Virus record (IMG/VR): IMGVR_UViG_3300040801_001777
Coordinates: 1-42,075 of that record
Origin: a virus
Strand: one strand, 5' to 3'
Length of the DNA: 42,075 nt
A program made the translations under genes and the position numbers. Under the pieces are notes generated by a model, which saw only the letters and a list, made by a program, of their open reading frames with translations, had not been told where the DNA came from and searched no databases. Below, in pieces: positions 1-42,075 of this stretch (positions are counted from its first letter, which is position 1; every line of letters begins with the position of its first letter).

Positions 1-14
1 ACTTCTCCCCTGTG

Positions 15-53
15 CGTCGCCGGGCCATCCCCTCGGGCCCGGCGGCGACTTTT
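15..53 (+). terminator. Hairpin with short T tract, terminator-like
   Basis: The arms at 15-26 and 36-47 pair over 12 positions (core GCCGGGCC with GGCCCGGC, one G-U pair) around a 9-nt loop and are followed by ACTTTTAG. This resembles an intrinsic terminator with a weak T tract. It lies between the integrase-like segment, which ends at the circular junction, and the first early gene. Confidence 0.5.
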
Positions 54-66
54 AGAGGCGACCTAT

Positions 67-96
67 GCCCCGGCCGGCGGCGCTGCCGGTCGGGGC
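67..96 (+). promoter_or_regulatory. 12-bp stem-loop just before the ribosome binding site
   Basis: Arms at 67-78 and 85-96 pair over 12 positions, one of them G-U, with a 6-nt loop. The structure ends six bases before the strong Shine-Dalgarno GGAGGT at 102-107, which serves the ATG at 114. It could protect or control the leader of the first early gene; no ligand-binding fold is recognisable. Confidence 0.45.
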
Positions 97-113
97 GGGC
101 TGGAGGTGGTGGG

Positions 114-350
114 ATGAAAAGGTTGAATCACTACCGGCCCGTCACGAACGACGCGAGCAACGGCGAGTCGCAGGCGTTTGCGAAACAGAACGATTTGTTG
201 CCGTGGGACGAGGTCGCCGCGGAGGTCAGCCGCCGAACCGGCGAGCCGATCACGCGCGGTCGTTGTCAGCAGATCGCGGCTGAGGCCGAAGACAAGATCG
301 CCGATGCGTTGTGGTCGTTCGCGGCCGACGAAGGGTGGGTGCCGAGGTGA
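114..350 (+). CDS. Small HTH protein, sigma-70 region 4-like
   Basis: The gene encodes 78 residues. Its C-terminal half (about residues 40-72) holds a stretch with the pattern of a sigma-70 region 4 recognition helix, GRCQQIAAEAEDKI, like the RERVRQI-EAEAL motif of sigma factors. It probably binds DNA and may regulate early transcription; that role is inference. The ATG at 114 is chosen because GGAGGT sits 6 nt upstream, although the frame stays open further upstream across the contig junction. Its stop overlaps the GTG start of the methyltransferase gene, so the two are probably translationally coupled. Confidence 0.6.
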   Translation: MKRLNHYRPVTNDASNGESQAFAKQNDLLPWDEVAAEVSRRTGEPITRGRCQQIAAEAEDKIADALWSFAADEGWVPR

Positions 351-1087
351 CGCCATATTACGAACAAGACGGGATTACGATTTATCACGGGGATTGCCTT
401 GACGTTTTGCCGACTTTGAGCGGCTTTGCTGGCGTTATCACCGACCCTCCATATTCATCTGGCGGTGCGTTTCGTGGCGATCGCACCGTGTCTACGGTCG
501 CGAAATATGTGAACAGCGAAACCGCGGCATATCGCCCTGAGTTTGCAGGCGACTCCCGCGACCAACGGTCATTTCTCGCGTGGTCAATGCTCTGGCTCAA
601 TGCTTCTCGCCAAGCGTGCGGGCCGGGCGCTTCGCTCTGCTGTTTTATTGACTGGCGGCAGCTACCGACAATGACGGACGCCGTGCAGGCGGGGGGCTGG
701 ACATGGCGCAACCTTGCGACGTGGTGGAAGCCGGGATGCAGAATGCAAAAGGGCCGCTTTTCTGCTTCGGCTGAGTACGTCATCTATGCGACACACGGCC
801 CAGCGTTGGATGGCAATGCGTCTCGTCAGAATGTTTTCAGTTGCGGTGTTGACCGCGATCGGCAGCACATCGCGCAAAAGCCTCTCGAAGTGATGAAGTG
901 GGTGACTTCGGTTGTGCCGATTACCGGGTCTCGCTTGATTCTCGATCCCTTCATGGGTTCTGGCCGAACGCTTGAGGCCGCGAAGGCTGTGGGGTTCGGG
1001 GCGGTTGGTATTGAATCTGATGAACGCTACTGCGAGATCGCCGCCAAACGTTTAGCGCAAGGCGTGCTGTTCGGGGGTGCCGCATGA
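347..1087 (+). CDS. DNA methyltransferase, beta-class N4-cytosine/N6-adenine type
   Basis: The 246-residue protein should transfer a methyl group from S-adenosylmethionine to adenine N6 or cytosine N4 in DNA. The catalytic motif DPPY (residues 33-36) precedes the SAM-binding motif DPFMGSG (residues 200-206), the order that defines beta-class enzymes such as those of orphan phage methylases. Length fits the family. The GTG at 347 overlaps the previous stop, and an ATGA overlap links it to the next gene. No cognate endonuclease is visible, so protection of phage DNA from host restriction is the likely use. The recognition sequence cannot be read from the protein. Confidence 0.88.
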   Translation: MTPYYEQDGITIYHGDCLDVLPTLSGFAGVITDPPYSSGGAFRGDRTVSTVAKYVNSETAAYRPEFAGDSRDQRSFLAWSMLWLNASRQACGPGASLCCFIDWRQLPTMTDAVQAGGWTWRNLATWWKPGCRMQKGRFSASAEYVIYATHGPALDGNASRQNVFSCGVDRDRQHIAQKPLEVMKWVTSVVPITGSRLILDPFMGSGRTLEAAKAVGFGAVGIESDERYCEIAAKRLAQGVLFGGAA

Positions 1088-1293
1088 CACCCCCCGCCTA
1101 CCACGTCACCACCTTCGACCTGCGCCTCGGTCGCTACACGCCGCAGCTCGGCTGCCCGGCGATCGTGCGTGGCGTGGCCGGCCTGCGTCGCGCGGTGCGG
1201 CGGCTTCGGGCGATGGGTTACCTCGAAACTTCGAGCCGCGACCGGAATGTGTCGGTGCGGCGGATTTTCCCAAGAAAAGAAGGCGAATTATGA
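1084..1293 (+). CDS. Small basic protein of unknown function
   Basis: A 69-residue, arginine-rich protein whose ATG overlaps the methyltransferase stop and whose own stop overlaps the ATG of the hexapeptide-repeat gene. This tight overlap is the main support for it being real. The central stretch is helical and basic (about residues 28-45, VRGVAGLRRAVRRLRAMGY), compatible with nucleic-acid binding. I do not recognise the family. Confidence 0.6.
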   Translation: MTPPAYHVTTFDLRLGRYTPQLGCPAIVRGVAGLRRAVRRLRAMGYLETSSRDRNVSVRRIFPRKEGEL

Positions 1294-2039
1294 AAACCAT
1301 CAAGCTGACAAAAACCGACTTCGATGACAACGGCAAATACATTGGCGACGAAACGCTGGTGGATGTTGCGGCCAATTTAGAAATTGACGGAGGTCTTGGG
1401 TGGGTTTCATTCGCCAGCCTGCGGGTTGGTGGGTACATCTGGGCCGAGGCCGGGTCGGGCATCGAGGCCGGGTTGGGCATCGAGGCCGGAGAGGGCATTA
1501 AGGCCGGGTGGGGCATCAAGGCCGGGTCGGGCATCGAGGCCGGGTCGGGCATCGAGGCCGGGTCGGGCATCGAGGCCGGAGAGGGCATTAAGGCCAGGTG
1601 GGGCATCAAGGCCGGAGAGGGCATCAAGGCCGGGTGGGGCATCGAGGCCGGGTCGGGCATCGAGGCCGGAGAGGGCATTAAGGCCGGGTGGGGCATCAAG
1701 GCCGGGGAGGGCATCGAGGCCGGGTTGGGCATCGAGGCCGGAGAGGGCATTAAGGCCGGGTCGGGCATCAAGGCCGGGGAGGGCATCGAGTGCAAGGCTG
1801 TCCTGTCGGCCTCATATCGGATTTTTGCCGGCATCGCTTCGTGGGTGCAAAAGCCAACTGAAAACCAGCGACGTATCGCTTGCGGAAAGCTGGGCGAGGG
1901 CGAGGTCTGCTACGGCGACCTTATTGAGACGGGCCTTGGTGACCCGGTCAATTGCACTGACGAAGTACCGAACCACCGTGAAATCGTCCTAGACGGACGA
2001 CGATACACGCTAACGTTTGTAAATGAGGATGACTCGTGA
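1290..2039 (+). CDS. Hexapeptide-repeat protein (GI[E/K]AG type)
   Basis: The 249-residue protein has a short polar N-terminal domain, then about 19 consecutive six-residue units of the form x-G-I-[E/K]-A-G at residues 56-167, where x is S, E, W or L. A non-repetitive C-terminal domain of about 80 residues with four cysteines follows. An isoleucine every six residues is what a left-handed beta-helix needs, so a rod-like beta-solenoid is expected (inference). Similar repeat proteins of unknown role occur in phages. The ATG at 1290 is preferred over upstream starts because it overlaps the previous stop and follows AAGAAGGCG. A second protein of this architecture lies at 9676-10287. Confidence 0.8.
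   Translation: MKTIKLTKTDFDDNGKYIGDETLVDVAANLEIDGGLGWVSFASLRVGGYIWAEAGSGIEAGLGIEAGEGIKAGWGIKAGSGIEAGSGIEAGSGIEAGEGIKARWGIKAGEGIKAGWGIEAGSGIEAGEGIKAGWGIKAGEGIEAGLGIEAGEGIKAGSGIKAGEGIECKAVLSASYRIFAGIASWVQKPTENQRRIACGKLGEGEVCYGDLIETGLGDPVNCTDEVPNHREIVLDGRRYTLTFVNEDDS
1455..1790 (+). repeat. 18-bp tandem repeat array encoding the hexapeptides
   Basis: Nearly identical 18-bp units encode the GI[E/K]AG hexapeptides. The unit varies mainly in the codon before GGC (TCG, GAG, TGG, TTG) and in GAG versus AAG. Such an array can expand or contract by slippage or recombination in steps that keep the reading frame. Confidence 0.95.
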
Positions 2040-2296
2040 CCATCCTCCCCGACCTCATTAAAGACATCGAGGCCGGCCGCGAGTCGGTCGATCACCTGCC
2101 GCTCGACGACCCGCGCGTGCAGAGCGAGTGCCGGCGTCGCGGCCACGTCATCATGCGATGCTTCGGCAAGCCGGTCGTGCGTCGCCTGCCGCTGCATCCG
2201 GTCAGCCAGGGCAAGCATCGACCGCGACCCATCGACAGGGCCGCGGTCATCGCGCGGCTCAAGCGGGCGGTGGCGTCGATCGGGGGTGCGCTGTGA
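2036..2296 (+). CDS. Hypothetical protein, 86 residues
   Basis: The reading frame starts with GTG inside the stop region of the preceding gene and ends overlapping the GTG of the following one. The protein is basic in its C-terminal half and has two cysteines (in SECRRRG and MRCFGK). No family is recognised. The chain of start-stop overlaps places it in the same early operon as the methyltransferase and nuclease genes. Confidence 0.6.
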   Translation: MTILPDLIKDIEAGRESVDHLPLDDPRVQSECRRRGHVIMRCFGKPVVRRLPLHPVSQGKHRPRPIDRAAVIARLKRAVASIGGAL

Positions 2297-2520
2297 TCTA
2301 CGTCGAAGGCACCTACGCCACCACCGGCCAGCGATCGCACTGGCGGGTCAAGGCCCGCGACCACGCCGACGCCTGCCGCATCCTGCGATGGACCGATCCC
2401 GATTTCGTGCCCGATCCGCTCGTGCCTGAGGACATCGAGGATTACCGCGCGGAGGCGGCGGCGGAGGCATACGAGGAACGGTGGGGCGAGCGTGGGACCG
2501 TAGGCGGGGGGAGGGTCTGA
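2293..2520 (+). CDS. Hypothetical protein, 75 residues
   Basis: A small acidic protein starting at GTG 2293, which overlaps the stop of the previous gene by the GTGA arrangement. Its N-terminal half (VIYVEGTYATTGQRSHWRV) looks like two beta-strands followed by a helix, and its C-terminus is glutamate and alanine rich. Function unknown. It ends 1 nt before the nuclease gene, consistent with one operon. Confidence 0.6.
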   Translation: MIYVEGTYATTGQRSHWRVKARDHADACRILRWTDPDFVPDPLVPEDIEDYRAEAAAEAYEERWGERGTVGGGRV

Positions 2521-2521
2521 C

Positions 2522-3550
2522 ATGATTGCACTACCGCAGAGGACGCCTTCGAACAGACTGACCCACTCCCGGATGTCTTGCGCAAAGACGTGCCTTCGCA
2601 AGCACTATTTCGAGTACGAGCTGGGCCTCCGCAAGCTCGATACCGGCACGCCGCTGCGCGTCGGCTCAGCGTTTCATCTTGCCCTCGAAACCGCCGACCA
2701 GCACTCGATCAGCGACGCCATCACGGCTGTCCGAGACAATTATGCATCCCCACCCGAGTGGGTGACCGATCTCGACGCGTGGCTTGTTGAGCGCGAGATG
2801 GTCGAGCGTTTGTTTCTCGGCCACACATGGCGGTGGCAAGACGAGACGTTTGAGGTCGTCGCGACCGAGCAGGCGTTCGACCTGCCGCTGATCAACCCCG
2901 ACACCGGCCACGCTTCGAAGAATTGGCGGATGGCCGGGAAGATCGACCGCATCGTCCGCATGGCCGATGGGCGTCTGGCCGTCCAGGAATACAAGACCAC
3001 TTCGGAGGCGATCGACACCGCTTCGGATTACTGGCAGCGCCTTCGGTTGGATCAACAGATCAGCATGTACGTCGTCGCGGCCCGCGACCTTGGGCACGAC
3101 GTGGACACCGTCATCTACGACGTCACCCGCAAGCCCACGATCCGGCCCAAGAAACCGGTCAAGGCGGACGTCGCCAAGTGGCCGGCGTATTACGGCGAAA
3201 CCATGGTAGGCGAGGTGCCCGAGCGCGAGTCGCCAACCATGTACGGCTCGCGACTCAGCGCCGACATCGAATCACGCCCCGATTACTACTTTGCCCGTCG
3301 CGAAATCCCCCGGCTCGAATCTGACCTGGACGAGTTCCGCTACGAGCTGTGGCAGCAGGCCAAACAGCTTCGCGAGGCTCAGCTCCACGGCCGGTGGTTC
3401 CGCAACACGCAATCGTGCAGCAAGCCCTACCGCTGCACCTATTTCGACATCTGTGCCAACGGCATCGACCCCGCCGAGGGAGCCCCCGTCGGGTTTCGCT
3501 TTGTCGATGACGTGCACCCCGAACTCTCACCCGAGGAACCCGCACCATGA
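2522..3550 (+). CDS. PD-(D/E)XK exonuclease, Cas4/AddB-like with cysteine cluster
   Basis: This 342-residue protein matches the phage Cas4/RecB-like nuclease pattern. An N-terminal SRMSCAKTCLRKHYF segment holds the first cysteine (C20 or C24). GSAFHLALE follows, then the nuclease core GKIDRI with QEYKTT supplying D and E-x-K, the helix QISMY, and a C-terminal C-x5-C-x5-C cluster (C299, C305, C311) suited to a 4Fe-4S cluster. It probably resects DNA ends for the annealing proteins encoded just downstream. Although Cas4-like, no Cas1 or Cas2 is present, so a CRISPR role is not supported. It overlaps the next gene by 4 nt. Confidence 0.85.
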   Translation: MIALPQRTPSNRLTHSRMSCAKTCLRKHYFEYELGLRKLDTGTPLRVGSAFHLALETADQHSISDAITAVRDNYASPPEWVTDLDAWLVEREMVERLFLGHTWRWQDETFEVVATEQAFDLPLINPDTGHASKNWRMAGKIDRIVRMADGRLAVQEYKTTSEAIDTASDYWQRLRLDQQISMYVVAARDLGHDVDTVIYDVTRKPTIRPKKPVKADVAKWPAYYGETMVGEVPERESPTMYGSRLSADIESRPDYYFARREIPRLESDLDEFRYELWQQAKQLREAQLHGRWFRNTQSCSKPYRCTYFDICANGIDPAEGAPVGFRFVDDVHPELSPEEPAP

Positions 3551-4368
3551 CCCGCATCGCACCTCCCCCGCCCCCGCCGTCTGCCAAGAATGGAACGCCC
3601 GCCCGAACCAATTTTTCGATCTCAAAGGGCAGGGCTCGGCGGTCGCACCGCATCGGCATCTACGGCACGGGCGGCATCGGCAAATCGAAGCTCGCGTCGC
3701 TCATGAGCGAAGTCGGGCCCGAGCCGGTGTTCATCGATTTGGAAGGCAGTGCCCTCGATCTCGACGTGCAAAGTGTTGATGGCGCCTCGGGCTTTGACTG
3801 GTCTGACCTGCGGGCCTGCCTGGCGTCTGACGACTTTCCCGTAGACGCCCCGATCGTTATCGACACCGCAACCAAGGCCGAGCAGCTTGCGATCGCGCAC
3901 ACCCTAAAAACCGTGCCACACGAGAAAGGCCATCGCGTGAGCTCGATCGAGAGCTACGGCTTCGGCAAGGGGCTCACCCACGTCTACGAAACCTTCATGA
4001 CGCTGGTCGGCGACCTGGATCGACTGCACCGCAAGGGTCACAACGTCGTGCTGATCGCTCACGACTGCACGTCCAACGTGCCCAACCCCGGCGGCGACGA
4101 CTGGATTCGATACGAGCCGCGTCTGCAATCGCCCAATTCGGGCAAATCTTCCATCCGCCTGGCCGTCAAGGAATGGCTCGATCACCTGCTATTCGTAGGC
4201 TACGACGTGAATGTCAACAACGAAGGCAAGGCAACCGGCTCGGGAACCCGCACCATCTACCCCGTCGAGATGCCATCTCACATGGCCAAGTCGCGAACGC
4301 TCCGCGATCCGATCGTCTATCAGGACGGCGACGCCGAGCTTTGGCGTTCGATGTTGCAACCCGCCTGA
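3547..4368 (+). CDS. RecA-fold ATPase, Sak4-like recombinase
   Basis: The 273-residue protein has a Walker A motif GTGGIGKS at residues 40-47, a strand ending in FIDLEGS, and a Walker B-like stretch VVLIAHD, as in the phage AAA/Sak4 family of single-strand annealing or strand-exchange ATPases. Known Sak4 proteins work with a cognate SSB, and an SSB gene lies 39 nt downstream here. Together with the upstream nuclease this forms a phage recombination module. The proline-rich N-terminus (residues 5-12) is unusual and probably disordered. Confidence 0.82.
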   Translation: MTRIAPPPPPPSAKNGTPARTNFSISKGRARRSHRIGIYGTGGIGKSKLASLMSEVGPEPVFIDLEGSALDLDVQSVDGASGFDWSDLRACLASDDFPVDAPIVIDTATKAEQLAIAHTLKTVPHEKGHRVSSIESYGFGKGLTHVYETFMTLVGDLDRLHRKGHNVVLIAHDCTSNVPNPGGDDWIRYEPRLQSPNSGKSSIRLAVKEWLDHLLFVGYDVNVNNEGKATGSGTRTIYPVEMPSHMAKSRTLRDPIVYQDGDAELWRSMLQPA

Positions 4369-4407
4369 TTCCAATTTTAATCGCCCCCTTAACCCAAGAG
4401 GCACACC

Positions 4408-5121
4408 ATGTCTGATGTTCGATGGATTGATAGAGATGGCCGGTTCCGCGGCAAGGTCAGCGACGCCCGCATCCGCAAAGCTGACTCCGGCGCTGTGGGT
4501 CTGGAGCTCGACGTGCTGATCGACGAGATGTTCGCTGACGGCGAATGGCACGACTGGCGTGAGTACCAGGTCACCGCTCGCGGCACGCTCTGGCTCATCA
4601 AGAAAGACGGCTCGCTTAACGAGATGGCGAATGAGACGGCTCGCGACACGCTCGGCTGGGGCGGCGACCCGACCGACTTAGAGCCGTCCGGCTTCAAGCC
4701 CGTGTCGATCGTCGTGGAGGGCGAAGAATACAAGGGCAACGTCAAGCACAAGATTAAATGGTTCAATGGCTACAACGAGACCGGCACCGGAGGTGGCGCG
4801 TCGGAGTCGGAGATCAAAGACATCCTGGGCGTTCACGGCAGCAAGTTTCGCGCGTTCTATGGGGCTCCCGCGGGTGCAACGGCAACCGCACCGCCGAAGT
4901 CTCGGCCAGCGCCGCCACCCGTCGCAAAACCCGGCGAGGTAACGAAACAAGATGCCTGGCAGGCATTCAGCAAGACCCGCGGCGGGCTGGCCGAAGACGA
5001 ACAGGCCAAAGCGTGGGCGACGCTGCTGAGCTCGACCATCGCCGAGAAGGATGAGGATCAATTCACGTCTGCTGACTGGCACAAGGTGCTGGTCGCGGCG
5101 GACGACGACATCCCGTTCTGA
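4408..5121 (+). CDS. ssb: Single-stranded DNA-binding protein (SSB-like)
   Basis: The 237-residue protein ends in DDDIPF, the acidic tip by which bacterial SSBs recruit partner proteins. The N-terminal 125 residues are strand-rich and fit an OB-fold or the DUF669-like phage SSB group. A proline/alanine linker (about residues 155-180) separates it from a helical C-terminal region. The neighbourhood of nuclease, Sak4 and replication initiator supports the role. AAGAGG precedes the ATG. Hairpins follow immediately, suggesting the recombination operon ends or is attenuated here. Confidence 0.82.
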   Translation: MSDVRWIDRDGRFRGKVSDARIRKADSGAVGLELDVLIDEMFADGEWHDWREYQVTARGTLWLIKKDGSLNEMANETARDTLGWGGDPTDLEPSGFKPVSIVVEGEEYKGNVKHKIKWFNGYNETGTGGGASESEIKDILGVHGSKFRAFYGAPAGATATAPPKSRPAPPPVAKPGEVTKQDAWQAFSKTRGGLAEDEQAKAWATLLSSTIAEKDEDQFTSADWHKVLVAADDDIPF

Positions 5122-5127
5122 CATCGG

Positions 5128-5176
5128 CTCGTTGCCGGAAACGGCGACGAGTCATTTAGCCGGTCATGACGACCGG
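5128..5176 (+). promoter_or_regulatory. Two hairpins in the SSB-initiator gap
   Basis: The first hairpin pairs 5128-5137 with 5142-5151 around a GAAA loop of the GNRA class, with one G-U pair, and is followed by TCATTT. The second pairs CCGGTC at 5160-5165 with GACCGG at 5171-5176. The first could be a weak terminator or mRNA end-stabiliser, the second part of the initiator leader. No clear promoter was identified between them. Confidence 0.5.
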
Positions 5177-5200
5177 TGGTACTTCTCCCACGGACGAACG

Positions 5201-5944
5201 ATGAGCACCACAGCCCCTTGGATTGCACTCGCCATAGACTGGCAAGACTCTCCGATGTTGGATGACGCCAACGCCGCGACGCGGCTGGCGTGGGTGATGT
5301 TGCTCTGCCACGCCAAGGCCGAAGGCAGGTCGGGGCGCGTCCGGGTTCGCGACAGGGCGTTCGCGAAGAGGTACGAGCTGCCGCAGGGCGCGGTAGCCGA
5401 AATGCTTCAGTTAGCCGTTGAAGCCAACGCAATCGAGCGTCAGGGCGACCTCGTAAGCGTAGTGAATTGGGCGACTTACCAACACGGCAAGAAAGGAGGC
5501 GCGAGGACTTCGTGTCAAATCCCGGAAACGACACAAATGACACCTACAGGTCACAGGTCACAGGTCACAGGTCACAGGTCACACCCCCCCAACCCCCCCG
5601 ACGGTGCGTCGCCTCCTGCCTATCCGCCGGAATTTGAGCGTTGGTGGGCGGTGTACCCTCGCAAATCCGGCAAGCGTGCCGCACTCAAAGCGTGGAAAAA
5701 ACCGGGGCGACCGCCCACCGATCGACTCATCGCCGCCGTACAGGCTCAAGCGGAATCGGCGGACTGGCGGCGTGACGGCGGGCAGTACGTACCCAACCCC
5801 GCCACGTGGCTGAACCAGGGCCGCTGGGACGACGAGCCGCGGCGGCCTTCGCCGTCCACGCCCGTCAACCCCGACCTCCACCTGCACGACGACGACCCGA
5901 CGCTCGAAGAGGCGTTGGCCTTGCTCGACGAGGGGGACGCATGA
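5201..5944 (+). CDS. Phage replication initiator (lambda O / DnaT-like organisation)
   Basis: The 247-residue protein has an N-terminal domain (about residues 1-95) that reads like a winged helix, including RLAWVMLLCHAKAE and AVAEMLQLAVEANAIERQG. A low-complexity linker follows, encoded by tandem DNA repeats, then a C-terminal domain (from about residue 145, FERWWAVYPRK through NPATWLNQGRWDDE) typical of phage replisome organisers. The product should bind the origin and load the helicase encoded next. Placement of the iterons inside the gene resembles lambda O. The ATG at 5201 is the first that keeps the whole domain; an upstream extension would run through the leader hairpins. Confidence 0.75.
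   Translation: MSTTAPWIALAIDWQDSPMLDDANAATRLAWVMLLCHAKAEGRSGRVRVRDRAFAKRYELPQGAVAEMLQLAVEANAIERQGDLVSVVNWATYQHGKKGGARTSCQIPETTQMTPTGHRSQVTGHRSHPPNPPDGASPPAYPPEFERWWAVYPRKSGKRAALKAWKKPGRPPTDRLIAAVQAQAESADWRRDGGQYVPNPATWLNQGRWDDEPRRPSPSTPVNPDLHLHDDDPTLEEALALLDEGDA
5546..5580 (+). repeat. Five tandem iterons, candidate replication origin
   Basis: Five perfect head-to-tail copies of ACAGGTC lie between the sequences coding for the two domains of the initiator, followed at once by two runs of seven or more C. Position inside the initiator gene and short direct repeats match the lambda-type origin. An obvious AT-rich unwinding segment is not seen beside them. Confidence 0.7.
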
Positions 5945-7749
5945 CCGCGATCCGCGTCAACACCGAGGCGATCCCCGCCGAGCTGCGGCGACGCGACCAG
6001 TGGGTCGTGTGGGCGTACCAGGATCGCGGCGGCAAGCCGACCAAGGTGCCGATGGGCGTCGGCGGCGAGCTGGCGTCATCGACCGATCCCGCGACGTGGT
6101 CGTCGTTTCAGGTGGCGCTCCGAGCCGCCGAACAGATGGACGCGGCGGGCGTCGGGTTTGTTTTCACGCCCGACGACCCGTACTGCGGCATCGACCTCGA
6201 CGACTGCCTCATCGACGGCAAGCCCACGTCGCGGGCCTGGTCGCTGATCGACGAGCTTGGCACGTATTGCGAGGTGTCACCGTCGGGCAAGGGCGTCAAG
6301 CTGTTTGGCCGGGGGTCCAAGCCCGGCGCGAAGTGCCGGACCCGCAAGGTCGAGGGCATGCGCGAGATCGAGCTGTACGACCAGGGCCGGTTCTTCACCG
6401 TGACCGGCAACCGCTTGCCCGGCACCCCGGCGGGGATCGCCACGATCGACGCCGAGCTCGACGAGTTGTATCGCCGGTTGTTCGGCGATGCCTCGCCTGC
6501 TCCTCCGCCACCCGTTGCAACGCATCCGGCGATCGACGATCAAGCGGTCATCGAGCGAATCGCCCGATCGGCGGCGGGACCAAAGTTCGGCCGCCTTTGG
6601 CGAGGCGACATCGGCGAGTACGCCGACGATCGATCTCGCGCCGACGCCGCGCTGTGCGCGATGCTGGCGTTCTGGGTCGGCGGCGACGCCGATCGGGTCG
6701 ATGGTTTGTTTCGACTCAGCGGCCTCATGCGACCCAAGTGGGACGAGCGGCGGGGCCAGACGACGTACGGCCGAATGACCGTCGAGGGAGCCGTGGGTGT
6801 CTGTACGAAGCACTACACGCCCCGCTCGGTGTCGATCGCCGTTGAGCCCGCCCCGACGCCCCAGCCGACCGACGACGCGCTAAGTGAGTTTGACGCCGAG
6901 CTGGAAGAAATCGTTGCGGGTCGCCGCCGATCCATTCCGTGGCCGTGGCCGTGCGTGACGCGGCTCACGCGGTCGCTGCTGCCCGGTACGCTCACGATCG
7001 TCTGCGGGTCGCCAGGAGCGACGAAGTCGTTTCTGTTGCTTGAGGCGGCGGCGTACTGGCACGAGGTCGGCGCGACACCCGCACTGCTGGCGCTGGAAGA
7101 CGGGCGGGCGTACCACCTGCGACGGGCGCTCGCCCAACGCGAGCGGAATGGCCGCCTGACCGACATGGATTGGCTGGAGTCGCACGGGGCTGAAGCGTCG
7201 GCGATTCGCGCGCGACACGAAGGCTGGCTAGCGGCATTCGGCCGGTGTCTGTACGAGCCGCCGGAAGAGGGGATGTTCACGCACGACCAGGCGATTCGCT
7301 GGGCGGAGGAGCGAGCCCGCGACGGGCATCGCGTCGTCGCCATCGACCCGATCTCGATGCTCGACGCCGACGGCGACGTGTGGAAAGAGGACAAGCGGCT
7401 CATCGCGGCGTTGAAGAAGACCGCCGAGCGTCACCACGTCTCCATCGTGGCTGTCACGCACCCACGCAAGGGCGCTCAGGGCGTCGAGATGGACGACGTG
7501 TCGGGCGGCACCGCGGTGACGAGGTTTGCACAGACCGTGCTTTGGCTCAAGTACCTGCCGCAGGTCGAAGATCGACAGGTCGTAAGCGAGAAGATGCGAT
7601 TGCCCTTATCGGCCGAGATGAATCGTCTGCTCGCGGTGGCCAAAGCCCGAAATGGATCGGGCACAGGAAAGAAGATTGGCATGCTGTTTGACGAGTCGTC
7701 GCTGACGTTCCGCGAAGCCGGCATGGTCTTGAAACGAGGTGGCGAGTGA
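5941..7749 (+). CDS. Primase-polymerase / helicase fusion
   Basis: The 602-residue protein combines an N-terminal primase-polymerase-like domain with a C-terminal RecA-fold helicase domain. The first half has the metal-site stretch GIDLDDC (from residue 83) and PSGKGVKLFGRG, as in NrS-1-like phage primases. The second has a Walker A-like GSPGATKS (residues 356-363), a Walker B-like VVAIDPIS (about 465-472) and IVAVTHPRK. Position 6 of Walker A is threonine, where glycine is usual, so ATPase activity needs confirmation. ATG overlaps the initiator stop, consistent with coordinated synthesis of initiator and replicative helicase. Confidence 0.8.
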   Translation: MTAIRVNTEAIPAELRRRDQWVVWAYQDRGGKPTKVPMGVGGELASSTDPATWSSFQVALRAAEQMDAAGVGFVFTPDDPYCGIDLDDCLIDGKPTSRAWSLIDELGTYCEVSPSGKGVKLFGRGSKPGAKCRTRKVEGMREIELYDQGRFFTVTGNRLPGTPAGIATIDAELDELYRRLFGDASPAPPPPVATHPAIDDQAVIERIARSAAGPKFGRLWRGDIGEYADDRSRADAALCAMLAFWVGGDADRVDGLFRLSGLMRPKWDERRGQTTYGRMTVEGAVGVCTKHYTPRSVSIAVEPAPTPQPTDDALSEFDAELEEIVAGRRRSIPWPWPCVTRLTRSLLPGTLTIVCGSPGATKSFLLLEAAAYWHEVGATPALLALEDGRAYHLRRALAQRERNGRLTDMDWLESHGAEASAIRARHEGWLAAFGRCLYEPPEEGMFTHDQAIRWAEERARDGHRVVAIDPISMLDADGDVWKEDKRLIAALKKTAERHHVSIVAVTHPRKGAQGVEMDDVSGGTAVTRFAQTVLWLKYLPQVEDRQVVSEKMRLPLSAEMNRLLAVAKARNGSGTGKKIGMLFDESSLTFREAGMVLKRGGE

Positions 7750-7925
7750 CCGCCCCCGCCCCCCAACACGGCGACCGCCGCGCCCAGCGCGACGCCTACC
7801 ACGCCGAGCTCGAGTCGATGATCGAGGCGTGCGACCGGCGCGGGCTGTCGTTCCCGCAGGAGATGCGTCGGCTGATCCGCGTGTGGTTCCGCGTGCGTGA
7901 GCAGCGAGAGGGGCGGACGCGATGA
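7746..7925 (+). CDS. Small hypothetical protein, 59 residues
   Basis: A short reading frame starting at GTG 7746, overlapping the helicase stop, and ending with TGA at 7923-7925, overlapping the ATG of the RusA gene. The protein is arginine and glutamate rich and looks helical. Tight coupling on both sides supports it as a gene of the replication operon. Function unknown. Confidence 0.6.
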   Translation: MTAPAPQHGDRRAQRDAYHAELESMIEACDRRGLSFPQEMRRLIRVWFRVREQREGRTR

Positions 7926-8350
7926 CGACGACATCACCCCCGATGCTGGTGGTCGCGACGCTTGAGTTGCCCTGGCCGCCGTCGGTGAATCGCTACTGGC
8001 GATCGATGGCCCGCGGCAAGCGAATCGTCACGTACACGACCAACGAGGCCAAGGCGTACCGCCAGGCGACGGCGTTGATTTGGCGCACGTCGTCGGGCCA
8101 GCGAGCGTCGCTGCTCGGCCCAATCGGCGTCCAGCTCACGACCCACGCCCCAACCCGGCGCCGCTACGACCTCGACAACGTCTGCAAGGCCGTACTCGAC
8201 GCACTCGATGCGGCGGGCGTCTACGGCGACGACAGCCAGGTGGATGACCTGCGTGTGATCCGAGGCAAATGCGAGGGCAAACCGGGCCGGGTGGTCGCGC
8301 GGGTGTCCGCGTGCCCGGCCGAGCAGGAGGGCGACCTGTGGCCCACCTGA
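7922..8350 (+). CDS. rusA: Holliday junction resolvase, RusA family
   Basis: The 142-residue protein matches RusA: an N-terminal LPWPPSVNRYWR, a basic central strand, and the catalytic-region stretch RRYDLDNVCKAVLDAL followed by DDSQVDDLRV, which carries the conserved aspartates that bind Mg2+. It should cleave branched DNA formed during recombination and replication before packaging. Length is slightly above the E. coli enzyme (120 residues). It sits at the end of the replication block, as in many lambdoid phages. Confidence 0.88.
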   Translation: MTTTSPPMLVVATLELPWPPSVNRYWRSMARGKRIVTYTTNEAKAYRQATALIWRTSSGQRASLLGPIGVQLTTHAPTRRRYDLDNVCKAVLDALDAAGVYGDDSQVDDLRVIRGKCEGKPGRVVARVSACPAEQEGDLWPT

Positions 8351-8439
8351 ACCAACGACAGTGGCCCGGCTGGTCGGGCACGGACGACGAGGCGGACGCC
8401 CGCTGGGTGGCCGTGTGTGCCGCGGAAGAAAATGCGTGA
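8338..8439 (+). CDS. Possible 33-residue protein
   Basis: A tiny reading frame beginning at GTG 8338 inside the end of rusA and ending with the TGA whose last base is the first base of the next ATG (8439). It would encode a tryptophan-containing acidic peptide. Only the overlap pattern supports it; it could equally be a shadow. Confidence 0.3.
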   Translation: MAHLNQRQWPGWSGTDDEADARWVAVCAAEENA

Positions 8440-8723
8440 TGGATGTGAAGCGATGGCTGGAATTGCAGGCCGAGATCGACGCGCGCATGCATCTGCTGGA
8501 AGGCATGCATCAGAAGCAACGCGCTCGCTCGCCCCTGGATCAGATGATCGACGAAGCGACGGGGCACGAGGCCGCAACGACAGAAGGTCAGCTTGAATTG
8601 CTACGCGAGCTTATCCCGCTCTGGGAAGAACACGCCGAGGTGACGGGTCAAGACAACAGCGCCTTCATGGAAGGCGCGAAACAAATATTGCAGGCCGCGG
8701 AAGCGGCGGAAGGAGATGAGTGA
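8439..8723 (+). CDS. Helical hypothetical protein, 94 residues
   Basis: The protein is strongly helical and charged, with heptad-like spacing (MDVKRWLELQAEIDARMHLL), so a coiled coil is plausible. No family is recognised. The ATG at 8439 overlaps the preceding TGA by one base, and the gene ends directly before the J-domain gene. Confidence 0.65.
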   Translation: MDVKRWLELQAEIDARMHLLEGMHQKQRARSPLDQMIDEATGHEAATTEGQLELLRELIPLWEEHAEVTGQDNSAFMEGAKQILQAAEAAEGDE

Positions 8724-9449
8724 ATGAGGCGAGGCGAAACCAAGACGATCAACGGCGTGCAGGCGTACCCGCTGGCGTGGCCTGAGCACATTCCCAGACG
8801 ATCGGCGAGCGAGCGATCAAGCGGAAACTTTGGCACGGTTGAGAAAAATCAGAACGGCTGGAAGACCCGGCGTGCCATGACGATCGGGCGGGCGATCAAG
8901 CGGCTGCACGACGAGGCCAGCGCGTACACAAGAACGGGGCGTAAGTGGCGCATTGACCCGAGCCAGATCGTGATATCGAGCAACATGCCGACCCGCAATG
9001 ATGGGCTGCCCTACGCCTCCGCTAAAGCGCCTGATGACCCCGGTGTTGCGGTTTACTTTCGCCTCGACGAGGAAGACCAGTGCATCCCGATCGATACCTA
9101 TGACGCGGTCGCCGACAACATCGCGGCCGTTGCTGCGATTCTTGGGAACCTTCGCTCGTTGGAGCGCCACGGCCATCGCATCGTCAAGGCTGCATTCCAA
9201 GGATTCAAGGCGTTGCCCGGCGGCGATGGCGGCACCGCGACCGTGAGCGTTGAGGCGGCAGCTTCGATCATCGCGGCGGGTGCGGGCGCAGGCGAGTACA
9301 CCGCTGACGAGATCATCTCCAGCGCTTCCGTCGCCCGCATGGCCCACCGCAAGGCCGCATCCCGCCATCACCCCGACCGTGGCGGGGACGCAAAGCAGAT
9401 GGATCAGATCAACCGAGCGTGGGCGGAGTTGCGAAAGCATCATCTATGA
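8724..9449 (+). CDS. J-domain protein (DnaJ-like C-terminus)
   Basis: The 241-residue protein ends in a J domain: helix ARMAHRKAASR, the diagnostic HPD tripeptide (residues 216-218, within HHPDRGG), and helix QINRAWAELRK. The J domain is the part that stimulates DnaK ATPase. The N-terminal 190 residues are phage-specific and lack the G/F and zinc domains of DnaJ. Such proteins recur in phages with this replication gene order and are thought to redirect host DnaK, for example to replication or assembly complexes. It overlaps the next gene by 4 nt. Confidence 0.8.
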   Translation: MRRGETKTINGVQAYPLAWPEHIPRRSASERSSGNFGTVEKNQNGWKTRRAMTIGRAIKRLHDEASAYTRTGRKWRIDPSQIVISSNMPTRNDGLPYASAKAPDDPGVAVYFRLDEEDQCIPIDTYDAVADNIAAVAAILGNLRSLERHGHRIVKAAFQGFKALPGGDGGTATVSVEAAASIIAAGAGAGEYTADEIISSASVARMAHRKAASRHHPDRGGDAKQMDQINRAWAELRKHHL

Positions 9450-9679
9450 CCCCCGCCGACCACGAAGCCGCCGCCCTGCTGGGCATGCTGCAGCGCCGCC
9501 ACGGCCCGCTGCGTCTGGCCGAGCTGGTCGTGTCCAGCCCGGCCGCCGAGCGACTGATGCAGGACGGCCCGTCGGGCAGCCCGCACGACACGCTTAAGAG
9601 CCTGCGGATGTTGATTGAGATGAGCGAACCAGACGACAAAACAATGACGTTAAACACAACAAAACGATTGGAGCAATGA
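9446..9679 (+). CDS. Hypothetical protein, 77 residues
   Basis: A small protein with a helical N-terminus (ADHEAAALLGMLQRRHG). Near its C-terminus it carries RMLIEMSEP, encoded by a 27-bp sequence that recurs exactly at the end of the next gene. The first ATG at 9446 overlaps the stop of the J-domain gene. Function unknown. The shared C-terminal segment suggests its present end was created when the following cassette was inserted. Confidence 0.6.
   Translation: MTPADHEAAALLGMLQRRHGPLRLAELVVSSPAAERLMQDGPSGSPHDTLKSLRMLIEMSEPDDKTMTLNTTKRLEQ
9604..9630 (+). repeat. 27-bp direct repeat, left copy flanking the cassette
   Basis: Identical over 27 bases to 10242-10268, 638 bp away. Both copies are read in the same frame and encode RMLIEMSEP. 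They flank almost exactly the second hexapeptide-repeat gene. Confidence 0.9.
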
Positions 9680-10287
9680 AAATGAAAAAGATCACGCAGG
9701 ATGAGTTCGACGCCCTAACCATCGTTGATGGACGCCGCGTATGTCCGACCGCGGACTATTCAGCGATCGGCAGCTTCGGTGAGTTTTGCAGCTTCGGCGA
9801 GCGGTGCAGATTCGATGAGCAGTGCGGCTTCGGTGAGCAGTGCAGCTTCGGTGAGTGTTGCAGCTTCGGCGAGCAGTGCAGATTCGGTGAGCAGTGCAGC
9901 TTCGGCGAGGGTTGCAGCTTCGGCGAGTGGTGCAGATTCGGCAAGGATTGCAGCTTCGGCGAGGATTGCAGCTTCGGCGAGCGGTGCAGCTTCGGCAAGG
10001 GCTGCAGCCTAGAGGCCTTGGGCGTGCCGATGTTGACGCGGTGCGTGTGGTCTTGCGGTGGCCTGGGGTCTGAGGGTCGCACGACTTATGGCATCGCAAT
10101 GGCTTCGGGCGTGCATGTTCGATGCGGTTGCTGGTCTGGCGACCTGGCCGCATTCCGGGCAGAGGTGGCTAAGACACACGGCGAGAGTGGTCACGCCGAA
10201 GACTACCTGGCGCTGGTTGACATCTGGGCGCGCAAGCACCAGCGGATGTTGATTGAGATGAGCGAACCCCAGAAGGAGCAAGCGTGA
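9676..10287 (+). CDS. Cysteine-rich hexapeptide-repeat protein (CSFGE type)
   Basis: The 203-residue protein begins with MKMKKITQDEFDAL, resembling the start of the other repeat protein at 1290. It then has twelve consecutive hexapeptides of the form C-[S/R/G]-F-[G/D]-[E/K]-x (residues 33-110), and a C-terminal domain of about 90 residues containing CGCWSGDLAAFRAEV and HAEDYLALVDIW. Regular six-residue spacing suggests a left-handed beta-solenoid with stacked cysteine and phenylalanine ladders. Proteins with this layout are known from phages without an assigned role. ATG 9676 follows GGAG and overlaps the previous stop. The C-terminal RMLIEMSEP duplicates the end of its upstream neighbour. 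Confidence 0.78.
   Translation: MKMKKITQDEFDALTIVDGRRVCPTADYSAIGSFGEFCSFGERCRFDEQCGFGEQCSFGECCSFGEQCRFGEQCSFGEGCSFGEWCRFGKDCSFGEDCSFGERCSFGKGCSLEALGVPMLTRCVWSCGGLGSEGRTTYGIAMASGVHVRCGCWSGDLAAFRAEVAKTHGESGHAEDYLALVDIWARKHQRMLIEMSEPQKEQA
9772..10011 (+). repeat. 18-bp tandem repeats encoding CxFGEx hexapeptides
   Basis: About 13 units of an 18-bp motif based on TGCAGCTTCGGCGAG plus one variable codon. Units differ mostly at the last codon and at AGC/AGA. The array is capable of in-frame length change. Confidence 0.93.
10242..10268 (+). repeat. 27-bp direct repeat, right copy flanking the cassette
   Basis: Exact copy of 9604-9630, encoding RMLIEMSEP near the end of the hexapeptide-repeat gene. 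Recombination between the copies would delete the repeat gene and leave the upstream gene intact with the alternative ending PQKEQA. Confidence 0.9.
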
Positions 10288-10526
10288 TGAGTGACCAGCC
10301 AACCAAGACCAAGACACACAAACTCAATGCCCTGCTCGGCCCGAACGGCGAGATCATTGTCAGCAGCAGCGAGGCCGAGGCCGACTGGCTCTGGGACGCG
10401 ACAGAAGGCTGGGATTGCGACGAGTGCGACATCCGCAAGGCCGTTGTCACCATCACCGTGCCCGTGCTGGGCGTGCCGACGGTGCGGCTTGTCGGGGCGA
10501 TCGAAGTGGAGGCCACCCGTGACTGA
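10284..10526 (+). CDS. Hypothetical protein, about 80 residues
   Basis: A small acidic protein with two nearby cysteines in EGWDCDECDIRKAVV and a strand-rich second half (VVTITVPVLGVPTVRLVGAIEVEA). It starts at GTG 10284, overlapping the previous stop, or at ATG 10287. No family recognised. Confidence 0.6.
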   Translation: MMSDQPTKTKTHKLNALLGPNGEIIVSSSEAEADWLWDATEGWDCDECDIRKAVVTITVPVLGVPTVRLVGAIEVEATRD

Positions 10527-10605
10527 CCAGCCAACACCGAAGGCGGGGGATGTATCCGCCCGCCTCATCGAGCGAGACGGCAAGCCGGTCGGGGGTGCGG
10601 GATGA
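10519..10605 (+). CDS. Possible 28-residue protein
   Basis: A short frame from GTG 10519, which overlaps the previous gene, to TGA 10603-10605, which overlaps the ATG of the C5 methyltransferase-like gene. Its opening codes for TDQPTPK, close to SDQPTKT of the gene before it, so it may be a duplicated fragment. Support is only the overlaps. Confidence 0.35.
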   Translation: MTDQPTPKAGDVSARLIERDGKPVGGAG

Positions 10606-12161
10606 CCACCCACCTCTACTGCGAGCGGGTGATGAGTGGCTACGTCGCCTGGGTCGGGCAACCCGACGTCATCATGCTCGAAAACGTCGAAGAGTTTCAG
10701 CAGTGGGGCCTGCTCGACAAGCACGGCAAGCCCATCCGCGACGGCGCGTGTTTCAAGGCGTGGGTCAGCTCGCTGCGTGCGTTGGGGTACGACGTCGAGT
10801 GGCGCGAGCTGCGGGCCTGCGACTACGGCACGCCCACCACGAGGAAACGACTGTTCGTCGTCGCGCGGTGCGACGGCAAGCCAATCATCTGGCCGGAGAA
10901 AACACATGGGGCAGAGTGTGCGAGTAGTGGAGCGGCGGGCAGTGAAAAAAAACCGCGCCGTCACCACTTTGTCGAGATCGACAGCGAACAGCCCGATCGC
11001 AGTGGAATCCGCGGCCGACGCTCCACTACCCGCACACTTGAGCCCTACCGCACCGCCGCCGACATCATCGACTGGTCGATCCCGATGTGCTCGATCTTCG
11101 CCACGCCGGACGAGGCGAAGGCCTGGGCCAGATCTCGCGGCGTCCCGACCGCCCGCCGCCCGCTGGCCGACAACACCATGGCCCGCATCGCCCGCGGCCT
11201 GGTCCGCTACGTCATCCAGGCCCAGCGACCGTTCCTCGTGCCCTACCACCGAGAGCGTGAGGGCCAGGCCCCGCGGGTCCGCGACCTCGAGGACCCGGTG
11301 GCCACGGTCGCGACGGCCCCGATGGGCGTGGTGGATGCGAGGCTGGCAAAGGCCGACCGCAGCGAACGGGTCGCCGCGCTCATCGCCAAGCACAACGGCA
11401 GCGTCACGGGGCATCGGCCCGACCGCCCGCTAGGTTCGGTGACCGGCGTGGATTCGCACGCCGTGGCGGCGGCGTATCTGGCCAAGAACAGCAACACCTC
11501 AAGCAACGGTGCTTGCGTGAACGCCGCCGACGAGCCGCTTCGCACGGTGACTAGCTGCCACGATCAACAGCTTGTTGCAGCGTGCCTCTCTCGCGCCAGC
11601 AACAGCGATGTGACCTGGGGGGCCGGCGACCGATCGAGGGCCGCAGACGAGCCGATGCGGACGGTTACCGGGCGACACGACGAACAACTCGTCGCCGTGA
11701 ACCTCAGTCAGATGTATTCGTCGAATCGAGGCAGCAACGGCGATCCCCGCCAGCCGCACCCGACCGTCACCGCCAATGGCAACCACGCCTCGCTCGTCGC
11801 CAGCTTCCTGACCAAATATTACGGCCAGGGCGGGCAGCATCAGCGGTGCGATCGCCCGCTCGACACGGTGGTCGGCGTCGAGCGGTTTGGGTTGGTCACG
11901 GTCATGCTCAATGGCGAGCCGTGGGTGGTGGTGGACATCGCGGTGCGGATGCTCACCCCCCGCGAGCTCGCCCGCGCCCAGGGCTTCCGCGACGACTATG
12001 CCATCGACCGCACGGCAGACGGCCGCAGGCTGAGCAAACGCACGCAGGTCCGCCTCATCGGCAACTCGGTCTGCCGCCACGTCGCCCGCGCCCTGGTCGC
12101 CGCCAACGTCGTCGGCGTCTGCGACTGGGCGAGCGACCGCACGCTGGAGGCCGTGGCATGA
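10602..12161 (+). CDS. C5-cytosine DNA methyltransferase lacking motifs I-IV
   Basis: The 519-residue product has clear C5-methyltransferase elements: motif VI ENV (residues 27-29, in LENVEEFQQWG), motif VIII-like TTRKRLFVVA, and motif X GNSV (residue 487 on). A long variable region contains repeated P-x-x-TVT and LVA units. Motif I (DLFAGxGG), which binds SAM, and motif IV (PCQ), which holds the catalytic cysteine, are missing. In related phage enzymes they precede ENVEEF by more than 100 residues. Upstream sequence is taken by other small genes. The product is therefore probably inactive alone, or needs a partner. A run of eight A (10945-10952) lies in the gene. It overlaps the next methyltransferase by 4 nt. 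Confidence 0.72.
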   Translation: MTTHLYCERVMSGYVAWVGQPDVIMLENVEEFQQWGLLDKHGKPIRDGACFKAWVSSLRALGYDVEWRELRACDYGTPTTRKRLFVVARCDGKPIIWPEKTHGAECASSGAAGSEKKPRRHHFVEIDSEQPDRSGIRGRRSTTRTLEPYRTAADIIDWSIPMCSIFATPDEAKAWARSRGVPTARRPLADNTMARIARGLVRYVIQAQRPFLVPYHREREGQAPRVRDLEDPVATVATAPMGVVDARLAKADRSERVAALIAKHNGSVTGHRPDRPLGSVTGVDSHAVAAAYLAKNSNTSSNGACVNAADEPLRTVTSCHDQQLVAACLSRASNSDVTWGAGDRSRAADEPMRTVTGRHDEQLVAVNLSQMYSSNRGSNGDPRQPHPTVTANGNHASLVASFLTKYYGQGGQHQRCDRPLDTVVGVERFGLVTVMLNGEPWVVVDIAVRMLTPRELARAQGFRDDYAIDRTADGRRLSKRTQVRLIGNSVCRHVARALVAANVVGVCDWASDRTLEAVA

Positions 12162-13279
12162 GCCCGCTCGCCCACCCCACCCTCGCCGCCTGGACCCCCG
12201 CGATGGCCCGCCCCGTGGATCGCCCGCGAACGCGTGTGGCGCAGGTGGCCCCGTGGACCGGCTCGGACGGCGCGATGCACGACGCGATCTGCGCCGTGCT
12301 CGGCCCGCACGACGCGTACTTCGGCCTGTGCTGCGGCGGGCTGGGGGCGCTGCTGGCCAAGCGTAAGAGCCCGATCGAGACCGTCTGCGACCTGCACGGC
12401 GGGCTGATCCTGCTGGCGATGGTGATCGCCTCGGATCGGTGGATCGATCTGGAGGCCAAGTGTGCCCGCGTGCTGCCGTCTGAGCCGCTGTACGCGTCAT
12501 GCCGCGAGGCGCTGTCCGAGCCCCACCCGGTGCCGGCGTCGCCAAATGCGGTGACCGACGCCGACGTACGGGTGGCTTGGTGCTATGCCGTGGTGTGGTG
12601 GCTGGGGATGGGCGGTCACGCGGGCTCGGGCCAGAACGTCCGGGGCGATCGCCGCGACAAGGCGGGCAAGATGAGCGTGCGGGCGACGCCCGGCGGCGGC
12701 ACGGGCCCGAGTCGGTTCAGGGCGTTCACGGGGTCGCTGGCGTGGCTGCACGAGCGGCTGAGCAACGTGCACGTGCTGGTGCGTGACTGCTTCCAGATGT
12801 TCGACCCCCGAGGCGAGAGCCCGGCGGTGCCGGATCGGGTGGGCCAGGTGGTGTACATCGACCCGCCGTTCATCGCCGAGGGGCAGATGTACACGATGCC
12901 CTGGGACGTGCACGACCCGGCCTCGACGCCACTGTTCCAGACCCAGGACGACTTCGATCGGTTTGCCGAGCTGGCCGACCTGCGGGTGCGGAGCCGGGTG
13001 ATCGTGAGGCACTACCAGCACGAGCGACTGGAGGCGTTGTTCCCGCGGGCCGAGTGGACGCGGGTGTGGCTGCCTGGGGCCCGCCGTCAGATGGGTCACG
13101 AGGCCGGCGCCGGCGAGGACGCGCGGCCGGGACGGGTGGACGGGCTGCTGATCAAGAACATCCGCTCGTCCGAGCTGTCGCTGGTGCCGGCGGGCTACAC
13201 GGTGGAGCCGGCGAACGACGTGGACGGGTGGTCGCGTTATCTCGACGACAGCGACACGAAGGGGGCCGACCGTGGCTGA
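12158..13279 (+). CDS. N6-adenine DNA methyltransferase, D12/Dam class
   Basis: The 373-residue protein has a SAM-site-like YFGLCCGGLGALLAKR (residues 54-69) and a catalytic DPPF (residues 235-238 in YIDPPFIAEG), the alpha-type order of D12 class enzymes. It should methylate adenine N6. The glycine-rich motif is a variant of the usual FxGGG, so activity is likely but not certain. Its start overlaps the stop of the damaged C5 methyltransferase, suggesting the pair moved together. Confidence 0.72.
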   Translation: MSPLAHPTLAAWTPAMARPVDRPRTRVAQVAPWTGSDGAMHDAICAVLGPHDAYFGLCCGGLGALLAKRKSPIETVCDLHGGLILLAMVIASDRWIDLEAKCARVLPSEPLYASCREALSEPHPVPASPNAVTDADVRVAWCYAVVWWLGMGGHAGSGQNVRGDRRDKAGKMSVRATPGGGTGPSRFRAFTGSLAWLHERLSNVHVLVRDCFQMFDPRGESPAVPDRVGQVVYIDPPFIAEGQMYTMPWDVHDPASTPLFQTQDDFDRFAELADLRVRSRVIVRHYQHERLEALFPRAEWTRVWLPGARRQMGHEAGAGEDARPGRVDGLLIKNIRSSELSLVPAGYTVEPANDVDGWSRYLDDSDTKGADRG

Positions 13280-13649
13280 GGCGACCGAAAGATACGAGCC
13301 ATTTGAGTCGTCGCCGCAGAAGCGGGCGATGCCGGGGATGGAGCGTGATCTGATCGACCGCGAGGTGATGATCGACCTGGCGTCGGGGGCGTGCGCGAGC
13401 CTGACGGCGCTGGCGTTGTGGATCGAGCGAAACGGGGATATCGAACTGGCGGCCAACCTGCGTGCGTCGATGGCGGCGGTGGAAGAAGTATTCGTGACGC
13501 TGCAGCGGTCGCGGTTCAGCGCCGAGGACGCGGCCGAGGTCGGCCTGCCGGGGCTGGCGTTCGATCTGCGGCGGGCCGGGCTGAGGCGATCGAGCCTTGT
13601 GGACGACCACGAGCAATCGATCGCTCCGCGCAAGGGGGGTGCGTCGTGA
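13272..13649 (+). CDS. Helical hypothetical protein, 125 residues
   Basis: It starts at GTG 13272, overlapping the methyltransferase stop by 8 nt. The predicted product is mainly helical, with an alanine-rich centre (residues 35-75) and a basic C-terminus. No family recognised. Confidence 0.6.
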   Translation: MAEATERYEPFESSPQKRAMPGMERDLIDREVMIDLASGACASLTALALWIERNGDIELAANLRASMAAVEEVFVTLQRSRFSAEDAAEVGLPGLAFDLRRAGLRRSSLVDDHEQSIAPRKGGAS

Positions 13650-13720
13650 GCGTGCTGCAGACCGCCCTGACGCATAGGGCCCACCGACGTTATTGGCAAA
13701 CAGGAGCGAGTGATGAGTGA
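13646..13720 (+). CDS. Possible 24-residue peptide
   Basis: A short frame from GTG 13646, overlapping the preceding stop, to 13720, running past the start of the next gene. The peptide is basic and histidine/arginine rich. Evidence is only the GTGA overlap; it may be non-coding spacer. Confidence 0.25.
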   Translation: MSVLQTALTHRAHRRYWQTGASDE

Positions 13721-14132
13721 AGCAAGAGTGAGTGTGCGGCTTGAAGACGTGTACGTCTACATCGACTGTCCCCATGATTCGGTAGACGACGAGACGATCA
13801 GGCAGGTCGTCGCGGACCTGCTGCGGCAGAACGCTCGCGTGGACATCAAGCCGCGCTGGAACGCCGATGGGAGCGGCCCGGTCTTCAGATGCGAGATGGA
13901 GCCGCCGCTCGCGGATCAGGATGAGTGGGAGATCGAGGACGACAACCGGGCCGATGCGCCCGGTGAGTTTTCGGCTGAATTGCAGTGGTGCAAGGACACG
14001 GGATTGACCGCCAGAACCCAGCCCTGCGTGCACCCACCCTCTGCCATCGAGAGCAGCGGCGAGGGCACGCATCATTGCGGGGCGTGTGCCGAGCAAGCCG
14101 CCAGCCAAGACGGGGAGGAAAACGATGACTGA
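13713..14132 (+). CDS. Hypothetical protein with C-terminal cysteine/histidine cluster
   Basis: A 139-residue acidic protein. The N-terminal 60 residues look like an alpha/beta fold (VRLEDVYVYIDC, TIRQVVADLLRQ). The C-terminus has QPCVHPP and HHCGAC, which could bind zinc. ATG 13713 is preferred over GTG 13710 because AGGAG lies 6 nt upstream. It overlaps the next gene by 8 nt. Confidence 0.62.
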   Translation: MSEARVSVRLEDVYVYIDCPHDSVDDETIRQVVADLLRQNARVDIKPRWNADGSGPVFRCEMEPPLADQDEWEIEDDNRADAPGEFSAELQWCKDTGLTARTQPCVHPPSAIESSGEGTHHCGACAEQAASQDGEENDD

Positions 14133-14490
14133 GCAACTCACCGACGAACAGATCAACGAACAAGTCGCAGGGGCGATGGGGTGGGGGCGTATTGTCCCGC
14201 CCTCGCCGACAGCGAAGTGGTGCGACAAGATTAATGACTACGGCGACCCGCTCACCGACCCACGAGCGTGGGCGGCGGTGCTGGATGAGGTCGATAGTCG
14301 TGGTGATTGGGACTGGGACTTGTGCAGCGACGGTGGCGAGTACCATGATGAGCCTCGTCGGTTTCACTTCGGAATTACGGGTCGCGGGTTTTGTGCTGAC
14401 TGCGGCGAACCACAGCCCACAATCAGCCGAGCCATCTGTCTTGCATTTCTCGCCGCCGACCAAGCCGAGAAGGAGACAAGCGATGAGTGA
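14125..14490 (+). CDS. Phage ABA-sandwich-like protein
   Basis: The 121-residue protein begins with LTDEQINEQVAGAMGW and ends with SRAICLAFLAADQAEKE, framing a Trp-rich middle. This resembles the small phage ABA-sandwich family, whose function is unknown. It has two zinc-knuckle-like cysteines in FCADCGEP. GGAGG is placed 6 nt before ATG 14125. A possible 13-residue frame at 14483-14524 overlaps its stop and is probably not a gene. Confidence 0.6.
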   Translation: MTEQLTDEQINEQVAGAMGWGRIVPPSPTAKWCDKINDYGDPLTDPRAWAAVLDEVDSRGDWDWDLCSDGGEYHDEPRRFHFGITGRGFCADCGEPQPTISRAICLAFLAADQAEKETSDE

Positions 14491-14533
14491 GTACGCATGG
14501 CAGACCAACGGCACCCGCCACTAACTGGTCTTG

Positions 14534-14576
14534 CCCGGAGGCCCGACACGCTCCCCGCGGGTCAACGCCCTCCGGG
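14534..14576 (+). terminator. Intergenic stem-loop
   Basis: CCCGGAGG at 14534-14541 pairs with CCTCCGGG at 14569-14576, and a smaller inner stem is possible. No T run follows, so it may be an mRNA-stabilising or leader structure rather than a terminator. Confidence 0.4.
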
Positions 14577-14605
14577 AGCATTCACCGCTAGCGAAAGGAA
14601 AGACG

Positions 14606-14836
14606 ATGGACAAGCAAAACCACAATCCGCCACAGTATTCCCCGGAGCTCCATGCGGCGCAAGCTATGACAGAGCAGGCCAAGGAAACAATGCGATACGT
14701 GAGGCTGATGGCCCGTTCGATTCGAGACGACAATCTGCCGCCGGACGTGACACCCTCGGACGGGGCGTCTGTGATTGTGGGGATGATTGACACGTATCTT
14801 AAAAAGGGTGATTGGCCGCGACACCCAAACTCTTAA
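14606..14836 (+). CDS. Hypothetical protein, 76 residues
   Basis: A mostly helical small protein (SPELHAAQAMTEQAKETMRYVRLMARSI) with AAAGGAAAG before its ATG. No family is recognised. It follows the stem-loop at 14534-14576 and precedes a duplicated short leader. Confidence 0.6.
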   Translation: MDKQNHNPPQYSPELHAAQAMTEQAKETMRYVRLMARSIRDDNLPPDVTPSDGASVIVGMIDTYLKKGDWPRHPNS

Positions 14837-14849
14837 CCATGCACCCCCG
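14834..14849 (+). repeat. 16-bp leader repeat, copy 1
   Basis: TAACCATGCACCCCCG occurs here and at 15115-15130, each time shortly before a small gene. Both include an ATG followed by the codons for HPR. It may be a shared leader or leader-peptide start. Confidence 0.75.
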
Positions 14850-14859
14850 GGGACACCCC

Positions 14860-15117
14860 ATGAGCGACGAACACCAATGGGAGCCCGACCCCTACGACCA
14901 CGACGATGCCCTGTGCGTCCGGTGCGGGGCCGCAAAGCTCAGCGACGACGCGGACGCCCCGTGTCCGGGCGAGATGCCTCGGTTCCGGACGCGATGCCTG
15001 CGCCGCTGTCCGGCGTGCCAACAGATGACCGATCGCGTCGAGGTTCACGGACACACTCAGTGCCAGAAGTGCGGGCGGAACATCGAGCCGTGCTGTAGCG
15101 GGGAGAGGGCTGACTAA
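14860..15117 (+). CDS. Zinc-ribbon protein, 85 residues
   Basis: The protein carries several paired cysteines: CVRCG, CPAC and CQKC, plus CC near the end, the layout of a double zinc ribbon. It probably binds nucleic acid or protein; role unknown. ATG 14860 is chosen because the ATG at 14839 lies in the duplicated leader, although both are in frame and a 92-residue form is possible. Confidence 0.62.
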   Translation: MSDEHQWEPDPYDHDDALCVRCGAAKLSDDADAPCPGEMPRFRTRCLRRCPACQQMTDRVEVHGHTQCQKCGRNIEPCCSGERAD

Positions 15118-15130
15118 CCATGCACCCCCG
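15115..15130 (+). repeat. 16-bp leader repeat, copy 2
   Basis: Exact second copy of TAACCATGCACCCCCG. Here the ATG opens a 15-codon frame ending at 15167, which overlaps the start of the HTH gene at 15160; a leader peptide is possible. Confidence 0.75.
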
Positions 15131-15159
15131 CGCCCACCAACTCCCGACCGGCCAGCACC

Positions 15160-15420
15160 ATGACTGACGAGCGACCCGAAAAAACCTGCGACCTGGCCCG
15201 CACCGTCGGCGTGTCCCCCGAAACGCTCACGGGCTGGATCAAGGCCGAGCGGATCGGGGGCTACAAACTCGGCGGTCGGTGGTTTACATGGCGGTCCGAG
15301 GTTGCCAAGATGATTCAAGTTCCGGGGACGCCCAAACCCGAACCCGCGAAACCGGGCAAACCTAAAAGTCTCGACGAGATTCAGGCGAGCTTGTTTACTC
15401 GGGAGACAGACGCGGCATGA
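15160..15420 (+). CDS. Helix-turn-helix protein, excisionase/MerR-like
   Basis: The 86-residue protein has CDLARTVGVSPETLTGWIKAERI followed by GGYKLGGRWFTWRSEVAKMI, the helix-turn-helix and wing pattern of the excisionase-type (HTH_17) family. A proline/lysine linker and a short C-terminal helix follow. It is probably a DNA-binding regulator. It sits at the end of the accessory block just before the membrane-protein genes, so control of that transition is possible. Confidence 0.68.
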   Translation: MTDERPEKTCDLARTVGVSPETLTGWIKAERIGGYKLGGRWFTWRSEVAKMIQVPGTPKPEPAKPGKPKSLDEIQASLFTRETDAA

Positions 15421-15427
15421 TGGGGGC

Positions 15428-16015
15428 ATGGTCCGTCTCGCCATTCTCTACGCGGTCGCGGTCACGCTGGCGTTGTGTCTGGCGGGCTGTCAAGACGAAC
15501 ACGTCACCACCGACTTCTTTGACCCGAATCCGCCGGGGGACGCGCCCCCAAAACTGATCGCCCGTCAGGAGATCAAGCGCAGCAGCTTCCTGACGGGCAA
15601 CGACACCCCGGCGACGAACGAGGTCAACCTGACGGTGGAGACGCCGGGGGGCGGGACGACAACGCTCTCGGCGACGCAGACGGGCCCGAGCAAGCGACCG
15701 CCGACCACGATGGAATTGACGGCGGGCCGGCTGGACACGCTGATGTGGGCGGGCATCGGGGCGATGGCGATCGGGCTAGGCCTGCTGGTCCTCAAGAAGT
15801 GGGTGCCGGTTCTGCCGACGACGGCGGGCACTTACACGATGTTGATGGGGGGGGCGATGGTCGCGGCGTCGGTGGCCCTGGCGGCGATCCCGACGTGGGT
15901 GTGGATCGGAATGGCATTGGCGGGGGTGACGATCGTGGGCGTGAGCTACTTGGCGACGCGACGAGACAAGAAGAAACTCAAAGCCGCGAAGACGGCGGAA
16001 AGGTCGGTGGCGTAA
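15428..16015 (+). CDS. Lipoprotein with three membrane segments
   Basis: The 195-residue protein starts with a signal peptide ending in a lipobox, LCLAGC, with lipidation expected at C21. An extracytoplasmic Pro/Thr-rich region (about 22-100) is followed by three hydrophobic segments (about 104-122, 134-154 and 155-175) and a lysine-rich tail. A lipoprotein that also spans the membrane several times is unusual. Together with the next gene it could be a lysis or superinfection-exclusion protein, but no family is recognised. It shares one base with the next start (TAATG). Confidence 0.65.
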   Translation: MVRLAILYAVAVTLALCLAGCQDEHVTTDFFDPNPPGDAPPKLIARQEIKRSSFLTGNDTPATNEVNLTVETPGGGTTTLSATQTGPSKRPPTTMELTAGRLDTLMWAGIGAMAIGLGLLVLKKWVPVLPTTAGTYTMLMGGAMVAASVALAAIPTWVWIGMALAGVTIVGVSYLATRRDKKKLKAAKTAERSVA

Positions 16016-16203
16016 TGGATGGAATCACTTTGCTCATCGGGATCGGGATCGGCGGCGTCGCCACGCTCGTCGTGTTTCTGGCGGGCGCGTTCTATCGCGG
16101 CTCGGTGCAGACCGCGCTTGAGAAAGAGTTGGGCGAGCTGATCGACGGCATCGTCCAGACGGACGGCTCGGCCGCGTTGGTCGCCAAGCCCGCCAAGGAT
16201 TGA
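16015..16203 (+). CDS. Small membrane protein with one transmembrane helix
   Basis: This 62-residue protein has a glycine-rich hydrophobic N-terminus (about residues 4-27, TLLIGIGIGGVATLVVFLAGAF-like) and a short soluble tail. Its ATG overlaps the TAA of the lipoprotein gene. A holin-like or spanin-like accessory role is possible from size and location only. Confidence 0.6.
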   Translation: MDGITLLIGIGIGGVATLVVFLAGAFYRGSVQTALEKELGELIDGIVQTDGSAALVAKPAKD

Positions 16204-16252
16204 CGGGCGACGTTCGCCCGCCGCCCGGCGCGTAAGGGACGACACGCCGGGC
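16204..16252 (+). terminator. Double hairpin between membrane and beta-helix genes
   Basis: CGGGCGA (16204-16210) pairs with TCGCCCG (16214-16220), and GCCCGGCG (16223-16230) pairs with CGCCGGGC (16245-16252), followed by ATTT. Two stable stems in a 66-bp gap suggest termination or attenuation before the fibre-like gene block. Confidence 0.5.
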
Positions 16253-16269
16253 ATTTCACAGGACGCACG

Positions 16270-17274
16270 ATGTCAGACGACCCCGCCATCCTCGCCTCGA
16301 TCGCCGCCGACCAGCTCATGCTGGGGGCGCGCACGATCGCCTACGCGTCATCCGCGAGCGGGCGATCGCACGCGTTGCCGGCCGATTGGCCCGCGCCGCC
16401 CGCCGAGCTCTCGTGGCCGGTGCACCAGACGATCGAGCTGGCCGGGGTCGAGCAGGCGTTCCCGTCCGACGAGCTGGACACCGACGCGCCGACCGGCACG
16501 CGCATCGTCATCAAGGGCCGGCGGCAGGACGAGCAGGGCCAGCCCGACAACATCCGCCCGGTCATCCGTGACTCGGTGCGCTGGTCGTCGGCCCTGGACG
16601 GCACGATCATCGAGTTCCAGGGCGTCGTCATCAGCATCGACGGCAATTCGGCGTTTCTGGAGTTCGGGACCGAGCTGGATTGCATCTTCCGCGACTGCGT
16701 GATTCGCGGGGACTACGGCGACAGCAAGGACGCGCCCAACCACCAGACGATCGGCTTCGTGGCGATGGTGAACACCACCATCAGTGGCTGCTCGTTCGGC
16801 CTGCGGAGCGTCGCCTACGCCGAGGACGTGCGGATGTCGGTCATCGCCGACGACGGCATCCAGGGCACGCCGATCATCAATGGGGCGACGCTGGAAGACT
16901 TGACGCGCTACACGCTGGCTCACCCCGACGGCGCGGAGCTCGACACCGCCAGCGGGCTGCGGTGGAATGACGTCCACATGCGCCGGATCGACGGTCAGGG
17001 ATTCGCGGCGACCTCGGTGACCGACGCGCAAATCTACAACTGCACGGTGGACACGACGGGGGATTACGGCGCATACGCCCTGGCGGTGCACAACCTGACC
17101 GACTTCGAGTGGGTGGGCGGCTGGTTCCGGGGCAACTGCCGCATCACCGGCACCGCGACCAACACGCGGTTCATCGGCGTCGGGTTCGAGTGCAATCCCG
17201 ACATGATCACACAGATGCAGGATGCGGGGGCCGTCTTCATCGGCTGCTCGAACAACGGGGAGCTGATCGCGTGA
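16270..17274 (+). CDS. Right-handed beta-helix protein, tailspike-like
   Basis: The 334-residue protein shows repeated short strands and polar turns (IIEFQGVVISIDGNSAFLEFG, CIFRDCVIRGDYG, TTISGCSFGL, ATNTRFIGVGFEC), the rhythm of a right-handed parallel beta-helix as in pectate lyases and tailspikes. The N-terminal 90 residues may be a capping or attachment domain. No lyase catalytic triad can be assigned. It is probably a virion surface or receptor-interacting protein. AGGACG precedes the ATG, and a GTGA overlap links it to the next gene. Confidence 0.6.
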   Translation: MSDDPAILASIAADQLMLGARTIAYASSASGRSHALPADWPAPPAELSWPVHQTIELAGVEQAFPSDELDTDAPTGTRIVIKGRRQDEQGQPDNIRPVIRDSVRWSSALDGTIIEFQGVVISIDGNSAFLEFGTELDCIFRDCVIRGDYGDSKDAPNHQTIGFVAMVNTTISGCSFGLRSVAYAEDVRMSVIADDGIQGTPIINGATLEDLTRYTLAHPDGAELDTASGLRWNDVHMRRIDGQGFAATSVTDAQIYNCTVDTTGDYGAYALAVHNLTDFEWVGGWFRGNCRITGTATNTRFIGVGFECNPDMITQMQDAGAVFIGCSNNGELIA

Positions 17275-18092
17275 GGTGCTACGACGCGATGCAGCAGGAC
17301 ACGAACGGGGGCGTGGTCGGCCTCGACTTGCCCGTCGTCTGGATGCTGAACGGGGACTGGCTCAACCGACTCTACACCGGCGATGCCCGCGGGCAGCACG
17401 ACCGGTTCGCCGACCTGCGTTCTCGCCCCGACCTATGGCGAGTCATCCACGAGACGGCCAACGGCAAGCCCGTGTGCCTCGATATCGATTCAGTGCGGGT
17501 GCCCGGCAGCGACCGCAAGATTCGCGACGAGCTGATTAATCCCGGTAGCGACAGCATCCGCGATGCCCGGATTAAGTGGCTGCGGGACATCCATGCCTGC
17601 GCCCGCCGATCTCGACCGGGCATCAACATCGGCACCTACGGCATGCCGGGCGGGGAGCATGATTGGGACCGCGACGACGAGGCGACGACGGCCCGACGGG
17701 TGAGTCGGCTCAAGTACGCCCGCGACGATGCCACCGGACGGATCGGCGACTTCGGTTTGGCCGACACGACCAACACCTGGTATCCGTCGATCTACGTCCA
17801 GCGCGATGTCGATCCTGCGACGGCCCGCTTCCGATCGGTTGAGATGGTCGAACGGATCGCCCGTCTTTACGACACGCCGATCTGCCCGTTCGTGTGGGCG
17901 GGCGAGGGGTCGGTGGGGTCGCGGTACCTGATCGAGATTTGCCGCAGGCTCAAGCCCCTGCACGATTCGGGCGTCATCGAGTCGTTCGTGTTGTGGCGGA
18001 TTCCGCACGACAAGATCGACGGCCGGTACGTCCCCGTGGACGGACTCCGCGAACACGAGCAACCCTGGGTGCACGCCCTGATGGAGATGTAG
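17271..18092 (+). CDS. TIM-barrel-like protein, possible glycoside hydrolase
   Basis: The 273-residue product reads like a (beta/alpha)8 protein: strands VCLDID, INIGTYGM, WYPSIYV, CPFVWAGEG and FVLWRI alternate with amphipathic helices. Acidic residues at strand ends (DID, GEG) are compatible with a glycosidase site, but I cannot place it in a named family. It follows the beta-helix gene with a GTGA overlap, so it may act on host surface glycans or, in the absence of another candidate, in cell-wall degradation. Start is GTG 17271. Confidence 0.45.
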   Translation: MRCYDAMQQDTNGGVVGLDLPVVWMLNGDWLNRLYTGDARGQHDRFADLRSRPDLWRVIHETANGKPVCLDIDSVRVPGSDRKIRDELINPGSDSIRDARIKWLRDIHACARRSRPGINIGTYGMPGGEHDWDRDDEATTARRVSRLKYARDDATGRIGDFGLADTTNTWYPSIYVQRDVDPATARFRSVEMVERIARLYDTPICPFVWAGEGSVGSRYLIEICRRLKPLHDSGVIESFVLWRIPHDKIDGRYVPVDGLREHEQPWVHALMEM

Positions 18093-18095
18093 ACG

Positions 18096-18725
18096 ATGAA
18101 CCTCACCACCTACCTACGACAACGAATCGCCGCCCTGCCCGAGGGTGAATCCCTGCCCGCCGACGCCGTGCTGGCGAGCGACTACAACGCACTGCCCGAT
18201 CGCTACGACACGTTGAGCCTGACGTTCCTCGAACTGGGCGAACGGCTCGCACTTCTTCCGGGCGTCGGACCTGCCGAGGCCGAGGCCATCGGCAACCGTC
18301 TGATCGGCGAGGTGCAGGCCACCGCTTCCACCAAGCCCGCGATGGCCGCGATCTTCTCGGGCTACTCGACCAACGGGCAGAAGATTGATTTCTCCCGCCC
18401 GCTGGTGCGGTCGCAGGTGGCGTCGATGCCCGCAGCGCCCGGCCCGTTCACCGCCGATGATTTCCTTGCGGTGGCTTCGCTGCTCACCGACACGCACGAC
18501 GGGGACGCTGACGCCGACGCCGTCGTCGCCGCCAAGGCCACCATCACCCGCGAGGACGCCGCCCGCGCCGCACAGGCGACCAACACGACGGCCATGCTTC
18601 GGGCGACCCGCATCAACGCACTCGCCGAATCGACTGATGGCGTCACGCCGGTGACGCTGGACATGCCCGACGCACCCGCCGGCTACGCCTGGACGGCGAC
18701 CCACGAGTTGGAGGCGTCCGAGTAA
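18096..18725 (+). CDS. Hypothetical protein, 209 residues
   Basis: An alanine-rich acidic protein, probably helical in its N-terminal third and around the DADADAVVAAKATITREDAARAAQ-like region. It may be a structural or assembly component of the surface-protein block, since it lies between the TIM-barrel-like and LamG genes with only a few bases of spacing. No family recognised. Confidence 0.6.
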   Translation: MNLTTYLRQRIAALPEGESLPADAVLASDYNALPDRYDTLSLTFLELGERLALLPGVGPAEAEAIGNRLIGEVQATASTKPAMAAIFSGYSTNGQKIDFSRPLVRSQVASMPAAPGPFTADDFLAVASLLTDTHDGDADADAVVAAKATITREDAARAAQATNTTAMLRATRINALAESTDGVTPVTLDMPDAPAGYAWTATHELEASE

Positions 18726-19778
18726 ATGGCGACCAAGAAAGTTACATTCAAGGCGTCGGCGTTCGATGCGACGCTGACTCGTTACCCCAGTCGCATTGCG
18801 ATGGGGGCGGTGCCGTCGGCCGATCGATCGTTCTTCTCGTCGGCGGGCACGAATCTGTGGTTTTCGACGGACGCGGCGGGTAACACGCTGCCGAGTTACA
18901 AGCACGCCGGGCAGGTGAGCGGGTCCGATTTCTGGATCGACGCCCCGCTCGGGTCGGCGTCGGATGCGTCCGACACGATCCTCTACGCCCACGACACCGG
19001 CAAGCCCGTGGGCTACGACGCTCTTGATCTGATTTACGACGGCGACACCAAGCTGGTCATGCCGCTGGCGTTTGATTTTGATGACCAGAGCGGCAACGCC
19101 AACAACGGCACCGGCAATGGCGGGATCACCGAGGGCGGCGTGACCGGGCCGGATGGGGTGTCGCCTGCAACGGATTTTGATGGTAGTGATGACTACTTGG
19201 CGATGCCGCAAGACATGATTCAGGGAATTGCTTCGGCATGCACATGGAAGGCGTGGATCAAAAAGACCGCGTCAGGCATTAATCAGATTATTTGCTACGA
19301 CAGGGTTGGCGCAGAGCGACAGTTTCAGTTTCGCGTAGACGCCGACGGCGGGCTGCGTCTTATTCGGTTTGACAGCTCCAGCAACGTCGTGTGCAACTTT
19401 GCGACCTCCCAAAAACTCGACAACGATGAGTGGTATCTCGTAGCGGCGACTTTTAGCGTCGCCAACGGATCGCGTCTCTATATCGACGGGACACTTCGGG
19501 GTACTGACGCCAATCAAACGGCGACCAGTGATAGGGTGGGGCAGGGTAGTGTGGGCGTCAGAATTACCAGCAATTTTGGTTTAGGTGAGCTGTTTGGCGG
19601 CAGCCAGCATTCGGCGTCAATATCGGCGGTCGAAGAAGACGCCGCGTGGATCAAAGCCGACTACCTGCTCCAAGGCCCAAACGCCTCGACACACCTGCTC
19701 ATTGACGACGTGGCCGCGCCGGCCAGCAACGCCCGTCGTCGCAGACTCATCATCGACTCCTACGCGAGGTGCGCCTGA
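18726..19778 (+). CDS. LamG / concanavalin-like domain protein
   Basis: The 350-residue protein has an N-terminal beta domain of the DUF2341-like type (about residues 1-130). A LamG/concanavalin A-like jellyroll follows (about residues 135-310), with the typical FDGSDDYL strand, WYLVAATF and LYIDGTLRG. Such domains bind carbohydrate or protein ligands and are common in surface proteins of environmental bacteria and their phages. It is likely a fibre or adhesin component. Its stop overlaps the next ATG by one base. Confidence 0.72.
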   Translation: MATKKVTFKASAFDATLTRYPSRIAMGAVPSADRSFFSSAGTNLWFSTDAAGNTLPSYKHAGQVSGSDFWIDAPLGSASDASDTILYAHDTGKPVGYDALDLIYDGDTKLVMPLAFDFDDQSGNANNGTGNGGITEGGVTGPDGVSPATDFDGSDDYLAMPQDMIQGIASACTWKAWIKKTASGINQIICYDRVGAERQFQFRVDADGGLRLIRFDSSSNVVCNFATSQKLDNDEWYLVAATFSVANGSRLYIDGTLRGTDANQTATSDRVGQGSVGVRITSNFGLGELFGGSQHSASISAVEEDAAWIKADYLLQGPNASTHLLIDDVAAPASNARRRRLIIDSYARCA

Positions 19779-21262
19779 TGGCCCGCTACACACCCGGCAG
19801 CACCGGCAACAAGTTCGAGATGGTCCCGTTCGATGCGAGCAAGACGAGCCTAAACGGGACCGCTGTCGCGTACTACACGATCGCGGGGCAGACGCCCGTC
19901 GCCATCACCACGCCCAACGCGACTTACGTCACGAACGGCAAGATTTGGCGTGGCGACCTGCCCAACGCGGCGGTGGCCAGCGGCGTCACGGGCGGGCATA
20001 TCACGTTGTCCGACGACGACGGCGAGATCGGGACGGTGCCGTACACGGTGGACGTGTCCAACGCCGCCGATGTCAATGTTGGCTCGATCCCCGCCGACGT
20101 GTCTGCCGATCTCGCCGCCTTCGTCAAGAGCTCCCTGTTCCACGCGGACGATCAGTCAAACAGGTTGCGGGTGGATGCGGACGGCGAGGTGATTGCCGAC
20201 CTCGGCACCAACGCCCCCGCCGACTGGATCAATGCCGACGCCATCGCCAACGGCGCGTTGACGGCGGCGAAGATTGCCCTCAATGCGATCGGCAGCGATC
20301 AGGTGTCGGACCAGGCGATCGCCGAGATTCAGGCGGGCTTGTTCGAGGACGCCGACGTGACGGCGATGGTCAACGCGATCGTCGCGGCCATCGACGCGGC
20401 AGACATCGAAAACGACGTGCTCCCCGCCCTCATCGGCGGGTGGATTCTGAACCGGTCGCTGGCGGGCAACCACGACACCGCCGGAAGCACGGGGGCGCTC
20501 ATCCAGAAGCTCAACGTCACGGGCACGCTGGCCAACACCGACAACGCGGACGACTTCAAGGCCGACACGGCGAGCCTGGCGACGGACAGCGACGTGGACA
20601 GCGCCAAAGACGACATCATCCAACAGGGCGACGCCGCATGGACAACGGCGACGGGCTTCGCCACCGAGGCCAAGCAAGATGCGGCAAAGACGGTCATCGA
20701 CGGCATCAAGACCACGACCGACAAGCTCGACGACACGCTCGTCGATAACGCGGGCACCTACGAGTTCACGACGGCGGCGCTGGCGAACGTCAGCGTGGAC
20801 GTGGGCGACTTGGAAGTGACGGTCGATGAGGACAGCATCGCCAACAAGACTCTCGCGGCGATCAAGGCCGACGGGACGCCGGTGACGCTGACAAGCCCGT
20901 TGTCGCCCAACACATTGGCGTTGACGCTGGTACGGGGCGACGACTACACGGCGGGCTCTCCCAACGGGCCGATCGACTACGCCACCCCCGTGTCTGGCGA
21001 GATGGGCAACCTCACAGGCGCAAGCGTGGCGTTCTCTGCGGTCAAGTCCAAGGCAGACACGCCGGCCATTGACGGCCTGGCGGGTTCGATCGTCAGCCCC
21101 AACACCGAGTCGCAAGTCGTGCGGGTGCAAATCCTCGACACAGATTGGTCGGGTGTTACGGCCGGGCATTACACCTATGACGTGCAAGTGACCAAAGCCG
21201 ACGGCACGGTCACCACCGTGGCCAGATCGACACTCCAAGTGCTGGGGGACGTAACGACGTGA
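19778..21262 (+). CDS. Fibre-like structural protein, 494 residues
   Basis: The protein is rich in Ala, Asp, Thr and Val. Several short segments recur in the centre (GDAAWTTATGF, FATEAKQDAAKTVIDGIKTTTDKLD), a pattern seen in trimeric fibre shafts and baseplate-wedge proteins. The last 110 residues look like a beta domain (TLVRGDDYTAG, VVRVQILDTDWSG, HYTYDVQVTKADG). It is probably a virion fibre or baseplate upper protein. No enzyme motif is seen. Confidence 0.6.
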   Translation: MARYTPGSTGNKFEMVPFDASKTSLNGTAVAYYTIAGQTPVAITTPNATYVTNGKIWRGDLPNAAVASGVTGGHITLSDDDGEIGTVPYTVDVSNAADVNVGSIPADVSADLAAFVKSSLFHADDQSNRLRVDADGEVIADLGTNAPADWINADAIANGALTAAKIALNAIGSDQVSDQAIAEIQAGLFEDADVTAMVNAIVAAIDAADIENDVLPALIGGWILNRSLAGNHDTAGSTGALIQKLNVTGTLANTDNADDFKADTASLATDSDVDSAKDDIIQQGDAAWTTATGFATEAKQDAAKTVIDGIKTTTDKLDDTLVDNAGTYEFTTAALANVSVDVGDLEVTVDEDSIANKTLAAIKADGTPVTLTSPLSPNTLALTLVRGDDYTAGSPNGPIDYATPVSGEMGNLTGASVAFSAVKSKADTPAIDGLAGSIVSPNTESQVVRVQILDTDWSGVTAGHYTYDVQVTKADGTVTTVARSTLQVLGDVTT

Positions 21263-21675
21263 TTGCGGCCAGTGGGGAGCGGGTTGTTTACCAGAAGTGC
21301 GCCGCGGCGGGCGGGCGCAAAGCGCTAAAGCGCAACCCCTACGCGTCAGCCCAAGCCGTAAGAGACGAGGCGGGCCAGATACACCTCTACCTCAACTGCG
21401 CCAAGCCCGAGCGACACGCCCACCCGGAGCATGCCAGCGTCTGCCCCCGATGCGGATATGGCTACACGGCCATGCTGCTGAACCCCGAAGGGGTCTGTCC
21501 CGAGTGCCGCCTTGAGCGTGCCGCGAGCAGGGGGCGGGCGCTGGAGCGGGCGCTCAACATCAACCTGGGCTGGGGCCACAGCGATTACGAGGACGTTGAC
21601 CGGGCCTACACGTATGAAGTCGCGCACCAACGGAGTCGCTTTCGTGGATCGACACACCCCCAGCACGCGCATTGA
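21259..21675 (+). CDS. Zinc-ribbon protein, 138 residues
   Basis: The central part has CPRCG and CPEC, a treble-clef or zinc-ribbon arrangement with 17 residues between knuckles. The start is GTG 21259, overlapping the fibre gene stop. It overlaps the next gene by 62 nt, an unusually long overlap, so one of the two starts may be further downstream. Confidence 0.55.
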   Translation: MIAASGERVVYQKCAAAGGRKALKRNPYASAQAVRDEAGQIHLYLNCAKPERHAHPEHASVCPRCGYGYTAMLLNPEGVCPECRLERAASRGRALERALNINLGWGHSDYEDVDRAYTYEVAHQRSRFRGSTHPQHAH

Positions 21676-21868
21676 GGCCAGATTGATCCGCGCCATCGTG
21701 GGCGGGGAAAAAAACTACCGAGTCCTCGTCGAGCGGCACAGGGGCGACAGCTATCGCGCGATTGCCGAAAGGGAAGGCATCACCCCACAAGCGGTACACC
21801 AGCGAGTAAGCATCGCGAACCGCAAGCTAAGAGAGGCCGGACTCGCCGCTATCAAGGCAGCGGCTTGA
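21614..21868 (+). CDS. Sigma-70 region 4-like HTH protein, candidate late regulator
   Basis: The 84-residue protein has YRAIAEREGITPQAVHQRVSIANRKLREAG, a good match to the sigma-70 region 4 helix-turn-helix. It lies directly upstream of the non-coding region before the terminase genes, where phages often place their late-gene activator (lambda Q, ArpU/RinA-type). That role is inferred from fold and position. It overlaps the zinc-ribbon gene by 62 nt; GTG 21644 is an alternative start. Confidence 0.62.
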   Translation: MKSRTNGVAFVDRHTPSTRIEARLIRAIVGGEKNYRVLVERHRGDSYRAIAEREGITPQAVHQRVSIANRKLREAGLAAIKAAA

Positions 21869-21981
21869 CGGCGGGGGTATGGGGTAGGGGGGTTTAGGTT
21901 CTTCTTGGCGGGGGTGGGGCAAGCGGGTAATCGTGCCGCCGGTTTTGTCCCCAAAATCCCCAACGATTAGGGGCGTACGGA
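21869..21981 (+). other. G-rich non-coding region before terminase, candidate packaging site
   Basis: This 113-bp gap holds G runs at 21873-21877, 21881-21884, 21887-21892, 21910-21914 and 21916-21919, enough for a G-quadruplex. It also has a 9-bp direct repeat GGCGGGGGT (21870-21878, 21907-21915) and a CCCC/GGGG pair further on. In lambda the cos site lies just before the small terminase gene, so this is the best place for packaging-site elements, and possibly for the late promoter. No consensus promoter was found. Confidence 0.45.
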
Positions 21982-22527
21982 TTGCCTGATGCGACATCGA
22001 TACGACAGCTCGCCAAAGAGATTGGGCGTGGCGAGTCAACCACCCGGCGGCTGCTCAAGCACAAACGCTGGCCCGTGAGCCGCGAGGGTCCGTGGAGCGA
22101 GGACGACATCCATGCCGTCCGGTTGTGGCTGCCCACGTTGCAGCCGAACCGTGCGGACAAGGATCGCGTTGGGCGCAGTGGCGCAGAGCCGCCGCCCGAA
22201 GAGCAGACCAAAGACTACTGGTTGATGCGGAAGTACCGCGCCCAGGCCCGCGAGGCCGAGGGCGAGCTGGTTGCCGTGTCGGAGGTGGTGTCGGACGGCG
22301 TGCGATGGGCGTCTGAGGTGCGGGGGGCGTTGTTGCTGGTTGCCCCGGCCGCCGCGTCGCTGTGCGTGGGTAAGGGCGTAGAGGACATTGAGCGAGCCAT
22401 TGACGAGCACATCCGAAGCGCCCTCGACGGCGTTGCGTCCCTCATGGATTCCACGGCCAGCGCTTCGCCGCCGGTTGGCTGGGATGGCGAGGGCGATACG
22501 GACGCCCCCGCCGCTGAGGCCGAGTGA
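21982..22527 (+). CDS. Terminase small subunit (Nu1-like)
   Basis: The 181-residue protein begins with a helix-turn-helix, IRQLAKEIGRGESTTRRLLKHKRWP, as in Nu1-like subunits that bind the packaging site. A helical oligomerisation region (about residues 75-150) and an acidic C-terminal tail, which could contact the large subunit, follow. TTG 21982 is the only suitable start and has AGGGG about 8 nt upstream. It overlaps the large subunit gene by 44 nt. Confidence 0.75.
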   Translation: MPDATSIRQLAKEIGRGESTTRRLLKHKRWPVSREGPWSEDDIHAVRLWLPTLQPNRADKDRVGRSGAEPPPEEQTKDYWLMRKYRAQAREAEGELVAVSEVVSDGVRWASEVRGALLLVAPAAASLCVGKGVEDIERAIDEHIRSALDGVASLMDSTASASPPVGWDGEGDTDAPAAEAE

Positions 22528-24274
22528 ATGGGCCGAGCGATACCGATACTTGCCCGCCTCCATGACGGCCGAGCCCGGCCCGTGGCGCAACGAGCGAACG
22601 CCGTACTTGGCGGGCCTGATGGACGCGACGGTTGAGCCGGGGGTTGAGTCGGTCGTGTTCCTGAAAGCGGTGCAGGTTGGATTCAGCGAAGCGCTGCGCA
22701 ACTTGATCGGGTACTGGATCGACCACGACCCCGGCCCGGCGATGTTGGTGCTGCCAGACCAGCGGTCGGCCGAAGAGATGATGGACGAGCGGATACGCCC
22801 GCTGGTGCGGGAGACGCCGTCGCTCAAGGTCCACGCGAGCGAGTCGAAGTCCGACAACCGCCGGACGATGATGCGGCTCGACACGATGGCGCTGTACATG
22901 GCGTGGGCGGGTTCGGCCCAGGCGCTGGCGTCTCGCCCGATCCGATATCTCGGGTTGGATGAGGTGGACAAGTACCCGCCGTTCACCGGCAAAGAGGCCG
23001 ACCCGATCAGCCTGGGCGAGAAGCGGCTGACGACCTACGGGCATCGGGCGCTGGGCATCAAGGGCTCGACGCCCACAACCCGCGTCGGCCCTATCTGGCA
23101 GGCATGGGAGCAATGCACCGACCGTCGGCGGTTCTGCGTGCCGTGTCCGAGGTGCGGGCATGAGCAAACACTGGTGTGGGATCGGGTGCGGTTTGGGGAG
23201 AGGGGCGAGGGCGACCGCGGCGAGCAGGCCGAGCGTGTCGAGTCGGGCAATCTGGCCCGCTACGAGTGTTCGTCGTGCAAGTCGCTCTGGACGAACGACG
23301 AAAAGAACGCCGCTGTTCGCAAGGGCAAGTGGAAAAGCGAGGTGGAGGGCGCGAGCGTCCGCCGCGTCGGGTTCCACCTGAACAGCATCTACTCCCCGTG
23401 GGTGAGCATGAGCAAGCTCGCGGGCGAGTGGTTGAGGGCGCAGAACAGCGCGGCGAGGCTGATGGACTTCGCGAACTCCCGGCTGGCCGAGCCGTTCGAA
23501 GAGCAGTCGTCGGTTGTCAAAGACGATTTGATCGCGAGCAAGCGGGCGAAGGCCGGACAACCGATGGTCGTGCCCGAGTGGGCGGGCCTGCTGCTGGCGA
23601 CGGCCGATGTCCAGAAAGACCACCTGTACGTCGTCGTGCGTGCGTGGGGCCACGGGTATCGCTCGCAGGCCGTGCACGCGGGCATGGTCACGGACTTCGC
23701 CGAGCTGGGCCGCGTGTGCTTTGAGCAGGGATTCGCCACCGAGCATGGCGAGCTCGTCACCGCGCAGGTGCTGGGCGTTGACTGCGGATATCGGGACACC
23801 GAGGTGTACCAGTTTGCCCAGCGCGACCCCGGCCGCATCTGGCCGTTGATGGGCGATGCGTCCTACAAGGCCGTGCCGATCAGCGAGCGGGCGGTCAAGG
23901 AGTACGGCATCGTCCGCCGCAACCTGCGGCCGGACTACTGGAAAGACGTGCTCCACGGGTACGTCACGAACGACGACGAAACGCTCTGGCTGCCGCACAA
24001 CCAGGTCTCGGACGACTACTGCCGACAGATGGCCAGCGAGCACAAGGTTCACGACCCCAAGCAAGGGGTGTGGAAGTGGGAGCCCGTGTCGGCGAACCGG
24101 GACAACCACTACTGGGACTGCGAGTACATGCAGTGCGCGTTGGCGCAGATGAACGGCGTGGCGGGCTTGATAAGCCCGGAGAGAGCGAAGCAACAACACC
24201 GCGAGCGTCAGGAGCGGGGCAATCGCCCGGCGGCGAACTCGTGGGCGACGGGACACAGGGGGCGGTGGGGCTGA
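22484..24274 (+). CDS. Terminase large subunit, lambda gpA family
   Basis: The 596-residue packaging motor and nuclease matches lambda gpA: N-terminal PLRPSEWAERYRYLP, ATPase segment FLKAVQVGFSE (residues 59-69, the atypical Walker A of this family), Walker B LGLDEVD (156-162), a four-cysteine zinc site (CPRCG with CSSC), and a C-terminal nuclease region beginning with TADVQKD and VDCGYRDTEVY. ATG 22484 gives the family-typical N-terminus; an in-frame ATG at 22388 would extend it into a region with no similarity. It cuts concatemers and translocates DNA into the prohead. Confidence 0.92.
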   Translation: MARAIRTPPPLRPSEWAERYRYLPASMTAEPGPWRNERTPYLAGLMDATVEPGVESVVFLKAVQVGFSEALRNLIGYWIDHDPGPAMLVLPDQRSAEEMMDERIRPLVRETPSLKVHASESKSDNRRTMMRLDTMALYMAWAGSAQALASRPIRYLGLDEVDKYPPFTGKEADPISLGEKRLTTYGHRALGIKGSTPTTRVGPIWQAWEQCTDRRRFCVPCPRCGHEQTLVWDRVRFGERGEGDRGEQAERVESGNLARYECSSCKSLWTNDEKNAAVRKGKWKSEVEGASVRRVGFHLNSIYSPWVSMSKLAGEWLRAQNSAARLMDFANSRLAEPFEEQSSVVKDDLIASKRAKAGQPMVVPEWAGLLLATADVQKDHLYVVVRAWGHGYRSQAVHAGMVTDFAELGRVCFEQGFATEHGELVTAQVLGVDCGYRDTEVYQFAQRDPGRIWPLMGDASYKAVPISERAVKEYGIVRRNLRPDYWKDVLHGYVTNDDETLWLPHNQVSDDYCRQMASEHKVHDPKQGVWKWEPVSANRDNHYWDCEYMQCALAQMNGVAGLISPERAKQQHRERQERGNRPAANSWATGHRGRWG

Positions 24275-24277
24275 CAC

Positions 24278-24526
24278 ATGACGATCGACGTATCCGGCAT
24301 CCAGACCTTCACCGACGCCGAGCTGTTGGTGATGGTGCGTCATGCCATCGCCACGGTGACGCTGAATCAGTCCTACGCAATCAACGGACGCCAGTACACT
24401 CGCGCCGACTTGAATGACCTGCGAGACGCGGAGCGCGACCTGAAGGCCCGGATCGAAGAAACAGCCAACGGCGGACGCATGACGGCCTACGGGAGCTTTA
24501 ACCGGCAATCGCGATGTCGAACCTAA
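24278..24526 (+). CDS. Head-tail connector protein, gpW-like
   Basis: This 82-residue protein lies between large terminase and portal, exactly where lambda encodes gpW. It contains AINGRQYTRADLNDLRDAERDLKARIEE, a strand-turn-helix pattern like gpW-type proteins. Those occupy the portal exit and are needed to stabilise DNA in the head. Its end overlaps the portal start by 13 nt. Confidence 0.65.
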   Translation: MTIDVSGIQTFTDAELLVMVRHAIATVTLNQSYAINGRQYTRADLNDLRDAERDLKARIEETANGGRMTAYGSFNRQSRCRT

Positions 24527-26085
24527 CGCTCCCCGACAAGATCAGATCGTGGTTTGACCCCGGCTATGCAGCCCGTGCGCAGGTCGCTCGCGGCCTGGCT
24601 GATGCCAGGGCGTCATCCGACTACGGCTGGGTGCGTGGCGGCTCGTCCGGCGGGCGTCACCAGGGCGACCGGTCCCGAACAGACAGCGGCTGGTCGCGCC
24701 AGCCGTTCGGCCCCGGCCAGCAACGCACGCTCACGCCGCAAGTCCGGCGGGGCATGGTCCAGCGGTCGCGGCAGATCGCCGAGCACAACGTGTTGGGCCG
24801 CTCGTTCCTCGACCGCTCGGCGGACAACATCATCGGCGAGGGCATGAAGCCCCAGGCGTTGACGGAGGACACCGGCTGGAACGAGGCGGCGGAGTCGTTG
24901 TGGCGAGAGTGTGGCCAGACCATCGACGCGTCGGGCAGGCTGCATAGCCACGGCGAGTGGCAACGGGCGGCTTACTTTGCTCAAGAGCGAGACGGCGACC
25001 TTGGCGGCATCTTGCTCCGCGGGGGCAATGTCCAGCTCATCGAGTCGGACTACGTTCGTTCGCCCGGCGGCGCGGGCGACCTGACACTCAGCGCCCGAGG
25101 CGGCGCAGGCCCCGACATCGTGGAGGGCGTGGAGTTGGCCGGGACGGGCAGGCCGGTCGCGTTCCACATCGCAAGCTACGCGGACGCCCACAAGTACAGC
25201 ACGACGCGGATTCAGGCCCGCGACTTTGTGTGGTGCTTCGATAACCCCCGTCTCGACCGCACGGCCGTTCGCGGCGTGCCCAAGCTGGCGACCATGGGAT
25301 GGCTGCTCGACCAGATCGACGGCACGATGGAGGCCGTGACGATCGCTTACCGCATGGCGGCGATGTTCGGCCTGATCGTCAAGAAGGCCCAGCCGGGCAA
25401 CGCGTTCGGCGGCTTACCGAACACGGCGACATCGCGAGACGGTGTGGCGGCACCCGAGTTCGCCCTTGAGCCGGGCATGGTCGAGTACCTGAACGCAACA
25501 GACGAAATCACGCAGGTCCAAGCCCAGCACCCCAACAGTCAGTTCGACAGCCTGATGACCTACGCCATCCGCATGGCGGGTCTTGAGTTCGGATTGCCGC
25601 TTGAGCTGGCGCTGCTGGACTTCAGCAAGACGAACTACTCGTCGGCCCGCGCGTCAATGGAGCAGGCGTATCGGGTGTTCCGGTGCCGCCGCATCCGCTT
25701 CGCCAACTCGATCCTGATGCCGATCTATCGCTGGAAGGTCAGCCGGTGGATGAATGAGGGGCTGCTGCCCCGCCGAGACGATGCGTGGCGCGTCCGGTGG
25801 CTCGGCCAGCCGTGGCCGTACCTCGACCCGCAGAAGGAGGCACAGGCCAACCTTCTCGCGGTTGACGCGGGCTTTGAGACGCAGGCGGGCATCCTCGCCC
25901 AAAGGGGCTATGACTTCGACGAGTTCATCGCCAAGCGGGCCGAAGAGATTCAGCGGCTGGGCGACGCGGGGCTCGACTTCGCGAGGTCCAACATGACACG
26001 AGACGCGGGCGGCGCTGCCCCCCAACAGGAAACCAACGATGACGATGAAGCTGACGAACGATCCGGGCTGGCAACTCAAGGCTGA
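24514..26085 (+). CDS. Portal protein, lambda gpB family
   Basis: The 523-residue protein has portal-like blocks: ARASSDYGWVRGG near the N-terminus, RSFLDRSADNIIGEGMKP, RDGDLGGILLRGGNVQLIESDYV, and a C-terminal helical core with DFSKTNYSSARASMEQAYRVF. It should form the dodecameric ring through which DNA enters and to which the tail connects. Length agrees with the lambda type (533). Its last 47 nt overlap the protease gene. Confidence 0.9.
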   Translation: MSNLTLPDKIRSWFDPGYAARAQVARGLADARASSDYGWVRGGSSGGRHQGDRSRTDSGWSRQPFGPGQQRTLTPQVRRGMVQRSRQIAEHNVLGRSFLDRSADNIIGEGMKPQALTEDTGWNEAAESLWRECGQTIDASGRLHSHGEWQRAAYFAQERDGDLGGILLRGGNVQLIESDYVRSPGGAGDLTLSARGGAGPDIVEGVELAGTGRPVAFHIASYADAHKYSTTRIQARDFVWCFDNPRLDRTAVRGVPKLATMGWLLDQIDGTMEAVTIAYRMAAMFGLIVKKAQPGNAFGGLPNTATSRDGVAAPEFALEPGMVEYLNATDEITQVQAQHPNSQFDSLMTYAIRMAGLEFGLPLELALLDFSKTNYSSARASMEQAYRVFRCRRIRFANSILMPIYRWKVSRWMNEGLLPRRDDAWRVRWLGQPWPYLDPQKEAQANLLAVDAGFETQAGILAQRGYDFDEFIAKRAEEIQRLGDAGLDFARSNMTRDAGGAAPQQETNDDDEADERSGLATQG

Positions 26086-27163
26086 CGGGCCACGCGCACG
26101 CCTTGACATCTACGACGTAATCGGGAAAGACTGGTTCGGGGACGGCGTGTCCGCGAAGGATGTCCGGGATGCGCTGGTCGAGCTCGATGAGGGCCAGGCC
26201 ATCGACGTGCACATCAACTCGCCCGGCGGGCACGCGTTCGACGGCATCACGATCTACAACCAACTCGACCAACACAAGGGCGAGGTGGTGACTCACGTTG
26301 ATGGGCTTGCCGCATCCGCCGCGTCGCTCGTCTTCATGGCGGGCGACGAGCGATACATGGCCGACAACGCCATGCTGATGATCCACAACGCGTCCGGCAT
26401 TGCGTTTGGCGACTCCCGGACGATGGCGACCATGGCCGGCGAGTTGGACAAGCTCGATAGCGTTCTCGCCCGGACCTACGCCAAGGCGACGCAGAACGAC
26501 GAAGCCGCAATCCGTGACCAGATGAACGACGAGACGTGGTTTACCGCCGAGGAAGCGGTCGCCGACGGTTTTGCCACGAAGCGAAAAGAAGAGATGCGGG
26601 CGGCGGCGGCGTATGGCCCCGACGCGCTCGATCGAATCATGTCCAAGAAGGCGGCGCGTGTTGCCCGCCAGTTTTGTAACAAGGCGTCCAACGACGCCGA
26701 ACCCAACGAGGATTCCAACATGGATATCACTCCCGAGGCGTTCGCCGAGAAGTTTCCGGACGCCGTCAATGCATGGAAGGCTGAGGCGGTCGCCGGAGCC
26801 GACATCGAGGCCAAGATCGCCGAGGCGCAGGTCGCCGCGACCGACGAGGCCACCAAAGACGAACGAGAGCGGTGCGTCGCCCTCGCCAAGGCGTTCCCGG
26901 ATCACCCCACGTTCCTCGCCGAGCAGATCGAGGCTGGCCACGGGGTGGCGAAGGCAAAGGCCGCTGCCTACGACGCCAGGCTCGCCGACACGGGCGGTGC
27001 CGAGTACGTCAACACCGGCGTGACGCCCGACGAGCCCAACGACGAGTCGAAGAAGGAAGCCAAGCTCATCAAAGAAACCAAGGCGCTCAAGACCGAGTAC
27101 GCCCGCAAAGCGCACCTCAGCGCCTACGGCCGCCTCGACCTGCTCGACAAGCTCGACGGCTGA
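26039..27163 (+). CDS. Prohead protease, ClpP-like, with C-terminal scaffold domain
   Basis: The 374-residue protein has a ClpP-fold serine protease domain (about residues 18-190): HINSPGG (58-64), catalytic serine in GLAASAAS (S93), histidine in MIHN (H116), and NDETWFTAEEAVADGFA around the third residue. A charged helical C-terminal half from about residue 228 resembles the lambda C/Nu3 scaffold part. It should cleave scaffold and portal during prohead maturation. It overlaps the portal gene; an internal start for a separate scaffold exists at 26720. Confidence 0.87.
   Translation: MTMKLTNDPGWQLKADGPRARLDIYDVIGKDWFGDGVSAKDVRDALVELDEGQAIDVHINSPGGHAFDGITIYNQLDQHKGEVVTHVDGLAASAASLVFMAGDERYMADNAMLMIHNASGIAFGDSRTMATMAGELDKLDSVLARTYAKATQNDEAAIRDQMNDETWFTAEEAVADGFATKRKEEMRAAAAYGPDALDRIMSKKAARVARQFCNKASNDAEPNEDSNMDITPEAFAEKFPDAVNAWKAEAVAGADIEAKIAEAQVAATDEATKDERERCVALAKAFPDHPTFLAEQIEAGHGVAKAKAAAYDARLADTGGAEYVNTGVTPDEPNDESKKEAKLIKETKALKTEYARKAHLSAYGRLDLLDKLDG
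26720..27163 (+). CDS. Nested scaffold protein from internal start in protease gene
   Basis: An in-frame ATG at 26720 is preceded by GAGGA at 26708-26712 with 7-nt spacing. It would give a 147-residue helical, acidic protein identical to the protease C-terminus, beginning MDITPEAFAEKF. Lambda makes its scaffold Nu3 in the same way from within gene C. This product would form the inner core of the prohead and later be degraded. Whether it is made separately cannot be proven from sequence. Confidence 0.65.
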   Translation: MDITPEAFAEKFPDAVNAWKAEAVAGADIEAKIAEAQVAATDEATKDERERCVALAKAFPDHPTFLAEQIEAGHGVAKAKAAAYDARLADTGGAEYVNTGVTPDEPNDESKKEAKLIKETKALKTEYARKAHLSAYGRLDLLDKLDG

Positions 27164-27192
27164 ACACGGACGCTTAAACCCAACTCACCCCA

Positions 27193-27216
27193 AGCCCGCC
27201 AATCGCGGGCTTTTTT
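27193..27216 (+). terminator. Intrinsic terminator after protease/scaffold gene
   Basis: AGCCCGC (27193-27199) pairs with GCGGGCT (27205-27211) around a 5-nt loop and runs into six T residues. It should partly stop transcription before the decoration and capsid genes, which may have their own promoter or rely on read-through. Confidence 0.85.
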
Positions 27217-27233
27217 CATGGAGCAAATAAACG

Positions 27234-27668
27234 ATGGCACTCTCTGCTGATACCCCCCGCGCTTACCGCGACACGCCCGGCCCCGAGGCCGCGCTGCCCG
27301 TGCAGGCGTCGTCCACCATTTACGCCGGTTCCGCCTGCTCGATCGACTCGGGCGGCGAGGTCGGCCCCCTCTCCGCGTCCGACGCCGCGTTTGCCGGTTT
27401 TGCCCGCAAGTTCGCCGACAACTCGTCGGGTTCCGCCGGCGACATCAACTGTGTCGTCTACACCGAGGGCCTGATCGAACTGACGATCACCGGCCTCGAC
27501 GACAACAACGACCTGAACGACCTGGTGTACGCCTCGGACGACGGGTCGTTCCAGCTCAACCCCACCGGCGGCGTCGCCATCGGGCGGGTCTTCCAAATCG
27601 TGAGCCTGTCGGCCAACAAGGCCGTCGTGCTGTTCAAGTCGGCTGTTCACGAACACGCCAACGACTAA
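27234..27668 (+). CDS. Capsid decoration protein (DUF2190/gpD-like)
   Basis: The 144-residue, beta-rich protein directly precedes the major capsid gene, the position of lambda gpD-type head-stabilising proteins. Features such as VQASSTIYAGSACSID, FAGFARKFADNSSG and GRVFQIVSLSANKAVVLFKS fit the DUF2190-like fold. It probably trimerises on the expanded capsid. GGAG before ATG 27234 lies just downstream of a terminator. Confidence 0.72.
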   Translation: MALSADTPRAYRDTPGPEAALPVQASSTIYAGSACSIDSGGEVGPLSASDAAFAGFARKFADNSSGSAGDINCVVYTEGLIELTITGLDDNNDLNDLVYASDDGSFQLNPTGGVAIGRVFQIVSLSANKAVVLFKSAVHEHAND

Positions 27669-27702
27669 CCCCAACCCGGTTTAACCGGAAAGGACCACAA
27701 TC

Positions 27703-28719
27703 ATGTCTGCAAGCATGGGCGGTGTTTACCGCTTCCTCGACGACGAACGAATCAACGCACGATCCCTGTTTTCGCAGGGCGTGGACGCGGGCATCGACGG
27801 CTCGTGGGCGACCCGCGTGGGCACCGTCATCCAGTCGGACTCCGAGATCGAAGACTACGCCGACCTTGGCGCTGTCGATCAGATGGCGCTCTGGGAGGGC
27901 GAGCCCCGCTTCGCCGAGCTGCCAAACTTCCGCGGCGCTCTGCGGAACGTCGAATACATCACGGGCCTTCGCATCCAGAAGGCCGACATCCGCCGGGACA
28001 AGGTGGGCAAGATCGCCCCCCGAGTCTCCGACCTCGGCGTCCGGGCCTCCCAGCACTGGGAGAAGCTGGCCAGCGACCTCATCCTCGCCGCCGAGACCGA
28101 CGGCTCGGCCACGATCGGCGGGCTCAGCGACCTGTCGTCTCAGTCGTATGACGGCCAGGCTTTCTTCGACACCGATCACTCGTTCACGGGCGCGACGTTC
28201 TCGGCAAGCCAGAGCAACGACCTTGCCGCTGCCGCCTATTCCAGCCTCAACACGGCCAGCGCCACGGCCCCGACGCCGGACGAGGCGTCCGCAATTGTGA
28301 CCGACCTGCTCGGCCACTTCTGGACCCTGAAGGACTCGGCGGGCGAGCCCGCCAACGCCAGCGCCCGCAACTTCCTCATCATGGTCGGCACGAACCAGCT
28401 GTTTTCGCCGATCAGCTCGGCCATCGGACTGCAAACCCTGTCGGCGGGCTCGCAGTCGCGGGCTTTCGGTGCGATCCAGACCCTCGGCCTGAACGTCGAG
28501 CTGGTTCTCAACCCGCGCCTGTCGGCGAACACCTCCAAGGTGTACGTCTTCCGCACGGACGAGAACCGGTCGCCGTTTATCCTCCAGGAAGAAGTGCCCG
28601 TGCAGCTGGTCGAGCGGCCCGACGACCCGTTCCGCAAGCACATCGAGGTCGCCGCGTGGGCTGGCCGGTCGGCCGGTTTCGCGGACTGGACCAAGGCGCT
28701 TGTCGCCACGCTCTCCTGA
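27703..28719 (+). CDS. Major capsid protein, Mu gpT-like HK97 fold
   Basis: The 338-residue protein resembles the Mu gpT branch of HK97-fold capsid proteins: NVEYITGLRIQKADIRRDKVGKIAPRVSDLG-type strand and loop, then SYDGQAFFDTDHSF, and a C-terminal ADWTKA region. It should form the icosahedral shell. A gpT-like capsid beside lambda-type terminase and portal shows the mosaic origin of the head genes. AGGACC is upstream and a strong terminator follows. Confidence 0.85.
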   Translation: MSASMGGVYRFLDDERINARSLFSQGVDAGIDGSWATRVGTVIQSDSEIEDYADLGAVDQMALWEGEPRFAELPNFRGALRNVEYITGLRIQKADIRRDKVGKIAPRVSDLGVRASQHWEKLASDLILAAETDGSATIGGLSDLSSQSYDGQAFFDTDHSFTGATFSASQSNDLAAAAYSSLNTASATAPTPDEASAIVTDLLGHFWTLKDSAGEPANASARNFLIMVGTNQLFSPISSAIGLQTLSAGSQSRAFGAIQTLGLNVELVLNPRLSANTSKVYVFRTDENRSPFILQEEVPVQLVERPDDPFRKHIEVAAWAGRSAGFADWTKALVATLS

Positions 28720-28735
28720 TTCTTCTCCACCCCTC

Positions 28736-28768
28736 CCGCGGCCCGTTCTAACGGGCGGGCCGCGGTTT
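28736..28768 (+). terminator. Intrinsic terminator after major capsid gene
   Basis: CCGCGGCCC (28736-28744) pairs perfectly with GGGCCGCGG (28757-28765) and is followed by TTT. Its position 17 nt after the capsid stop suggests a way to make capsid mRNA in excess over downstream tail mRNA. Confidence 0.78.
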
Positions 28769-28771
28769 CAG

Positions 28772-29329
28772 ATGACCCAAGACGCTCAACCCGTATCGGT
28801 GGCCGTTCTCTGCCCCGGCCCGTCGCTGCAACGCTACAAGCCCGGCGACCACGCGGTCACGATCGGCGTCAACCGCGCCCCGCTTTGCCTTGACGGGCAC
28901 GGCGTCAAGGTGGACTGGTGGGCGTTTATTGACGACGTGTGTTTCCCGCGGTGGCGGCCGAGCTACAAGCCCAAACTGTTCACGACGCGGGGCAGTGTTC
29001 GCCGCATCGAGAAGGCGGGGCACAACGACGATCTCCGCAAGCATCACCTGCTGCTGACCGAAGACGTGCCGGCGCCCGACAACACCGGGGCTTATGTCTA
29101 CACAAAGACGGCCGCGATCCGGCTGGCTGTTCACCTTGGAGCGCAATACATCGACGTGTATGGCGACGATCGGACCGACGAACCCGACGTGGATGGCTGG
29201 AGCGAGTCCATCCGCGGGCGCAATGACGCCCGCTGGAAGACGGAGGGTGAAATCACCGACCGCTTGGCGAAGTGGGTGTGCGACCGGGGCGTGACATACC
29301 GAAGGGTGGTGCCCGTTGGGGTTGCTTGA
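28772..29329 (+). CDS. Glycosyltransferase-like protein (GT42/MptE-like nucleotide-binding fold)
   Basis: The 185-residue protein starts with VSVAVLCPGPSLQRY (GPSL at residues 16-19) followed by VTIGVNRAPL. This is the GNGPSL-type phosphate loop and VNR strand of sialyltransferase-like (GT42) and MptE/DUF115-like proteins. A later stretch, TGAYVYTKTAAIRLAVHLGAQYIDVYGDD, resembles the second Rossmann half. It might modify virion or host glycans, but the donor is unknown and the protein is short for a complete GT42 enzyme. Its place inside the head-tail joining block is unusual. It overlaps the next gene by 14 nt. Confidence 0.55.
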   Translation: MTQDAQPVSVAVLCPGPSLQRYKPGDHAVTIGVNRAPLCLDGHGVKVDWWAFIDDVCFPRWRPSYKPKLFTTRGSVRRIEKAGHNDDLRKHHLLLTEDVPAPDNTGAYVYTKTAAIRLAVHLGAQYIDVYGDDRTDEPDVDGWSESIRGRNDARWKTEGEITDRLAKWVCDRGVTYRRVVPVGVA

Positions 29330-29663
29330 CGACATCATGGCCACGGACTCTGTGTATATGCATGATGGCGATGAGTTCGGCGAATCGGTGACGTACACGC
29401 CGCTTTCGACGGGCACGCCCGCGGCCTACAGCGCCGTGATTGACCGGCTGGGCGTCCAGCCCTATGGCGAGAACCCCGACGCGGTGTCCGAGCTGTTCCG
29501 GGTTTCATTGCCCTACGACTCGACGGGCTTGAGCGGCCCGAGCGTGGTGCAGGCAGGCGACGCCGTCGCGCTGGCCAAGCGCCAGGGGCAAGCTCCGTTT
29601 GTGGTGCGGGTGATGAGCTGGGAAGAATCCGACGCCGGGGTTTGGGTGTTGTCATGTCGATAG
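29316..29663 (+). CDS. Head-tail adaptor/stopper protein
   Basis: A 115-residue beta-rich protein between capsid and tail-terminator genes, where lambda FII-like stoppers and SPP1 gp16-like proteins are found. It contains DSVYMHDGDEFGESVTYTP and a strand-rich end. TTG 29316 gives the N-terminus MGLLDDIM and is favoured, with ATG 29337 as alternative. Assignment rests mainly on position and length. Confidence 0.6.
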   Translation: MGLLDDIMATDSVYMHDGDEFGESVTYTPLSTGTPAAYSAVIDRLGVQPYGENPDAVSELFRVSLPYDSTGLSGPSVVQAGDAVALAKRQGQAPFVVRVMSWEESDAGVWVLSCR

Positions 29664-30259
29664 ACATCGGTGTTGAGGTGGACCCGCTGGACCTGCGGCG
29701 GCTTGAGCAGACGCTGCGGGGCATCCGCAACGGCGTTCCGCGAACGCTGTCCGATGCGGCAAACCACGTCCGCAAGAAGTCGGTGGGCGCACGCATCGTC
29801 GCCGACGAGGTCCGCAAGGAGCTGACGATCAAGAGCGGCACGGCCAGAAAGAGCATCGGGCTTGGGCGAAGGGCAACCCCCGCCCGGCCGTCCGCCGTAC
29901 TCAAGCTGCGCGACAAGCGATTGCCGAACGCCTACGACTTCCGCGGCACGCGGCAGACCAAGAAGGGGCTATCCATGCGGTTCCGCAAGGATGAGGCAAA
30001 GGAGGTGATCCGGGGGTCGTTCCGCGCCAAGGTGGGGTCTGGCAAGACGATCGGCCTGACCCGCTACCGCACCTACTCGCCGCGAGAGCTGTACCGGGGG
30101 CCACGCAAAGGCAAGACACGCGCCGTCACCGGCCCGAGCGTGACGGGTGTGGCGACAAGCAACCCATCCGTCAAGCGTGGCGTCGATCGCCGCATTACGC
30201 AAGCGTTCTTCAAGGCGGTGGACTACTCCGCCCGCCGACTGTTGGCCAAGCATGCCTGA
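29654..30259 (+). CDS. Minor tail protein Z-like / tail completion protein
   Basis: The 201-residue, very basic protein contains TLSDAANHVRKKSVGARIVADEV and IKSGTARKSIGL, close to the lambda minor tail protein Z (GPZ) family. It acts in joining or finishing the tail end that meets the head. It overlaps its neighbours by 10 and 8 nt, consistent with coupled translation. Confidence 0.72.
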   Translation: MSIDIGVEVDPLDLRRLEQTLRGIRNGVPRTLSDAANHVRKKSVGARIVADEVRKELTIKSGTARKSIGLGRRATPARPSAVLKLRDKRLPNAYDFRGTRQTKKGLSMRFRKDEAKEVIRGSFRAKVGSGKTIGLTRYRTYSPRELYRGPRKGKTRAVTGPSVTGVATSNPSVKRGVDRRITQAFFKAVDYSARRLLAKHA

Positions 30260-30707
30260 GCCCATCACCGAGCGCATCACGCAGGACGTGCTGGCCACGC
30301 TGATGGGTGTCACGCCACTGACCGGCTACACGTTTGATGCGCAGGTGGTGCGCGACGAGCCCAAGCTGGGCCACAGCCGCTACGACGGGCTCGTCATCGT
30401 CCGTGAGAACGAAGAAGAGATGGTGGACAACCCGGCGGCGTTCACGCATGAATGGTTGAAGTCGATGTCGATCGAGGTCTACGCCGTGGGCGATTCCGTG
30501 TCGAGCCTGCGGGCGACCGCGAACGCCCGGATGGCGGACCTGATGGCCGCGCTGCGGGTTGACTTCACGCGGGGTGGCCTAGCGATCGACACGATGATCC
30601 GCCCCCCGACGCAACTGATTCCCGACGAGGGCGGCTACTACGGAGTCGCCGTCAACATCGACGTGCACTACCGCACGCTGGACAACGACCCCTACACCCA
30701 AGGATAG
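30252..30707 (+). CDS. Tail terminator protein (gpU-like)
   Basis: The 151-residue protein begins ITERITQDVLATLMGV, a helix typical of tail terminators, and ends with strands YYGVAVNIDVHYRTLDNDPY, as in the gpU/gp6-like families. It should cap the tail tube and stop its growth. Order (Z-like, terminator, tube) agrees with lambda. It begins within the end of the Z-like gene. Confidence 0.68.
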   Translation: MPEPITERITQDVLATLMGVTPLTGYTFDAQVVRDEPKLGHSRYDGLVIVRENEEEMVDNPAAFTHEWLKSMSIEVYAVGDSVSSLRATANARMADLMAALRVDFTRGGLAIDTMIRPPTQLIPDEGGYYGVAVNIDVHYRTLDNDPYTQG

Positions 30708-30710
30708 ATC

Positions 30711-31664
30711 ATGGCTACCGACCGCCCCCTGCTGCGTCGTCGTCGAGTGTTCGCGGCGGCTCTCGAAACCACCACGGGAACGCCCGTCTCGCTCACGAGC
30801 ACCGAGGCGGAGTTCAATGCCTACGACCGGGAGATCACGCCCGAGGTCAACATGGTCGCCCGCGAAGCGCAGGGCAACCTGGGCCAGCTCGGCGACATCG
30901 CCGGTGCCCGCATGGCCAACATCGCCGTCACTACGTTCCTACACGGCAACTTCGGCTCGGGCCTGCCCTACTGGGCGACCACGCTGCTCGCCGCGTCTGG
31001 CTGGGCGGCCGACGGAGCGACGTACTCCCCGAGCTCCGCCCCTGAAACCACAGTCACGGCGGGCATGTACGAGGACGGCAACGTGCGGCGTGTGGCTGGG
31101 TGCATGTTCAGCTGGACGATGACCTTCAACCCCGGCCAGCCCGTCCGTTGCGACTGGGCGGGCATGGGCAAGATGCTTGAGCCCCAGGCGGCGAGTCTGA
31201 TCGACCGCACGGCCATCGGCGGCACCGAGCCGACGTTTGCGGCGGGCACGCTGACCATCGGCGGCACGGCTTACAAGGTGTCCGAGCTTGTCATCAACGC
31301 GAACAACACGCTACAGATGCGCGAGGACGCCAACGCGGACGACGATGGCGGGCGGTCGGGCAACGGCACGGGCTACCACGCCTGCACCATCGTCAACCGC
31401 GACATCGAGATCACGATGGACGTGGAGGCCCAGCCCAACGGCACGAAGAACTGGACGGAAGACCAGCTCGACGGCGACACCGCCGCCCTGTCGGTCGTTG
31501 TGGGCGCGGACTCCAACAACACCATCACCATTGCCGCCCCGGCGCTTTATCTGAAGAATGTCCAGCCGGGCGACCGCAACGGCATCATGGTGGACAATCT
31601 GACCTGCGGCTGCGCGACCGATTCGGTCGGCGGCGACGACGAACTCACCATCGCGTTTGGCTAA
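30711..31664 (+). CDS. Major tail tube protein
   Basis: The 317-residue protein lies between tail terminator and frameshifting chaperone genes, the invariant position of the tube protein. It begins with a basic arm and GTPVSLTSTEAEFNAYDREITPE, and contains many beta-strands with DIEITMDVEAQPNGT near the end. It is longer than lambda gpV (246), so an extra domain is likely. It polymerises around the tape measure to make the tail tube. Confidence 0.75.
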   Translation: MATDRPLLRRRRVFAAALETTTGTPVSLTSTEAEFNAYDREITPEVNMVAREAQGNLGQLGDIAGARMANIAVTTFLHGNFGSGLPYWATTLLAASGWAADGATYSPSSAPETTVTAGMYEDGNVRRVAGCMFSWTMTFNPGQPVRCDWAGMGKMLEPQAASLIDRTAIGGTEPTFAAGTLTIGGTAYKVSELVINANNTLQMREDANADDDGGRSGNGTGYHACTIVNRDIEITMDVEAQPNGTKNWTEDQLDGDTAALSVVVGADSNNTITIAAPALYLKNVQPGDRNGIMVDNLTCGCATDSVGGDDELTIAFG

Positions 31665-31684
31665 CCCCCAACCCAAGGATAACC

Positions 31685-32020
31685 ATGGGCATCACATTTG
31701 ACCCAAGAGACACGGTAGGGCTTTCTCTGCCGCGCTACGCCGATGACCCCAAAGAGGGTGACCCGGAGCTGACGTTCAAGGTTCCGACGCGGGCGGAGGC
31801 GCGCAAGCTCGACGCCGCGCTCGACCGGGTGCAGGGCGCTGGCGAGAACACCGAGAACGAATCGGCCGCCAAGATTCTCGACGCATGCTTCGACGCGCTG
31901 AAGTCGCTATCGGCCACACCCGAAACGCTCGATGAATTGGTGACCGACGCCGACGTGATTGATTTGGTGATGCGGGTGCGGATGTCGGGGATGCCGGGGC
32001 GGGCCGACCGGGGAAACTGA
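31685..32020 (+). CDS. Tail assembly chaperone G-like (zero-frame product)
   Basis: This 111-residue protein begins ITFDPRDTVGLSLPRYADD and is helical in its second half. It is the equivalent of lambda gpG: position between tube and tape measure genes, and a slippery heptamer directly before its stop. It should coat the tape measure during tail assembly and is not expected in the finished virion. Confidence 0.8.
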   Translation: MGITFDPRDTVGLSLPRYADDPKEGDPELTFKVPTRAEARKLDAALDRVQGAGENTENESAAKILDACFDALKSLSATPETLDELVTDADVIDLVMRVRMSGMPGRADRGN

Positions 32021-32328
32021 CGATCGCCGCCGCCATACGGGCGGGCAAGGTGTGCGGCGATTGCAGGCACGGGCGGTGCCAAGACGCGCCCAATGAACGA
32101 GAGCCTTTAGAGATCGACGTGGACGGCGAGTGGGTCGAAGTGTCCGAATGCCCGCACAAGCGAATCACGCCCGCCGTGGTGGACGTGTGCCGCTGTGCGG
32201 ACGCCTTGGAGGTTGGCCTGCCCCCGGTGGCGGGCGGGCTGATGGATCAGGCTGAAAGCGGTCTGGCCGCGATCGAATACCTCAAGCAACGCGAAGGCGA
32301 ATTGAAGCGAGACGATGGCGAAGCGTGA
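31685..32328 (+). CDS. Tail assembly chaperone GT-like fusion by -1 frameshift
   Basis: Ribosomes slipping back one base at GGGAAAC (32011-32017) would read on from CTG at 32017 to TGA 32326-32328, giving a fusion of about 214 residues. The T-part carries CGDCRHGRC, ECPH and CRC, a likely zinc site. In lambda the GT fusion recruits the tube protein to the G-coated tape measure. Read as two segments, 31685-32017 and 32017-32328. Confidence 0.8.
32011..32061 (+). promoter_or_regulatory. -1 ribosomal frameshift signal
   Basis: The heptamer G-GGA-AAC sits in the correct frame immediately before the zero-frame TGA (32018-32020). Five bases further, ATCGCCGC (32023-32030) pairs with GCGGCGAT (32054-32061), with an inner CGCC/GGCG stem, forming a stimulatory hairpin. 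This is the classical arrangement seen in lambda G-T. Confidence 0.85.
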
Positions 32329-33853
32329 ACTCGACATTGTGCTGAACGGCAAGGACCGGGTGTCCACCACCCTGGGCCGAGTCGAGCAGCGGCTGGGCAA
32401 GTTCATGAAGGTGGCTGGCGCGGCTGCTGCTGCTGCAACTGCGGCAGCATCGGTCGCGATAGCAAGCGGGATTCGCGAGCAGCTTGCCGCCGTTGATTCG
32501 CTGGCGAAGTCTGCGGACCGGCTCGGCTTGACGACGGAGGCGCTCGCGGGCCTTCAACACGGTGCCAAGCTGGCGGGCGTCGAGGTTGGCACGCTTGAGA
32601 TGGCGATGCAGCGGATGACCCGCCGTGTGGCCGAGGCGGCGCAAGGGCAGGGCTCGGCGTTGAGCGCCCTCGCCGAGCTCAATCTGGATGCCGAGCGGCT
32701 AAACCAGCTCGCCCCGGACGCCGCCCTGCGTCGGATCGCGGACGCCATGAGCGACGTTCAAGGCGAGGGCGATCGGGTGCGGCTCGCGTTCAAGCTGTTC
32801 GACAGCGAAGGCGTCGGCTTGCTCAACCTGATCGAAGACGGGGCCGATGGCATCCGCGAAGCATCGGCGGAGGCGCGTGAGCTTGGCCTGACGATGAGCC
32901 GGGACACGGCGGCGGGGATCGAGGCGGCAAACGACGCGAGCGAGCGTTTCGAGGCCGCCTGGCGGGGCATCACGCGGCAACTCGCGGCCGCGGCCGCGCC
33001 CTTGATGGAGGGCCTCGCCGAGCTGGTAGTCGAGCAGCGCAAAGTTTTGCACACCGACCCAATCACCACCGCCTTTTCGGCGGACGACGTGAAGGCGCTG
33101 CCCGCCGCGATGCGGGAGCGGGCCCGCGACCTGCGCGACGAGCTGGCTCGCCTTGAACACCTGGAGCGTCAAATCGCAACCGCGTTGGTGCCCGAGACGG
33201 CGTACGCGCTTGAGGTCGATGGGGTGCTGGTTCGGTTGGAAGGGCGACTGCAACGCGCCGCGGCGATCCGCATGGAGCTGGAATCGCTCGAAAGCGAGGC
33301 GGCAGACTTTGCCGCCGGGCCGCGTGGGCCGGGGGTGCTGGAGAAGGTGGGCGCGTCGCTCGCCGACCAGCTGCGGACGACGGCCGACGCCGCCCGGCAG
33401 GCGATGAGCGGCATGGCCCGCGAGATCGCTACCGAGTATCGAGACGCGCGTTTGGAGATGAATCATTTCGCTGAGGACGTTGAGCGCGCAACACGCACGC
33501 CGATGGAGACGCTTCAGGCTGAGGTTGACAAGCTGAAGCTCGCCCTGGCGGGAGGGTTCCTGGGCGACGAGACGTTCCAGCGTGGCATTCAGCGGGCCAT
33601 CCGCCAATTCCACGACGAAACCCGAGACGGGGCGAGCCCGCACCGCCACTCCCCCGGCGGCCCCACCCTCGACACCAACCGGTTCACCACCGGCATCGGC
33701 AACCGCCAGCGAGAAGACCGCCGGGCCGAGCAGGCGTTGCGGCTGGCGAAGGAGACGGCGGCCGCTTCGAAAGAGCAAGCCGAGGCAACCCGCGAACTTC
33801 TCGACCGCCTGGGCGTGCCCACCCCCGTCGTCCTGGGGCTGGGGCTTAACTGA
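32315..33853 (+). CDS. Tape measure protein
   Basis: The 512-residue protein has an alanine-rich hydrophobic stretch near the N-terminus (about residues 30-50) and long amphipathic helices with heptad patterns throughout, as in tape measure proteins. It directly follows the chaperone pair. Using the usual relation of about 0.15 nm of tail per residue, a tail near 75-80 nm is expected; that is an estimate. It overlaps the T-part by 14 nt. Confidence 0.82.
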   Translation: MAKRELDIVLNGKDRVSTTLGRVEQRLGKFMKVAGAAAAAATAAASVAIASGIREQLAAVDSLAKSADRLGLTTEALAGLQHGAKLAGVEVGTLEMAMQRMTRRVAEAAQGQGSALSALAELNLDAERLNQLAPDAALRRIADAMSDVQGEGDRVRLAFKLFDSEGVGLLNLIEDGADGIREASAEARELGLTMSRDTAAGIEAANDASERFEAAWRGITRQLAAAAAPLMEGLAELVVEQRKVLHTDPITTAFSADDVKALPAAMRERARDLRDELARLEHLERQIATALVPETAYALEVDGVLVRLEGRLQRAAAIRMELESLESEAADFAAGPRGPGVLEKVGASLADQLRTTADAARQAMSGMAREIATEYRDARLEMNHFAEDVERATRTPMETLQAEVDKLKLALAGGFLGDETFQRGIQRAIRQFHDETRDGASPHRHSPGGPTLDTNRFTTGIGNRQREDRRAEQALRLAKETAAASKEQAEATRELLDRLGVPTPVVLGLGLN

Positions 33854-33854
33854 C

Positions 33855-34796
33855 ATGCCAGTCGTCTTCACCCGCCGGGGCAGCAACGAGACTTCGACCA
33901 CGCAATGGAGCTCCCGCACGCGCGTGTTGGAATGGGACGCCTACCCCGCCGCCACCGGCGACGAGGTGGAGCAGTCGCCGAATCGCCCGGTGCTGCTCAA
34001 CGACCCGCACCCCGACAACCCGGGCCTGAACCTACGCGCCCGCACGATCGCCGTGTCGCGGGTGAACAACTCCGGGCTGTTCCGTTATCGGGTGGTATTC
34101 GAAGACCCGACGCAAAGCCAGGACGGGGGCGTGCAGCAAGACCCGGACAACCCGCTGTCCGCCCCACTGCGATTCGAGTGGGGCACGGCCACCAACGCCG
34201 AGCCGATCGACCGGGACACCAACGGCAACGCCATCGTCAACTCGGCCGGCGTCGCGTTCGATCAGCCCCCCCAGCGCGATTACACGTCGGACATCCTGAC
34301 CATCACCCGCAACGTGGCGAGCTTCGATTACCCGAGGGCGAAGGCGTTCCGCGACACGGTCAATAGCGGCGAGTGGCGGGGGGCACTACCCCAAGAGGCC
34401 CGGTGCCTGTCGATCCTGCCGACGACGATCTACACCGAGTCGTCGAGCTACGTCGAGGAACGGGCGACGTTCGAGATTCGCAAGATCGACACGTGGGGCG
34501 AGAAACCCCACCAGCTCCGCATCCTGGATCAAGGGACGTATGCCTACGTCAGCACCGACAGCGGCACCCGCAAGGTCAAGCTGTACGACGCCAGCGGTGG
34601 CGAGCTGACCGAGGACGTGCGCCTCAACGGCAACGGGATTCCGCTAGAGGACGGGTTCACGATCAAAGACGACGACGACCCGTCGTTCGTTCGCGGGTCG
34701 GTGCCCCGCGGCGCGACCCTTGAGACGACACCCGACGCGGTCTACCTGCGTTACGACCGCTACCCCGCACGCGACTTCAACTCACTAGGGATTTGA
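33855..34796 (+). CDS. Tail-tip-region protein, 313 residues
   Basis: A beta-rich protein with no family I can name. Segments such as ARTIAVSRVNNSGLFRYRVVFEDP and YVEERATFEIRKIDTW suggest stacked beta domains. Its place after the tape measure suggests a distal tail or tail-tip role. ATG 33855 follows the tape measure stop by one base. Confidence 0.6.
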   Translation: MPVVFTRRGSNETSTTQWSSRTRVLEWDAYPAATGDEVEQSPNRPVLLNDPHPDNPGLNLRARTIAVSRVNNSGLFRYRVVFEDPTQSQDGGVQQDPDNPLSAPLRFEWGTATNAEPIDRDTNGNAIVNSAGVAFDQPPQRDYTSDILTITRNVASFDYPRAKAFRDTVNSGEWRGALPQEARCLSILPTTIYTESSSYVEERATFEIRKIDTWGEKPHQLRILDQGTYAYVSTDSGTRKVKLYDASGGELTEDVRLNGNGIPLEDGFTIKDDDDPSFVRGSVPRGATLETTPDAVYLRYDRYPARDFNSLGI

Positions 34797-34797
34797 C

Positions 34798-35748
34798 ATG
34801 GCCATCAAACTTTGGCGCGGCGGCGCTTCGGGCGCAACCGATGACGCGAGTGTGGCGGCGAACTGGTCGCCGTCGGGCGTGCCCACCACCGGCGACGACG
34901 TTTATTTCGATTCCAACTCCAACGGCTACGACGTACAGGCGGGCTTGTCGGGCTCGGGTTCGCTTGAGTCGGTCGCCCTATCTTCGATTCACTTCCTGGA
35001 CACCTTCACGCGGCTCGTGGGCACCGAGACGAGCCCGCTGGCATGCGACGCCGACAACGTCTACATCCACGAGGCCACGGGGTCGCCAAGCGCGGCGGGT
35101 TCGCGCCGCATCAACCTCGATCTCGGCTCGAATCAAGCCAACGTCGTCGTCTACGGGTCGGCCTCGACCACGGCCGATGTTGGCCTGCCCCAGGTGCGAA
35201 TCATCGGCACCAACGCGAGCAACACGCTCTATGCGACGGGCAACGCATCCGTCGGGGTTGCGGTGGGCGACGCGACGGAGGTGGCGACGTTCGCCAGCAT
35301 CAACACCGCCCGCGACGCCAACGGCAACGCACCGACAATCCAGCTTGGCGCGGGCTGCACGCTCACGACGATCGAGGCGGGGGCGGGCGTCACGATCAAT
35401 CAGGGCGCGAACGTGACGACGGCGGTGGTGTCGGGGACGTATCGCGCCCAAGGCACGGCGACGCACGGCACGCTTGAGGTAAGGGACGGCGGGGTGTGTC
35501 GGTACAACTCCACGGGGACGATCACCACGCTTGAGGTGCACGGCGGGGGCGCGATGGACTTCTCGGGCGACCCGCAACCCAAGACCGTGACGAATTGCGT
35601 TCTGTCCCAGGGCGCGTCGCTCCACCTGAACAACGGCAATCCGCTGAGCATCACCTTCACCAACGACATCGACCTGGACAAGTGCGGCGTGGGGGACGTG
35701 ACGCTGACGACCTGGCCCGACATCACCGTGGGCCTCTCGGCGATCTAA
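34798..35748 (+). CDS. Beta-solenoid surface/fibre protein
   Basis: The 316-residue protein begins with NWSPSGVPTTGDDVYFDS, a motif common at the N-terminus of beta-helix surface proteins of environmental bacteria, and continues with repeating short strands rich in G, N, T and V (TLEVRDGGVCRYNSTGTI, TLEVHGGGAMDFSG). It is probably a fibre or capsid-exterior beta-solenoid involved in attachment. It begins one base after the previous stop. Confidence 0.6.
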   Translation: MAIKLWRGGASGATDDASVAANWSPSGVPTTGDDVYFDSNSNGYDVQAGLSGSGSLESVALSSIHFLDTFTRLVGTETSPLACDADNVYIHEATGSPSAAGSRRINLDLGSNQANVVVYGSASTTADVGLPQVRIIGTNASNTLYATGNASVGVAVGDATEVATFASINTARDANGNAPTIQLGAGCTLTTIEAGAGVTINQGANVTTAVVSGTYRAQGTATHGTLEVRDGGVCRYNSTGTITTLEVHGGGAMDFSGDPQPKTVTNCVLSQGASLHLNNGNPLSITFTNDIDLDKCGVGDVTLTTWPDITVGLSAI

Positions 35749-35751
35749 ACC

Positions 35752-36195
35752 GTGACGCAGCCCGTGTACTTGCTTACTGAGCCCGACGTTCGGGCGCTGC
35801 TGCTGCACGCGCGCAAGCTCGGCAACATTCACGGGCCGGGCGTGTCGCATCGGCCCGACTCGATCGCCATCGCCCCGCCCGCGGGCAGAACCAAGCGGGT
35901 GTCGGGCGGGCAGACGCAGAGTGTCTTCCCCGTCCGCCTCGTCGTCGCGTCGGGCGAGAACGGCGACGACAGCACCGCCCCGAACTGGCAATACGACCTG
36001 TACCCGATCGACTCCGACACGGGCGCGGGCGACCCGATCGCCGAATCGAAGACGCCAGTGAAGCCACGCGCCAAGGGCATCCACCTGCAACCCGACCCGT
36101 TGATCGGGCTGGCCTATCGAGACGCCGACGGCATCCAGCTCATGGACGCGATGGAAGTGATCGACACCGACCCCGACCCCTGCGACACGCCATGA
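35752..36195 (+). CDS. Hypothetical virion-region protein, 147 residues
   Basis: It starts at GTG 35752 and ends overlapping the next ATG. The middle (VFPVRLVVASGENGDDSTAPNWQYDLYPID) looks like an immunoglobulin-like or OB beta-domain, often found in fibre assemblies of such phages. Function unknown. Confidence 0.6.
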   Translation: MTQPVYLLTEPDVRALLLHARKLGNIHGPGVSHRPDSIAIAPPAGRTKRVSGGQTQSVFPVRLVVASGENGDDSTAPNWQYDLYPIDSDTGAGDPIAESKTPVKPRAKGIHLQPDPLIGLAYRDADGIQLMDAMEVIDTDPDPCDTP

Positions 36196-38363
36196 GCATC
36201 CGACTCGACAGCAACGGGCGGGCGAGGCTTAACGCGGACGGGCGGGCGCATACGTCGTCGATTCTGCCCCCCTGCGGCAGTTGCGGCGTCACCTGCGGGG
36301 GCGGCACCCAACGGCTCTACGGGGACTTCTCGCCCGGCACGCTGGCCGACGACCTGGTCATCCCGTTTTTCAACGTGGTGCCCGGCCCGAGCGGGCCACT
36401 GCACGTCGTCGATGAATACCTCGACAACGCCATGTACGCCCAGTGGCACAGCCTCACTCGCGGCGATGTCGCTCGGTATTTCCCGCTCGGCTACGGGGGT
36501 GGGTATGGCGTGTCGAGCGACGACGTTGAGCAGCTTTGCGCGGGTGGTGGGGATCAGCCGTGGCTTGTTCGATACAACGACGTGGACGGCTTGGCGCTGG
36601 ATGCGCCGTGCCTTTTCGCGACCTTCGATCCACACTGCCACCTGACGACGCCGGCGACACGCATGGAGATTGGCGGAGGGGTCAGCCGCGATCTGCGGAC
36701 GGGCGTGCATTGGGAGATTTGGTGGGATTACGACGGCGGCGAAATATACGTCTCTGCCTACAGCAATGCGACGCCCTACGTCGATGACTACGCGATTCGT
36801 GATGGCGTTGAGCTGCCCGATGACTACGAGGCCCCGGACGAATGCCCGCCGTCTGAGGCATTCTTCGAGCGGGTGGCGAGTAACCGACTTGGCGCGTGGG
36901 CGATCGGCAGCTATCTGGGCCAACCCTATCCCATTCGCAGCTTCCCCGTGCTGCTGTTCCGCGGCAGCGTCAGCATCCCCAGCGGATACCGCGACGGCTC
37001 TGACAACATCCTCCTGCCTGTCACGATCAACAACGAGTTGACGACGGGGATGCTGGGCACGTTTACCGACGTGTGGGCGCAGCGACCGGGCTTTGAGGTT
37101 CGCCTGGTCGCCCATGCGGGCGGGTCGCTGACCATCCTGCCTGACGTGGTCACATGCCCGGAATCAAGCGCCGACGTGACGGACGCGAAGTATGCCCTAG
37201 CGGACTTTTCTCAGGCGGCGGCCCAGCAACCGACCGGGCTGATCGACATCACAATCAACTGCGATGGCGGGCCGCAGACGCCCCTGCCCCCCGCTCCGAC
37301 CGACCCTTGCGACATCATCTGCTTCGCCACCGGCCTGCCCCCCGCCGACTGCGATCCGGGCAACTGCCCGCCCGTCCCCTACCCGTGCCCCTACGTCTGT
37401 GCCGACGGCTCGATCCCCGACGGGTGTGACCCCAAGAACTGCCCGAACGCGGGCAACATCGGCGAGCGGCGTTGGTATCAGTGCATCGACTGCTGCACGG
37501 GGGGCAACCTGCTCGCGGCGGTCTTGCTGCCCGCCAAGTCGCCCATCGACGCGGGCCGCATCACGCTCGACGGCGAGGATTACTGCGTGGGGCTCAGGCG
37601 CGATCGGGGGTGGCCCGAGGACAACAGGCCGAGCCAGTGGGAGCCCGTGACGTTGGCCAACCCGGTGACGGGCGGCTGCGGCACGAACGGCATCAACATC
37701 GAGTCGAAGGCGGGGGTGAAGTGCTGCGAGCTGTGGACGCTGACCCCATGCGACGGCGGGGGTTCGATCGTGACGGACACCGACCTGTCCGACGCCATCG
37801 GCACGGCGACGGGTGGGGGGAATCAGATCGTAGAGATTGATTCGACGAGCGAGTGCTACACCGTGGTTGAGGGCGGGTCGGGGACGGCGGTGAGCCTGGG
37901 CGGCGTGACGCTGCATGACACGTGCGAAATCTGTGAGTCTTGCGACTTGTGCGACTTCGCTGAAACCTACACGCTTGAAGCCGCCAGCATTCTTGGCGAA
38001 ACCCCGCCATGCACGGGCACCATCATCGTCGCCAACTACAGCGACTGCGAAAACGCTAGTGCGGCTTCACAGGAATTCCAATGGGGAAGCCCGTCGCCCG
38101 ACACACTTAGTTGCAAGAGCGGGTCGCGTCCCCACGGCGCGGGCTGGAACGCTTCGGCCCAGCGATGGGAGGCGTGGGTCCGACGCGGATCAAGCCCGAA
38201 CGGCAACTACGCCATCCTTACAAAGGCCGGCGAGTGCCGAGACGGCCCGACCGGCACTTACGACACACCCCTCGGCGGCAGCCCGTTCGTTGGCACGACC
38301 GACGTTACCCCGCCCGGGTCTTCGTATTACACCGAAACCGCACGATCGATCGTTGTCTCATGA
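36192..38363 (+). CDS. Large cysteine-rich tail adhesin-like protein
   Basis: At 723 residues this is the longest protein here. It opens with a short repeat-like start (SIRLDSNGRARLNADGRAHT) and CGSCGVTCGG. A long beta-rich region follows, then a Pro/Cys-rich stretch (CDIICFATGLPPADCDPG, YPCPYVCADGSIPDGC, CDPKNCP) and two further Cys-rich segments (CEICESCDLCDF). The spacing could support metal sites or disulfide-stabilised loops. It lies at the end of the tail operon, where receptor-binding proteins usually are. The next ATG overlaps its stop. Confidence 0.62.
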   Translation: MSIRLDSNGRARLNADGRAHTSSILPPCGSCGVTCGGGTQRLYGDFSPGTLADDLVIPFFNVVPGPSGPLHVVDEYLDNAMYAQWHSLTRGDVARYFPLGYGGGYGVSSDDVEQLCAGGGDQPWLVRYNDVDGLALDAPCLFATFDPHCHLTTPATRMEIGGGVSRDLRTGVHWEIWWDYDGGEIYVSAYSNATPYVDDYAIRDGVELPDDYEAPDECPPSEAFFERVASNRLGAWAIGSYLGQPYPIRSFPVLLFRGSVSIPSGYRDGSDNILLPVTINNELTTGMLGTFTDVWAQRPGFEVRLVAHAGGSLTILPDVVTCPESSADVTDAKYALADFSQAAAQQPTGLIDITINCDGGPQTPLPPAPTDPCDIICFATGLPPADCDPGNCPPVPYPCPYVCADGSIPDGCDPKNCPNAGNIGERRWYQCIDCCTGGNLLAAVLLPAKSPIDAGRITLDGEDYCVGLRRDRGWPEDNRPSQWEPVTLANPVTGGCGTNGINIESKAGVKCCELWTLTPCDGGGSIVTDTDLSDAIGTATGGGNQIVEIDSTSECYTVVEGGSGTAVSLGGVTLHDTCEICESCDLCDFAETYTLEAASILGETPPCTGTIIVANYSDCENASAASQEFQWGSPSPDTLSCKSGSRPHGAGWNASAQRWEAWVRRGSSPNGNYAILTKAGECRDGPTGTYDTPLGGSPFVGTTDVTPPGSSYYTETARSIVVS

Positions 38364-38815
38364 CACCTGCCACCCTCCAACGACAGCACGCCAAGGGACT
38401 CATCAGCGACGCCCTCAAGGCCGACATTGAGGCCAACGGGCACGTCATCACGCCCGCGCTGCAAGCCCGGCTCAACGACGAAGTGACGGTGGCGATGCGG
38501 GCCACCCATCCCAAGCGCTCCACCCTCGGCCAAATCACCCACGCCACCAAGTCCACCATTCAAACCCAGCTGCTCCGCCAGCATCGCACGACAGACGATG
38601 AGTACCGGGCGCGCCTCGACACCTGCAAGGCGTGCCCGTCGGGCGTCGTCCAGCTCACCCGAGACGGCGAGCCGTGGACGTGCGGCACCATGCTCAAAGA
38701 GTCGAGAGAAGCGGGCCGCAAGACGTGCGGCTGCGTGCTGACAGCCAAAGCGATAGACAGACGAGAAGCGTGCCCCAACGGGTACTGGCCAACACTGAAG
38801 CCATCAGCCGAGTAG
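38360..38815 (+). CDS. Cysteine-rich small protein, 151 residues
   Basis: A helical N-terminal half (LQRQHAKGLISDALKADIEAN) is followed by CKACPSG, CGTM, CGCV and CPNGYW, resembling the C-terminal zinc-binding pattern of some phage tail-associated proteins. It is linked to the adhesin gene by an ATGA overlap. Function unknown. Confidence 0.62.
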   Translation: MTPATLQRQHAKGLISDALKADIEANGHVITPALQARLNDEVTVAMRATHPKRSTLGQITHATKSTIQTQLLRQHRTTDDEYRARLDTCKACPSGVVQLTRDGEPWTCGTMLKESREAGRKTCGCVLTAKAIDRREACPNGYWPTLKPSAE

Positions 38816-38820
38816 TACCC

Positions 38821-39186
38821 ATGACCGACATCAATCAAATCGCCAAGGATCAGCCCGTGCTCGTCGCCATCCTCGCGCTGGCGGCGATCGTGTTCGGCCC
38901 GCCCCTGGTGAGCCAGTGGGTGAGCGGGACCGCCAACACCATCGAAGTGCTCAAGACCGAGCAAGCCAAGATGCAGGGGCAGATCGAGCTGATGGCCATG
39001 CGAATCGGGATCGTGGCCGAAGGGCAAGACGACATCCTCGCCGAATTACGCAGCCGAACCGCCAGCCGATTCACCAAGGAAGAGCACGACACCTACACCG
39101 ACGCCCAGCGCGAACGCGACAGCATGCAGAACGACAGGCTGCTCGATTACGAGCGGCGGCTGAGGGACCTGGAGGGTCGGCCGTGA
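38821..39186 (+). CDS. Membrane protein with coiled coil, holin-like
   Basis: This 121-residue protein has one hydrophobic segment (about residues 13-32, VLVAILALAAIVFGPPLV), then a long amphipathic helix and a charged C-terminus. Size and topology are compatible with a class III-like holin or a membrane anchor, at the end of the late operon. No endolysin is adjacent. Confidence 0.58.
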   Translation: MTDINQIAKDQPVLVAILALAAIVFGPPLVSQWVSGTANTIEVLKTEQAKMQGQIELMAMRIGIVAEGQDDILAELRSRTASRFTKEEHDTYTDAQRERDSMQNDRLLDYERRLRDLEGRP

Positions 39187-39220
39187 AGGGGAGGGGGTAT
39201 CGCGTCTCTGAGGGCTTTGC

Positions 39221-39253
39221 GGCTAGACCCCATTGATAGGCCAGCGTTTTTTT
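39221..39253 (+). terminator. Terminator-like hairpin at end of late operon
   Basis: GGCTA (39221-39225) can pair with the TAGGCC region near 39237-39242 with one bulge, and a run of seven T follows at 39247-39253. It would end late transcription before the convergent minus-strand genes. The hairpin includes a 15-bp element repeated at 39793. Confidence 0.5.
39222..39236. repeat. 15-bp repeat GCTAGACCCCATTGA, copy 1
   Basis: Identical to 39793-39807. The two copies flank the minus-strand pair of genes. The right copy lies inside the divergent promoter/operator region. Confidence 0.85.
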
Positions 39254-39276
39254 GAGCCTATTTCGGGCATGGGGGG

Positions 39277-39528
39277 TTAAGGCCGCCGTTTGGCGGCGTC
39301 CATGATGCACAAAATGTGCAAGATGACGCCGGGCACGATCAGCAGAAAGTAGCCCACGACTGTCAGCAGGAACCAGAACACGCCCGATATCGCGCGCCCA
39401 TCGACAAGCTGGCCCAGCCCTGGGCACAAGAACGAGCAGAGCCCCGGCACGGGGCCGCCGCCAGAGGGTTGGCCGGGGGATTGGACATATACGACTTGAG
39501 GCTGTTCGCGTGTGGTGCTTTTTGCCAT
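39277..39528 (-). CDS. Small TM2-like membrane protein
   Basis: The 83-residue protein has a soluble N-terminus (REQPQVVYVQSPGQPSGGG), then GLCSFLCPGLGQLVDGRAISG and two hydrophobic stretches (FWFLLTVVGYFLLIV, GVILHILCIMDA). The layout recalls TM2-domain proteins of bacteria. It lies 9 nt downstream of the minus-strand HTH gene and is probably co-transcribed with it. A membrane protein expressed with a repressor-type gene suggests lysogenic conversion or superinfection exclusion (inference). Confidence 0.7.
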   Translation of the reverse strand: MAKSTTREQPQVVYVQSPGQPSGGGPVPGLCSFLCPGLGQLVDGRAISGVFWFLLTVVGYFLLIVPGVILHILCIMDAAKRRP

Positions 39529-39537
39529 GCGTCGATT

Positions 39538-39750
39538 CTAGCCCCTCGGCCGCCCCCTCGACATCGTCGCCAGCCAGTGATCGAGGTCAGCCCGGCGGAT
39601 GAGCTTGGCCCTCCCGTCGGCGGTGACGACGTGGGGCAGGGTGCCCGCGTCGATGGCGCGCGAGATGGTGGACTGCTGGCGGCCGATGGCGTCGGCAGCT
39701 CCGGCCATCGTCAGCAGGTCGTCGAGCGTGGCTGTGGCGGGAGCGGTCAC
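39538..39750 (-). CDS. Helix-turn-helix regulator, excisionase family
   Basis: The 70-residue protein has LTMAGAADAIGRQQSTISRAIDAGTLP followed by RAKLIRRADLDHWLATM, the HTH_17/excisionase pattern with a short wing. It begins with GTG at 39750. A good minus-strand promoter ends only six bases upstream, so its mRNA may lack a leader. Divergence from plus-strand genes across an operator-like region suggests it represses or switches that region; it could also act as Xis. No larger CI-type repressor is visible. Confidence 0.7.
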   Translation of the reverse strand: MTAPATATLDDLLTMAGAADAIGRQQSTISRAIDAGTLPHVVTADGRAKLIRRADLDHWLATMSRGRPRG

Positions 39751-39756
39751 AATGGC

Positions 39757-39784
39757 ATCGTACCCCGCCTAAAAAAATTATCAA
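39757..39784 (-). promoter_or_regulatory. Minus-strand promoter for the HTH gene
   Basis: Read on the minus strand: TTGATA (39784-39779), 16-nt spacer, TACGAT (39762-39757), then six bases to the GTG start at 39750. Transcription would begin at or next to the start codon, giving a leaderless message as known for lambda cI from PRM. Confidence 0.62.
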
Positions 39785-39789
39785 GAAAA

Positions 39790-39826
39790 CTTGCTAGACC
39801 CCATTGACATAGCAAGGTGGCTTGCT
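39790..39826. promoter_or_regulatory. Operator-like repeats of CTTGCTA between divergent promoters
   Basis: CTTGCTA at 39790-39796, its inverse TAGCAAG at 39809-39815, and a third CTTGCTA at 39820-39826 overlie the plus-strand -35 and -10 and adjoin the minus-strand -35. This is a typical layout for binding of a dimeric repressor. Confidence 0.65.
39793..39807. repeat. 15-bp repeat GCTAGACCCCATTGA, copy 2
   Basis: Exact copy of 39222-39236, here lying between the first two CTTGCTA elements and running into the plus-strand -35 hexamer. Confidence 0.85.
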
Positions 39827-39830
39827 AATA
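39803..39830 (+). promoter_or_regulatory. Strong plus-strand promoter
   Basis: TTGACA (39803-39808), 16-nt spacer, TAATAT (39825-39830). It is one of few AT-rich stretches of the window and reads into the two genes at 39904 and 40356. Operator repeats overlap both hexamers. Confidence 0.72.
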
Positions 39831-39854
39831 TATGGGTGTCGATCGGGTGATCGG

Positions 39855-39902
39855 CGGCCCGCCCCGGCCTGTCAGGGGCAGCACCCAAGATGGAGATGAT
39901 GA
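39855..39902 (+). repeat. 48-bp duplicated leader, copy 1
   Basis: Identical over 48 bases to 40307-40354, ending one base before the ATG in each case. It contains GCCCC/GGGGC arms (hairpin), a palindromic CCTGTCAGG core, and the ribosome binding region GGAGATGATGA. Confidence 0.92.
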
Positions 39903-39903
39903 G

Positions 39904-40272
39904 ATGGCAACCAACAACGACCGACCCCGAGTTAACGCATGCACGGAGACCGCCTTGATCTCAGGCGTGGAGGTGACGCTCGTGCCCGCCGATGCTCGCG
40001 TCGGCGGGTTCACGTACCCGGCGAGTCAACTTTGCGATTCGCCCGAAACTGCACTGACCGCCGCCATTCAACGCGGCCACAAGGGAGACCTGCTGATCCG
40101 CAAAAGCATGGGGCGTTGGCAGGCGTTTGAGCGACGGCAGCACCGTAAGGAGCGGGTCGCCGTCAAGGGCGGGGGCACCGCAGAGGTCACAAAGCGAGTC
40201 CGCGAGCCCGGTGCTGGCACACGCGCCGTCAAAACGCGGGCGGGTTCGGGCCGAGTATTTTTTCAGGAATAA
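39904..40272 (+). CDS. Hypothetical basic protein, 122 residues
   Basis: The N-terminal half (VNACTETALISGVEVTLVPADARVGGFTYPASQ) appears strand-rich, and the C-terminal 45 residues are strongly basic (RRQHRKERVAVKGGG, TKRVREPGAGTR), suggesting nucleic-acid binding. No family recognised. It is the first plus-strand gene under the regulated promoter, the position of early or Cro-like genes. ATG 39904 is chosen because the duplicated leader with its Shine-Dalgarno ends just before it. Confidence 0.65.
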   Translation: MATNNDRPRVNACTETALISGVEVTLVPADARVGGFTYPASQLCDSPETALTAAIQRGHKGDLLIRKSMGRWQAFERRQHRKERVAVKGGGTAEVTKRVREPGAGTRAVKTRAGSGRVFFQE

Positions 40273-40273
40273 C

Positions 40274-40297
40274 CCCCGCCGCTTAACAGCGGCCGGG
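40274..40297 (+). terminator. Hairpin between the two leader-linked genes
   Basis: GCCGCT (40278-40283) pairs with AGCGGC (40288-40293) with a 4-nt loop and weaker CCC/GGG outer pairs. Only a short T run follows, so attenuation rather than full termination is likely. Confidence 0.45.
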
Positions 40298-40306
40298 TGG
40301 TTTCCA

Positions 40307-40354
40307 CGGCCCGCCCCGGCCTGTCAGGGGCAGCACCCAAGATGGAGATGATGA
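40307..40354 (+). repeat. 48-bp duplicated leader, copy 2
   Basis: Exact copy of 39855-39902 placed before ATG 40356. The genes behind the two copies are not obviously related beyond MATNND/MTTNAP at their starts. Confidence 0.92.
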
Positions 40355-40355
40355 A

Positions 40356-40835
40356 ATGACGACCAACGCCCCCCAATCCCGCACCATCAGCCTGCCCCGC
40401 GCCAACGGCTCGTCGGTCGATGCCGTCGTCACCCTCGGCCCCGTCGAATCCCAGGACGGATTCGATGACTGGATCAATGCGTCTGTGTCGATCAATGGGC
40501 GGACGTTCGTCGTCGGCGGGGGCACGATTCACAGCGACGACACCGCCACGTCGCAAAATCGATGCGCCGGCCTCCAGGTCGACACTCATCCGGAAATGCA
40601 CTGGCCAGGTGCAGTGTCCGCCGGAGACTTTTCGGCGTACGACATCTCGCCGCAAACGGTCAGCGGCAGGGTCATGCCCGCGAACTTTGACGAGTGCGGT
40701 GACATCATCGAACTGGTCGCGTTTCTGGGGTGGTCGATCGACCACGAGGACGACGACGAAGCCCAAGACTCGGTCGACGCGTGGGACAAAATCGCTGGCG
40801 AAATCGACGGCGCTGTGGACGATTTGCTCGCCTGA
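40356..40835 (+). CDS. Hypothetical acidic protein, 159 residues
   Basis: The N-terminal half is strand-rich (AVVTLGPVESQDGFDDWINASVSING) and the C-terminal half helical and strongly acidic (IDHEDDDEAQDSVDAWDKIAGEIDGAVDDLLA). Its acidity contrasts with its basic neighbour, which shares the same leader. An anti-restriction or DNA-mimic type role is conceivable but unsupported. No family recognised. A stem-loop follows the stop. Confidence 0.65.
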   Translation: MTTNAPQSRTISLPRANGSSVDAVVTLGPVESQDGFDDWINASVSINGRTFVVGGGTIHSDDTATSQNRCAGLQVDTHPEMHWPGAVSAGDFSAYDISPQTVSGRVMPANFDECGDIIELVAFLGWSIDHEDDDEAQDSVDAWDKIAGEIDGAVDDLLA

Positions 40836-40852
40836 TCCCCGCTCACACACCA

Positions 40853-40880
40853 CCCCCGGCCCACCAGCCGGGGGCGGTCT
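40853..40880 (+). terminator. Terminator-like hairpin
   Basis: CCCCCGGC (40853-40860) pairs perfectly with GCCGGGGG (40867-40874) around 6 nt, followed by CGGTCTTT. It lies 17 nt after the stop of the acidic-protein gene. Confidence 0.65.
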
Positions 40881-40882
40881 TT

Positions 40883-40985
40883 GGAATCGAGACGGATTCT
40901 CTGACTCGATGGGGCCGCAAGCTGTTGCAGCGCACCCTGCTCGCCGCGGCGTCGGAATCGAGACGGATTCCGTCTCTCGATGGGG
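40883..40985 (+). repeat. Pair of 32-bp repeats with 39-bp spacer, CRISPR-like geometry
   Basis: Repeats at 40883-40914 and 40954-40985 agree at 28 of 32 positions, both starting GGAATCGAGACGGATTC and ending TCGATGGGG. In each, ATCGAG pairs with CTCGAT to make a hairpin; in the second copy the changed bases extend the stem. Only two copies exist and no cas1/cas2 is near, so this is not called a CRISPR array. Confidence 0.7.
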
Positions 40986-41028
40986 CACCGCGACTTCTAG
41001 ACGCTCACCCACCCCCGCTCTCATCATC

Positions 41029-41063
41029 CCCCCGCCCGGCCCCGTGTCGTGCGGGGGTTTTTT
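41029..41063 (+). terminator. Intrinsic terminator
   Basis: CCCCCGC (41029-41035) pairs with GCGGGGG (41051-41057), followed by six T. It ends any transcript running through the CRISPR-like repeats. Confidence 0.8.
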
Positions 41064-41267
41064 ATGCGCGGGGGCTGCGGTGGTGGGAGATAGTTATGGC
41101 TCGACATGGCTCAATCCTAATCCACCAGCATCACCCATTCCAAATCGCAAGGGCAAAGCCCGCCACGACCCCACGTGCAAAACCTGTGGATAACTCAACT
41201 TTTCAGCTTAGGGCTTACCCTGATTTTCAGAACGCCGAATGACGCTCGGCCGAGCGTGTTCTGGCGG
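41064..41267. other. Non-coding stretch with a perfect DnaA box
   Basis: No convincing gene is seen. It contains TGTGGATAA at 41185-41193, the reverse of the DnaA-box consensus TTATCCACA, within locally AT-richer sequence, and two TTTTCAG direct repeats (41200-41206, 41224-41230) on either side of a small AGGG/CCCT hairpin. These may be binding sites flanking the attachment site. Confidence 0.45.
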
Positions 41268-41314
41268 CTGGCTTCCCAAGCTGAATGTCGCGGGTTCGAA
41301 TCCCGTCTCTCGCT
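41268..41314 (+). other. 3' half of a tRNA-Gly(CCC) gene, attP-like site
   Basis: The segment reads as the anticodon arm (loop TTCCCAA, anticodon CCC), variable loop, a good T arm (GCGGG-TTCGAAT-CCCGT) and acceptor 3' strand CTCTCGC with discriminator T. The required 5' half with GCGAGAG is absent upstream, so this is not a complete tRNA. Temperate phages that integrate into tRNA genes carry exactly such 3' fragments as the attP identity block. CCA is not encoded. Confidence 0.78.
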
Positions 41315-41317
41315 TTT

Positions 41318-41334
41318 CCCTTGTTTTACAAGGG
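41318..41334 (+). terminator. Short hairpin after the tRNA fragment
   Basis: CCCTTG (41318-41323) pairs with CAAGGG (41329-41334) around TTTTA. It could be the original tRNA terminator carried over from the host, or an integrase/core binding element. Confidence 0.5.
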
Positions 41335-41412
41335 ATAGCTGAACTCGGCCGTTATCGGTCGGGCGTGCGGGAGACTCTTTACGAGCCGACCAGTTCATTC
41401 CGCACGAGCATC

Positions 41413-41449
41413 GACCCCGTTGGTGTAGGAGCCGGCGGGGTCTTTCTTT
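41413..41449 (+). terminator. Intrinsic terminator upstream of promoter
   Basis: GACCCCG (41413-41419) pairs with CGGGGTC (41436-41442), followed by TTTCTTT. It isolates the downstream promoter from transcription coming from the attP side. Confidence 0.7.
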
Positions 41450-41453
41450 GCTC

Positions 41454-41481
41454 TTGACAGCCGACCGACTGCCGTTAGCTT
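41454..41481 (+). promoter_or_regulatory. Candidate early promoter
   Basis: TTGACA (41454-41459), 16-nt spacer, TAGCTT (41476-41481). A CCGACCAGTTC motif in inverse orientation begins about 9 nt downstream, over the expected start site. Transcripts would run into the integrase-like ORF and, across the circle, into the early operon at 114. Confidence 0.55.
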
Positions 41482-41546
41482 GATCGGCAGAACTGGTCGG
41501 CCAGCCGGACCTCCTACCCCGGCCCCGACGACAACCCAAGCACCTC

Positions 41547-41619
41547 GCACAGACCGATCGGTCCCATCTGTGGCCCGATCGCCCGAGGCCCCCGACCAGT
41601 TCACCCGGTCGGTCTGTGC
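41547..41619. repeat. Inverted repeat around the third motif
   Basis: GCACAGACCGA at 41547-41557 is the exact inverse of TCGGTCTGTGC at 41609-41619. The pair encloses the third CCGACCAGTTC copy. With the other repeats here, it marks a protein-binding control or recombination region. Confidence 0.7.
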
Positions 41620-41745
41620 ATTGAGACGCCCTCACATTGGCGTCGCCATGGATGGCTACGGTGGACAACGCACGTCCAAAATCCGATGGAGCGGGACCGA
41701 GTTTGCGGCAAACGCCGCTCGTTCCGGGACTTATCGGAGATAGTC

Positions 41746-42075
41746 ATGTTGTTTCGCGAAGCCGCCGACGCCTACGTGGCCTGGGCCTACCAGGCCAAAC
41801 GACCGGGGACCGCGCACAATCTCAAGTCGCACCTGCTGCGGGCCAAGGAGGCGCTGGGCGACGCATTGCTGAGCCCGAGCGCTACCTCAACGGCGCAGAT
41901 CTCAACCGCCACGCCCCCAGGCGGTGCCCGATCGACGGCGGGGGCAGACATCAACGCGACTTCTCCCCTGTGCGTCGCCGGGCCATCCCCTCGGGCCCGG
42001 CGGCGACTTTTAGAGGCGACCTATGCCCCGGCCGGCGGCGCTGCCGGTCGGGGCGGGCTGGAGGTGGTGGGATGA
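41746..42075 (+). CDS. Integrase-like N-terminal fragment, possibly frameshifted
   Basis: The 109-residue ORF begins MLFREAADAYVAWAYQAKRP and continues TAHNLKSHLLRAKEALGDALL, the pattern of the core-binding (SAM-like) domain of tyrosine recombinases. No catalytic R...HxxR...Y domain follows. After about residue 45 this frame becomes low-complexity. Another frame (reading EPERYLNGADLNRHAPRRCPI) has more coding-like codons and stays open into the gene at 114. A frameshift or deletion near 41868 is therefore likely. GGAGA lies 5 nt before ATG 41746. In circle its TGA overlaps the next ATG. Its position beside the tRNA-derived attP fits an integrase remnant. Confidence 0.5.
   Translation: MLFREAADAYVAWAYQAKRPGTAHNLKSHLLRAKEALGDALLSPSATSTAQISTATPPGGARSTAGADINATSPLCVAGPSPRARRRLLEATYAPAGGAAGRGGLEVVG
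41959..42075. repeat. Terminal direct repeat, right copy
   Basis: Exact copy of positions 1-117. It includes the terminator-like hairpin and leader stem-loop described at the start of the window and the last codons of the integrase-like ORF. Confidence 0.95.

Follow-up and report, generated by a model that had tools for sequence, protein, structure and literature searches.

How did a single phage gene come to lie between two exact copies of a 27-bp sequence, each of which is read near the C-terminus of a different protein? The window analysed here spans the phage record from end to end (42,075 bases), and a 117-bp terminal overlap closes the record. Three ORFs lie head to tail at 9446-10526, namely ORF1, a hexapeptide-repeat gene and ORF3 (Table 1). 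The repeat, GCGGATGTTGATTGAGATGAGCGAACC, is present as exact copies with a spacing of 638 bp, and a search of the whole record allowing up to 3 mismatches returned these 2 copies and, for the reversed control, 0. The copies share one codon phase and each is read R-M-L-I-E-M-S-E-P, copy 1 within ORF1 and copy 2 within the hexapeptide-repeat ORF (to 10287). Exact direct repeats of 27 bp therefore bracket one gene, and one of them lies at the 3' end of ORF1, the gene upstream, as its codons for RMLIEMSEP. A sequence-only reading of this DNA had described the repeat as exact, in frame and 638 bp apart, and this description was borne out when both copies were located and their codon phases were found to agree. 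The same reading had proposed that the gene between the copies is a cassette that can be gained and lost.

Table 1. Coordinates in the window of the repeat copies, the genes around them and the recombination genes.
Feature	Position	Strand	Details
Exonuclease-like protein adjoining Sak4	2522..3550	+	phrog_1218, E 7.5e-34
Sak4-like ssDNA annealing protein	3547..4368	+	phrog_124, E 4.6e-18
ORF1, 77-aa orphan	9446..9679	+	start ATG; C-terminal region SLRMLIEMSEP with repeat copy 1
27-bp direct repeat, copy 1	9604..9630	+	exact match to copy 2
Apparent AT-rich leader of the hexapeptide gene	9631..9681	+	also forms the final ORF1 codons (DDKTMTLNTTKRLEQ, then stop)
Hexapeptide-repeat (CSFGEx) beta-solenoid gene	9682..10287	+	phrog_20532, E 7.9e-9; alignments A1, A2 and A3; AlphaFold2
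27-bp direct repeat, copy 2	10242..10268	+	encodes the end of the last predicted helix of the hexapeptide protein
ORF3 (MSDQPTK...), 79 aa	10287..10526	+	from ATG at 10287; TGATG overlap with the hexapeptide gene stop

The gene between the copies encodes a protein that combines a CSFGEx array with a conserved N-terminus and a phrog_20532-type C-terminal domain, the latter assigned by a profile match spanning positions 25-85 of 100. Its start had at first been placed at 9676; the homologues in alignment A2 place it at 9682 instead. The match to the Pfam family Hexapep (PF00132) was below the gathering cut-off (14.8 vs 27 bits). The AlphaFold2 model has a mean pLDDT of 88.4 and short strands at six-residue intervals, and its last helix (170-194) takes in part of the repeat-encoded tail. 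A fold search of the PDB with this model gave no match at E 0.001 or better, and a viral structure library yielded 11 at E<=0.001; those with names are chiefly repeat proteins of the pentapeptide, hexapeptide or beta-solenoid kind. Scanning with the C-terminal alignment found 57 viral loci and with the N-terminal alignment 35, partly the same loci, and the phrog_20532-type domain was seen to pair with several kinds of solenoid repeat. Beyond a conserved Tyr, the tail of the window protein is 26 aa long compared to 11-17 aa in the other 8 proteins of its type; since the tail of L168 measures 24 aa, we treat the long tail as weak evidence for a cassette. Some family members end early or lose frame within the repeat array (L189 4001-4450, L197 1404-1721), which could reflect slippage in the 18-bp array. 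The window itself encodes a second solenoid-like protein (1077-2039), whose gene has internal exact repeats of up to 53 bp along with an 18-bp array coding for GIEAG/GIKAG; neither Pfam nor PHROG gave a match for it.

When the flanks are joined across the repeat, the hexapeptide gene is removed and ORF1 would end in RMLIEMSEPQKEQA and a stop codon, with a TGATG overlap to ORF3, which is the excision product originally predicted (the excised ORF1 reads ...SLRMLIEMSEPQKEQA and stop, then the TGATG overlap with the next ORF). The present end of ORF1 differs in composition from the rest of the gene, the GC3 being 0.92 in the ORF1 body vs 0.44 in the tail (9629-9676, 48 bases), where the GC content is 0.396. 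Past the repeat, the tail is AT-rich and lacks the GC3 signature, and therefore resembles the leader of the hexapeptide gene; judged by composition, it looks like that leader pressed into service as ORF1 codons. The locus thus has an exact repeat in one codon phase, a compositional break just past copy 1 and a junction that is restored on excision.

Probably, then, the 638-bp unit, composed of the leader and the hexapeptide-repeat gene, is an accessory cassette of one gene that inserted at the 3' end of ORF1. Insertion at this point would have left a second copy of the terminal 27 bp of ORF1 at the right junction, with the duplication arising via partial homology or a template switch. The hexapeptide gene would read through the right-hand copy and so acquire RMLIEMSEP as the end of its protein; the first copy, in ORF1, would now run on into the leader of the cassette. 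Recombination between the copies, by annealing or unequal crossing-over, could then delete or duplicate the cassette, perhaps aided by the Sak4/exonuclease pair. A phrog_124 profile match shows that the genome encodes a Sak4-like annealing protein, as the sequence-only reading had claimed, and this protein and the adjoining exonuclease might promote exchange between the 27-bp copies. We infer that the cassette arrived, as opposed to ORF1 having been altered, and that recombination can delete or duplicate it.

A homologous hexapeptide gene is carried by L137, an AT-rich phage contig that is unrelated to the window phage. A 626-aa gp46/SbcC-type gene of this contig ends in KENDISRLL, and a 17-bp sequence, R (AAAACGATATATCTAGA), occurs three times, at the gp46 end and at 4124 and 4348, where it marks the 3' end first of a complete hexapeptide gene copy and then of one with an internal deletion. 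The order is gp46-R-gene-R-gene(deleted)-R, the repeat-to-repeat tandem order that unequal crossing-over between repeats yields. The hexapeptide genes read R in another frame than gp46 does, and deletion from R to R would give a gp46 that ends in ...ENDISRIL and a stop codon, with ATGA shared between it and the gene that follows. Phage relatives of L137 gp46 (MA9V-3, BS-TP1 and Larrie) end in similar K-x-N-x-I/V-S/T strings, and the idea that the gp46 end is a hexapeptide remnant was dropped because these relatives share it.

The main rival to cassette entry is that the hexapeptide gene owned the RMLIEMSEP tail and was duplicated in tandem, after which the first copy was lost save for its last 27 bp, now fused to ORF1. 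Tandem copies of a homologous gene, one of them internally deleted, do occur in L137, tails in the same type reach 24 aa (L168), and to the left of the window repeat the copies match at 8/13 positions in codon phase (P 0.02 vs random codon-phase pairs). Against this, the L137 repeat is the conserved end of the upstream gene, read in a frame other than that of the hexapeptide gene; ORF1 ahead of the repeat has, by eye, no match to the hexapeptide protein; and excision gives back a clean ORF1 junction. We consider an array remnant unlikely.

Selection might instead have kept a functional protein tail or a regulatory site identical, for example a docking tag of two co-expressed proteins, and the shared codon phase and C-terminal position of both copies would agree with this. 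However, if RMLIEMSE had been encoded twice independently, the DNA would be the same with a probability of ~0.006 under the codon usage of the phage, so that, on codon statistics, common descent of the DNA appears likelier than protein-level convergence. The identity extends to unpreferred codons (usage TTG 0.12, ATT 0.155, GAA 0.23), the L137 repeat is read in two different frames, there is no further copy in the genome at up to 3 mismatches, and the only inverted repeat in 9400-10400 is one 8-bp palindrome (arm distances up to 60). Selection of this kind is accordingly an improbable source of the repeat. An assembly artefact or chance is more improbable still, because, although the contig comes from a virus collection, none of 60 order-3 Markov genomes of equal length had an exact repeat of more than 22 bp (maxima 15-22 bp, mostly 15-18 bp), so that every simulation fell short of the 27 bp seen here, and the record closes on its 117-bp overlap with intact coding frames on either side of the repeat.

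Further repeats were noted elsewhere in the window. A 48-bp exact direct repeat (39855-39902 and 40307-40354) serves as 5' leader to each of two successive small genes, and deletion between its copies would thus cleanly remove the first gene. In addition, GCTAGACCCCATTGA occurs twice, at 39222 and 39793 (571 bp apart), and is possibly an operator.

An empty site for the window phage was not found, no ORF1 relative being present in the collections searched, which may leave out near records. ORF1 gave no protein family match in profile searches, and a tblastn search of phages with E up to 1 found no relative; in viral_contigs, 16 stretches fitted a pattern for it and 0 were confirmed. A degenerate DNA pattern for RMLIEM.EP returned nothing from viral_contigs, and the DnaJ-like neighbour and the hexapeptide C-terminus, each used as a single query, had no relatives there. 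The sole genome_contigs locus for ORF1 among 226 stretches (L107) was rejected as spurious, since it matches the antisense strand of an oxidoreductase-like gene in a chromosome, with no phage gene seen nearby. Primase and head protease queries recovered 71 and 26 loci, respectively, from distant phages only, and in the loci gathered up to these searches tblastn matched none of ORF1, ORF3 and the DnaJ-like gene. The proposal of a cassette that is gained and lost is thus partly supported: its geometry and excision product stand, three lines of evidence (the composition of the ORF1 tail and, by analogy, L137 and the Island3/Brujita pair described below) favour it, and the form of ORF1 without the cassette was not found among the sequences searched.

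Is the arrangement common among genes of this type? Exact repeats of at least 17 bp, with one copy in the 200 bp ahead of the gene and the other at its 3' end, flank 4/57 hexapeptide-type genes compared to 5/1077 control ORFs (Fisher 6e-4), the controls being ORFs of 100-400 aa picked greedily by length, not annotated genes. The window was selected for having a repeat; without it, the count is 3/56 (p 0.005). To be among the 57, a gene needed 150 bp or more of upstream sequence, 130 bp around its 3' end and a final 60 nt distinct from those of the others; duplicates and genes running off a contig end were excluded, and L137 was represented by L186, from the same contig. The flanked genes are those of L186, the window, L169 and L151. 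At L169, a 21-bp ribosome-binding leader, AACCAAACCTCACACAAGGAG, stands at 3980, at 4674 and near 5040, before three consecutive genes of which two are solenoid-type. At L151, a palindromic promoter-like site (TTGACA...TATAAT) at 3319 and 4275 precedes the solenoid gene and the next gene. Two of the four flanked cases thus involve a repeated leader or promoter, which leaves only thin evidence that the family habitually inserts at 3' ends. Clear 3'-end repeats are those of the window and L137, with L158 and L125/L128 as possible cases. In L158, EGV, a stop codon and TGATG end both the upstream gene and the hexapeptide-type gene; in L125/L128, a 15-bp end of EVLP, stop and ATGA lies on either side of the gene, scoring 11 in the 57-gene test, which stopped before the start codon, and 15 with a wider span (44 genes, 461 controls). 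Convergence could account for the 15-bp repeats of these loci, in which a Shine-Dalgarno-like sequence is present along with a start codon. A DNA search for an empty site gave no match for L125 and, for L158, 11 records that matched solely query positions 1079-1363, the repeat array, with nothing usable among them.

It is a tentative and rather doubtful generalisation that Cys-type hexapeptide-solenoid phage genes are recurrent one-gene passengers that enter gene 3' ends, duplicate the last 15-30 bp and take the copy as their own C-terminus, in or out of frame, with recombination between the copies then amplifying or deleting them. Were this true of the family, such repeats would predict unstable small phage genes, and insertion history would be readable from single genomes. 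The window itself would hold a traceable scar of the gain of a single gene in a phage, in which the incoming gene was captured onto the 3' end of its neighbour. This pattern is seen elsewhere when phages gain or lose one gene by recombination, and there are hints that the hexapeptide family does so often.

T4-like phages reportedly carry promoter early stem-loop cassettes (PeSLs), said to have been described by Arbiol in 2010 and Comeau in 2014. According to the passages on PeSLs in PMC4503421, gene-boundary repeats are held to drive gene shuffling in these phages. The window likewise has its repeats at gene boundaries; unlike PeSLs as portrayed in those passages, its repeat is coding, and 8700-11000 contains 0 promoter-like and 0 terminator-like sites (sigma-70 consensus only), so that a PeSL cassette, which would have an early promoter and a stem-loop terminator at the junction, was set aside. 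A transposable element of the MPME or IS type was rejected, since no terminal inverted repeats were seen in 9400-10400 at arm distances up to 60 and the sole gene of the cassette belongs to no transposase family.

Mycobacteriophages offer three further cases. In Island3, the last 18 residues of gene 68 resemble those of gene 67, Brujita is without gene 68, and recombination between ~50-bp sequences is what the authors infer in the passages that concern this gene (Pope et al. 2011, PMC3029335). When we re-read the Island3 DNA, the gp67 and gp68 genes were found to share a 58-bp, 91% identical 3' end, of which Brujita, with no gene 68, has one copy. Here, as in the window, a small extra gene repeats the C-terminal residues of the upstream gene and the repeats lie in the 3' ends; in contrast to the window, the repeat is longer and diverged, the cargo is not of the hexapeptide type, and an empty-site relative exists in Brujita. 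The passages on LRRHood in the same paper (PMC3029335) place genes 43-46 between 29-bp direct repeats that are single copy in related phages. As described there, the direct repeat is of similar length to ours and also lies in the end of the upstream gene, whereas the unit comprises four genes, spans 1.35 kb and has a repressor as cargo. Corndog gene 14, as far as the relevant passages of PMC4351075 describe it, lies between 17-bp direct repeats of which the four relatives have one copy; it shares with the window a single small gene, short direct repeats and a position at a gene junction, and differs in its cargo and in having known empty sites. The process that we propose has already been described in mycobacteriophages, and the window, though short of empty-site proof, fits as a supporting example of it rather than as a new kind.

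Follow-up and report, generated by a model that had tools for sequence, protein, structure and literature searches.

Anticodon-centred attP sites and sites carrying a 3' tRNA gene fragment are the commonest attachment-site classes in the Islander collection, in which sites combining both traits number some two thousand (PMC4383910), and the anticodon-centred ("A") class is also that of Williams 2002, as cited there. The window analyzed here, i.e., the whole 42,075-nucleotide stretch of IMG/VR virus record IMGVR_UViG_3300040801_001777, contains a tRNA-Gly(CCC) half of the same extent as the 3' fragment at these "A" sites, from the anticodon stem-loop to the tRNA end. It also resembles them in that integration would regenerate the whole tRNA gene, but differs from them in having no integrase gene beside the half. 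In tRNA-dependent lysogeny, a short core destroys the tRNA and a phage-encoded tRNA compensates for the loss (PMC10865867), whereas the core in the window is 44 bp long and the window holds no tRNA gene. The attP class of the window is ordinary, and the missing integrase is its sole unusual point. Lactobacillus phage LL-H, a virulent phage with remnants of integration elements, is similar in combining an attachment-site remnant with the lack of a working integrase; an integrase remnant has been reported for LL-H, while none is demonstrable in the window.

Comparisons with other tRNA-Gly(CCC) halves and intact genes make it likely that the half is the common core of an attP, the target being tRNA-Gly(CCC) in a bacterium that probably belongs to the Phycisphaerales or is close to them. 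If the missing integrase is real, this phage would allow one to test whether an attachment site can outlive its enzyme or borrow another.

The phage and its tRNA-Gly(CCC) half

The ends of the record are identical over 117 bp, giving a closed circle of 41,958 bp (Table 1), and this repeat contains the ribosome-binding site and start codon of the gene at position 114. Based on scans with PHROGs, the gene set is that of a tailed phage of the siphovirus type, comprising exonuclease, Sak4-like annealing protein, primase/helicase, RusA, and DNA methyltransferases, as well as TerS, GpA-type TerL, portal, head protease, major head protein, and tape measure. A search with the exonuclease recovered no close relatives, and TerL relatives in IMG/VR are only 23–36% identical to the window TerL. 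Two genes (1447–1790 and 9734–10043) contain 18-nt tandem repeats encoding hexapeptide repeats (GIEAGS/GIKAGE-like; CSFGEQ-like), and a 75-nt leader, with copies 88% identical, precedes two neighboring small genes of unknown function (39855–39929 and 40307–40381).

Table 1 Features of the putative attP region and of the record end
Feature	Positions	Strand	Remarks
Imperfect palindrome/hairpin	41233..41266	.	directly left of core
3' half of tRNA-Gly(CCC), putative attP common core	41271..41314	+	letters, ARAGORN, comparison with other halves and intact genes, shuffles
Small hairpin CCCTTG...CAAGGG	41317..41335	.	directly right of core
GCCGACCAGTTC, motif copy 1	41385..41396	+	candidate arm-type or operator site
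Terminator-like hairpin, then TTTCTTT	41413..41442	+	2 found in region vs 1.1 expected by chance
GCCGACCAGTTC, motif copy 2	41490..41501	-	
CCCGACCAGTTC, motif copy 3	41591..41602	+	1 mismatch
First plus-strand ORF right of core to have an ATG behind purine-rich sequence	41746..42075	+	databases gave no match
117-bp direct repeat of bases 1-117	41959..42075	.	circle closure 41,958 bp

The 44 nt held in common with tRNA-Gly(CCC) genes (GCTTCCCAAGCTGAATGTCGCGGGTTCGAATCCCGTCTCTCGCT) include the anticodon loop TTCCCAA at 41273–41279. The first-pass annotation had started the half three bases earlier, at 41268; the half itself is present, but these first three bases fall outside the identity, reading CTG in the window and TCA in intact Phycisphaerales tRNA genes. 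A complete tRNA, which the same annotation had listed as evidence against an attachment site, was detected in the window neither by ARAGORN nor by Rfam at the gathering score. With up to three mismatches allowed, the 44-mer occurs once in the window, compared to 0.00 times in 100 dinucleotide-preserving shuffles. The fragment spans the anticodon stem-loop to the tRNA 3' end, and its break point lies within the anticodon stem, 2–4 bases before the anticodon loop, exactly as in the four other halves compared for this feature (L002, L003, L010, and L030, see below). This common break point places the window half in the anticodon-centred, 3'-fragment attP class. A chance match, or a tRNA fragment serving a use other than attachment (e.g., as a decoy RNA), would fit the hairpins flanking the fragment, but is highly improbable given that the match is far beyond chance and that both ends of the fragment coincide with those seen in integrating elements.

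To the right of the core, three copies of the GCCGACCAGTTC motif (two exact and one with a single mismatch) cluster within 220 bp, compared to 0.48 copies expected in the whole window, and could be arm-type sites or operators. To its left, a 33-nt direct repeat with a short palindrome is found at 40883–40915 and 40954–40986, 71 nt apart. The likeness of the repeat at 40964 to the tRNA end (14/16) was rejected, as it is estimated to be at about chance level.

Copies of the core in viral contigs and bacterial genomes

A 35-nt core is common to 14 IMG/VR contigs. Thirteen of these (L003–L009 and L011–L016) encode one 395-codon tyrosine integrase, with 101 bp between its stop codon and the tRNA end. 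The tRNA is present as an attP-like half in 11 of the 13, and as a complete tRNA, ahead of the same integrase and at the same distance, in the other two (L009 and L011). These two arrangements represent a single family of elements in its attP and its attL state, which supports the earlier proposal that the half in the window marks an attP. In the fourteenth contig (L010, 94.9 kb), the half is located inside a 678-codon open frame, equal in length to the frame with the PF00589 match of that contig. Overall, of the 18 genomes or records used for comparison, 16 gave a PF00589 match, and the 14 that have the core are all among these.

The 13 elements share with the window the same tRNA, the same break point, and 43 of 44 core bases. 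They differ from it at the acceptor end (CTCCCGCT in the elements, CTCTCGCT in the window), in their unrelated flanks, and in the nearby integrase, which is absent from the window. A G-variant of the core was not found in viral contigs.

In genome_contigs (84,980 species, each represented by one genome), the exact 44-mer has a single match, an orphan half in the Phycisphaeraceae MAG PL23b_bin.10 (L002, G001:C17:169648-169691). All 44 bases are equal to the window while the flanks are unrelated, and this half lacks the 5' part and lies ~254 bp from a contig end. No intact tRNA carrying the exact 44-mer was found in this collection. Across 400 genomes of the order of this MAG, Phycisphaerales, 17 further genomes carry the 44-mer with one or two mismatches, 16 of them within intact tRNA-Gly(CCC) genes (42/44 positions equal to the window) and one as another orphan half (43/44; L030, genome G169). 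Intact tRNA-Gly(CCC) genes from the family of the MAG match at only 39–40 of 44 positions, lower than elsewhere in the order, for an overall range of 39–42/44 among intact genes. A 20-mer query covering T arm and acceptor end matched other tRNAs and, in one case, a partial tRNA end.

Strand exchange, by a tyrosine recombinase, would be expected within the anticodon loop or directly beside it. The host 5' half and the phage half would then together form a working tRNA at attL, and attR would be marked by the host 3' half that they displace. Among the sequences compared, neither a prophage nor a junction sequence of the window phage itself was found. The half is intact, all 44 bases being those of the MAG half, and this argues against long decay and for recent use. 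We infer that the window phage integrates or did so recently, with an integrase either lost recently or acting in trans.

A probable attachment site without a recognizable integrase

The window phage has an attachment site but no recognizable integrase, and the first-pass annotation passed over the lack of this enzyme, which is expected beside an attP. With six frames read through stops, the window yielded no candidate for a tyrosine recombinase (PF00589) or for a serine recombinase (PF00239), which also sets it apart from the serine-integrase phage class. Direct comparison with 19 proteins from related integrase loci gave no integrase match in the window, and no PHROGs integration family was detected among 40 scanned window ORFs. 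Minus-strand ORFs over 41198–41743 did resemble two integrase-locus frames (E about 2e-4), but this likeness was rejected as an antisense translation of the tRNA itself. As no tyrosine integrase gene was recognized in the same element, the site is termed attP-like on the basis of its anatomy. A search for papers on virulent phages having an attP but no integrase returned nothing direct.

To the right of the half lies non-coding DNA, along with a 129-aa ORF that belongs to no known family. The ORF starting at 41746 looked by eye like a likely N-terminal integrase remnant (AYVAWA...NLKSHLLRAKEALGD). When tested against a profile of 32 core-binding domains, it ranked third of 786 ORFs with an E-value of 1.6, and the remnant was rejected as unsupported. 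Searches of phage records, of viral contigs, and of Pfam gave no match for this ORF, and a search of 150 Phycisphaerales genomes gave only weak ones (best E 0.04), with no integrase at the match in the two loci that were opened.

Recent integrase loss, supply in trans, an unrecognized recombinase, and an assembly gap are all possible explanations for this pattern. We consider it most likely that the window contains a genuine attP, the integrase of which was recently lost or is supplied in trans. One form of this reading, to which we give a little less than an even chance, is that a temperate ancestor had its integrase deleted, leaving a phage that is now virulent and a half that is a functionless fossil. 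The lack of any recognized integrase or other integration gene in the window, together with the non-coding DNA and the ORF of no known family to the right of the half, would be expected under this scenario. On the other hand, the 44 undamaged bases argue for a recent loss at most, and the supposed integrase remnant at 41746 is unsupported.

Another form of the attP reading, which we regard as unlikely, is that the phage is complete and lacks an integrase of its own, yet its tRNA attP still works, integration being carried out by the enzyme of other elements that reside at this tRNA-Gly(CCC) or by a recombinase of a kind missed by PF00589 and PF00239. Here the intact core, the use of the same tRNA-Gly(CCC) by other elements with integrases, and the resemblance of the three clustered motif copies right of the core to arm-type sites are all favorable, although the motif could equally be a repressor operator and no candidate recombinase gene was recognized in the window. 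Finally, the integrase gene could lie in sequence missing from an incomplete or wrongly closed record. The record is derived from a metagenome, and every other contig found with the core has a PF00589 match; however, no gap is visible, and the 117-bp ends, by spanning the ribosome-binding site and start codon of one gene, read as one locus, which makes this explanation quite improbable.

A probable planctomycete host

A genuine attP would tie this uncultured siphophage to a probable host group, and name the tRNA gene where its prophage may be sought. We propose that the host is probably a planctomycete in or near the Phycisphaerales (Planctomycetota), this order being the best guess from the one exact half, in the MAG, and from TerL relatives in the same order. 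The expectation of the first-pass annotation that the segment could identify the host is thus partly realized: the exact 44-mer leads to one Phycisphaeraceae MAG, but occurs there as an orphan half and was found in no intact tRNA. Its prediction of a host acceptor beginning with GCGAGAG is not supported, since the 5' acceptor strand is GCGGGTG in all 16 of the intact tRNA-Gly(CCC) genes from the order, as well as in those genes from the family of the MAG that align without gaps. In the order sample, U6 of this strand is already mismatched with U67 of the 3' strand CTCCCGC in the same genes, and pairing it with the 3' strand of the window would gain only one G-U pair, so that a GCGAGAG acceptor is not needed.

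In a search confined to Phycisphaerales, TerL relatives (33–41% identical in the best segment) were detected in 3 of 400 genomes, while the MAG PL23b_bin.10 had no TerL match at E ≤ 1e-60. One of these three Phycisphaerales genomes (G025; L081 3449-10987, G025:C30) includes an integrase frame that begins 16 bp past a tRNA-Ala(GGC) gene and, ~4 kb after this frame, a TerL 41% identical to the window TerL in the best segment, a locus that is a probable prophage. The Phycisphaeraceae MAG has another integrase gene that is convergent with a gene for tRNA-Gly(TCC) (L018/L058, G001:C22:4752-5596), so that a further glycine tRNA seems to serve as a target.
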